Source of the DNA: a virus
DNA: 36,056 nt
Reading direction: 5' to 3' (one strand)
Virus record (IMG/VR): IMGVR_UViG_3300043774_000088
Location: 1 to 36,056 of that record
Part shown: one piece after another, positions 1 to 36,056 of the stretch
Numbering within the stretch: the stretch's first letter is position 1
Layout: each line of letters begins with the position of its first letter
The notes under the pieces: generated by a model
Told to the model about the DNA's origin: nothing
Seen by the model: only the letters and a program-made list of their open reading frames with translations
Database searches by the model: none
Program-made: the position numbers and the translations under genes

Positions 1-300
1 TCTGGTACTTTATGACCAGAAGTCCGGTCAAGGTGGTGGTGACTGCGCCGACAAGCAGTCAGCTTTATGACGCGATGTTTGCGGAGCTAAAGAGGTGGAT
101 CAACGCGATGCCACTGCCCTTGCAGGGGCTGCTGACAGTCAAGCAGGAAAGGATTGAATTCAATGCCGCGCCGACTGAGATGTTCATAAGTGCCAGGACA
201 AGCAGGGCAGAGCAGCCAGAGGCTTTGCAGGGGATTCACAGTGAGAATGTGATGCTGGTGGCCGATGAGGCTTCTGGTGTGCCAGAGCAAGTGTTCGAGG
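1..300. repeat. Terminal direct repeat, left copy (contig overlap)
   Basis: The first 300 bases recur at 35757-36056 with three mismatches (104/35860 C/T, 167/35923 C/T, 173/35929 G/C). The large terminase frame continues exactly across the join. This is what an assembled circular or circularly permuted genome looks like. A true fixed terminal repeat cutting through the terminase gene is unlikely. Confidence 0.93.
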
Positions 301-1211
301 CGGCGGCTGGCTCGATGTCTGGGCATAACGCTGTGACGCTGCTTTTAGGGAATCCGGTGCGGTCTAGTGGGTTTTTCTATGACACTCACACGAGGCTCAG
401 TGATGAGTGGACCACATTTCAGGTGGCATGTACCGACTCACCGAGGGTGAGTGATGAGTATGTCAAAGAGATGGCCATGCGCTATGGCGAGGACAGCAAT
501 GTCTATCGGATCAGGGTCATTGGTGAATTCCCCAAGGGTGATGACGACACTGTCATTGCGATGGATTTGCTGGAGAGCGCCTTGAATCGGGATGTGGCGC
601 CAAGTGACTACGCGCCCATGATCTGGGGCTTGGATGTGGCGCGGTTTGGTAGTGACCGGTCAGCGCTTTGCAAAAGGCAGGGCAATGCGGTGACTGAGAG
701 CATCAAGACTTGGAAGAACTTGGACCTGATGCAGCTGACTGGTGCGGTGGTGGCCGAGTACCAGGCACTGGCGCCAAGCCAGCAGCCCAAAGAGATATTG
801 GTGGATAGCATTGGCCTCGGAGCTGGGGTGGTGGACAGATTGAGGGAGCTTGGCCTGCCGGCCAGAGGGATCAATGTCAGTGAAAGCCCAGCCATGGGTG
901 GGACATACAGAAACTTGAAGGCAGAGCTTTGGTACAGGGCAAGGGCGTGGCTTGAGGCGCGGGACTGCAAGATGCCAAAGGATGATGTCTTGATCAGTGA
1001 GCTTGCCACAGTGCGGTACAGTTTCACCAGCAACGGCAAGATCGCCATTGAGGGGAAAGATGAGATCAGGCGGCGGGGGCTGCCAAGCCCTGACAAGGCC
1101 GATGCCTTTGTCCTGACATTTGCAAGTGATGCAATTGCGGGAATGTACGGCAGCAGTGGCTCAAGCAAATGGAGCCAGCCCCTGCGCAGAAACCTTGTGC
1201 GGGTTGCATAA
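1..1211 (+). CDS. terL: Terminase large subunit, C-terminal part (gene split by contig ends)
   Basis: This is the 3' part of the packaging motor gene whose start lies at 35558. Joining the ends through the 300-bp repeat gives one 469-residue protein. This part carries the Walker B-like stretch VMLVADEA (about D155-E156 of the joined protein). The RNase H-fold nuclease half begins near GLDVARFGSDRS, with further acidic residues in VDSIGLG and in SPDKADAF near the end, as in TerL nucleases. The protein pumps DNA into the prohead at the portal vertex and cuts concatemers. It is followed directly by head genes. The frame is open from base 3, before the first ATG at 12, so that ATG is internal and not the start. 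Confidence 0.93.
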   Translation, partial: WYFMTRSPVKVVVTAPTSSQLYDAMFAELKRWINAMPLPLQGLLTVKQERIEFNAAPTEMFISARTSRAEQPEALQGIHSENVMLVADEASGVPEQVFEAAAGSMSGHNAVTLLLGNPVRSSGFFYDTHTRLSDEWTTFQVACTDSPRVSDEYVKEMAMRYGEDSNVYRIRVIGEFPKGDDDTVIAMDLLESALNRDVAPSDYAPMIWGLDVARFGSDRSALCKRQGNAVTESIKTWKNLDLMQLTGAVVAEYQALAPSQQPKEILVDSIGLGAGVVDRLRELGLPARGINVSESPAMGGTYRNLKAELWYRARAWLEARDCKMPKDDVLISELATVRYSFTSNGKIAIEGKDEIRRRGLPSPDKADAFVLTFASDAIAGMYGSSGSSKWSQPLRRNLVRVA

Positions 1212-1242
1212 TTCGGGTATTGACAAACCAAAGGGGAAACCT

Positions 1243-1431
1243 ATGAAGGCAATGAGTAAGGCGCAAAAGAAGGTCGGCTCTGTGATGAAAGAGTTTGGCT
1301 CTGGCAAGCTGCATAGCGGCAAGGGTGGTCCAGTGGTTAAGAATCCCAAGCAGGCCATTGCCATTGCAATGTCTGAGGCCAAGATGCCCATGCGCGGCCA
1401 GCGCACAGCAAAGAACAAGGCGAAAAAATAA
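1243..1431 (+). CDS. Small basic protein, DUF6496-like
   Basis: A 62-residue, Lys-rich protein with the pattern SGKLHSGKGG followed by KQAIAIAMSEA. I recognise this as a small phage and bacterial family (DUF6496) of unknown function. I chose the ATG at 1243 because an AAAGGGGAA ribosome site lies just before it; the longer frame upstream overlaps terL and looks unlike the family. The stop overlaps the next start by one base (TAATG), suggesting translational coupling. The strong positive charge and the place in the head operon fit nucleic-acid or capsid binding, but that is inference. Confidence 0.78.
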   Translation: MKAMSKAQKKVGSVMKEFGSGKLHSGKGGPVVKNPKQAIAIAMSEAKMPMRGQRTAKNKAKK

Positions 1432-1901
1432 TGGCCACCATGCAGCGCACCATGAGCCAGGTCATGGACAGGGAAGAGGGCGAGGGCATGGAAGAGGGCG
1501 AAAACTGCCCCATGCCCACGCAAGACATCACGCTAAACCTAAAGAATCGAGCCAAGGCAATCACCAGCGCAGCCTATGGCCCTGAGAATCCCAAGCTGCC
1601 CAATGAGGCTTTTTGGCGCAAGAAGGCTGACCAATGGGATGTCAGCATGGATGACGCCAAGCAAAGCCTGTGCGGTAACTGCGCGGCTTTCAATGTGTCT
1701 GACAACATGAAGCAGTGCATTGCCCAAGGCATTGGCATGGAAGCTGACCCATGGGGAACAATCAAGCTGGCCGACCTTGGCTACTGTGAGATTTTTGACT
1801 TCAAATGCGCGGCCTCAAGAACTTGCGATGCGTGGGTGGTGGGTGGACCCAACACCGGCGAGCAAGAGGGTGAAGACTATGAAGAGGGAGAAGAGGAATG
1901 A
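1431..1901 (+). CDS. Cys-motif protein resembling high-potential iron-sulfur proteins
   Basis: A 156-residue protein with acidic ends and a Cys-rich core. Cysteines lie at 81 and 84 (CGNC), 96, 119 (GYCEIF), 126 and 132, the last in CDAW. The order C-x2-C, then G-x-C, then C-x2-W with 12 residues between the last two key cysteines resembles the 4Fe-4S ligands of HiPIP proteins, although the middle gap is longer here. Proteins with this CGNC...GYC...CDAW pattern occur in other environmental phages. Metal binding is therefore likely; an Fe-S cluster and redox role are only inferred. It is coupled to both neighbours by overlapping stop/start codons. Confidence 0.72.
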   Translation: MATMQRTMSQVMDREEGEGMEEGENCPMPTQDITLNLKNRAKAITSAAYGPENPKLPNEAFWRKKADQWDVSMDDAKQSLCGNCAAFNVSDNMKQCIAQGIGMEADPWGTIKLADLGYCEIFDFKCAASRTCDAWVVGGPNTGEQEGEDYEEGEEE

Positions 1902-2050
1902 AAGCTGGACTCTACGCCAATATCGCAGCCAAGCGCGAGCGCATAGCCGCTGGCAGCAAAGAGAAGATGAGAAAGCCTGGCGCTAAAGGCGCGCCAACAG
2001 CTGCTGACTTTAAGGCTGCGGCCAAGACTGCAAAGAAGCCAAAGAAATGA
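1898..2050 (+). CDS. Small Lys/Ala-rich phage protein (50 aa)
   Basis: A 50-residue ORF beginning MKAGLYANIAAKRERI and ending in a Lys-rich tail (TAKKPKK). It starts in an ATGA overlap with the gene before and ends in an ATGA overlap with the gene after. The KAGLYANI...KMRKPG...GAPTAADF pattern is one I recognise as recurring in small phage proteins of unknown function. It is predicted to be basic and soluble, with no membrane segment. The double coupling and family resemblance make it a real gene despite its length. Confidence 0.75.
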   Translation: MKAGLYANIAAKRERIAAGSKEKMRKPGAKGAPTAADFKAAAKTAKKPKK

Positions 2051-2343
2051 AGACCCCAGCTTGGCAGCGCAAAGAGGGCAAAAGCCCGTCAGGCGGCTTA
2101 AATGCCAAGGGCCGCGCCAGCGCGAAGGCCGAGGGCATGAACTTGAAAGCGCCGGTCAAGTCTGGCGATAATCCAAGGCGAGCCAGCTTCTTGGCGCGCA
2201 TGGGCAACATGCCTGGTCCAGAATACAAGGCAGGCGAGCCGACACGGCTGCTGCTGTCACTCAAGGCATGGGGCGCAAGCTCCAAGGCTGACGCCAAGGC
2301 GAAGGCGGCCAACATTTCAGCCAGAAACAAAGCGAAAAAATGA
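2047..2343 (+). CDS. Basic protein, DUF6321-like
   Basis: A 98-residue basic protein starting MKTPAWQRKEGKSPSGGLN, with PVKSGDNPRRASFLARMGNMPG in the middle and LSLKAWGASSKADA near the end. The pattern matches, from memory, the DUF6321 family found in phage structural operons; its function is not known. The start lies in an ATGA overlap with the 50-aa gene, and its stop overlaps the next start. It contains no Cys. It belongs with the two other Lys-rich genes upstream as a basic-protein set next to the terminase. Confidence 0.78.
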   Translation: MKTPAWQRKEGKSPSGGLNAKGRASAKAEGMNLKAPVKSGDNPRRASFLARMGNMPGPEYKAGEPTRLLLSLKAWGASSKADAKAKAANISARNKAKK

Positions 2344-3035
2344 TCTGTCCAATTGTCATTGCCACTGTCAAGGGCCATGGTCTGGCGGTGCTGCTTGAGT
2401 CAATCAAGCAATATGCGCCAGAGTGTCCGGTCTACTTGCGTGGTCCAGAATCGGTCATTGAGCCATTCAATGCAGACCTAAAGATTTATGGCCAGCCAAG
2501 AAACTTTGGCGATGACTACAACGAGGTGATTGAGGCAGCACTCAAGGACTGGTCATCATGCATTGTGGCCAATGACGATATTGTGCTGACACCAAGCAGT
2601 GTGAAGGTGTTGATTGAGGATGTGGCCATTGTCAAGAGCATGAACAGTGTGAAGGCTGGTTGGGTGGCATCAAGAACTGATGCGGCTCGGCCTTGCCAGA
2701 ATGTGCGCATCACTGAACGACCAGAGCGTTTGAACTTTTACAAATTCCCATCTGAGAATCACATCAAGATGGCCGAGGAAATCAGCCCGATCTTTGCATG
2801 GATATCAAGTGATGCATTTGGAGAGGCAAAATTCCCTCCTCTGAATTGGTACAGCGATGATGTGCATTGCAGGGACTTGATCGAAAAAGGTTACTCGCAT
2901 TTTGTAAGCGCCAGCTATGTCCACCATATTGGCAGCAACACGATTGGTTTTGACGCCAATAAACTGCATGAGGCTGCGCTGCCATGGCTCAGAGAGAATC
3001 GACCAACTTATGCGAGTGCCTGGTTTGATTCTTAA
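2340..3035 (+). CDS. Putative GT-A type glycosyltransferase
   Basis: A 231-residue protein with the layout of a family-2-like nucleotide-sugar transferase: an N-terminal beta strand (PIVIATVKG), then SCIVANDDIVL, whose acidic pair could be the metal-binding DxD equivalent, and an acidic SDDVHCRDLIEKGY near the C-terminus. Phage enzymes of this kind can glycosylate DNA, virion proteins or host surface glycans. The substrate cannot be read here. It starts in an ATGA overlap and overlaps the following methyltransferase by about 26 bases, so the two are probably made together. Confidence 0.68.
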   Translation: MICPIVIATVKGHGLAVLLESIKQYAPECPVYLRGPESVIEPFNADLKIYGQPRNFGDDYNEVIEAALKDWSSCIVANDDIVLTPSSVKVLIEDVAIVKSMNSVKAGWVASRTDAARPCQNVRITERPERLNFYKFPSENHIKMAEEISPIFAWISSDAFGEAKFPPLNWYSDDVHCRDLIEKGYSHFVSASYVHHIGSNTIGFDANKLHEAALPWLRENRPTYASAWFDS

Positions 3036-3543
3036 TCTAGGCTCCGGCAAAGCCTGGAATCCTGAGTATCTCAATGCAGATATTCAGTCCAGCAAGAATC
3101 CTGACTGGCTGGTGGATATCAGCAAAGTGAAGTGGGGCGATACGCTAGAGACGCGCTTTGGGCAGCTGGAAATTGTGCCAGGCATGTTTGAAACGATTTT
3201 GGCCAATGATGTGCTGGAACACATCCCCAATCTGGTGGATGCCATGACCAACTGCAAAGAGCTTTTGAAGGTGGGCGGCCAGATGCGCATTCATGTGCCT
3301 TATGACTTGAGCCTTGGGGCGTGGCAAGACCCGACCCATGTCAGAGCATTTAACGAGAATTCTTGGCGGTATTACACCGATTGGCACTGGTACTTGGGGT
3401 GGCCAGATCGGTTTGAATTGACAACACTGGAAATGCGTCTCTCAAAGGTGGGAGAAGCACTAGAATTGCCACAAGACGAAATCATCCGCACCCCAAGGGC
3501 TGTGGACTCCATGTATGTGGTTTTAACAAAGGTCAAGCCATGA
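3010..3543 (+). CDS. SAM-dependent methyltransferase (class I, methyltransferase 11-like)
   Basis: About 177 residues from the ATG at 3010. SAM-binding motif I is LNLGSGKAW near the N-terminus, the acidic post-I position is in LNADIQSS, and the ANDVLEHIPN stretch is the motif IV region typical of methyltransferase 11-type enzymes. The longer upstream frame (to 2917) reads through the glycosyltransferase gene and adds no family-like sequence, so 3010 is preferred; GTG 3016 is also possible. The substrate is unknown; the neighbouring glycosyltransferase suggests a sugar or glycan. Its stop overlaps the portal start (ATGA). Confidence 0.76.
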   Translation: MRVPGLILNLGSGKAWNPEYLNADIQSSKNPDWLVDISKVKWGDTLETRFGQLEIVPGMFETILANDVLEHIPNLVDAMTNCKELLKVGGQMRIHVPYDLSLGAWQDPTHVRAFNENSWRYYTDWHWYLGWPDRFELTTLEMRLSKVGEALELPQDEIIRTPRAVDSMYVVLTKVKP

Positions 3544-5762
3544 TTGAAAACATCACTGAAAACTTATCAACCGACATTGCAGCCACAGAGCCAATGGATG
3601 ATGCAGAACTGCAATCCATCATCACGCAAGATTTGACCGATGCGGTGAGCTATGTGGACAGTGATTTGTCACCCACACGCGCAAAGGGTACTGAGTACTA
3701 TCGCGGTGATTTATTCGGCAATGAGGTCGAAGGCAACAGTAAGGTGGTGGCCATGGAGGTGCGGGACACTGTCTCGGCCATGCTGCCAAGCCTGATGCGT
3801 GTGTTTTTTAATTCTGAGAATGTGGTCGAGTTTAGTCCCAGGGGACCCGAGGACATCAAGATGGCCCAACAGGCCACCGATTACGCTAATTACATTTTCC
3901 AAAACGACAATTCTGGGTTTTTAACGACCTACGCAATTTTCAAAGATGCGCTGGTGCGCAAATGCGGCATTGCCAAATTCTGGTGGGAAGATGAGGAGAA
4001 GGTCCGGATTGAGGAGTACACCGGCCTTGATGAGCAGACGCTACAGATGCTGATGCAAGAGCCTGGTGGTGAGGTCAAGATCATCACATCCTACCCAGAC
4101 CCAGATGTCAACGAGGCGCAGCTGACAACAGTAGACCCCACGACTGGCGCGCCGATGGTTATGCCTGCACCAATGATCCATGATGTGCAGATCAAGCGTA
4201 TCACAAAAGATGGCCGCATCAAGATCATGGCCGTGCCGCCAGAGGAGCTGCTGCTGGACAGACGCGCCAGATCGTTTGATGATGCGACCATTATTGCCCA
4301 CCGGCAGATGGCCACTATGGCTGACTTGCTGGCCATGGGCTATGACCAAGATGAGATTGAAGAGAATCTGTCTTCAACCGACTTGGACAGCAATGATGAG
4401 TATTTGGCCCGTCAGCCACTGAGTACAACATTCGGCACAAATGACGCTGCCAATCCAATGATGCGCAGGGTCTTGTACATCGAGGCTTATTCTCGTGTTG
4501 ACTATGATGGCGATGGCATTGCAGAGCTTAGAAAAGTCTGCTGCATGGGTGGCAGCTATAAGGTGGTGCGCAATCTGCCAGCGAGCTATATCCCTTTTGC
4601 TGACTTTCCCTGCGACCCAGAGCCACACACAAGCCCACTTGAGGCGATGTCGATTTTTGACATCACCCGTGACTTACAAGAGATCAAGTCTGAGATTCTC
4701 CGCAACACATTAGACAGCTTGGCCCAGAGCATTCACCCACGCACGGCGGTGGTCGAAGGCCAAGTCAACATCGATGATGTCTTGAACAACGAGACTGGCG
4801 CCATCATTCGGATGCGCGCGCCTGGCATGGTGCAGCCACTGACCACCCCGTTTGTGGGGCAGGCCGCATTCCCGATGATGGAATACATGGACCAGATCAA
4901 GGAAGACCGCACCGGCATGAGCAAGGCGGCCATGGGCCTGAATGCTGACGCATTGCAGTCAAGCACCAAGGCAGCTGTGGCAGCGACCATTTCAGCCAGC
5001 CAAGGCCGCATTGAGCTGACAGCGCGCATTTTGGCCGAGGGCATGAAAAAGCTATTCAAAGGCATTTTGTTCCTGGTCACAACGCACCAGGACAAGGCTC
5101 GCATGGTGCGGATGCGCAACGAGTGGGTGCAGATCGACCCACGATTCTGGGATGCTGGCATGGATGCCACGATCAACATTGCCCTTGGCAATGGCGACAC
5201 CAACGAGAAACTGCAAGCGCTGATGATGATCATGTCCAAGCAAGAGCAAATCTTGCAGCAGCTTGGCCCAACAAACCCATTGGTCACCCCAATGCAATTT
5301 AGCAACACTTTGCGAAAAGTGGTCGAGCTGTCTGGGTTCAAGGATTCAACGAGCTTTTTCCAAGACATCCCTGCCGACTACAAACCACCAGCGCCACCAG
5401 CACCAAAGCCATCCCCAGAGGAGATTTTGGCCAAGGTGCAGGCCGAGTCTATCCAGGCAGATATCCAGAAAAAGGCAGCCGAGCTGGAGCTAAAGCGCCA
5501 GCAAATGCTTTTGGATGATGATTTGGCCCGTGACAAGATGGCCCAAGATTTGTATCTCAAAAAGTATGAAATTGAGTTAAAGTACAAATCACAGATCAGT
5601 ACAGCGGAAATTGATGCCGCGCAAAATATTGATCGTGAAGCGATTCGTCAGCAGGCACTGCTGGCCCAGCAGCAAGCGGCGCAGCTCATGCAGCAGCCAC
5701 AGCAGCAGCCACCAGCGCCTGAGATGATGCCTCCATCAACCTTTCAAGGAATGGCACAGTAA
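3540..5762 (+). CDS. Portal protein (P22/SU10-like)
   Basis: A 740-residue protein of the large portal class that forms the 12-fold DNA gate at the capsid vertex. It opens with TRAKGTEYYRGDLFGNE, followed by DTVSAMLPSLMRVFF, a pattern shared by portals of P22- and SU10-like phages. The central body includes PPEELLLDRRARSF and EIKSEILRNTLDSLAQS. The C-terminal 150 residues are Gln/Ala/Pro-rich with probable coiled coil (QADIQKKAAELELKRQQ) and a poly-Gln/Pro tail, as expected for a barrel or crown extension. It lies before scaffold and capsid genes, as usual for heads. Confidence 0.88.
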   Translation: MIENITENLSTDIAATEPMDDAELQSIITQDLTDAVSYVDSDLSPTRAKGTEYYRGDLFGNEVEGNSKVVAMEVRDTVSAMLPSLMRVFFNSENVVEFSPRGPEDIKMAQQATDYANYIFQNDNSGFLTTYAIFKDALVRKCGIAKFWWEDEEKVRIEEYTGLDEQTLQMLMQEPGGEVKIITSYPDPDVNEAQLTTVDPTTGAPMVMPAPMIHDVQIKRITKDGRIKIMAVPPEELLLDRRARSFDDATIIAHRQMATMADLLAMGYDQDEIEENLSSTDLDSNDEYLARQPLSTTFGTNDAANPMMRRVLYIEAYSRVDYDGDGIAELRKVCCMGGSYKVVRNLPASYIPFADFPCDPEPHTSPLEAMSIFDITRDLQEIKSEILRNTLDSLAQSIHPRTAVVEGQVNIDDVLNNETGAIIRMRAPGMVQPLTTPFVGQAAFPMMEYMDQIKEDRTGMSKAAMGLNADALQSSTKAAVAATISASQGRIELTARILAEGMKKLFKGILFLVTTHQDKARMVRMRNEWVQIDPRFWDAGMDATINIALGNGDTNEKLQALMMIMSKQEQILQQLGPTNPLVTPMQFSNTLRKVVELSGFKDSTSFFQDIPADYKPPAPPAPKPSPEEILAKVQAESIQADIQKKAAELELKRQQMLLDDDLARDKMAQDLYLKKYEIELKYKSQISTAEIDAAQNIDREAIRQQALLAQQQAAQLMQQPQQQPPAPEMMPPSTFQGMAQ

Positions 5763-6020
5763 GTGACAAATGAAGACCAGGTAAATAAAGGCCGAAAGGC
5801 CAAGCAGCTGCTTGAGGATGAAACCCTCAATGCAGCGATTGCGAAATTAGAAGGCGACCAACTTTGGGTATTTCGTTCATCGAAACCCGAAGAGTCTGTG
5901 AAGAGAGAAACAGCGTGGTGCATGTTGCAGGCCATTGACGGGCTGCGACAAGAGTTGATCAAGATTATGGACAACGGAAAAATTGCACAGAACGCTATTA
6001 TCAAATCACAGAAAAACTAA
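5763..6020 (+). CDS. Small conserved head-operon protein (85 aa)
   Basis: An 85-residue protein using a GTG start placed immediately after the portal stop. It is charged and probably helical, with QLLEDETLNAAIAKLEGDQLW near the N-terminus and MDNGKIAQNAIIK at the end. Short proteins of this pattern lie between portal and scaffold in related phages; no function is assigned. The frame is open, tight spacing supports translation by re-initiation after the portal gene, and no membrane segment or Cys motif is seen. Confidence 0.7.
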   Translation: MTNEDQVNKGRKAKQLLEDETLNAAIAKLEGDQLWVFRSSKPEESVKRETAWCMLQAIDGLRQELIKIMDNGKIAQNAIIKSQKN

Positions 6021-6034
6021 TTTAAGAAAATACT

Positions 6035-7015
6035 ATGGCAGAAATACAAGCAATGAATGTGGTCGATGCGACCAATGCTATCTCGGCAATGTTGGCCCCT
6101 GATGAAGGACAAGCGCAAGTTGACGAGACGCAGCCAGCCGATGGGTCCGAAGAGGACATAGAGGCAGCGGCTTCTGAGGAGGATGAGTCTGGTGTGGAAG
6201 ACGCGCCAGATGAAGAGTCCCCAGAGGAACAGTCCGAAGAAGAGGAAGAGCAAGAGGAGCAAGAACAGCCACAGACTTTCACCGTCAAAGTAGACGGCAA
6301 GGAAGTCGCAGTGACGCTAGACGAGCTTCAAAAAGGCTATTCCAGGACACAGGACTACACTCGGAAAACGCAGCAGATTGCCGAAGTGCGAAAGCAAGTC
6401 GAGCAAGAAACGCAGGCAGTCCGAGCCGAGCGTGAGCAGTACGCTCAATTGTTGGGAGCATTGCAAGCCCAACTTCAGTCTTCTGAGCCTCAAGTTGATT
6501 TGGAGCGCCTCTATCACGAGGATCCAATTGAATGGGTAAGGCAAAAGGAAATCATGCGTGAGAGGCAAGAGAAGCTCGGTGCTATTCAGTCTGAACAGCA
6601 GCGACTTTTTCAAGTATCTCAGTATGAGCAGCAGCGCGCTATGGAGGCCCAACTTGCCAGCCAGCAAGAAGCCTTATTAGCCGCTTTGCCAGATTGGAAG
6701 GACCCCAAGAAGGCAAAGGCCGAAAAGGCACTGGTGATTGAGTCTGCAAAGGCAGCAGGCTTTACCGATGAAGATTTGAAGAATGTTTACGACCACCGGC
6801 TGGTCTTGTTGTTGCGTAAAGCAGCAATGTTTGACCAAATGGTAAGTAAGCGTCAAGGCATTAAGCCTGTGGTGAACAATGGCCCACGAACAGCCAAGCC
6901 TGGTGCAGCTGGTCGGGTTTCGACAACAACTGAAAGTACGCGAGCAAAGCAGCGTCTTGCAAAAACCGGTCGCATAGATGATGCGGCCTCTGCAATTGAA
7001 CTTTTATTGAAATGA
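6035..7015 (+). CDS. Scaffold-like capsid assembly protein
   Basis: A 326-residue protein just before the major capsid gene. Residues 30-90 are extremely acidic (long Glu/Asp runs), followed by FTVKVDGKEVAVTLDELQKGY and then a long Gln/Glu/Arg-rich helical region likely to form a coiled coil. The C-terminus is basic (KPVVNNGPRTAKPG...RAKQRLAKTGR). Position, low complexity, coiled coil and a basic tail are classical for scaffolding proteins that template procapsid assembly and leave. No protease is seen, so scaffold exit without cleavage is likely but unproven. Confidence 0.8.
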   Translation: MAEIQAMNVVDATNAISAMLAPDEGQAQVDETQPADGSEEDIEAAASEEDESGVEDAPDEESPEEQSEEEEEQEEQEQPQTFTVKVDGKEVAVTLDELQKGYSRTQDYTRKTQQIAEVRKQVEQETQAVRAEREQYAQLLGALQAQLQSSEPQVDLERLYHEDPIEWVRQKEIMRERQEKLGAIQSEQQRLFQVSQYEQQRAMEAQLASQQEALLAALPDWKDPKKAKAEKALVIESAKAAGFTDEDLKNVYDHRLVLLLRKAAMFDQMVSKRQGIKPVVNNGPRTAKPGAAGRVSTTTESTRAKQRLAKTGRIDDAASAIELLLK

Positions 7016-7022
7016 GGAAATT

Positions 7023-7985
7023 ATGGCTATCGTAAGTAACACATTCCTGACCTACTCTGCAAAGGGTATTCGGGAGGATTTGAGCAACGTTATAACAAAT
7101 ATCTCGCCAGAAGAGACCCCTTACATGAGCAACATTGGCCGCGAGAATGTGTCCAACAGCTTATTTGAGTGGCAAACAGATACATTGGCCAGTGCTGCTG
7201 CGAATGCGCAGCTCGAGGGTGATGATGTTTCATCGTTTGACTCTGTGACTGCTACTGTGCGTTTGCAAAATTATGCACAGATTTCACGCAAGACAATCAT
7301 CTTGTCAGCTACTGAAGAAGTGGTGAACAAGGCAGGACGTCGCAGCGAGCTGGCCTACCAAATCGCGAAGCGCGGCAGCGAGCTAAAACGTGACCAAGAA
7401 TTCGTCATGCTCAACGGCGGTATTGCTGTTGCTGGCGATTCGACAACTGCCCGTGTGTCTGCATCTTTGGGTGCGTTTGTGAAAACAAACACCGACAAGC
7501 AGACCAATGGTGTTGACCCATCTTACACAACGCTGCCAAACAGCGCCCGTACAGATGGCAATGTGCGCACATTCACTGAAACCATTCTCAAGAATGTGAT
7601 TCAGAAGGTGTGGACAGCTGGTGGTACACCTAAGATTTTGATGTGCGGTCCTGTCAACAAGCAGCGCGTGTCAGGGTTCTCTGGTATTGCTTCCAGCCGC
7701 TTCAACATCGATGGTGGTGCAAAGCCTGCGACATTGGTCGGCGCCGTGGACATCTACGTTTCAGATTTCGGGAATGTCCAAGTTATTGCGAACAGGTTCC
7801 AACGCGAGCGCGATGCATGGGTGATCGATCCTGACTACGCAAAGATGACTGTGCTGCGCCCTTACCAGCAAGTCGAATTGGCGAAGACTGGTGACGCTGA
7901 GAAGCGCATGTTGATCGTTGAGTGGGGTCACAAAGTGTTGGCTGAAAACGCCCACGGCTTGGCCGCAGACTTGGTTACTTCTTAA
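7023..7985 (+). CDS. Major capsid protein (SU10/DUF5309-like)
   Basis: A 320-residue HK97-fold major capsid candidate. The start MAIVSNTFLTYSAKGIREDLSNVITNISPEETPY and the strings AQISRKTIILSATEEVV and GRRSELAYQIAKRGSELKRDQE are characteristic of the SU10 major capsid family. A GAGGAAATT ribosome site precedes the ATG. It is followed by a strong intrinsic terminator, which suits a gene needing very high expression. No long acidic prosequence is present, so the N-terminus is probably not processed. Confidence 0.92.
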   Translation: MAIVSNTFLTYSAKGIREDLSNVITNISPEETPYMSNIGRENVSNSLFEWQTDTLASAAANAQLEGDDVSSFDSVTATVRLQNYAQISRKTIILSATEEVVNKAGRRSELAYQIAKRGSELKRDQEFVMLNGGIAVAGDSTTARVSASLGAFVKTNTDKQTNGVDPSYTTLPNSARTDGNVRTFTETILKNVIQKVWTAGGTPKILMCGPVNKQRVSGFSGIASSRFNIDGGAKPATLVGAVDIYVSDFGNVQVIANRFQRERDAWVIDPDYAKMTVLRPYQQVELAKTGDAEKRMLIVEWGHKVLAENAHGLAADLVTS

Positions 7986-7998
7986 TAGTAAGCAAACG

Positions 7999-8029
7999 GA
8001 AAGGGCCAGGGAAACTTGGCCCTTTTTTT
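7999..8029 (+). terminator. Intrinsic terminator after the major capsid gene
   Basis: AAGGGCCA (8001-8008) pairs perfectly with TGGCCCTT (8017-8024) around an 8-nt loop, and the stem can extend with A8000-T8025. A run of Ts follows (to 8029). It begins 14 bases after the capsid stop codon. The next gene starts at 8033, so termination is probably partial. Confidence 0.88.
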
Positions 8030-8032
8030 AAC

Positions 8033-8350
8033 ATGATTGAAAAAAAATTATTTGATGTCAACAAAGACCATGGCATTACACGCACCTGGCACTACAACAC
8101 CGACAACGATGAAGTCACCATCCAGACCCAACAAGATGTGACTGATGTCATTGAGGCCAACAAGGCCATCTACAACGCTGTAGATGAAAAGGCCACATGG
8201 AAAGGTGAATGGCACTTGGTCGCATCCATCCCAGAAGCTCTTTATTACAAGATGAAGGCCGAGGGCAAGATCGATGATCAGGAATACATGAAAAAATGGC
8301 TGAACGACAGCGACAACCAATTCTTTAGAACTCGACCTGGAAAAGTATGA
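8033..8350 (+). CDS. Conserved phage protein downstream of the capsid gene (105 aa)
   Basis: A 105-residue soluble protein beginning MIEKKLFDVNKDHGITRTWHY and ending KWLNDSDNQFFRTRPGKV. This combination (GITRTWHY, DVTDVIEANKAIYN, LNDxDN..FRTRxGKV) recurs after the major capsid gene in many aquatic podoviruses. No enzymatic motif is seen and the role is unknown. The ATG lies only four bases after the terminator T-run, and no good Shine-Dalgarno sequence is visible. Its stop overlaps the next start (ATGA). Confidence 0.78.
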   Translation: MIEKKLFDVNKDHGITRTWHYNTDNDEVTIQTQQDVTDVIEANKAIYNAVDEKATWKGEWHLVASIPEALYYKMKAEGKIDDQEYMKKWLNDSDNQFFRTRPGKV

Positions 8351-8997
8351 ACTACATTGCAGTCTGCACCCCTGCCCGTGATCAGGTCCACACCAATTAC
8401 ACATATTGCATGGTCAATATGGTGGCGTATCACACACTCAACACTACAGACGCAATTAGTCTGAAATTGATGCAAGGCACGATCATTCAAAACCAAAGGG
8501 CTGACCTTTGCTTGGATGCCATGAGAGAAGGCTGCACACATATCCTTTTTATTGACTCTGACATGACATTTCCACAGGACATGGTTGGCAGACTATTGGC
8601 CCACGACAAAGAGATTGTGGCCGCCAACTGCGCCAGGCGCAGAATGCCCACTGGCCCTACAGCTCAAAACTATGACGAAAACGACAAGCGAGTGCCGGTC
8701 TACACCATGCCAGAATCTACTGGATTGCAAGAGGTGGGAAGCATTGGCACTGGCATAATGCTGATCAAGCGCGAGGTGTTTGAGGGTATGAGCGAGCCAT
8801 GGTTTGATATGCCATGGCAGACCACACGAGGCTACATGGGTGAGGATGTGTTCTTTTGTAAAAAGGCTCAAGAACTAGGTTACAAGGTTTACATCGACCA
8901 TGATGTCTCAAAGGAAATTGGCCACATTGGCACATTTGAATATCGCCATGAACACACTTGGATTGTGAAAGAAGAGATGGAAAAAGAGGCCCAATAA
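8347..8997 (+). CDS. Glycosyltransferase, GT-A fold
   Basis: A 216-residue predicted glycosyltransferase. The key strand-loop HILFIDSDMTFP holds a DxD metal/nucleotide-sugar site, preceded by NQRADLCLDAMREGC and followed by RLLAHDKEIVAANCARR. SIGTGIMLIKREVFE and GEDVFFCKKAQELGY match the acceptor-side region of family-2-like enzymes commonly encoded by phages. It differs from the one at 2340. Lying between capsid and adaptor genes, it could decorate virion proteins, though host glycan change is equally possible. Both ends overlap neighbours by a few bases. Confidence 0.8.
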   Translation: MNYIAVCTPARDQVHTNYTYCMVNMVAYHTLNTTDAISLKLMQGTIIQNQRADLCLDAMREGCTHILFIDSDMTFPQDMVGRLLAHDKEIVAANCARRRMPTGPTAQNYDENDKRVPVYTMPESTGLQEVGSIGTGIMLIKREVFEGMSEPWFDMPWQTTRGYMGEDVFFCKKAQELGYKVYIDHDVSKEIGHIGTFEYRHEHTWIVKEEMEKEAQ

Positions 8998-9620
8998 TGG
9001 CACTGACAACCTACACAGAGCTGAAGACATCCATTGGTGATTGGCTTAATCGGTCAGACCTGACAAATGCCATTCCTGACTTTATCTCTCTGGCCGAGGC
9101 GCAAGTTGAAAGAACACTGCGCACCAGGCAGATGATTGTCAGGGCCAATGCGTCTTTTGACGCGCAATATGGCGCTGTGCCTGCTGACTTTTTAGAGACA
9201 AAATCTCTGAAACTGACAAGCACAAATCCACAGACCCCATTGCAATTTTTGAGCATTGATGCCCTGGACAATGAGGCCGCCAATTACACGGCCAGCGCCA
9301 AACCCAAATTCTTTGGTGTGGTCGGTGGCCAGTTTAGATTGGTCCCAACACCAGACTCTAACTACACAACTGAGTTGACCTATTACGCGAAGTTGACAAA
9401 GTTATCAAGCACTGTGACCACCAACTGGCTTTTGGCATCAAGCCCAGACATTTATCTGTATGGCGCGTTGCTGCAAGCTGCTCCATACTTGCAAGATGAT
9501 GCGAGAATCCAAGTGTGGTCATCGCTATATGATCGTGCAATGAGTGAATTGCAAACTGCCGATGATCGCGGTGCGTCTTCTGGTGGTGCATTGCTTACCC
9601 GTGCAAAGACTTTTGGATAA
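8997..9620 (+). CDS. Head-tail adaptor protein (SU10-like)
   Basis: A 207-residue protein with the adaptor pattern TYTELKTSIGDWLNRSDLT, IPDFISLAEAQVERTLRTRQM and VPADFLETKSLKL. These strings mark the SU10/P22 gp4-like adaptor family, which sits beneath the portal and joins it to the tail. The ATG at 8997 overlaps the previous TAA by one base; an in-frame extension upstream reads through the glycosyltransferase and was rejected. The C-terminus ends in a short basic tail (LLTRAKTFG). Position after the capsid genes fits neck assembly. Confidence 0.86.
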   Translation: MALTTYTELKTSIGDWLNRSDLTNAIPDFISLAEAQVERTLRTRQMIVRANASFDAQYGAVPADFLETKSLKLTSTNPQTPLQFLSIDALDNEAANYTASAKPKFFGVVGGQFRLVPTPDSNYTTELTYYAKLTKLSSTVTTNWLLASSPDIYLYGALLQAAPYLQDDARIQVWSSLYDRAMSELQTADDRGASSGGALLTRAKTFG

Positions 9621-9629
9621 GGACTGGAC

Positions 9630-10028
9630 ATGTCATCTTTTACCGACTACACCGAAAACCTAGTTTTAACCTGGCTGCTGACAACCAGCAGCGCCACACG
9701 CCCCACGGCTTGGTACATTGGCCTCTTCACGGCTGCGCCAAGTGACACTGGCGGCGGCACTGAGGTGTCTGGCAACGCCTATGCGCGAGTGGCCACTGGC
9801 ACAATCACGATCTCTGGCACAAGCCCCACTAACGCCACCAATGCAGCGGCCATCGAGTTTGCAGCTGCCAGCGGCGGCAATTGGGGATCAATTGGCTGGG
9901 CTGGCATTTTTGATGCAAGCACTGGCGGCAATCTATTAGCCTGGGCAGCGCTGACCACAGCTCGCACCATCAACGATGGCGATGTGCTGCGAATCCCAGC
10001 TGGTGATCTTGATGTCACATTGACATGA
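9630..10028 (+). CDS. Minor tail or decoration protein (Gp80-like)
   Basis: A 132-residue, Ala/Thr/Gly-rich protein with TRPTAWYIGLFTAAPSDTGGGTEVSG and WGSIGWAGIFDASTGGNLLAWAAL, a pattern often annotated as a phage tail or neck protein (Gp80-like, from memory). It is predicted to be mostly beta-strand and lacks membrane segments or Cys. It follows the adaptor gene and precedes repeat-bearing and fibre genes. A virion role is likely; whether it decorates the head or tail is not clear. Confidence 0.7.
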   Translation: MSSFTDYTENLVLTWLLTTSSATRPTAWYIGLFTAAPSDTGGGTEVSGNAYARVATGTITISGTSPTNATNAAAIEFAAASGGNWGSIGWAGIFDASTGGNLLAWAALTTARTINDGDVLRIPAGDLDVTLT

Positions 10029-10029
10029 C

Positions 10030-10791
10030 ATGGCAGCCTATGGTCTTGGCCCGTATGGTGGAGGCAATTACTCCTACGGCGTAAGCCTTGGAGCAGCCAC
10101 ACTTGCAGCCACCAGCACGGCTGCAATCAATGCAAGGCGCGTCTGCATAGGCGCGTTTTCTGTTTCTGCTTCTAGCACAGAGACTGTCTCGGCCAATGTG
10201 GTCAAGACAGCATCATTCTCGGTTTCAGCGTCTAGCGGTGCAACAGCTGCTGCGCAAATAGTTGCCGATGCCTCGGCCACGATATCTAGCACCAGCAGCA
10301 TGTCTGCAAGCTCTTTGCGCTATGCCATAGGCAAATCAACATTTGCGGCCACATCTAGCGCAAGCCTTGCGGCCACGAGGGTGGCCATCGGTGCATTTGC
10401 CTCGGTCGATACCAGCGCGATGTCTGTCAATGGCGTCAGGCTCCAGCTCATTCGCATTCTGATTGAAGACTTTGCCACAATGACTGTGGCCACCAGCGTG
10501 ATCGTGAATCAGTCTGTGCTGATTGCGGCTGAGTCTGGCATGAGTGTCAACGGCCAGAGAAGACAAAGCACTCCAATCGATTTCACTTGCCAGTCATCTA
10601 TGACGATTGCTGGCAATCTAAAATGGGTGGCAGAGAGTGACACGGCAGAGACATGGAATGCAATCTCTGACAATGCAGAGACATGGACACCGATCACAGA
10701 CACATCAGAAACATGGGCCGCAATTGATGATTCGAGTGAATCTTGGACAGCAATTGCGGATAATAGCGAGACTTGGCAAATAGCCGCATAG
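10030..10791 (+). CDS. Repeat-rich virion protein with C-terminal ETW repeats
   Basis: A 253-residue protein starting MAAYGLGPYGGGNYSYG. Residues about 20-190 are Ala/Ser/Thr-rich degenerate repeats of about 20 residues (for example IGAFSVSAS and IGAFASVDTS), suggesting a beta-rich extended fold. Residues 203-252 are five tandem 10-residue units of the form (S/T/D/A)D-x2-(E)(T/S)W-x2-I. It lies two bases after the upstream gene and ten before the fibre gene. No function is recognised. An extended connector, collar or tail-surface protein is a reasonable guess from position. Confidence 0.72.
   Translation: MAAYGLGPYGGGNYSYGVSLGAATLAATSTAAINARRVCIGAFSVSASSTETVSANVVKTASFSVSASSGATAAAQIVADASATISSTSSMSASSLRYAIGKSTFAATSSASLAATRVAIGAFASVDTSAMSVNGVRLQLIRILIEDFATMTVATSVIVNQSVLIAAESGMSVNGQRRQSTPIDFTCQSSMTIAGNLKWVAESDTAETWNAISDNAETWTPITDTSETWAAIDDSSESWTAIADNSETWQIAA
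10636..10785 (+). repeat. Five tandem 30-bp coding repeats (10-aa ETW units)
   Basis: Units start at 10636, 10666, 10696, 10726 and 10756. Encoded units are SDTAETWNAI, SDNAETWTPI, TDTSETWAAI, DDSSESWTAI and ADNSETWQIA. The amino acids are better conserved than the DNA, which argues for selection on the protein rather than very recent slippage. Confidence 0.9.
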
Positions 10792-10800
10792 GGGTAAAAA

Positions 10801-12111
10801 ATGGCAGATTCAACCACCACAAATCTATTACTTACAAAACCAGAAGTTGGTGCATCCACCGACACATGGGGTACAAAGATCAACACCAATTTAGACACCT
10901 TAGATGCAGTGTTTAAGGGTGATGGCACTGGTGGAGCTTTGGGGTCAAGTGCGACTGCCAATGCTATTGTGTATTTGAACGGCACTAAGAAGTTAAAAAC
11001 AGGCACTGAGTTGGTGTTTGATGGTAGCAATCTAGGCTTGGGAGTTACTCCTAATGTTTGGAGAAGCGCATCAAAAGCATTTCAGATAAATAGCACTGCG
11101 TCTATTAGAGGTGAAACAGGGCTTACGGCTTTAATATCCAATGCATACACAAACACCTCAAGTCAAAACATCTACATAACTTCAGATTATGCAACTCAAT
11201 ATGCACAGTTTAGTGGTAGCCATGTTTGGTACAACGCCCCATCAGGCACAGCAGGAAACGCCATTACCTTTACTCAGGCAATGACATTGACTAACAGTGG
11301 TAACTTGGGTATTGGTACGACAAGTCCTACATCACCATTAACTGTTGTTGGAGTTGTTAAATCTGCTTCCGCAACACAGTCATCGCTTTATCTTTCAAAT
11401 GCCGCACAGACAAATGGCTTTTTGGTTGGTAGAAGTTTGGGAAGCAATAATGCTCAAGACTTTTTTATCTATGACACTGTGGCAGCAGCTACAAGAATGG
11501 TCATAGACTCAAGCGGTAATGTGTGTATTGGTGTGGACAGTAGCTCAAGCAAAGTTCGCATTTCGGCAACAGGAACACAAAGCGGTACACCTGCTCTTAC
11601 TTTTGCAGGAGCAAGTGTTAATACTTCTTGCAACATTAGTACTGAAACTGGGCTATTGACAACAAGTTACGGCACTATTGCAATGGGCGTTTCTAACCCA
11701 GGAAATGGATACTATATTTCATTTAATGCACCAGACGGAAGTTACAACTACGCAATTCGTGGATCTATTGCATTAAGTGGAACTTCAATTGCTTACAACA
11801 CATCTTCTGACTATCGTCTAAAAAAAGATATTCAGCCAATGACTGGTGCTTTGGAAAAAGTGGCTTTACTTAAACCTGTAATTTACAAATGGCTTGATGA
11901 TTCAGATGGTGAAGGTTTTATTGCTCACGAACTAGCTGAAGTTGTTCCGCAGTGCGTGACAGGCGAAAAAGATGCTGTAGATGACAAAGGAAATCCGCAA
12001 TACCAAGGTATTGACACCAGCTTCTTGGTGGCCACATTAACAGCAGCCATCCAAGAACAACAAGCAATCATTGAATCACTCAAGGCACGTTTAGATGCCG
12101 CTAATCTTTAA
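10801..12111 (+). CDS. Tail fibre with C-terminal Peptidase_S74 chaperone domain
   Basis: A 436-residue receptor-binding candidate. The N-terminus ([20 protein letters not shown]) is a common phage fibre attachment region. The middle is Gly/Ser/Thr/Asn-rich and beta-helical in appearance. From about residue 335 comes the S74 intramolecular chaperone: [10 protein letters not shown], where the Ser-Asp is the self-cleavage site, then GEGFIAHEL, and a C-terminal coiled coil ([17 protein letters not shown]). This domain trimerises the fibre and then cuts itself off. Codon use is visibly more AT-rich than in neighbouring genes, suggesting module exchange. An AGGGG ribosome site precedes the ATG. 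Confidence 0.9.
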
Positions 12112-12130
12112 TCACTGAAAGGTAAATATC

Positions 12131-12424
12131 ATGTCAGCAACAATCACTTGGAAAATCACAAACCTTGATAGCAACACATCTGACGGCTTTGTCACAAACG
12201 CACATTGGACAGTTACTGCCGTTGACGGAGAGCATACAGTTTACGCCTACGCAATTGCTGGATGGCCTACTGGAACTCCTACGATTCCTTATGCATCCCT
12301 CACAGAAGCCACAGTCCTTAATTGGGTGTGGGAAAGCATTGACAAGGAAGCTACAGAGGCTTCTTTGGCGGCTCAGATTGCTTTGCTGAAGAACCCTGTA
12401 AAAGCTACTGGCAAGCCTTGGTAA
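12131..12424 (+). CDS. Small fibre-associated protein, DUF7936-like (97 aa)
   Basis: A 97-residue protein with ITWKITNLD, SDGFVTNAHWTVTAVDG, IPYASLTEATVLNWVWESIDKEATE and a C-terminal NPVKATGKPW. This pattern recurs next to fibre genes in many phages and corresponds, from memory, to DUF7936; function unknown. It may be a fibre-associated or assembly protein. Base composition resembles the fibre gene before it more than the lysis genes after it, so it probably travels with the fibre module. Confidence 0.77.
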   Translation: MSATITWKITNLDSNTSDGFVTNAHWTVTAVDGEHTVYAYAIAGWPTGTPTIPYASLTEATVLNWVWESIDKEATEASLAAQIALLKNPVKATGKPW

Positions 12425-12430
12425 TAAATC

Positions 12431-12628
12431 ATGGAAGCAGAAGTTGACAAAAGGCTGGCAGTGCATGAGGCCATCTGTGCCGAGCGCTACAGTGCTATTG
12501 CTTCATCGATGAAGGATGGCGACAGGCGCATGACCAAGATTGAATATCTGCTTTATGCGGTGATCTTGGCCGTTTTGCTTGGACCAGGTGTGGCTGCCGA
12601 ATTCGTCAAGAAGATTTTCGGGCTATGA
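12431..12628 (+). CDS. Small membrane protein (65 aa), lysis-cluster candidate
   Basis: A 65-residue protein with a charged N-terminal half (MEAEVDKRLAVHEAICAERY) and one hydrophobic segment, about YLLYAVILAVLLGPGVAA, ending KKIFGL. A charged cytoplasmic helix followed by a single transmembrane segment is seen in some small phage holins and holin partners. It opens a chain of tiny overlapping genes upstream of the spanins and endolysin. Its stop overlaps the next start by ATGA. Holin function is possible but not shown. Confidence 0.7.
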   Translation: MEAEVDKRLAVHEAICAERYSAIASSMKDGDRRMTKIEYLLYAVILAVLLGPGVAAEFVKKIFGL

Positions 12629-12717
12629 GAGATTGGGCCGTGGCATTCATTGCTGCGGCCATCTTGGTGGCGACCATCATTTGGTCAACTTATGTCATCG
12701 TTATGTATTGGCCATGA
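12625..12717 (+). CDS. Single-span micro-protein (30 aa)
   Basis: A 30-codon ORF, MRDWAVAFIAAAILVATIIW then STYVIVMYWP, almost entirely one transmembrane helix. Both ends lie in ATGA overlaps with flanking genes, which is the main reason for calling it real. It is too small to assign to a family. Candidate roles are holin, pinholin or antiholin partner, all inferred from size and location. Confidence 0.6.
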   Translation: MRDWAVAFIAAAILVATIIWSTYVIVMYWP

Positions 12718-12830
12718 TCTATGCTTTGGTCCTATTAGCAGCTGCCGAATATAGATGCACCAGGTGGACATGGACTGGTGATGTCTACAATCGAAGAGTC
12801 ATCTGTCTGAAGTGGGAGAAGAGGAAATGA
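12714..12830 (+). CDS. Small conserved phage protein (38 aa)
   Basis: A 38-residue ORF starting MIYALVLLAAAEYRCTRW and continuing TWTGDVYNRRVICLKWEKRK. The short hydrophobic start may be a signal or weak membrane anchor; two Cys could pair if exported. The YRCT-x-W-TGDV-x-NR pattern recurs, as I recall, in small phage proteins. ATGA overlaps at both ends support translation; the longer in-frame extension upstream runs back across the two preceding genes and is not believed. Confidence 0.62.
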   Translation: MIYALVLLAAAEYRCTRWTWTGDVYNRRVICLKWEKRK

Positions 12831-13324
12831 TCATCGATCCAATGACAGCTCTAGCAGGGCTGCAAAGCGCCATCAGCATGGTCAAGAAGGCCAGCAAGGT
12901 CGCCAATGATCTGGGGTCATTGGCCCCCATGCTTGGCAAGATGTTTGACGCCAAGTCAACTGCGACCAAGGCCATGCTTCAGGCCAAGAGGGAGAAAAAA
13001 GGCTCTAACATGGGAGCAGCCCTGCAAATTGAGATGGCGCTGGAGCAGGCCAGAGCATTTGAGGAAGAGCTGAAAATGCTCTTCATGCAGACAGGCAAGA
13101 TTGATGTCTGGAACAAGATAAAGGCCCGTCAGGCTGAGATGGACAGGGATGATGCCAAGGAGATGGCAGCATTGAGAGCCGAGGAAAAGAAGGCCAAAGC
13201 TAAAGAACAAGAGATGAATGAATTAGCCATGATCATTGGTGGTGTGGCTTTTGTTTTGCTTCTTGTCTTTATTGGTATAAATGAGTTGATGAGCTTGTGT
13301 CCAAAGGGTGGGTGTGGCCGATGA
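12827..13324 (+). CDS. Membrane-anchored, helical protein (165 aa)
   Basis: A 165-residue protein starting at the ATGA overlap: MIIDPMTALAGLQSAISMVKKASKVANDLGSLAP, then a Lys/Glu/Ala-rich, likely coiled-coil middle, and one C-terminal transmembrane segment (about AMIIGGVAFVLLLVFIGI) followed by a short Cys-containing tail. The five codons before this ATG are not needed. Such proteins are common in aquatic podovirus lysis or tail regions, but I know of no function. It could be a holin-like or inner-membrane assembly protein. Confidence 0.7.
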   Translation: MIIDPMTALAGLQSAISMVKKASKVANDLGSLAPMLGKMFDAKSTATKAMLQAKREKKGSNMGAALQIEMALEQARAFEEELKMLFMQTGKIDVWNKIKARQAEMDRDDAKEMAALRAEEKKAKAKEQEMNELAMIIGGVAFVLLLVFIGINELMSLCPKGGCGR

Positions 13325-13476
13325 ACGAATACCAAAAACAATTCGACATGTTTTTGAAGGTGTTTGTTTACCTATTGGTCATTTGGTGGCTGCTTGGACT
13401 GCTGAGATTTTTACCGGATGACTTGTCGGACCGGATTGTCAATCTACTGCTTGGAAAGGTGGGGCTTGGAAAATGA
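13321..13476 (+). CDS. Small membrane protein (51 aa)
   Basis: A 51-codon ORF starting in an ATGA overlap: MNEYQKQFDMFLKVFVYLLV, continuing IWWLLGLLRFLPDDL. It has one strongly hydrophobic, Trp/Leu-rich segment and an amphipathic C-terminal part. It ends in another ATGA overlap. With the other tiny membrane genes here it is a holin or antiholin candidate; no family is recognised. Confidence 0.6.
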   Translation: MNEYQKQFDMFLKVFVYLLVIWWLLGLLRFLPDDLSDRIVNLLLGKVGLGK

Positions 13477-13637
13477 AAATCACGCCATATCAGGCAAATG
13501 CCAAAATACTCCAAGAGGCCCAGAGGGTCATTCATCAAAAGAACTTGCAAGAATTGCAGAGGCTCAACCACCAAAAAGAGCAGCAGATTCAGCAGCAAAA
13601 ATGGGCAAGACCTAATTCTGTGGATGTATACGCATGA
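13473..13637 (+). CDS. Small Gln-rich coiled-coil protein (54 aa)
   Basis: A 54-codon ORF with MKITPYQANAKILQEAQR at the start, a Gln-rich helical middle (QELQRLNHQKEQQIQQQ) and the ending SVDVYA. It is soluble and predicted to be coiled coil. The start and stop are ATGA overlaps with neighbours, and the SVDVYA ending recurs in similar small phage proteins that I recall. Function unknown. Confidence 0.62.
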   Translation: MKITPYQANAKILQEAQRVIHQKNLQELQRLNHQKEQQIQQQKWARPNSVDVYA

Positions 13638-13843
13638 AATATCTACTCGCAATTACTTTGATAATGCTGGCTGGCTGCGAAGACCGGTATCGCTACAAGT
13701 GTCAAAACCCCGATAATTTCCACGCGCTAGATTGCCAAAAGCCAAAGTGTCTGTTTACCCAGACTTGCCCCGAATACCTGGTCGCCCCTATTTTGGAGAA
13801 GCAAATTGCACCACCACCACCTGAAGCTAAACCTAACCCCTGA
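13634..13843 (+). CDS. Small lipoprotein in the lysis cluster (69 aa)
   Basis: A 69-residue protein with a type II signal peptide: MKYLLAITLIMLAGC, lipobox LAGC with Cys at 15. The mature part holds EDRYRYKCQNPDN, DCQKPKC and TQTCPEYL, giving four further Cys that could form disulfides in the periplasm, and a Pro-rich C-terminus. It is distinct from the Rz1-like lipoprotein at 14523. It starts in an ATGA overlap and its end overlaps the next gene by 38 bases. It may act in lysis or superinfection exclusion; both are inferred. Confidence 0.76.
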   Translation: MKYLLAITLIMLAGCEDRYRYKCQNPDNFHALDCQKPKCLFTQTCPEYLVAPILEKQIAPPPPEAKPNP

Positions 13844-14315
13844 CGAGATCGAGGTCAGGGTCTGGGGGTTTGTGGTCATTTCAGTGACCCTGATTCTCTG
13901 TTTCATTGTTGTTGCGTTTTTATACAGCATCATCTTTGTCACCCAGCCAATCAAGACCATGGCGCCGATTGACCAGGCGCTTTTGAAAATGCTCAACGAT
14001 GTGGTGCTACTTATTGTTGGCGGCATCGGTGGGGTGATGAGCAAACGGGCTGTGAGCGCCACGGCAAAGGCTCTAGGAACGCCTGCACCACCCAGCCCTG
14101 CTCCTAGTACCCCTGCGCCTGTTGCAGCGCCTGTGGCGCCATCCTATGGCCAATCTAATACATGGGTCTCGCCATCTGGTGCATTGCCAGAATGGGTCAA
14201 CCCTCCACTGGATGAGTCTTGGACCCCTGGCCCACCACCCACAACGCCGCCGGACCATCTTGAAGATGACCACGAGCGTGTGCAGCTAGCAGCGGCCAGA
14301 CAGGAGGCGCAATAA
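13806..14315 (+). CDS. Two-span membrane protein, holin candidate (169 aa)
   Basis: A 169-residue protein apparently using TTG at 13806. The family-like sequence begins at LKLNLTPDEIEVRVWGF, and no ATG lies close before it. Two hydrophobic segments are visible: VISVTLILCFIVVAFLYSII and, after a short loop with APIDQALLKM, VVLLIVGGIGGVM. The C-terminal 75 residues are Pro-rich and acidic. Size, two spans and location just upstream of the spanins make it the best holin candidate of the cluster, but related proteins are usually annotated as hypothetical. The stop overlaps the Rz start by one base (TAATG). Confidence 0.68.
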   Translation: MHHHHLKLNLTPDEIEVRVWGFVVISVTLILCFIVVAFLYSIIFVTQPIKTMAPIDQALLKMLNDVVLLIVGGIGGVMSKRAVSATAKALGTPAPPSPAPSTPAPVAAPVAPSYGQSNTWVSPSGALPEWVNPPLDESWTPGPPPTTPPDHLEDDHERVQLAAARQEAQ

Positions 14316-14815
14316 TGTTTGGCATCCCGCTGCCATGGGTTTTGGTCGGTCTGTGCATAACCTTGTTTGGTACTTACCGAGGCGGGTATCACTTTGGCTG
14401 GAAAGACAGGGACAAAGAGATGCAAATTGAGATTGCTCGCAAAAACGAGGAATCTAGGGCCACAGAGCAAAAGCTCAATGAACAATTAAACGCAAATGCA
14501 ACCAAGCTACAGGAGACAAATAATGTCATCAATGAAAAGCAGTCTGCTCTTGATCGTGCCATTCGCGCTGGCAGGGTGCGCATCAGCGCCCCAAGTTGTG
14601 TACCAGCCCCCACAGCTGCCACCCCTGCCGCCCCAGATAGCAAAGAAACAGGAAGTCAACCTGACAGAGCGCCTGACACGGCTTCTGATGCCGAGCGAGC
14701 AACCCTCCAAGCCATTGCCGAAATAGTGGCCCAAGGGGATCGGAACACAGCGCAGCTCAATGCCTGTATTGACGCATATAACGAAGCGAGGGATTTAATC
14801 AATGGTAAACGCTGA
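14315..14815 (+). CDS. Rz-like inner-membrane spanin
   Basis: A 166-residue type II membrane protein: one N-terminal transmembrane segment (about WVLVGLCITLFGTY), then a long charged helical region (KEMQIEIARKNEESRATEQKLNEQL) of coiled-coil character and a C-terminal periplasmic part. This is the architecture of i-spanins, which join to an outer-membrane lipoprotein and fuse the two membranes after endolysin action. The diagnostic clue is the small lipoprotein gene wholly nested in another frame (14523-14726), as in lambda Rz/Rz1. Its end overlaps the endolysin start by 14 bases. Confidence 0.84.
   Translation: MFGIPLPWVLVGLCITLFGTYRGGYHFGWKDRDKEMQIEIARKNEESRATEQKLNEQLNANATKLQETNNVINEKQSALDRAIRAGRVRISAPSCVPAPTAATPAAPDSKETGSQPDRAPDTASDAERATLQAIAEIVAQGDRNTAQLNACIDAYNEARDLINGKR
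14523..14726 (+). CDS. Rz1-like outer-membrane spanin lipoprotein, nested in Rz
   Basis: A 67-residue lipoprotein encoded entirely inside the Rz-like gene in a different frame. The signal MSSMKSSLLLIVPFALAGC has lipobox LAGC with Cys at 19; the mature part is Pro-rich (PPQLPPLPPQ) as in Rz1 proteins. The start was set at 14523 because AGGAGA (14511-14516) sits at correct distance; the ATG at 14496 lacks such a site and would spoil the signal peptide. It bridges to the i-spanin in the periplasm. Confidence 0.86.
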   Translation: MSSMKSSLLLIVPFALAGCASAPQVVYQPPQLPPLPPQIAKKQEVNLTERLTRLLMPSEQPSKPLPK

Positions 14816-15395
14816 ACAACTGGCACGGCTGCATATTGGTCCACAGTGGGTCGATGCGCTGAACGAGACTTTCCAGCGCTTTGACATTTCAACGCCATTG
14901 CGCCAGGCTGCATTCATTGGCCAGTGTGGCCATGAGTGTGGTAATTTCAAGGTGCTGCAAGAGAATTTGAACTACAGGGCAGAGGCACTGCAAAAGCTCT
15001 GGCCCAAGCGCTTTGACGCTGCCAAGGCCCAAGCCTGCGCTAGAAACCCCAAGCTCATTGCCACTGTGGTCTACAGCAACCGGATGGGCAACAGAGATGA
15101 GGCATCAGGCGATGCCTGGCGGTTTATTGGCAGAGGCTGCATCCAGCTGACCGGCTCGGCAAATTATCACCATGCAGGCAAAGCCCTTGGCGTGGACCTG
15201 ATCATGCAGCCAGAGCTGGTGGCCACGCCTCAGTATGCTGCGCTGACAGCTGGCTGGTTTTGGGACACCCACAAGCTCAACCAGTATGCGGATAACCAAG
15301 ACTACCGGACCATGACCAAAAAGATCAATGGCGGGTTTATTGGGCTTGACGACCGCATTAAACACATCAACCATGCGCTGTCTGTCCTGACATAA
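14802..15395 (+). CDS. Endolysin, glycoside hydrolase family 19
   Basis: A 197-residue muralytic enzyme of the chitinase-like GH19 family. The catalytic region is FIGQCGHECGNF, with Glu45 as the likely acid, followed by ENLNYRAEAL; FIGRGCIQLTG with NYHHAG completes the family signature. It cleaves the glycan strands of peptidoglycan. No signal peptide or transmembrane start is seen, so release depends on a holin. It follows the spanin genes with a short overlap. Length fits single-domain phage GH19 endolysins, with no separate wall-binding domain. Confidence 0.92.
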   Translation: MVNAEQLARLHIGPQWVDALNETFQRFDISTPLRQAAFIGQCGHECGNFKVLQENLNYRAEALQKLWPKRFDAAKAQACARNPKLIATVVYSNRMGNRDEASGDAWRFIGRGCIQLTGSANYHHAGKALGVDLIMQPELVATPQYAALTAGWFWDTHKLNQYADNQDYRTMTKKINGGFIGLDDRIKHINHALSVLT

Positions 15396-15401
15396 TTAGC
15401 C

Positions 15402-16058
15402 ATGGCCAATGTCAAGCAACAATTAGAAGTCCCATCAATACCTAGTCTGGGTTACCCACCAGAGGTGTATGAGCGCCGAAATCTAAATGAGAACAACAGC
15501 GCTTTAAACAATTTTTTTAGAAAACTGATCTCAGTCCTTGGCGCCTTGTTTGGCCCAAGGGGTGGCAAGTTTATGAATAATCCGCATGGAGCGTTTCAAG
15601 ATTCAACAGACCAAACAGCAGCCAACACCACCACGGCCTATGCAGTTACATTCAACACGACAGATTTTTCCAATGGCGTGACAATTGCCAGCAATAGCAG
15701 AATCACTGTACTTGATGCCGGAATCTGGAACTGTCAGTTTTCCATTCAGTTTAAAAACACGACAAATGACAGCCAAGATGTGGACATCTGGTTTCGCAAG
15801 AATGGCACAAACATTGACAATTCAAACAGCAGATTTAATTTGTCACCAAGAAAATCTTCTGGTGATCCAAGCCACTTGATTGCGGCCATGAACTTCTTTC
15901 CCAGCTTGAGTGCTAATGACTATCTTGAGATAATGTGGCGCGTGAGCGATATTGGTGTCTCTATTGAACATTATGGAACAAGCACCAGCCCTACACGGCC
16001 AGCAGTGCCATCAGCCATTGTCACAATGAGCTTTGTGTCCAACTTACCAACAACATAG
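15402..16058 (+). CDS. Virion protein with probable jelly-roll (C1q-like) C-terminal domain
   Basis: A 218-residue protein. The N-terminal part (YERRNLNENNSALNNFFRKL) is helical; then GGKFMNNPHGAFQDSTDQTAANTTTAYAV begins a beta-rich domain with DVDIWFRKNGTNIDNSNSRF, LIAAMNFFPSLSANDYLEI and a final SAIVTMSFV. This pattern is widespread in aquatic phage structural genes and looks like a C1q/TNF-type jelly roll, often used for trimeric surface binding. Location between lysis and nozzle genes fits a tail-surface protein. The fold call is by resemblance only. Confidence 0.68.
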   Translation: MANVKQQLEVPSIPSLGYPPEVYERRNLNENNSALNNFFRKLISVLGALFGPRGGKFMNNPHGAFQDSTDQTAANTTTAYAVTFNTTDFSNGVTIASNSRITVLDAGIWNCQFSIQFKNTTNDSQDVDIWFRKNGTNIDNSNSRFNLSPRKSSGDPSHLIAAMNFFPSLSANDYLEIMWRVSDIGVSIEHYGTSTSPTRPAVPSAIVTMSFVSNLPTT

Positions 16059-16060
16059 CC

Positions 16061-17539
16061 ATGTACATACCACTCAAATTACCCCCAGGCATTTACAGAA
16101 ACGGCACTGAATATCAGGCAGCAGGCAGATGGTTTGATGCAAACCTTGTGCGCTGGTTTGAGAATACTTTGCGGCCCATGGGTGGCTGGCGAAAGAAGTC
16201 TGCCAGCCAGCTGACAGGATCATGCCGTGGGCTGCTGACTTGGCGCGACAACACTGCTGACCGATGGATCGCAGCTGGTACGCACTCGAAGCTCTATGCC
16301 CTCAATGAGGCTGGGACACTCAAAGACATCACCCCATCAGGGTTTACTGTGGGGGAGGCTGATGCGGTGGTTAAGACCGGCTATGGTTACTCAACTTATG
16401 GCAGCTTTGCCTATGGCGTGGCACGGCCAGACAGCTCCAGCATCACACCGGCCACGACATGGTCCATGGACACATGGGGTGAGTATTTGGTGGCCTGCTC
16501 AAATGCCGATGGCAAGCTCTATGAGTGGCAGCTCGGCTTTTCCACACCGACCATCGCAGCTGCAATCACCAATGCGCCAACGAGCAACAAGGCAGTGCTT
16601 GTCACTTCCGAGCGCATCATGTTTGCCCTTGGCGCTGGTGGCAATCCAAGAAAAGTCCAGTGGTCAGACCAAGAAGACAACACTTCATGGACCCCGACAA
16701 GCGACAACCAGGCAGGCGACTATGAGCTGGCCACGCCTGGCACATTGATCGCTGGCAAGAGGGTCAAGGGTCTAAACCTACTGTTTACCGATGTCGATGT
16801 CCACACGGCTCAGTACATTGGCGCCCCATTCGTCTATGGCTTTGAGAAGGCTGGAAGTGGCTGCGGCCTGATATCTGCCCAATCTGTAGCGGCCATTGAC
16901 ACTGCGGCCATTTGGATGAGCAAGTCTGGTTTCTGGATGTATGACGGGTATGTCAAGCCACTGCCAAGTGATGTGTCGGACTATGTCTTCAACAACATGA
17001 ACTTCAACCAATCATCAAAAATCTATGCTGTCCACAACAGCAAATTTGGTGAGATTTGGTGGTATTACCCAAGTAATGCGAGCAATGAGAATGACAGCTA
17101 TGTCACCTATAACTACAGAGAAAACCATTGGAACATCGGCACATTAGGCAGAACTGCTGGCACTGATGCTGGCGTGTTTAGTAATCCTATGATGGTTTCT
17201 GCTGATGGCTATATCTATGACCATGAGGTGGGTTTTGCTTATGACAGCGCCAGCATCTATGCTGAGTCTGGCCCAATTCAGATTGGCAATGGCGACAATG
17301 TGATGTCTGTGCGCGAAGTTGTGCCAGATGAGCAGACTTTGGGTGAGGCGGTGGTGTCGTTTAAAACCAGAAACTACCCAACTGGCGCGCAATCGACATT
17401 TGGACCATATACGGCAGCAAACCCAACTTCTGTCAGGTTTTCTGGGCGCCAAGTCAATATCAAGGTGACTGGTGCGGTGTTGGCTGATTGGCGTGTTGGG
17501 GTGATTAGGCTTGATGCTGTGGCTTCTGGAAAACGATGA
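16061..17539 (+). CDS. Tail nozzle / DNA stabilisation protein (P22 gp10-like)
   Basis: A 492-residue protein beginning MYIPLKLPPGIYRNGTEYQ, AAGRWFDANLVRWFE and then RPMGGWRKKS. This opening and the repeated beta motifs (KLYALNEAG, LYEWQLGF, WSDQEDNTSWTP, FWMYDGYVKPLPSDVSDYVF, EIWWYYPS) match proteins annotated as P22 gp10-like nozzle or stabilisation proteins, a beta-propeller ring that plugs the tail. Trp/Gly-Asp repeats support a propeller. It ends with an ATGA overlap to the next gene. Confidence 0.78.
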   Translation: MYIPLKLPPGIYRNGTEYQAAGRWFDANLVRWFENTLRPMGGWRKKSASQLTGSCRGLLTWRDNTADRWIAAGTHSKLYALNEAGTLKDITPSGFTVGEADAVVKTGYGYSTYGSFAYGVARPDSSSITPATTWSMDTWGEYLVACSNADGKLYEWQLGFSTPTIAAAITNAPTSNKAVLVTSERIMFALGAGGNPRKVQWSDQEDNTSWTPTSDNQAGDYELATPGTLIAGKRVKGLNLLFTDVDVHTAQYIGAPFVYGFEKAGSGCGLISAQSVAAIDTAAIWMSKSGFWMYDGYVKPLPSDVSDYVFNNMNFNQSSKIYAVHNSKFGEIWWYYPSNASNENDSYVTYNYRENHWNIGTLGRTAGTDAGVFSNPMMVSADGYIYDHEVGFAYDSASIYAESGPIQIGNGDNVMSVREVVPDEQTLGEAVVSFKTRNYPTGAQSTFGPYTAANPTSVRFSGRQVNIKVTGAVLADWRVGVIRLDAVASGKR

Positions 17540-17910
17540 CAGACCGAATTTATGAGATCAACCGGTGTCGCCAATGGATTGAGGCGGCTTTAGAATACAG
17601 CGGTGGGACACATACACTAGACGACATTGCTGCGGGGATTCTGTCAAATCGGTATCAATTGTGGCCAGGTCAGATTTCAGCAGTGGTGACAGAGGTGATT
17701 GTTTATCCGCAGCTAAAGGATTTGCACTTTTTTCTTGCTGGTGGTGATCTCGATGAATTGAAGAAGATGCGGCCTCATATTGAAAAATGGGGCAAGTCTG
17801 TCGGATGTACAAGGGTAACGCTGGCTGGCCGTAAGGGCTGGGAGCGTACATTTTTAAAAGACGAGGGATATGAGCCTCAGTGGTTTATTCTTTCAAAGGA
17901 GCTGATATGA
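17536..17910 (+). CDS. Conserved phage protein downstream of nozzle gene (124 aa)
   Basis: A 124-residue protein with RQWIEAALEYSGGTHTLDDI, LHFFLAGGDLDELKKM and AGRKGWERTFLKDEGY. These strings recur in proteins encoded beside gp10-like genes in other podoviruses. The GRKGWER-x-FLK-x-GY end recalls GNAT acetyltransferases, but no clear acetyl-CoA loop is visible, so no enzyme is claimed. Both ends are ATGA overlaps, linking it to the nozzle and the next virion gene. Confidence 0.74.
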   Translation: MTDRIYEINRCRQWIEAALEYSGGTHTLDDIAAGILSNRYQLWPGQISAVVTEVIVYPQLKDLHFFLAGGDLDELKKMRPHIEKWGKSVGCTRVTLAGRKGWERTFLKDEGYEPQWFILSKELI

Positions 17911-18776
17911 GTTTAGGTGGCGCTTCAGGATATACAAATTTTGCTCAACCAAATGAACAAAACAAAGGTTTGCCCCAGCAGCCATTGCCACAATTTACTG
18001 GCGATGACCCTTACTCGCAAATCATGGCAATGATGCCAGCTTTCAGAAACCCATACGCAAATTCTTCTATGGGCAACGCGCTTGGCGGTTTTGACCCTGG
18101 CATTTACAACAGAACTATGCAAAGCAATGCTGTCACTGGTGGCGGCGGCGGCGGTGGTGGCGGCGGCGGAGGTGGTGGCGGTGGTGGCGCAAGTGTGGGC
18201 AATGCCCCTGCAGTTGGAATCGACCCATACGACCAAGCTGGTCAAGATGCTGTCAATAAAATTGAGCAAGAAGTAGCAGACGAGCAATACGACCAAGATA
18301 GACAAGACGCTATCAATAGGTACGAGCAGGCAATCTATGACCAAGAAGGCGCAGATGCCGTGTCCCGTGTTGAAGATGCTGTGCGCGAAGAGGCTTTGGC
18401 TGAAAGCGCCCGTGCTTCTGATATTGATGCCGCATCCTATGACGATGTCCAATATCAGGCTCCATCCTATAACTATGTTTCCGATGAGCCAGTTTCTGGC
18501 GGTGATTTTCGCGGTGAGATGGGAGGTGATCTTGGTGGCGATGATGGCCAAGACATGGGCGAGGACAGTTTTGAAAGTGCTGGTTATGCAAAAGGCGGCA
18601 TGATTCGCGGCCTGCTTGGACCAAACCCCAAAGGCCCAGATGATGGCTTTGCCATGGTTCAGCGCGGTGAGTATGTCATCAAAAAATCTGCTGTCAAAAA
18701 ATATGGCCGTGGACTTTTGGACATGATCAATGAAGGCAAAGTGCCTGCCAAAAAGATTAAATCTCTCTTAGATTAA
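17907..18776 (+). CDS. Virion-associated protein with poly-Gly linker (289 aa)
   Basis: Starting at the ATGA overlap, 289 residues. The N-terminal 75 residues are Gln/Pro/Asn-rich; then comes a run of 17 Gly, an acidic repeat region (DQAGQDAVNKIEQ, DQDRQDAINRYEQ, DQEGADAVSRVEDAV), and a C-terminal domain with AKGGMIRGLLGPNPKGPDDG, VQRGEYVIKKSAVKKYG and LLDMINEG. That C-terminal pattern is common in phage structural proteins upstream of ejection-protein genes. The in-frame nine codons before 17907 lie in the preceding gene. The function is unknown; presence in the virion is inferred. Confidence 0.74.
   Translation: MSLGGASGYTNFAQPNEQNKGLPQQPLPQFTGDDPYSQIMAMMPAFRNPYANSSMGNALGGFDPGIYNRTMQSNAVTGGGGGGGGGGGGGGGGGASVGNAPAVGIDPYDQAGQDAVNKIEQEVADEQYDQDRQDAINRYEQAIYDQEGADAVSRVEDAVREEALAESARASDIDAASYDDVQYQAPSYNYVSDEPVSGGDFRGEMGGDLGGDDGQDMGEDSFESAGYAKGGMIRGLLGPNPKGPDDGFAMVQRGEYVIKKSAVKKYGRGLLDMINEGKVPAKKIKSLLD
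18138..18188 (+). repeat. Uninterrupted run of 17 glycine codons
   Basis: Seventeen consecutive GGN codons, mixing GGT, GGC and one GGA. The mixture argues against very recent slippage of one triplet, but the tract is probably still prone to length change. It encodes a flexible linker between the Gln/Pro-rich N-terminus and the acidic repeat region of the protein. Confidence 0.95.
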
Positions 18777-18787
18777 AGGAACGCAAA

Positions 18788-19924
18788 ATGTCAAAAGGTG
18801 GAAGTCAAACATCCTCAACATCAATTGACCCAGATGTCAAAAGAGCGTTCCTTGCAAACTTTGAGCAGGCCAAGAATGTCGCTGGGACATTGCCTGTGCA
18901 AGAGTTTGCTGAATTCAATCCGATGTACCAGGCTGGGGAGCGCCAGCTAGTCAACACGAGCTTGGCCGGACCAGGTCTTGCAAACATTGACCGAGCTGCT
19001 GAGATGACTGCGCAAGGCGCGCAGTATCAGCCTAGCATGGTCAGCGGCTTTAACGCAGGCCCAGCCTCTCTTGCTAGTGCGCAGGGCTATGGCGCAACCG
19101 ATGTCAATGCCGCGCAGGCAAATATGGGCGACATCAGTCGCTATATGAATCCATACACCAGCGGGGTGATTGACGCATCTTTGGGTGATATTGAAAAAGC
19201 AAGGGCTGCTGCATCTTCCAGAATTGGCCAGCAGGCATCGGCAGCCAAGGCTTTTGGTGGATCACGCCAAGCCTTGGCCCAAGGTGCATCAAGTGGCCAG
19301 TTTGCAGAGCAGGCCGCAAAGACTGCTGCCCAGCTCAGAGCGCAAGGCTTTGATGTTGCATCTAACCAGATGCAGCAAGACCTTGCACGACAGCAGCAAG
19401 CTGCAATGCAAAACGCTGCACAGCGTACAGCAGCCTCTCAGTTTGGTGCTGGTGCGATGAATCAGGCTGCACTTGCAAACGCAGCTGCCCGAAATCAGAT
19501 GTCGCAATTCAACACAAGCACTGGCCAGCAGGCAGCACTTGCTAACCAGCAGGCTGGCTTGCAGGGCGCGCAATTGCGACTTAGCGGTGCGAATCAGCTT
19601 GGCAACCAGGCAGCGCAGCAGCAGAATTTGCGTCTTGCTGGCGCTCAAGCTGTGATGGGCGCTGGTGGTATGCGCCAAGCTCAAGACCAGCAGCGAATGG
19701 ATGCCATTCGCAACATTGGCCTGCAGCGCCTTGGTGTTGTCCAGTCAAGTCTTGGCGCAAACCCTGCCAACTTAGGAATGACAACCCAGACCCCATACAC
19801 ACAAAACACTGGCGCTGGACTGCTTGGCGGTGCATTGGCTGGCTCTCAATTGGCTGGCCTGACCGGTGGCGCATTAAGCGCTGGCGCTGGTGCTGGTCTT
19901 GGCGCATTGCTTGCCCTGATCTAA
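18788..19924 (+). CDS. Probable DNA-ejection (internal virion) protein, Ala/Gln-rich (378 aa)
   Basis: A 378-residue protein. The N-terminus includes PVQEFAEFNPMYQAGERQL; a central YMNPYTSGVIDASLGDIEKARAAA and AFGGSRQALAQG are landmarks of internal virion or ejection proteins of P22-like and marine podoviruses. Most of the rest is Ala/Gln/Asn-rich helix, and the last 40 residues are Gly/Ala/Leu-rich and hydrophobic (LLGGALAGSQLAGLTGG), suited to inserting into host membrane during DNA delivery. An AAAGGAACGCAAA ribosome site precedes the ATG. Confidence 0.75.
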   Translation: MSKGGSQTSSTSIDPDVKRAFLANFEQAKNVAGTLPVQEFAEFNPMYQAGERQLVNTSLAGPGLANIDRAAEMTAQGAQYQPSMVSGFNAGPASLASAQGYGATDVNAAQANMGDISRYMNPYTSGVIDASLGDIEKARAAASSRIGQQASAAKAFGGSRQALAQGASSGQFAEQAAKTAAQLRAQGFDVASNQMQQDLARQQQAAMQNAAQRTAASQFGAGAMNQAALANAAARNQMSQFNTSTGQQAALANQQAGLQGAQLRLSGANQLGNQAAQQQNLRLAGAQAVMGAGGMRQAQDQQRMDAIRNIGLQRLGVVQSSLGANPANLGMTTQTPYTQNTGAGLLGGALAGSQLAGLTGGALSAGAGAGLGALLALI

Positions 19925-19925
19925 C

Positions 19926-20375
19926 ATGCCAAACACACCAACGCCAGAGCCACAACGCTACGCTGATGCGCAGCTGATGGCTTTGCTTGACCCATCAAGC
20001 AAGCGCGACACCATCCTGATCACGCCTGGATCACCTATGCCCTCTCGCATCCCTGATGGGCTGACAGTGGCAAGGACCAGCAGGGGCATTGTGATCACCA
20101 GCGACCCATCCAAGGTCAAGATCATTGACCAAGGCTCTGAGCGTGATGTGGGCATGGCTCTGTTTGGCTATGCGCACGATCAGGCCAAGGGCTTTGACAA
20201 TGTGGCGGTGGCCATGGATAGAAGCGGGACACCGGTGGCAGAATTGGCCATCAAGCCTGGTCAGGAAAGACGCGCCATGATGGCTGCATCTTTGCTTGCG
20301 CCAAGCACAGGATCAACTAATATGATGAGCAGAGGCGATGTGGTTAAAAGCCGCCTCAAGGGTTTATTGGAATAA
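19926..20375 (+). CDS. Conserved phage protein between ejection genes (149 aa)
   Basis: A 149-residue soluble protein with PEPQRYADAQLMALLDPSSKRDT near the start, IPDGLTVARTSRGIVITSDP in the middle and RGDVVKSRLKGLLE at the end. I do not recognise a named family, but its place between two ejection-like genes suggests a virion or assembly role. It begins one base after the previous stop and shows no Cys, membrane segment or enzyme motif. Confidence 0.68.
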   Translation: MPNTPTPEPQRYADAQLMALLDPSSKRDTILITPGSPMPSRIPDGLTVARTSRGIVITSDPSKVKIIDQGSERDVGMALFGYAHDQAKGFDNVAVAMDRSGTPVAELAIKPGQERRAMMAASLLAPSTGSTNMMSRGDVVKSRLKGLLE

Positions 20376-20384
20376 GGTGGAAAT

Positions 20385-21842
20385 ATGGCAAATGGATTTG
20401 ACTTCAGCAACATAGGCGCCATATTTGGCGGCGGTATGGGCGGCACACCATCGGGTCTTGATGCGCTGCTGTCAGAAGATCAGCGCAAACTGCTTGGCCG
20501 CAATGCTGCGATGTCAGCAGCTGCTGCACTGCTCCAAGCTGGTGGCCGAAGCACAACCCCCATCAACTTAGGCCAAGCACTTGGATCAGCTTTGCAGGCT
20601 GGCCAGCAGGGCTATCAGCAGGCAAGAGCTGGGTCGCTGCAAGATGTGCTTTTAGAGCAAAAGCTAAAGGAAGCCAAAACTGCCCAAGATTTGCAAAAGC
20701 AAGTCGCTGGGGTTTTGACCAAAGCCCCAACTGTATTGACACCAGAGCAGCAGGCTTTGGCGGCTCCTGGTATGCAAGTTGGCCCAACTGTGGCCCGTGC
20801 TGAACTGGCTGCAAACATTCCACAGCCAAGCGCTAATGAAATAAAGGCTGGCCAGTATCAGCAGATTGCTGACATCTATGCTGCCAATCTAAGACCTGAA
20901 GATGCCAAGCGCTATCAGGAGATGTCCGAAAAGCTCAATCCAAGGGCTGAAGTTATTGGCCAGCCATTTGAGGTGACTGACGCCAAGGGCAATCCCATTT
21001 TGGTCCAGCAATACAAAGATGGCACTGTGAAGACCATGCAAGGCTATGGTCCAAAGCGCGATGTCGTTTTGCAAAACCTTGGTGGCCAGACTGTGGCCAT
21101 CAACAAATCTGGATTGAAGGGCGGTGAATCATTTGTCCAGACAATGACTCCAGCAGAGATTGCCAACTTGCAAGTGTCAAGAGGCAATTTGGCCGTGGCC
21201 CAAGGCGGCTTGAACTTGCGTCAAAAAGAATTTAATCGTGGTGCGTATGATGTTAAAGAAGGACCAGACGGGTTTTATTATGTTCCCAAGACCCCAGATG
21301 GTGGTGCTTCCATTCCAGTAATGGGTGTTGCCGGCCAATTGACGCCAGGCAAAGAAGCGCCGCAGGCATTCTCTGAAGCGACCAAAAAGCTCAACAACTT
21401 GAGAGGCAATATCTCTGCATATAGAACAGAGATTGAGGCTGATAAAACTGTTTTCCCATCAGAAGTCCCATTGCCGTTTGGTGCAAAGATTCCATTGCCA
21501 ACAGGGTCAGACACTGCAAGACTGCGCGGAAAATACCAGTCTTTGCTGATGGGTGTCAAAGACTTGTACGAGCTTGGCGCATTGACTGGACCTGATATGG
21601 GCATCATCAGTGAGCAGCTGACAAACCCTGCATCATTCTCTGGTATGTTCACATCACGCAATGCGATGAAAGAGCAGATCAAGGTGCTTGAAGATATGGC
21701 TACACGGGCCGAAGAAAATCTTTCATCAACTTACAAGAGAAAGCTGCCAGCGGCGTCAACAGCTGGTATTCAACCACCAGCAAGCGCACCAACTGCCGAA
21801 AGAAGAATGGTTTGGCGCAATGGTCGATTTGAGTTTGAATGA
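20385..21842 (+). CDS. Probable internal virion protein (485 aa)
   Basis: A 485-residue protein with a Gly-rich start (FDFSNIGAIFGGGMGGTP), an Ala-rich helical stretch (NAAMSAAAALLQAGG; LGSALQAGQQGYQQARAG), then mixed sequence and a C-terminal helical half (EATKKLNNLRGNISAYRTEIEADKT; KEQIKVLEDMATRAEENLSSTYKRKL). The ALLQAGG-RS-x-TP-x-NLGQALG element near residue 50 recurs in podovirus internal or ejection proteins. A GGTGGAAAT ribosome site lies before the ATG. Role in DNA ejection is inferred from composition and context. Confidence 0.7.
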   Translation: MANGFDFSNIGAIFGGGMGGTPSGLDALLSEDQRKLLGRNAAMSAAAALLQAGGRSTTPINLGQALGSALQAGQQGYQQARAGSLQDVLLEQKLKEAKTAQDLQKQVAGVLTKAPTVLTPEQQALAAPGMQVGPTVARAELAANIPQPSANEIKAGQYQQIADIYAANLRPEDAKRYQEMSEKLNPRAEVIGQPFEVTDAKGNPILVQQYKDGTVKTMQGYGPKRDVVLQNLGGQTVAINKSGLKGGESFVQTMTPAEIANLQVSRGNLAVAQGGLNLRQKEFNRGAYDVKEGPDGFYYVPKTPDGGASIPVMGVAGQLTPGKEAPQAFSEATKKLNNLRGNISAYRTEIEADKTVFPSEVPLPFGAKIPLPTGSDTARLRGKYQSLLMGVKDLYELGALTGPDMGIISEQLTNPASFSGMFTSRNAMKEQIKVLEDMATRAEENLSSTYKRKLPAASTAGIQPPASAPTAERRMVWRNGRFEFE

Positions 21843-21848
21843 GGCAAT

Positions 21849-23711
21849 ATGAAAAAAATTAACATCGAAGGCATTGGGACTCTTGAATTCCCAGAGGCCG
21901 CAAGTGATGAGCAAATTGCTGCTTTTATCAATTCCACAGCGCCAGCAGAGCTGAAGAAGATTGCATCAGCTCAAGTGCCAGACACATTGGGCCGCCAAAT
22001 TGGGATGGCCACACGACCCATGGCCCAAGCGGCATTGACAGCTGGCGGCTTGTTGCCAATGGTGGTTGATCCAATGGTCAATCTTTTCAACTTGGCAGCT
22101 GGGACAAAGATTCCAACGCAAACCCAAGCTGTTGAAAAGACTTTGACCGGAGTTGGATTCCCAACACCTAGAACACCCCAAGAGCGCATCATTCAAGATG
22201 TGGCTGGTGCTGGTTATGGCACTGCGGGCCTTGCCCGTGCTGCTGGTCAAGTCGCACCAAGATTGCCTGGCATGGCCTCAGATGTGGCCAAATTCTTTGC
22301 GCAAAGTCCACAGGCTCAGACAGCGGCTGCATTGACAGCATCTTCTGCTGGTGGAATGCTGCGCGAAGGTGGAGCAAATCCAGCGCTCCAAGTTGGTGGT
22401 GCAATGTTGGCTGGTATGGCCGCGCCTGGTGGTCCAAAGCTCTCCCCCACTCAAAGAATCTTAGAAGCGCCTGGTGCATTGGTCAAACCATTCACACAAA
22501 CAGGCCGCGAGGTGATTGTTGGCAATGTCTTAAACCGACTGGCCACAAACCCAGAGCAAGCCATGCAGAACTTGCAGCAGGCCCAGCCTCTTGTCCCAGG
22601 TGTAAGAGTCACGACAGCAGCTGGTGCGCGTGATCCTGGTCTTGCTGCGGCTGAGACTGCCATTCGTGGACTGGATCAATCTGGCGCTTTCCCAAGTGTT
22701 TTATCTTCAAATCAGCAGGCTTTGCTTGAGTCATTCAGAAGGCTTGGTGGCCGCTCTGGTGATGAATTCACGCCAGGCTCTATCCCCTACGCTAAAGCCA
22801 AGCGCAGCAGAATCACATCGCCAATGCGTGAAGAAGCATTTGCTGGCGTGACTGTTGAGCCAGAGATATTCCAGCGCGGCATCAACTTGGTGGTCAACAA
22901 GGCCATTGACAATGTGATGGCAAGCCCTGTCGGTGTGCGTCAAGATGTTGAAGTGGCCATGAAGTTTGCGGCAGATCGTATCAAGCGCGCAAAAACACCA
23001 GAGGAGCTGTACGAAGTGCGCAAAGACTTGGCTGGTGCAGCTCAAGGTAAGTACAACCAAGAAAATCCGAGCTTGCGTTTGGCCAAGGGCCAGCTTAATG
23101 AGGTGATTCGGTCTGTTGACGATGTGATTGAAGCGGCAGCGCCTGGCTTTAAAAACTACATGCAGCAATTTGAGAAGTCATCAAGCGCCATTGACCAGAT
23201 GCGTTTGTTGCAGGGTATTGAGTCTAAAGTTACAACTGGCCAGCCCAACTTGATGACGGGTGAGCCAGTCTTGGCAGCGTCAGCATTGCGCAGGCAAGTG
23301 GCCGCAAAAGCTGAAGAGATTGGCGCTCAACTGTCACCAGCTGCACAGACCAGATTGGACAACATCATTGCCGAGATCAATCGTGGTCAGGCTGCGACTG
23401 CACCAGGTGTGAAGGCGCCAGGCTCCAACACTTTCCAAAACATGAGCATGGGCAATCTGATTGGCCGAGTGTTTAGCGAGTCCATGGCTGACAACACGAC
23501 ACTGCGCACCATGACCAGACCCTTGGACTTTTTGTATCGGCTGCCAGATCAGCAGATTCAGCAGCTACTGGTTGAGGCTATGCTTGACCCCAAGCTAGCA
23601 GCAACAATGATGAGCAAGGCCAACATAATGAAGGTCGAGCCATTGGCAAAGTCACTGCGTAAGAAGGCTGAAGAGCTTGGATTTGGCACGGCAATTGGCG
23701 TACAGGAATAA
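21849..23711 (+). CDS. Large probable internal virion/ejection protein (620 aa)
   Basis: A 620-residue protein, last of the late operon. Residues 1-40 (MKKINIEGIGTLEFPEAASDEQIAAFI) match a short N-terminal module often found at the start of large phage internal proteins. A Gly/Ala-rich hydrophobic region follows (about 60-200), then a long helical body. The final part (SMGNLIGRVFSESMADNTTLRTMTRPLDFLYRLPDQQ) is helical too. Composition resembles ejection proteins that line the channel into the host; no lytic transglycosylase motif was found. The stop directly abuts the stop of the minus-strand gene. Confidence 0.72.
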   Translation: MKKINIEGIGTLEFPEAASDEQIAAFINSTAPAELKKIASAQVPDTLGRQIGMATRPMAQAALTAGGLLPMVVDPMVNLFNLAAGTKIPTQTQAVEKTLTGVGFPTPRTPQERIIQDVAGAGYGTAGLARAAGQVAPRLPGMASDVAKFFAQSPQAQTAAALTASSAGGMLREGGANPALQVGGAMLAGMAAPGGPKLSPTQRILEAPGALVKPFTQTGREVIVGNVLNRLATNPEQAMQNLQQAQPLVPGVRVTTAAGARDPGLAAAETAIRGLDQSGAFPSVLSSNQQALLESFRRLGGRSGDEFTPGSIPYAKAKRSRITSPMREEAFAGVTVEPEIFQRGINLVVNKAIDNVMASPVGVRQDVEVAMKFAADRIKRAKTPEELYEVRKDLAGAAQGKYNQENPSLRLAKGQLNEVIRSVDDVIEAAAPGFKNYMQQFEKSSSAIDQMRLLQGIESKVTTGQPNLMTGEPVLAASALRRQVAAKAEEIGAQLSPAAQTRLDNIIAEINRGQAATAPGVKAPGSNTFQNMSMGNLIGRVFSESMADNTTLRTMTRPLDFLYRLPDQQIQQLLVEAMLDPKLAATMMSKANIMKVEPLAKSLRKKAEELGFGTAIGVQE

Positions 23712-24098
23712 CTAAGACCCAAAAAACGCAGCCACCAGAGGGTCGCGTTTGACGACCCGTCTTTTCTGGCGGCGTCTGGCCAAGCCGAAGTCTTTGTCAT
23801 CAGCGCTCATTTTCTCGCGGTGTTTTCTGATGCGCTCGATGCCTGGCACTGGACCAGGCGCAATTGCATCCACACCCTCACCCCATGACCACAGTGGCCG
23901 CCACTGGCCATTGGCGCTCACTCTGGTGTAGCCAGAGATGTGGACCAGCTCATGGCGGTGCATGTCAAACAGGATTCTGGCTGCGCTTCTGCGCACACAA
24001 AAGCACATCTTGGCCAAGTCAAGGTCAGACAGATTGCCTTTTTTCTGCAACGCCGCCTCAATAGCGGGGCTTACACGGGGTTTATTTCCTCTAGGCAT
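23712..24098 (-). CDS. Putative winged-helix-like DNA-binding protein (128 aa)
   Basis: A 128-residue basic protein, MPRGNKPRVSPAIEAALQ, with SDLDLAKMCFCVRRSAARILFDMHRHELVHI, which looks like a helix-turn-helix plus wing, then GYTRVSANGQWRPLWSWGEG. The C-terminus is very basic (RRRQKRRVVKRDP). ATG 24098 is preferred; a GTG at 24101 precedes it directly. It is last in the leftward cassette, overlaps its upstream neighbour by eight bases, and converges with the late operon with no gap. A regulatory or DNA-binding role is likely; the target is unknown. Confidence 0.66.
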   Translation of the reverse strand: MPRGNKPRVSPAIEAALQKKGNLSDLDLAKMCFCVRRSAARILFDMHRHELVHISGYTRVSANGQWRPLWSWGEGVDAIAPGPVPGIERIRKHREKMSADDKDFGLARRRQKRRVVKRDPLVAAFFGS

Positions 24099-24309
24099 CA
24101 CTGGCCTCCATTCGAGCTTTTAAGCGCTCCAGCATGGCCCTGACCACGAATGCGCGGCTTTTAACTTCATCAGGCATTGCGTGGCCAAAGACTTCTGGTG
24201 AGAGTAAGTCTTTGACTAGGTCGAGGCAAGCCTCAAGGGCCAGTGGCAATTCCCGCTGGGAATTCATAAACTGCTCATTCGGCACATGGTAATGGTTGGC
24301 GGGTTTCAT
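24091..24309 (-). CDS. Small protein in the leftward cassette (72 aa)
   Basis: A 72-residue protein, MKPANHYHVPNEQFMNSQRE then LPLALEACLDLVKDLLSPEVFG and a basic helical end (KSRAFVVRAMLERLKARMEASDA). Its start overlaps the methyltransferase stop (ATGA), so it is translationally coupled to it. No domain is recognised; the overall look is soluble and helical. It could assist or regulate the methyltransferase, but only adjacency supports this. Confidence 0.64.
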   Translation of the reverse strand: MKPANHYHVPNEQFMNSQRELPLALEACLDLVKDLLSPEVFGHAMPDEVKSRAFVVRAMLERLKARMEASDA

Positions 24310-25646
24310 TGAAGTTGATCCTTAATTCTTTGTCCAAGCCACGCCACAACTGGCACGGCCCAACTGTTGCCAAGCGCTTTATACCTTGGACCATCTGGCG
24401 ACTCAGCTGCTTTGCGCCATGGGATGTTGGTGTAGCCATCGGGAAAGCCTTGCAAGCGCTCACACTCTGTGGGTGTCAGTCTGCGCACGGCCATGGATTG
24501 CATCACCCCAATGCCACCTTGGTTTTTACTTGGGTTAGGGTCAAATGTGTCAATGGTTTTGGCCAAGTCAACTTCACGACATCCACTGTTTGGATTACTT
24601 GACTTCATGCTATTGCTTGACAGGCTATCAAAGGCATAGGCCACAGCATGACTGTCGCCTTTGGTCAATGTGTTCATTGGATCACCAGGTTGGCCAATAC
24701 CAAGACCATTGCCTTTGCCCATGGTTTTGTCGCCATTCTTGCCTGCGTGGCGCGTGGCTTGGTCATGGATAGGGATGGGCAGCATATGACCAGCCTGCGC
24801 ATTTTGAGCGCGTTGAGCGCCAATTCTGCAATCAATAGAGCCGACAATTTGCGGGATCAATCGACCAGTGTATGCATCTTGGCCGCTGTACGCACCAGGA
24901 TGAGTATCTGCACATAAAGCGCCTACTGTGCGCTGCAAGCCCCCTGAGTCAAAGCCTGCGTCAGTGCTGGCGGCAGAACTTTCCCCCTCTTTTCGGCTCG
25001 GCGCAGTATCCCTGCGCAAGCCCTCGAACTCAAAAAGAACCTCTGTGGGATTGATGTCGTCTCTAGCACTTGCGACAACGAACACACGGCGGCGGCGTTG
25101 GGCCACTCCGAAATATTGGGCATCGAGGACTCGCCACGCGACTGTTCTTTGGGGGCCAAACACACAACCAGCGTTTGACCATCTTTCCCCTGGCGCTGTG
25201 ATCGGCTCACTTTCACCGGCAAGCGCTCCAAGAAAGCAGCCGAAGGCATTGTCTTTGGTGTTGAGGACTCCTGGCACGTTTTCCCAGAAGACGATTGCTG
25301 GAGAATCTCCTCGAAGAGATCGAACATGGTCAATTGCATTTGCTATCCCTACAAAGGTGAGTGAAAGATTGCCTCTGGCATCATCCAGAGAATTACGAAG
25401 GCCAGCCACAGAAAAGGCTTGGCATGGAGTGCCGCCGCAGAACAAGTCTGGAGCTTCAACTTGGCCAGACAGAATCTTCTCTGGCAAGAGTGTCATGTCC
25501 CCATGGTTTGGGACATTAGGGTAGTGGTGCTTTAAGACTGCACAAGGGAATGGCTCAATCTCAGACAGCCAAGCCGCTTCCCATCCAAGTGGATGCCAGG
25601 CGACAGATGCTGCTTCAATACCAGAGCAAACAGAGCCGAATTTCAT
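24306..25646 (-). CDS. DNA (cytosine-5) methyltransferase
   Basis: A 446-residue C5 methyltransferase. Motif I is FGSVCSGIEAASVAW, motif IV is GGTPCQAFSVAG with catalytic Cys75, motif VI is FWENVPGV with Glu122, motif VIII is AQRRRRVFVV near 182-190, and a C-terminal ALGNSWAVPV supplies motif X. The region from about 200 to 380 (with GALCADTHPGAYSGQDAYTG) is the target-recognition part, so the recognition site cannot be read by eye. It probably marks phage DNA against host restriction, since no partner endonuclease is next to it. The start overlaps the upstream stop (ATGA). Confidence 0.94.
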   Translation of the reverse strand: MKFGSVCSGIEAASVAWHPLGWEAAWLSEIEPFPCAVLKHHYPNVPNHGDMTLLPEKILSGQVEAPDLFCGGTPCQAFSVAGLRNSLDDARGNLSLTFVGIANAIDHVRSLRGDSPAIVFWENVPGVLNTKDNAFGCFLGALAGESEPITAPGERWSNAGCVFGPQRTVAWRVLDAQYFGVAQRRRRVFVVASARDDINPTEVLFEFEGLRRDTAPSRKEGESSAASTDAGFDSGGLQRTVGALCADTHPGAYSGQDAYTGRLIPQIVGSIDCRIGAQRAQNAQAGHMLPIPIHDQATRHAGKNGDKTMGKGNGLGIGQPGDPMNTLTKGDSHAVAYAFDSLSSNSMKSSNPNSGCREVDLAKTIDTFDPNPSKNQGGIGVMQSMAVRRLTPTECERLQGFPDGYTNIPWRKAAESPDGPRYKALGNSWAVPVVAWLGQRIKDQLQ

Positions 25647-25918
25647 GGCGTGTTTTCCTTATATTTTTCCAGTGCAGAAATCTCGATGTGGTCCACCAAA
25701 GATTGCAGCAGCATGTGGGCAATGTCCACATCAGTGCCAGCGATGTATGCGTTATTGAGGGTCATGGACTCTTCAAAGTCAGGCTCATAAGGCGCGCCAA
25801 GGGAATCGGTCGAGCCTTTTTCTTCTGGGCTGTATTCCAAGAAACAGACCAGGTCAACATCTTCAACAATGGCCTTGAACTCATACAAATCTCTGGGGCA
25901 AGATGGTGTGGGTTTCAT
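25643..25918 (-). CDS. Small acidic protein upstream of the methyltransferase (91 aa)
   Basis: A 91-residue acidic protein starting MKPTPSCPRDLYEFKAIVED, with LEYSPEEKGSTDSLGAPYEPDFEES and a helical end (VDIAHMLLQSLVDHIEISALEKY). The start at 25918 is supported by AGGAGAG just upstream; the twelve extra in-frame codons belong to the 47-aa gene. It overlaps the methyltransferase start. No family is recognised. High acidity recalls DNA-mimic or anti-restriction proteins, but that is only a loose analogy. Confidence 0.68.
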   Translation of the reverse strand: MKPTPSCPRDLYEFKAIVEDVDLVCFLEYSPEEKGSTDSLGAPYEPDFEESMTLNNAYIAGTDVDIAHMLLQSLVDHIEISALEKYKENTP

Positions 25919-26058
25919 TTTCTCTCCTGTAATGAAATCGGCATGTACACACATGCTTTACTTTTTGAATTGACAACAACCACCCCCGAATCCTTATGCC
26001 GCTTGCAATTCATGCACTTGGCATCAGGCTTTTGGGGTTGGCAGCCTAAGTAGTTCAT
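25915..26058 (-). CDS. Cys-containing micro-protein (47 aa)
   Basis: A 47-codon ORF, MNYLGCQPQKPDAKCMNCKR then HKDSGVVVVNSKSKACVYMP and a basic tail. Cys at 6, 15, 18 and 36, with the CMNC knuckle, could bind zinc. Its start overlaps the upstream gene's stop and its stop overlaps the next start, both ATGA. That double coupling, plus a ribosome site for the next gene inside its last codons, supports a real gene. Function is unknown. Confidence 0.6.
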   Translation of the reverse strand: MNYLGCQPQKPDAKCMNCKRHKDSGVVVVNSKSKACVYMPISLQERK

Positions 26059-26273
26059 GCTTCTCTGGCTTTCAGCATTGCGTCTGCCATTTCATAGGCA
26101 GCAGAGGCAAGCGTTTCATCACTTACCAATTTCAGCACTTGACCATTAGCCATCATTCCTTGCATAACCTTGGCCGCAAAGTAATCACGCAAGCTCATGC
26201 CTCTGTCTTTCCCATAATTTGGGTGAAACTGATTTTCAATTGGTGTTGATTGAGGGAATGCTGGTGTATTCAT
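26055..26273 (-). CDS. Small conserved phage protein, SLRDYFAAK type (72 aa)
   Basis: A 72-residue protein from ATG 26273: MNTPAFPQSTPIENQFHPNYG, GMSLRDYFAAKVMQGMMANG and a helical end (ETLASAAYEMADAMLKAREA). The GMSLRDYFAAKVMQG core recurs in small proteins of many phages and prophages, with no function known to me. The four codons before the chosen ATG lie in the upstream micro-gene, whose stop overlaps this start (ATGA). It is soluble with no Cys. Confidence 0.74.
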   Translation of the reverse strand: MNTPAFPQSTPIENQFHPNYGKDRGMSLRDYFAAKVMQGMMANGQVLKLVSDETLASAAYEMADAMLKAREA

Positions 26274-26365
26274 GCTGACCACCATGCGACAAGTAAAACA
26301 GCCAAGCCAACGCCAATGGCCAAGGCAGTCAAATAATCAAGGAGGGTTTCGGTTGAGGGTTTCAT
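26270..26365 (-). CDS. Single-span micro-protein (31 aa)
   Basis: A 31-codon ORF, MKPSTETLLDYLTALAIGVG then LAVLLVAWWSA, consisting mainly of one transmembrane helix. The start is preceded by the leader AAACGAAAGAAACCG, nearly identical to that of the gene at 26790. The stop overlaps the next start by ATGA. It is probably an inner-membrane peptide, perhaps acting on host membrane functions, but no family is recognised. Confidence 0.6.
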   Translation of the reverse strand: MKPSTETLLDYLTALAIGVGLAVLLVAWWSA

Positions 26366-26383
26366 CGGTTTCTTTCGTTTGAT

Positions 26384-26397
26384 GGGGCCGAGGCCCC
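26384..26397. other. Short GC-rich hairpin between minus-strand genes
   Basis: GGGGC (26384-26388) pairs with GCCCC (26393-26397) around CGAG, lying in the 41-base gap between two minus-strand genes. No T-run follows on the minus strand, so it is not a typical intrinsic terminator there. It may set differential mRNA stability between the genes. Confidence 0.45.
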
Positions 26398-26406
26398 GTG
26401 GGTTAA

Positions 26407-26790
26407 TTAAGCTGCGGCTTTCTCGGCGAATAAGCGTTTAGCCTCTGTGCCTTGATCGACATACTCATCAGAGCCATAAGCTGGATCGATCTCATCCCAA
26501 AATGTAGGGGAAATAAACTTACCAGCCTCAAGAGCTGCATTAACGCGAGCAGCTAAACGCTCTGCTTTGGCAGAAGCCTCTGCGCGCAAATCAGGGAAAA
26601 AAGCGTCACCAGTCTCTTCACAAATAACTTGCTGAGTGCCATTAAAAATGGCTTGATGACGAAAGCGCTTGCCAGCTGCATTCTCGATCAACACATAAAA
26701 CTGCTCTGCAATAAATGGGCGACCATCGCAAGCAAAGCCAGCATTGAACATGTCTGAAGCCACAAAAGCTGTAAAAGTTGTCGTTTTCAT
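26407..26790 (-). CDS. First gene of the leftward cassette, conserved hypothetical (127 aa)
   Basis: A 127-residue protein: MKTTTFTAFVASDMFNAGFA, GKRFRHQAIFNGTQQVICEETGDAFFPDLR and FISPTFWDEIDPAYGSDEYVDQG. No enzyme motif is visible, but the second half resembles small phage proteins I recall with a WDEIDP-x-YGS element. It is the promoter-proximal gene of the cassette, starting about 28 bases after a predicted start site, with the leader AAACGAAAGAAACGAATG. It therefore is probably made early and strongly. Confidence 0.7.
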   Translation of the reverse strand: MKTTTFTAFVASDMFNAGFACDGRPFIAEQFYVLIENAAGKRFRHQAIFNGTQQVICEETGDAFFPDLRAEASAKAERLAARVNAALEAGKFISPTFWDEIDPAYGSDEYVDQGTEAKRLFAEKAAA

Positions 26791-26824
26791 TCGTTTCTTT
26801 CGTTTAGGTGTTTAGGAGTAACGA

Positions 26825-26852
26825 ATTATGACAGAAAACATTTATCTGTAAA
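26825..26852 (-). promoter_or_regulatory. Sigma70-like leftward promoter
   Basis: On the minus strand, -35 TTTACA (complement of 26847-26852) and -10 CATAAT (complement of 26825-26830), 16-bp spacer. Each hexamer differs from consensus at one position. Transcription would begin near 26818 and read the leftward cassette starting at 26790. Confidence 0.72.
26831..26849. promoter_or_regulatory. Operator-like dyad in the leftward promoter
   Basis: ACAGAAAACATTTATCTGT is an imperfect 19-bp dyad: outer arms ACAGA/TCTGT are perfect, and inner AA/TT pairs match. It fills the promoter spacer and touches the -35 hexamer, so a bound dimer would block RNA polymerase. The nearby HTH protein (26906) is the obvious candidate to bind it. 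Confidence 0.6.
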
Positions 26853-26869
26853 GAATTATTTTTTGCCTG

Positions 26870-26899
26870 TTGTTTTTATACATATACCGCAATTAGAAT
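26870..26899 (+). promoter_or_regulatory. Rightward promoter giving a leaderless HTH mRNA
   Basis: TTGTTT (26870-26875) and TAGAAT (26894-26899) with 18-bp spacing. The usual start site would be at about 26906, which is exactly the A of the regulator's ATG. No ribosome site lies before that ATG. Lambda cI is made from a leaderless mRNA in the same manner. Confidence 0.55.
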
Positions 26900-26905
26900 G
26901 CGCCC

Positions 26906-27109
26906 ATGGAATCAATTCACACTATCAGGGCAAGGGCCAAGGCTCACAAGATCACCATGGCTGCGGTGTGCGAGGCCGCTGGCATCCAGCAGTCCCAAGT
27001 CAGCCGGTGGCTGTCTGGAACTGTGGAGCCTTTGTGGACATCAGTCAATCAATTGAACATTGCGCTCAATAAGCTGATCGAGGACAGATCACCAGTCATT
27101 GTCGACTGA
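26906..27109 (+). CDS. Small XRE/Cro-type HTH regulator (67 aa)
   Basis: A 67-residue DNA-binding protein of Cro size. The HTH region is ITMAAVCEAAGIQQSQVSRWLSG (about residues 16-38), where QSQVSRW is the recognition helix, followed by a helix ending ALNKLIED. There is no room for a separate dimerisation or cleavage domain, so it is not a LexA/cI-type self-cleaving repressor. It stands divergent from the leftward cassette and probably controls it through the dyad at 26831-26849. Its last 21 bases overlap the 3' end of the convergent SSB gene. Confidence 0.82.
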   Translation: MESIHTIRARAKAHKITMAAVCEAAGIQQSQVSRWLSGTVEPLWTSVNQLNIALNKLIEDRSPVIVD

Positions 27110-27649
27110 TTCGGCAGCTGGCGCCTTACCGGCCACCACGCCAAAGTCACTGGCAGCACTTGGCTTTGCACCACCAAGCGACTCACCCTTGGCCAGCAGC
27201 ATGATGTTGTTGAGGCCATACGACACACCCTTGTTGCCAGCCTGGTCATAGGCATAAGCATTTAAGCTCACACGGCCATAGTCGCCAGAGACAATGTCTT
27301 GGCTGCCAATGATGTCGTGGCCATGCATGTCCACAGCGCCAGGCTTGGTGGTTGACTTGGTGTTGAAAAAGTAGTGACCCGCATACTCTGGACCGAGTGG
27401 TGAGCCATCAGACTTGGTTTCGGTATCGCCATCACGCAAGGGATTGCGCACAGTCTTTGGAATCTTGTCCCCGAACTTGGCGGTCAATGCGGCCTTGGCT
27501 GCCGCTTTCAATTGGTTGACAGTCTCGGTGTCGGTCTTTGGGACCAGCACTTGTGTTGAGAACTCTTCTTTGCCGTTCATCTCATTCTTGCGAGCTGTCA
27601 AAGCTGAGAAATAAGAGAAGCGAACTTTACCGGTTACGACTCGTGTCAT
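27089..27649 (-). CDS. Single-stranded DNA-binding protein (DUF2815-like)
   Basis: A 186-residue protein: GKVRFSYFSALTARKNEMNGKEEFSTQVLVPKTD, HYFFNTKSTTKPGAVD and VSGDYGRVSLNAYAYDQAGNKGVSYGLNNI, characteristic of the DUF2815 OB-fold family that includes phage Enc34 SSB. The C-terminus ends acidic and aromatic (ESVDNDW), as in T7 gp2.5-type proteins that use this tail to contact partner proteins. It is the only recognised SSB here, separately transcribed leftward with an AAGGA ribosome site, and converges on the HTH gene. Confidence 0.9.
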   Translation of the reverse strand: MTRVVTGKVRFSYFSALTARKNEMNGKEEFSTQVLVPKTDTETVNQLKAAAKAALTAKFGDKIPKTVRNPLRDGDTETKSDGSPLGPEYAGHYFFNTKSTTKPGAVDMHGHDIIGSQDIVSGDYGRVSLNAYAYDQAGNKGVSYGLNNIMLLAKGESLGGAKPSAASDFGVVAGKAPAAESVDNDW

Positions 27650-27684
27650 GGTTTTTTCCTTTTAAAGGTTTAAGGGTTTTTGCG

Positions 27685-27704
27685 TTTCTGCGATTAAACA
27701 GAAA
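27685..27704. promoter_or_regulatory. Dyad overlapping the SSB promoter
   Basis: TTTCTG (27685-27690) and CAGAAA (27699-27704) form perfect 6-bp arms with an 8-bp gap, covering the proposed SSB -10 element and abutting the helicase -35. The half-site CAGAAA also occurs in the leftward operator, but with the opposite arm orientation. A regulator site is possible. Confidence 0.4.
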
Positions 27705-27720
27705 TTGCACTTTAGCACAA
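27693..27720 (-). promoter_or_regulatory. Probable promoter for the SSB gene
   Basis: Minus-strand TTGTGC (complement of 27715-27720) and TTTAAT (complement of 27693-27698), 16-bp spacer. Transcription would start near 27686, about 36 bases before the SSB start. The hexamers are moderate matches. Confidence 0.45.
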
Positions 27721-27732
27721 ATCGGATATGAT
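27705..27732 (+). promoter_or_regulatory. Sigma70-like promoter for the replication operon
   Basis: TTGCAC (27705-27710), 16-bp spacer, TATGAT (27727-27732); the -10 matches consensus at five of six positions. Start expected near 27739; AAGGA (27749-27753) precedes the helicase ATG at 27761. The -35 lies inside the spacer of the divergent SSB promoter, so the two probably compete. Confidence 0.68.
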
Positions 27733-27760
27733 GCAAACAAATTAAACGAAGGAAACGATC

Positions 27761-28987
27761 ATGCAGTTATTCCCGCATCAGCAAGAGGCCAAGCTCTTCT
27801 TGCTCTCTAGGCGCAGGGCCATACTGGCCGACCAGCCCCGTGTTGGTAAGACGCTACCCACAGCAGCAGCTGCACTAGAAAACCTCCCAGCCTTAATTGT
27901 CTGCCCAGCGATTGCCAAGACAGTCTGGGAGGCGGCTTTCAACAAGCTGGCCCCCAAGACTTCAGTCCATGTCATCAACGGCAAACGCGATGCTGGGCAG
28001 CCAAATTCAGCCGATGTGACCATCATCAACTACGATGTGCTGCAATATGGTGTTACGCATGTGGACAGATATAACGCCCTAGTTCTCGATGAGTGCCATA
28101 GGATCAAGAATCCAAAGGCTGCCAGGACAAAGGCTGCCATGCTGGCCATGAAAAAGATTGGCCATGTCTATGCCCTGTCTGGCACACCAATACCCAATCG
28201 CCCCATTGAGTTGTGGCCCATCTTGCACGGCCTTGGCATCTACCGAGGCGGCTGGTACGACTTTGCGGCCAGATACGCAAAGATGTGGTCGGCGCCATGG
28301 GGCCTAGACACCAGTGGCGCCAGCAATCTGCCAGAGCTGAAAGAACTCATGCGGCCCCATGTCCTTAGACGCAAAAAAGAAAATATCTTCAAGGACTACA
28401 AAGACCCGCAAGTGTCATTGATCACATTTGATTTGGCCAATGACAAGCGAGAGCAGGCATTTGATGCCGATGCATTGGTGGCCAATCCCAACGCCTTAAT
28501 GGCCTTTGAGGGCTTGGCAGAGATCATGCGCGAGGCCGGTATGCGCAAAGTGAAGGCCGCCAGTGAATTCATCGATGATCTCTTACAGGCCAATGAGCCG
28601 GTGGTGGTCTTTGCGCACCACAAGGATGTGGTGGCCGCCTTGCAAGATGAACTGAAAGAACACAAGCCGGTCATTGTGGTGGGAGACACATCACGGGCCA
28701 GACGCGATGCGGCCATCGAGGCTTTCCAGACCGGCAAGACCCAATGCATCATCGGCAACATTGCCGCCATGTCTGAGGGTGTGGACCTCTCGGCTGCCGA
28801 CACCATTGTCTTTGTCGAATGCACTTGGTCCACATCGGCACTGGAGCAGGCCAGTAGCAGGGTCGAGAACATCAACAAATCAGGCATCCCGCCCGTCATC
28901 TACATCCTGACCATCAGGGCATCCCTTGACCACAATGTGCTGGCCAAGGTCTTAAAGAAGCTCAATGTGGTCAACCAGATTATTTGA
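27761..28987 (+). CDS. SNF2-like superfamily 2 helicase (SMARCAL1-type)
   Basis: A 408-residue two-RecA-domain ATPase. Motif I is ADQPRVGKT (residues 23-31, in place of the usual ADxMGxGKT), motif II is LDECH with Asp110-Glu111, motif III is SGTP (140-143) followed by IPNRP. Domain 2 carries VVVFAHHKDVV, SEGVDLSAADTIVFVE and the motif VI-like EQASSRVENIN. This compact form resembles phage SMARCAL1-like enzymes that anneal or remodel forked DNA, without accessory domains. First gene of the rightward early operon; it overlaps nothing downstream but leads directly to the Mom-like gene. Confidence 0.9.
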   Translation: MQLFPHQQEAKLFLLSRRRAILADQPRVGKTLPTAAAALENLPALIVCPAIAKTVWEAAFNKLAPKTSVHVINGKRDAGQPNSADVTIINYDVLQYGVTHVDRYNALVLDECHRIKNPKAARTKAAMLAMKKIGHVYALSGTPIPNRPIELWPILHGLGIYRGGWYDFAARYAKMWSAPWGLDTSGASNLPELKELMRPHVLRRKKENIFKDYKDPQVSLITFDLANDKREQAFDADALVANPNALMAFEGLAEIMREAGMRKVKAASEFIDDLLQANEPVVVFAHHKDVVAALQDELKEHKPVIVVGDTSRARRDAAIEAFQTGKTQCIIGNIAAMSEGVDLSAADTIVFVECTWSTSALEQASSRVENINKSGIPPVIYILTIRASLDHNVLAKVLKKLNVVNQII

Positions 28988-28995
28988 GGCCAGAA

Positions 28996-29634
28996 ATGAA
29001 ATCAGATATTCAGATCAGGATCGCAGAGAGCGAGCAAGACAAGCTGATTGCCGACCAGATAGTCGAGCAGCACCACAGCTATGTGGCCAGCTCAAAGACT
29101 GTGGGCCGATGCCTTAAATACATCATCAAGCACCAGAACAAAGACATCGGCACATTCTGGATTGGCAGTGGATTCAAGCCAACACCCAAGGCAATACTGA
29201 ATTACTTTTCCATGTCTCAAAGCCAGTTTGACAAGATTTTTAACGAAGTCGCTGACAACAAAAGATTCTGTATGCGCGAGCAAATCCCCAATGCTGGCAC
29301 TCAAATACTGAGCAGCATCAGGAAGCGCGCAAAGCTAGATTGGTTTGAGTATTACAACAACGACCTGAGAGCCATCATCACCACCATTGGCGGCAACAAG
29401 CCTGGCTCGGTTTATCTGGCCGACAACTGGACCAAGATCGGCGAGACATCAGGGCTGCCAGAAAACAGGGAATCAGTCTCAATGAAATGGAATGACGCCA
29501 ACGAAATCAATGACCGGTTTGTCAAGCCAGATGGCGAGAACAAAAAGACAATCCTTATCACCAGCAACTTGCCACTGTCAAGACACCATAAACACCTAAT
29601 TAGTCTCGGCCCAAAGCAAGCAACACTTATTTAA
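28996..29634 (+). CDS. Mom/DUF4338-like putative DNA-modification protein (212 aa)
   Basis: A 212-residue protein from ATG 28996, with GAGG at suitable distance. The N-terminal QIVEQHHSYVASSKTVGRCLKYII and the C-terminal PGSVYLADNWTKIGETSGL resemble the GNAT-related Mom/DUF4338 group; that G-(S/T)-x-Y-x-A-x-NW-x-x-(I/V)-GET-x-G element is its strongest sign. Mu Mom converts adenine in phage DNA to a carbamoylmethyl form that resists restriction. Similarity here is by motif only and substrate is unknown; DUF4338 also occurs in unrelated contexts. It lies between a helicase and a nuclease in the early operon. Confidence 0.6.
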   Translation: MKSDIQIRIAESEQDKLIADQIVEQHHSYVASSKTVGRCLKYIIKHQNKDIGTFWIGSGFKPTPKAILNYFSMSQSQFDKIFNEVADNKRFCMREQIPNAGTQILSSIRKRAKLDWFEYYNNDLRAIITTIGGNKPGSVYLADNWTKIGETSGLPENRESVSMKWNDANEINDRFVKPDGENKKTILITSNLPLSRHHKHLISLGPKQATLI

Positions 29635-29646
29635 CCAGGAGAAACC

Positions 29647-30654
29647 ATGCAACATGAAACCCGTAAACACGCCCGACTCTCAGCATCCCGCACCGACAGA
29701 TTCATGCAATGCCCAGGCAGCTACAGACTCGAATCCCTCATGCCCTACGAGCCAGCCGGTGAGGCTGCTGCCATCGGCACAGCAATCCATGAACTCTCTG
29801 AGATCATTCTGTCTGGCCATGCAATCCCTGCCAACACCGACAAGGACCACATTGCGATGGCCCAAAGCTATGCAGACTTTGTCAACAATCTGGTCGAGAA
29901 TCCGCGCAAAAAGCTCATCGAAGTGAGCCTCGATGAAGGCCTCAAATCCCTGCACCCAGCGCTTGGCGGCACAGCCGATGCAGTCCTAGTCGATGGGGAC
30001 CACCTCCATGTCGTGGACCTCAAGACTGGCCGTGTGGCCGTAGACGCTACAGACAACAAGCAGCTGCTTACCTATGCCCTTGGCGCCATGAGGCAATTCA
30101 AGGCGCCAGAGCGCATCACATGCACCATGCACATCTTCCAGCCCCGTGTCGGCCACAGCAAGTGGACAGTCACAGGCCAAGACCTGATCGAGCATGGCCA
30201 GCGCCTGAAGGCCGCAGCCGAGCTGGCGCTCACAAGCGATGCACCAACAAGCCCATCACCCGATGCCTGCCGGTACTGCCGCGCCAAGACCATCTGCCCA
30301 TCCATGCGCGAAAAGGTCCAAGAGGCCGCCAGAAGCGATTTCAAACCCGACACCACTGTCACCCCTGAGATGCTGGACAACGCAGCTCTGGTGGCCGCAT
30401 GGGCCGATGCAGTGCAGTCTGCCGCCAAAGATCAAATTGCCAACGGCCAAGCAATCACCGGCTGGACCATGCGAGCTGGCCGTAAGACCAAATTCTGGAA
30501 GGATGAGAAGCTGGTCATGGAGGCATTCAAAGACAACTTGAAAGTGTGGGAGCTGAAGTCCCCCAGCGCTGTCTTAAAACTCGGGGTCGAAGTTTCCGAA
30601 GACCTAGTCGGTGAGAAGGTGGCTGCGGCCAGTCTTGTCAGGGCCAAGGAATAG
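29647..30654 (+). CDS. DUF2800 protein, Cas4-like PD-(D/E)XK nuclease with Fe-S cysteines
   Basis: A 335-residue predicted nuclease. SRTDRFMQCPGS gives Cys22, GTAIHE has His48-Glu49, GGTADAVLV has Asp111 and VVDLKTGR has Asp124 and Lys126, then QLLTYALG completes the fold. CRYCRAKTICP places Cys at 208, 211 and 217. One N-terminal plus three C-terminal Cys is the 4Fe-4S arrangement of Cas4 and AddB nucleases. Probable role is phage DNA recombination or end processing. AGGAGA lies before the ATG. Confidence 0.88.
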   Translation: MQHETRKHARLSASRTDRFMQCPGSYRLESLMPYEPAGEAAAIGTAIHELSEIILSGHAIPANTDKDHIAMAQSYADFVNNLVENPRKKLIEVSLDEGLKSLHPALGGTADAVLVDGDHLHVVDLKTGRVAVDATDNKQLLTYALGAMRQFKAPERITCTMHIFQPRVGHSKWTVTGQDLIEHGQRLKAAAELALTSDAPTSPSPDACRYCRAKTICPSMREKVQEAARSDFKPDTTVTPEMLDNAALVAAWADAVQSAAKDQIANGQAITGWTMRAGRKTKFWKDEKLVMEAFKDNLKVWELKSPSAVLKLGVEVSEDLVGEKVAAASLVRAKE

Positions 30655-30680
30655 AATCCAAACCTCATGCCAAAAGAAAA

Positions 30681-30710
30681 GACCTGGCAGCGCGTAAACA
30701 CTACCAGGTC
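30681..30710. other. Hairpin in the gap before the primase-helicase gene
   Basis: GACCTGG (30681-30687) and CCAGGTC (30704-30710) are perfect 7-bp arms with a 16-base loop. No T-run follows, so it is not a standard terminator. It lies in a 108-base gap between the DUF2800 stop and the preferred primase start, and might stabilise mRNA or bind protein. Confidence 0.5.
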
Positions 30711-30762
30711 AAAGTTCAACTCTCATGGCAACTAAATGAAACCCCAAACCAAAGGAATTTCA

Positions 30763-32931
30763 GTGTCAATCATAACTGAAACACCCCAAAACAATGTATT
30801 CCAGCAGTCCCAAAGTGTGGCCTGCAAGATAGGCGCAGTCGCCCCTGATGCTGTCTTTTGTACCTTTGCCCTGCAAGGCTCTAAAAAGATTCCATTTAAG
30901 CGAAGCGGCCAAGGTGTGGCACGGGACACAGACCCATCAGACCTCTACAGTGCCGAGGACATCTGGTCCATGGAAGATGCCCCACACGGCCAATACCTTG
31001 GCCTAGTCCAGCAGCGCCCCATCATCAGCCCATCAGGCGACTATCTGGTCTGCCTCGATGTGGATATGAAACACGCAAGTGGCCCGACCAATGTGGCCAT
31101 CCAGCGCATGGCAAAGTATGTCAAGGCCAACAACATGCTGACCGAAGTGTCAGTCAGTGGCCGTGGCCGCCATGTCTTCTTGTGGGTCAAAGCTCCACCC
31201 ACCAAAGACCTGATCCTCCCCAAGTACAAGCTGGGCGGCGGCCAAGAGCTTGAAGTATTTGGTCTACCAAACAGTGCAGGCAAGTCAGTGCTACTGAGTG
31301 GCAACGCTGTGGCTGGTGAATTCCAAGAGGCCGTAGACCTCTACGATTTGCTCCAAGATTGGGGGATCATCGAGCAGCACCAGCTCCAAGAGCCAAAGCC
31401 TGCCCCATCAGCGCCACCAAGCCAATCATTTGACTTCACACAATTAGGCTCAAGGCTTGAAGACAGCGATATTGATCGTGCCATCAAGGCTTTGCACCAC
31501 ATCAGCCCAGACTGCGACTATGACCAGTGGATCGAGATTGGCCAAGCGCTGCATACAGAATTTGGCGAAGCCGGCCTCGGCCCATGGATGACATGGTCCA
31601 TGGCTGGCGCCAAGTTTGCCGGCACAAAGGACATTGAAGTCCACTGGAAGAGCTTTCACCAGGGCAAGGGTGTTGGCATCGGCACACTCTTCAAACACGC
31701 CAAAGACTGTGGCTGGGAGCCTCCAACAAAGCAGTCCGAGCGCAAGTCAGCGGTGGAAGACTTTGCAGCTGTGATCAGCCAAGCACAGGCGCCAGCTGCG
31801 CCAGTGGCCACCACAGAAGCACCATCACCCCAAGGCTGGCCAGAGCGCCAGCTATCGATTGGCGCCATCAAACCCATCCGCTACATGGTCAAAGGCTTTT
31901 GGGCGCACAGCTTCATGGTGCTAGCCGGTCAGCCTGGCATCGGCAAGACCACAGCAGTGATCTCTCTGTGCATGGTCATGGCAGGCATTAAGGCCAAGGA
32001 CTGCGAACTCACAGCCACCAAAAAACGCAAAACAATCATAGTCACCGAAGACTCGGACCAAGTTGAAAGAACTCTTACCGGCTACGCACGGCATTATGGG
32101 ATTAACTCTCAAACATTATCCCAATGGTTTGTCATTATCGATGCCAAGCGATCAAATGTGAAGGATTTACTTATGCTTGCACATAATGTAATAAATCACA
32201 CGATTGATAATATCAGGCCATTATTGGTATTAGACACGGCCAATGCCACGATGGATATTGATAATGAGAATGACAATAGTGAAGTGGGTGCTTATATTGC
32301 AGCCTTAAAACAAACAATCTATATCCAGCTGGACACGCCAGTGTGCATCATCACACACACCAACAAGACCATCAGCAAGGCCGACTCAGATGCCACAGCC
32401 CGTGGAGCTTCTGCATTCACCGGTGATGCCACATTGACGGGTGTCCTGTTTGAAGACGAAACAAAAACAAGATACATGCGCCTGGTCAAGACAAGATACC
32501 AGCCCAATTTCAGGGAGATTAAATTCAACTCCGATGTCTTTGCAGACACTGTGCTGGATGAAGACGGGGACATCCAAGAGCAGATGGTGCTGCTTGTCGT
32601 GCCAGAAAAGTCATCAGAGGATGACCGCAGGCAAGCAGCCAATGATCGGCAGAACGATAAACGGCAGCAGCAAGTCCAAGACGCCGCAGATGCTGCCTGC
32701 AACTTTGTCCAGTCCATCATCAACGCGAAAGGCGCTGTCATCATGCGCAGAGGCTCTGGCCGGCCAGCTGTGCCAAAAGAACTCCAGCACATGCACCAGC
32801 TGGAATGGCAAGACATTTACCAGGCAGTGCCACAGGCCGACCAAAGCTACGCAAGACGGGCGGTCAGCAGCGCCATATTCCAGCGCTTCTGCATGGACCA
32901 AGCAAGCAGCGGATGGGTGCAAATAAAGTAA
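30763..32931 (+). CDS. Primase-helicase (prim-pol, PriCT and RepA-like ATPase domains)
   Basis: A 722-residue replication protein from GTG 30763, chosen because AAAGGA lies five to six bases before it; ATG 30736 lacks a site. An AEP-type primase/polymerase domain comes first (LVCLDVDMK with Asp99 and Asp101; SGRGRHVFLWV with His127). A PriCT-like domain follows (DIDRAIKALHHISPDCDYDQWIEIG). The C-terminal RecA-like ATPase has Walker A GQPGIGKT (379-386) and Walker B LLVLDTA (Asp480), and ends in a possible winged-helix region. It likely initiates replication at the adjacent iterons, making primers and unwinding DNA for a host polymerase. Confidence 0.88.
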   Translation: MSIITETPQNNVFQQSQSVACKIGAVAPDAVFCTFALQGSKKIPFKRSGQGVARDTDPSDLYSAEDIWSMEDAPHGQYLGLVQQRPIISPSGDYLVCLDVDMKHASGPTNVAIQRMAKYVKANNMLTEVSVSGRGRHVFLWVKAPPTKDLILPKYKLGGGQELEVFGLPNSAGKSVLLSGNAVAGEFQEAVDLYDLLQDWGIIEQHQLQEPKPAPSAPPSQSFDFTQLGSRLEDSDIDRAIKALHHISPDCDYDQWIEIGQALHTEFGEAGLGPWMTWSMAGAKFAGTKDIEVHWKSFHQGKGVGIGTLFKHAKDCGWEPPTKQSERKSAVEDFAAVISQAQAPAAPVATTEAPSPQGWPERQLSIGAIKPIRYMVKGFWAHSFMVLAGQPGIGKTTAVISLCMVMAGIKAKDCELTATKKRKTIIVTEDSDQVERTLTGYARHYGINSQTLSQWFVIIDAKRSNVKDLLMLAHNVINHTIDNIRPLLVLDTANATMDIDNENDNSEVGAYIAALKQTIYIQLDTPVCIITHTNKTISKADSDATARGASAFTGDATLTGVLFEDETKTRYMRLVKTRYQPNFREIKFNSDVFADTVLDEDGDIQEQMVLLVVPEKSSEDDRRQAANDRQNDKRQQQVQDAADAACNFVQSIINAKGAVIMRRGSGRPAVPKELQHMHQLEWQDIYQAVPQADQSYARRAVSSAIFQRFCMDQASSGWVQIK

Positions 32932-33108
32932 ACCGGTAAACCGGTAGTAAACCGGTAGTAAACCGGTATACCGGTTTAGATAAAGGCAGGTCTGTTGGTA
33001 TAAGTGGGGGTCCTTAGACCCACTTATCCACAGGCCAATCTGGTCAGTTTTGTGATGGTGAAAAGTAAAGCGGTAAAGCGGTAAATTTCCTTTGTCCATA
33101 CCGGTTTA
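32929..33108. repeat. Iteron array (TAAACCGGT family)
   Basis: TAAACCGGT occurs directly at 32929, 32937, 32948 and 32959; an inverted copy (TACCGGTTTA) is at 32969-32978 and another at 33099-33108. Variants TAAAGCGGT lie at 33066 and 33074. The array begins in the stop codon of the primase-helicase gene and shares the region with a DnaA box, as initiator-binding iterons do. Confidence 0.88.
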
Positions 33109-33175
33109 CTTTTTACTGTTTTTGAGGAGAAATGATGGTCCAACAAGTTGAGCAGTTATCCACAAGTTATCCACA
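32929..33175. other. Candidate replication origin: iterons plus DnaA boxes
   Basis: Besides the iterons, three perfect DnaA boxes (TTATCCACA) lie at 33024-33032, 33156-33164 and 33167-33175, the last two 11 bp apart, one helical turn. A 9-bp inverted repeat (33000-33008 with 33019-33027) overlaps the first box. A modestly AT-rich stretch (33060-33123) separates the parts. Iterons, host DnaA sites and the adjacent primase-helicase together make this the best origin candidate. The last two boxes fall inside the start of the next gene. Confidence 0.72.
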
Positions 33176-33467
33176 GGAGTGGGATGACAGGGTTTTTTGC
33201 CATGAGTGCAAGCATTGCAGCGCTGTACCGCAGCGCAAGTCCATGCCAGCAGAGCTGATGGAGAAGATCAGGAAAGTCAACGCAAAGCCACTCCAGTGGA
33301 TGCTGAAAGAAGCAAAGATCAAGAACGGGTGGGCAACAGTCACATGGACCGAACACCAGTGCAGCCCAACTGGCTTTGCCGTATTTCCAAGAGATGTCAA
33401 GCACCGATGCCACATGTATCAGGCCAAGCCCTCGGCAGTAGAATCCGAGGAATGGTGGTTGACTTAA
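33135..33467 (+). CDS. Cys-containing small protein, possible zinc ribbon (110 aa)
   Basis: A 110-residue protein, MVQQVEQLSTSYPQEWDD, with FCHECKHCSA, HQCSPTG and HRCHMY supplying Cys and His pairs likely to hold zinc. Two ATGs lie in a row; 33135 is at better distance from AGGAG (33125-33129) than 33132. Its first codons overlie two DnaA boxes. The CHECKHC opening recurs in small phage proteins. A DNA-linked role is suggested by the location beside the origin and the nuclease gene it overlaps. Confidence 0.72.
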   Translation: MVQQVEQLSTSYPQEWDDRVFCHECKHCSAVPQRKSMPAELMEKIRKVNAKPLQWMLKEAKIKNGWATVTWTEHQCSPTGFAVFPRDVKHRCHMYQAKPSAVESEEWWLT

Positions 33468-33850
33468 AACGCAAAAGAAAAAGCATTGAACACATTGACC
33501 AGGTCAAGGTGGTGCAGCACTTTCGTGCGTTCTATCCGGACATCATCATTGCAGCAATACCCAATGGAGGCGATAGAACGGCCTCAGAGCGCGTTAGGCT
33601 GCATAGTGAGGGGGTTTTAGCAGGGATGCCTGATTTGTGTGTCCTAGAGCCTAAAAACGGGTTTCATGCGCTGTTTGTGGAGATGAAGACCAAGGCCGGA
33701 GTGGTATCTGGCAAACAAAGTGCAGTAAATTTGCAGTTAAATGCAAAAGGTTATCGGGCAGTGGTCGCAAGATCAGCTGCCGAAGCAATCAAAACAATTG
33801 AGGAGTATCTGAATGGCAACACCGAAAAAGAGCGCAAAGACATTGAGTGA
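33452..33850 (+). CDS. VRR-NUC domain nuclease (132 aa)
   Basis: A 132-residue stand-alone VRR-NUC nuclease: HFRAFYPDIIIAAIPNGGDR, LHSEGVLAGMPDLCVL with the catalytic Asp, then LFVEMKTKAG with Glu-x-Lys, and a QLNAKGYRAVVARS end. Family members cut branched DNA, so it may resolve replication or recombination forks before packaging. The ATG at 33452 directly follows CGAGGA; GTG 33455 would also fit. Longer upstream frames run through the zinc-ribbon gene in another frame and show no domain sequence. It overlaps both neighbours. Confidence 0.88.
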   Translation: MVVDLKRKRKSIEHIDQVKVVQHFRAFYPDIIIAAIPNGGDRTASERVRLHSEGVLAGMPDLCVLEPKNGFHALFVEMKTKAGVVSGKQSAVNLQLNAKGYRAVVARSAAEAIKTIEEYLNGNTEKERKDIE

Positions 33851-34328
33851 GTTGGCTGACAACATTGTCGAGCGCCAGCTCACTCAGCGTGACCAGGCTG
33901 CAATCGAGCGCAAAGAGATGTCTGGGATCAATAAGAAAATTCACGCCTTTGGCGGTGAGGCCATGGTGTTTGACCATATCTCACAGGGTAAGACAATCGA
34001 TTCGGTGATTAGGTCTTTGGACATCAGCATCGGTGGTTTCTACAAATGGGTAGAAAAAGATGCGAAGAGGGGAGAGCTTCTCGCACGCGCACGCACGCGA
34101 GGCGGGAGAAGTTTAGCAGAGCAGACCCTCGAAATTGCAGACGCTGCCACGCCACAAGAGGCGCAAGTGGCCAAGCTGCGGGTCGATACAAGGCGCTGGC
34201 TGGCCTCTAAGCAGGCGCCAGACGAGTATGGTGACAAGCAGCAGCCATTGGTCAACATCGACCTGGGCAGCATGGCGCTCGATGCACTGCGCAAGCGCAG
34301 CATCGTATCGATAGACAATTCACAGTAA
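33813..34328 (+). CDS. terS: Terminase small subunit (Sf6/P22-type)
   Basis: A 171-residue protein with an HTH-like central part (FDHISQGKTIDSVIRSLDISIGGFYKWV), then LLARARTRGGRSLAEQTLEIAD and AKLRVDTRRWLASKQAPDEYGDK. The last string is typical of small terminases, which recognise the packaging site and deliver it to TerL. It overlaps the nuclease gene by 38 bases. It stands 1.2 kb before terL, separated by a 334-base non-coding region that might hold its binding site. Confidence 0.88.
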   Translation: MATPKKSAKTLSELADNIVERQLTQRDQAAIERKEMSGINKKIHAFGGEAMVFDHISQGKTIDSVIRSLDISIGGFYKWVEKDAKRGELLARARTRGGRSLAEQTLEIADAATPQEAQVAKLRVDTRRWLASKQAPDEYGDKQQPLVNIDLGSMALDALRKRSIVSIDNSQ

Positions 34329-34662
34329 ACGAATACCAAATGATTCAGCTACTTAACACAATGACCATTATGTTAAGTTGATTTTGAGATATCCACAGAA
34401 AAAGTAATGCTCTGGTGTTACTGATGAAGTTATGCACAGGAATCTGTGGATAGAAGTGGACAAAAGTCTGTGGACAACCCAGCGGCGGCGGTGGCCGGCT
34501 GGCGGTCGGTGGCGGCGACCCCCCCGTGGCCGGTCGCGGCGGGGGTGACTGTGGCGGCACTAAACACCTACAAAAAAAATTTTTTAAAAAATCTTTTGCA
34601 CTAGTTGACATAAAACGCAAAAACCAAGCAAAATAGCTGCTCCACAAACAAAGGAGTAACGA
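34329..34662. other. Non-coding region between terS and small genes: DnaA-box-like cluster, GC island, A/T tract
   Basis: No gene found. It contains DnaA-box-like sites at 34389-34397 (ATATCCACA), 34430-34438 (TTATGCACA), and on the minus strand 34445-34453 (CTATCCACA) and 34469-34477 (TTGTCCACA). The middle two form a dyad (34431-34439 with 34444-34452). A very GC-rich island (about 34482-34558) follows, with GTGGCCGG repeated at 34491 and 34526 and GCGACC/GGTCGC arms at 34515 and 34532. Next comes A8T6A6 (34572-34591), then a promoter. This could be an origin, a packaging site, or both. Confidence 0.62.
34605..34634 (+). promoter_or_regulatory. Probable promoter upstream of the small genes and terL
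   Basis: Perfect -35 TTGACA (34605-34610), 18-bp spacer, -10 CAAAAT (34629-34634, four of six matches). An A-tract lies just upstream and could raise activity. The ribosome site AAGGAG (34651-34656) and ATG at 34663 follow. Confidence 0.58.
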
Positions 34663-34827
34663 ATGAAAACGAAGCAGGCAACAGTGGTGATAAAGGGTCA
34701 GGAGTGGATAGTCTTAGACACTGATGAGGCTAAAGAGGCGAAGGTGTTTTGCAAGCTGATGAGCTTGGATGGCACAATTGTTTGGCACACATGGGTGGAT
34801 ATAAACCAGATCGTGGGGATAATATGA
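34663..34827 (+). CDS. Small soluble protein (54 aa)
   Basis: A 54-codon ORF, MKTKQATVVIKGQEWIVLDT, then DEAKEAKVFCKLMSLDGTIV and a final WVDINQIVGII. It has an excellent ribosome site (AAGGAG, seven bases ahead) behind a predicted promoter and ends in an ATGA overlap with the next gene. No family recognised; soluble, beta-rich in appearance, one Cys. Confidence 0.68.
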   Translation: MKTKQATVVIKGQEWIVLDTDEAKEAKVFCKLMSLDGTIVWHTWVDINQIVGII

Positions 34828-34985
34828 ATACAGTAATGCTGGTAAAGGTGCGGCAGTTATTTAATGTGCAATATGTGCCGAGAAGTACAAACAGACATAA
34901 TCAGAAACAATATATTAAGGCGATTCGATTATTAGGTGATAAGTGGTTAATTCACCAAAATAATAAGATTCAGAAAATCCAATGA
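34824..34985 (+). CDS. Small AT-rich basic protein (53 aa)
   Basis: A 53-codon ORF, MNTVMLVKVRQLFNVQYVPR then STNRHNQKQYIKAIRLLGDK. It starts and stops in ATGA overlaps. Codons are clearly AT-richer than in the terminase genes around it. It is basic and may bind nucleic acid, but no family is recognised. The upstream in-frame extension reads through the preceding gene. Confidence 0.62.
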   Translation: MNTVMLVKVRQLFNVQYVPRSTNRHNQKQYIKAIRLLGDKWLIHQNNKIQKIQ

Positions 34986-35164
34986 ATATGTTTAATTTAT
35001 TTAATTGGTTTAAAAAGAAAGAGCCGCCACCACCGCAAGAAACTGGACCGAGCTGTGGTTTGGTTTCTAGGTTATGGATCAATGAATATGATTTTATTGA
35101 CAGGAAGTGTCCACCCTGTCATCAGGATTGCAAACAAGGGCGGGAATGTCCCGCGAGGAAATGA
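34982..35164 (+). CDS. Cys-rich small protein, CPPCHQDC type (60 aa)
   Basis: A 60-residue protein with a hydrophobic-aromatic start (MNMFNLFNWFKKKEPPPP), then PSCGLV and a C-terminal CPPCHQDCKQGRECPARK that may bind zinc. That last string recurs in small phage proteins as I recall them. Both ends are ATGA overlaps. No function is known. Confidence 0.7.
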   Translation: MNMFNLFNWFKKKEPPPPQETGPSCGLVSRLWINEYDFIDRKCPPCHQDCKQGRECPARK

Positions 35165-35361
35165 AGAGTAATTTTGTGAACAACCATTTGAGGTTGAATG
35201 GAAACTGTCATGCGCATAAGTTGAGGCTGTGCAATAAGTGTGAAGAGATGAGGCCGCCGGAGGGTGGGGTGCAGATGAGTGCTGCCAGGTGGATTTGTGC
35301 AAGTTGTTGGACCAATCGGGAGACTGGTCGGAATCTGAAGCAGGCGAGGGATAGTAAATGA
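35161..35361 (+). CDS. Probable zinc-ribbon protein (66 aa)
   Basis: A 66-residue protein from the ATGA overlap at 35161: MKSNFVNNHLRLNGNCHAHK, then LRLCNKCEEMRPPEGGV and ARWICASCWTNR. Two CxxC knuckles (CNKC and CASC) are spaced as in a zinc ribbon, with another Cys-x-His before. It could bind DNA or RNA. The 18 codons upstream in frame overlap the previous gene and lack family character. Confidence 0.74.
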   Translation: MKSNFVNNHLRLNGNCHAHKLRLCNKCEEMRPPEGGVQMSAARWICASCWTNRETGRNLKQARDSK

Positions 35362-35561
35362 CTGATTTGTTGACTGCGCTGCATCTGAGTGTGTTGCTGC
35401 TGGACCTAAAGATTCGGATGATGGAGGCAATTGATGGGGGACAGTTTGAGTTGGCGATGACATATCACTTGTTGATACTGGTTCGGACTGATGAACTTCA
35501 GGCACATAAGTGGGCGATGAGTCCTAAAGCATGGGCCATTTATGAGACGATCCATCCATGA
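35358..35561 (+). CDS. Small helical protein before terL (67 aa)
   Basis: A 67-residue protein, MTDLLTALHLSVLLLDLKIR, then EAIDGGQFELAMTYHLLILVRTDEL and KAWAIYETIHP. It looks fully helical and amphipathic rather than membrane-spanning. ATGA overlaps link it to the zinc-ribbon gene and to terL, so it is translated with packaging genes. Function not recognised. Confidence 0.68.
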   Translation: MTDLLTALHLSVLLLDLKIRMMEAIDGGQFELAMTYHLLILVRTDELQAHKWAMSPKAWAIYETIHP

Positions 35562-36056
35562 GTAAAGAAAATGTGTTTGCTGTGTGGGTGCAGAGGTATC
35601 AGCCTGACCCTGTGCTGTTTGTGCAAGAGGTTTTGGGGGTTGACCCTGACCCGTGGCAAGTGAAGTTTTTGCAGGCGATAGCGAGAGGGGACCGCAAGAT
35701 TAGTGTCAGGTCTGGCCACGGGGTGGGTAAATCCACTGCAAGCAGCTGGGCCATGCTCTGGTACTTTATGACCAGAAGTCCGGTCAAGGTGGTGGTGACT
35801 GCGCCGACAAGCAGTCAGCTTTATGACGCGATGTTTGCGGAGCTAAAGAGGTGGATCAATGCGATGCCACTGCCCTTGCAGGGGCTGCTGACAGTCAAGC
35901 AGGAAAGGATTGAATTCAATGCTGCGCCCACTGAGATGTTCATAAGTGCCAGGACAAGCAGGGCAGAGCAGCCAGAGGCTTTGCAGGGGATTCACAGTGA
36001 GAATGTGATGCTGGTGGCCGATGAGGCTTCTGGTGTGCCAGAGCAAGTGTTCGAGG
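35558..36056 (+). CDS. terL: Terminase large subunit, N-terminal part (gene split by contig ends)
   Basis: The start of the packaging ATPase, whose remainder is at 1-1211. ATG 35558 is in an ATGA overlap with the preceding gene. The N-terminus has DPDPWQVKFLQAI (adenine-binding Q-motif-like) and the Walker A loop SGHGVGKST (Gly53-Thr60). The following WYFMTRSPVKVVVTAPTSSQ is motif Ia-like. The last 300 bases duplicate the start of the contig. The gene is not truly truncated; the break is where the circle was opened. Confidence 0.93.
   Translation, partial: MSKENVFAVWVQRYQPDPVLFVQEVLGVDPDPWQVKFLQAIARGDRKISVRSGHGVGKSTASSWAMLWYFMTRSPVKVVVTAPTSSQLYDAMFAELKRWINAMPLPLQGLLTVKQERIEFNAAPTEMFISARTSRAEQPEALQGIHSENVMLVADEASGVPEQVFE
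35757..36056. repeat. Terminal direct repeat, right copy (contig overlap)
   Basis: Matches 1-300 with three differences, all at third codon positions of terL and all silent (Asn, Ala, Pro). Removing one copy leaves a genome of about 35,756 bp. Confidence 0.93.

Follow-up and report, generated by a model that had tools for sequence, protein, structure and literature searches.

Phage Mu uses the enzyme Mom to disguise its DNA, and the product of this enzyme is N6-carbamoylmethyl-adenine. DruA is a signature protein of Druantia, a widespread anti-phage system, and we know of no biochemical activity for it. A gene product of an environmental virus had been likened by eye to both families (Mom/DUF4338), which raises the question of whether this virus also modifies its DNA, and whether its protein is closer to the phage enzyme or to the defence protein.

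Genomic setting of the gene

We analysed the 36,056-base virus record IMGVR_UViG_3300043774_000088, the whole of which we call the window. A 300-base direct terminal repeat (1–300 and 35757–36056, 99% identical) indicates that the window is probably a complete genome of ~35.76 kb. Its genes include those for a large terminase, a 740-aa portal, a scaffold, a major head protein, and a DNA ejection protein; this set fits a short-tailed phage. An Rfam search of the window gave no match, and scans of the window for promoters (14 versus 8.4 expected) and terminators (17 versus 11.5 expected) were set aside as evidence. Approximately 211 bases (26058–26268) are missing from the otherwise collinear relative L006.

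The open reading frame of interest runs from an ATG at 28996, with an alternative TTG start at 28984, to a stop codon ending at 29634 (Table 1). Since its dN/dS between close relatives is 0.03–0.11 and it has ~195 relatives, we judge it to be a real gene under strong purifying selection. A GAGG motif ahead of it shares bases with the stop codon that ends the 408-aa helicase gene upstream, and the two genes are probably translationally coupled. The gene is placed in the replication module, and a replication-gene context is found in many relatives as well. The original prediction had spoken of an early operon, which gene content supports in part: the neighbours are replication genes.

Table 1. 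Gene of interest and context genes in the window
Feature	Position	Strand	Evidence
DruA/Mom-superfamily phage protein, GNAT fold, 212 aa	28996..29634	+	ORF, profiles, AlphaFold, residues
SNF2/DEAD-type helicase, directly upstream of the gene at 28996	27761..28987	+	profile matches
DUF2800 / PD-(D/E)XK exonuclease-type protein, starting 12 nt after the stop of the gene at 28996	29647..30654	+	profile matches
Primase-helicase (PriCT_2 + AAA_25)	30736..32931	+	profile matches
C5-cytosine DNA methyltransferase; context gene, linked to the GNAT protein by co-occurrence in the genome	24306..25646	-	

Sequence profiles link the protein to DruA and Mom

Searched alone, the window protein matched the "Mom-like" PHROG family phrog_1384 (E=1.3e-4), and Pfam hmmscan returned no family for it, PF14236 included. 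Across an aligned set of 38 members, the Mom-like PHROG was matched by 31, Pfam DruA/DUF4338 (PF14236) by 22 (best 6e-13), and Pfam Mom (PF25680) by three (best 0.005). Homologues in two large phages pass the Pfam DruA cut-off, at 39–41 bits versus 27. PADLOC gave one marginal DruA match, and PDB sequence searches returned chance-level matches only.

To compare the families directly, we made one profile for each, with 16 sequences for bacterial DruA, 15 for phage Mom, and 37 for the branch. With the DruA HMM, the window protein scored E=1.5e-11 and all 37 family members were recovered, whereas the Mom HMM, built in the same way, reached only E=0.035 for the window protein. Four Escherichia coli control proteins, RimI, SpeG, HolD, and YjjG (two GNATs among them), gave no match to the DruA HMM. 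With hhalign, the branch aligned to DruA at a probability of 99.0 and a score of 127 (null maximum 18), collinear over 182 columns, and to Mom at 95.8 and a score of 63 (null maximum 22.5); DruA and Mom aligned to each other at 97.3 and a score of 84. The null consisted of reversed and column-shuffled controls, all of which scored 22.5 or less. Because a lone Mu Mom sequence gave too little signal in hhalign (probability 7), the 15-sequence Mom profile was used.

On the strength of these profiles, DruA, Mom, and the window branch are homologous, with the window branch nearest DruA. The window protein itself almost certainly belongs to the DruA/Mom superfamily. The likeness first noticed by eye therefore exceeds chance, with both families linked far above shuffled controls, and profiles, fold, and common residues agree on superfamily membership; as a guess at the family it was right but can be narrowed, with the protein lying closer to DruA/DUF4338 than to Mom. 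Both peptides quoted as the basis of that likeness occur in the protein: the N-terminal one, HHSYVASSKTVGRCLKYII, spans residues 26–44, and the other, PGSVYLADNWTKIGETSGL, spans residues 136–154, which is mid-to-late in the protein rather than at the C-terminus as had been described.

Relatives and their gene neighbourhoods

A two-motif scan of IMG/VR found at least 195 relatives of the protein, and we kept 80, ranging from 100% down to ~45% identity. We found no match among 50,697 deposited phage records (INPHARED) using tblastn with three members at E≤0.01; weak matches at 0.09, seen at a relaxed limit, were discarded. Within the limits of this search, the branch seems to be absent from cultured phages. 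One member with 61% identity (L099:291-920) comes from a contig of 5.3 kb that was binned into a Planctomycetota genome, but the contig may be misbinned, as the ORFs around the branch member look phage-like.

Other DruA-like proteins occur in phages. Those reported with Phold from Synechococcus phages are phage-encoded like the window branch (PMC12774648). Although these phages have GenBank entries, tblastn of three branch members against the deposited phage collection gave no match at E≤0.01, so the window branch looks like a separate one. Four large uncultured phages (G002, G005, G006, and G007) encode, in the same genome as a window-branch member, further DruA-like proteins that are divergent, one or two in each (L101–L105, ~340–425 aa). 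These score above the PF14236 cut-off and reach a probability of 96.9 against bacterial DruA and 81.6 against the window branch. They differ from the window branch, whose members are compact (190–212 aa), in being longer and in lacking the YxAxNW motif.

The genes next to relatives vary and include a helicase loader, clamp loader, DnaB, primase/helicase, RusA resolvase, endolysin, terminase, and others. No neighbour family was matched by more than five of the 103 neighbour proteins scanned, and these 103 yielded no conserved partner gene or restriction endonuclease. In T4-like large phages, a gp33-like ORF lies before the branch gene and gp59- or gp32-like genes come after it, as judged by eye; helicase loader matches were also found among the scanned neighbours. 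Compared with Druantia type I, where druBCDE surround druA, the window gene sits in a phage replication module and not in a Druantia operon, and the genes adjoining it gave no match to a DruE-type helicase (DUF1998).

The start of Mu mom is overlapped by a gene for a Com-like zinc-finger translational activator. We found no Com-like gene upstream of the window gene, where the 408-aa helicase is encoded instead, and the upstream genes of relatives are diverse. An ORF of ~73 aa upstream of the gene in T4-like relatives was considered as Com-like and rejected, since by eye it resembles the late-transcription protein gp33 and has no zinc finger.

Conserved residues

In a merged alignment, with Mu Mom numbered on its 231-aa protein, Mom residues H48, Y49, R101, and S114 pair with H27, Y29, R90, and T102 of the window protein, and G146, Y149, A151, N153, and G158 pair with G137, Y140, A142, N144, and G149. 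These positions, together with the GNAT fold, are what the branch shares with Mu Mom and phage Mom-like proteins (PF25680, phrog_1384). Six residues conserved in both Mom and DruA are retained in the branch (H27, Y29, R90, S/T102, Y140, and N144), with Ser or Thr at position 102 in every member. From the two numberings we infer an offset of 10, by which S114 would be S124 in 8bv8; the S124A mutant of Mu Mom is titled "inactive" in this structure record. The catalytic role of S124 is taken from that title, and those of all other Mom residues are suggested by conservation.

With DruA/DUF4338, the branch shares H..Y, VG..L.Y, N-N-x-R-F (D-N-K-R-F in the branch), N-x-[AG]-[ST], DW...YG, and G..Y.A.NW..[LI]G.T.G. 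The N-x-G-S/T motif, which resembles an acyl-CoA loop, is invariant in the branch. Relative to bacterial DruA, the branch lacks an N-terminal extension and a fused transposase, has Gly in place of the conserved Asp/Glu of TFVD, and carries motifs of its own (D143, P-x-P-K, S-x-S-x-K-W, and KPTGENKK).

Fifteen phage Moms share the invariant set H48, Y49, E98, R101, S114, D139, Y149, N153, H173, and Y207, from which the branch keeps H, Y, R, S/T, Y, and N but not the full set. The D139 position is Gly132 in the window protein, and across the branch is Gly in 97% and Ala in 3% (one member). In bacterial DruA this position, within the TFV[D/E] motif, is Asp or Glu in most sequences but not all, so that the acidic residue is typical of DruA rather than strictly defining. 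The E98 position is Asp or Asn in the branch, and the Mom-only residues H173 and Y207 are absent. Eleven residues after Gly132, D143 is invariant in the branch; at this position Ala is found in DruA and, for the most part, Ser in Mom. It is a guess that D143 takes the place of D139.

These differences bear on whether the protein is a true Mom, making N6-carbamoylmethyl-adenine as in phage Mu. The Mom-like PHROG matches across the aligned set would fit such an enzyme, as would the ranking of Mu Mom as the best structural match, but the Mom HMM scores far below the DruA HMM, D139, E98, H173, and Y207 are not conserved, and no Com-like regulator lies upstream. We therefore regard a true Mom as highly improbable. 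Adenine hypermodification, as originally proposed, is unproven because the protein is nearer DruA, is without Mom D139, H173, and Y207, and has no Com partner.

Predicted fold

AlphaFold2, run on the alignment, modelled the window protein with a pLDDT of 83.5 and a pTM of 0.77, and a member ~45% identical to it (L054) with a pLDDT of 82.0. Against solved structures, both models ranked Mu Mom (8bv8) first, at Z 13.3 (rmsd 3.9, 174 residues) for the window protein and Z 14.6 (rmsd 3.4, 165 residues) for L054. Generic GNATs came behind Mom at Z 11–12.9 for the window-protein model, and RimI and many GNATs reached Z 11–13.7 across both models. Chains at Z≥8 numbered 741 and 837 of the 999 compared for the two models, and the top chains were GNATs. 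The first PDB matches in Foldseek were generic acetyltransferases. With structural matches within 1 Z counted as tied, the models predict a GNAT fold, and Mom as the best but not the sole match, with other GNATs within ~1 Z. The fold alone therefore does not settle the substrate.

This closeness of RimI and many other GNATs to Mom, along with the Foldseek result, could mean that the protein is an ordinary GNAT acting on protein, RNA, or a small molecule, and that its likeness to Mom and DruA is one of common fold only. We consider this improbable, as sequence profiles tie the branch to DruA and Mom and not to RimI or SpeG, and Mom came first for two separate models. Additionally, the collinear motifs common to the branch, DruA, and Mom (H..Y, NxxR, NxxS/T, and GxxYxAxNW..G) are not general GNAT motifs.

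Possible DNA protection

The DNA of T7 is unmodified and that of T4 is hypermodified. Observed/expected ratios of 6-mer palindromes were 0.66 in the window, 0.58 in T7, 0.60 in Mu, and 0.93 in T4. Palindrome avoidance in the window is like that of Mu and T7 and is not relieved, which gives no support to T4-like hypermodification of the whole genome. However, Mu avoids palindromes despite Mom, so the test excludes only complete protection of the T4 type, and the statistics are neutral on partial modification of the Mom type. The earlier suggestion of hypermodified DNA thus finds no sign of T4-like protection here, but is plausible by homology with Mom. ACGT is strongly depleted across the whole window, with the lowest observed/expected ratio (0.18) among the 16 four-base palindromes. 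AAGCTT is absent from the window.

The C5-cytosine methyltransferase that the original prediction had placed elsewhere in the genome is present (Table 1). In L006 and L001, phages 95%–96% identical to the window elsewhere, its ends are near-identical and its central region (~residues 225–390) is replaced, an apparent exchange of target-recognition segments. We take this swap as indirect evidence of restriction pressure, and it lends indirect support to the idea that the phage layers its DNA protection.

Proposed function

The most likely reading, to which we give a probability of about 0.5, is that the protein is a stand-alone phage acyltransferase of the DruA branch that is directed at DNA and may protect phage DNA, with its chemistry and target put forward by inference. 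Homology with Mom, the retained conserved residues, and the replication context argue for it; the loss of D139, the palindrome avoidance, the lack of a known activity for DruA, and the lack of a fixed partner argue against. In such an enzyme, the N-x-G-S/T loop, where the central helix begins, would hold an acyl-CoA, and the substrate would be phage DNA that has just been synthesised next to the replication proteins. With H27, Y29, R90, S/T102, Y140, and N144, the enzyme would transfer a small group onto the amino group of a base, and the modified base could block some host restriction enzymes. The branch-invariant D143 may replace the missing Mom aspartate, and the added group or the target may therefore differ from the N6-carbamoylmethyl-adenine of Mom.

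Alternatively, the protein may have kept the Mom/DruA fold without base-modifying activity, and its task would then be to bind DNA or a partner. It might, for instance, assist the replication module, or act against defence systems that contain DruA (Druantia), either as a decoy or as an antagonist. The loss of Mom D139, H173, and Y207 across the branch, the location of the gene in the replication module, and the defence protein DruA as nearest relative are consistent with this. We consider it unlikely, given that six Mom/DruA residues stay invariant or Ser/Thr, that N-x-G-S/T is invariant, and that an invariant Asp (D143) is nearby.

A more specific form of the acyltransferase reading, which we put forward tentatively and think unlikely as a whole, is that this branch of uncultured phages installs a base modification unlike that of Mom, with the active-site acid moved from D139 to D143, and that the same kind of chemistry would be that of DruA in Druantia and in IS66-type elements. 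If true, it would supply the missing biochemical function of DruA. The profile link between DruA and Mom, which has a known DNA-modifying role and a solved structure, makes DruA activity directly testable, and the compact phage branch, with ~200 known relatives, offers a convenient protein for doing so. If the branch modifies DNA, it would add a new way for environmental phages to escape restriction.

DruA on mobile DNA

Bacterial DruA proteins were also found with transposases. A protein on a Thiodictyon plasmid (L084:2905-4239), annotated as an ISAs1 transposase, carries a DruA domain at its N-terminus, joined to a transposase part of the ISAs1 type. In a Planctomycetota genome (G130), DruA lies with a transposase, which we read as IS66-type, in a 2.42-kb repeat with ~80-bp inverted ends (L113:1063-3480). 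The fusion and the IS66-type unit together show that DruA is associated not only with Druantia but also with mobile DNA.

Accordingly, a phage-borne DruA might not protect the genome of its own phage but instead be used for attack or exclusion, against other phages or the DNA of the host, or for the mobility of DNA. Such a role would fit the ISAs1-type fusion and the IS66-type unit, which is present in several copies and ends in inverted repeats, as well as the more divergent DruA proteins, one or two each, of the large phages. Mom domains of jumbo phages can also be fused to nucleases (PMC7824862). The window protein, however, has a single domain, to which neither a nuclease nor a transposase is fused, and neither is consistently encoded beside it; we consider this role very unlikely. 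Within G130 there are nine DruA matches, and the five copies compared all have the whole 2.42-kb unit; a further genome, G096, has 14 DruA matches.
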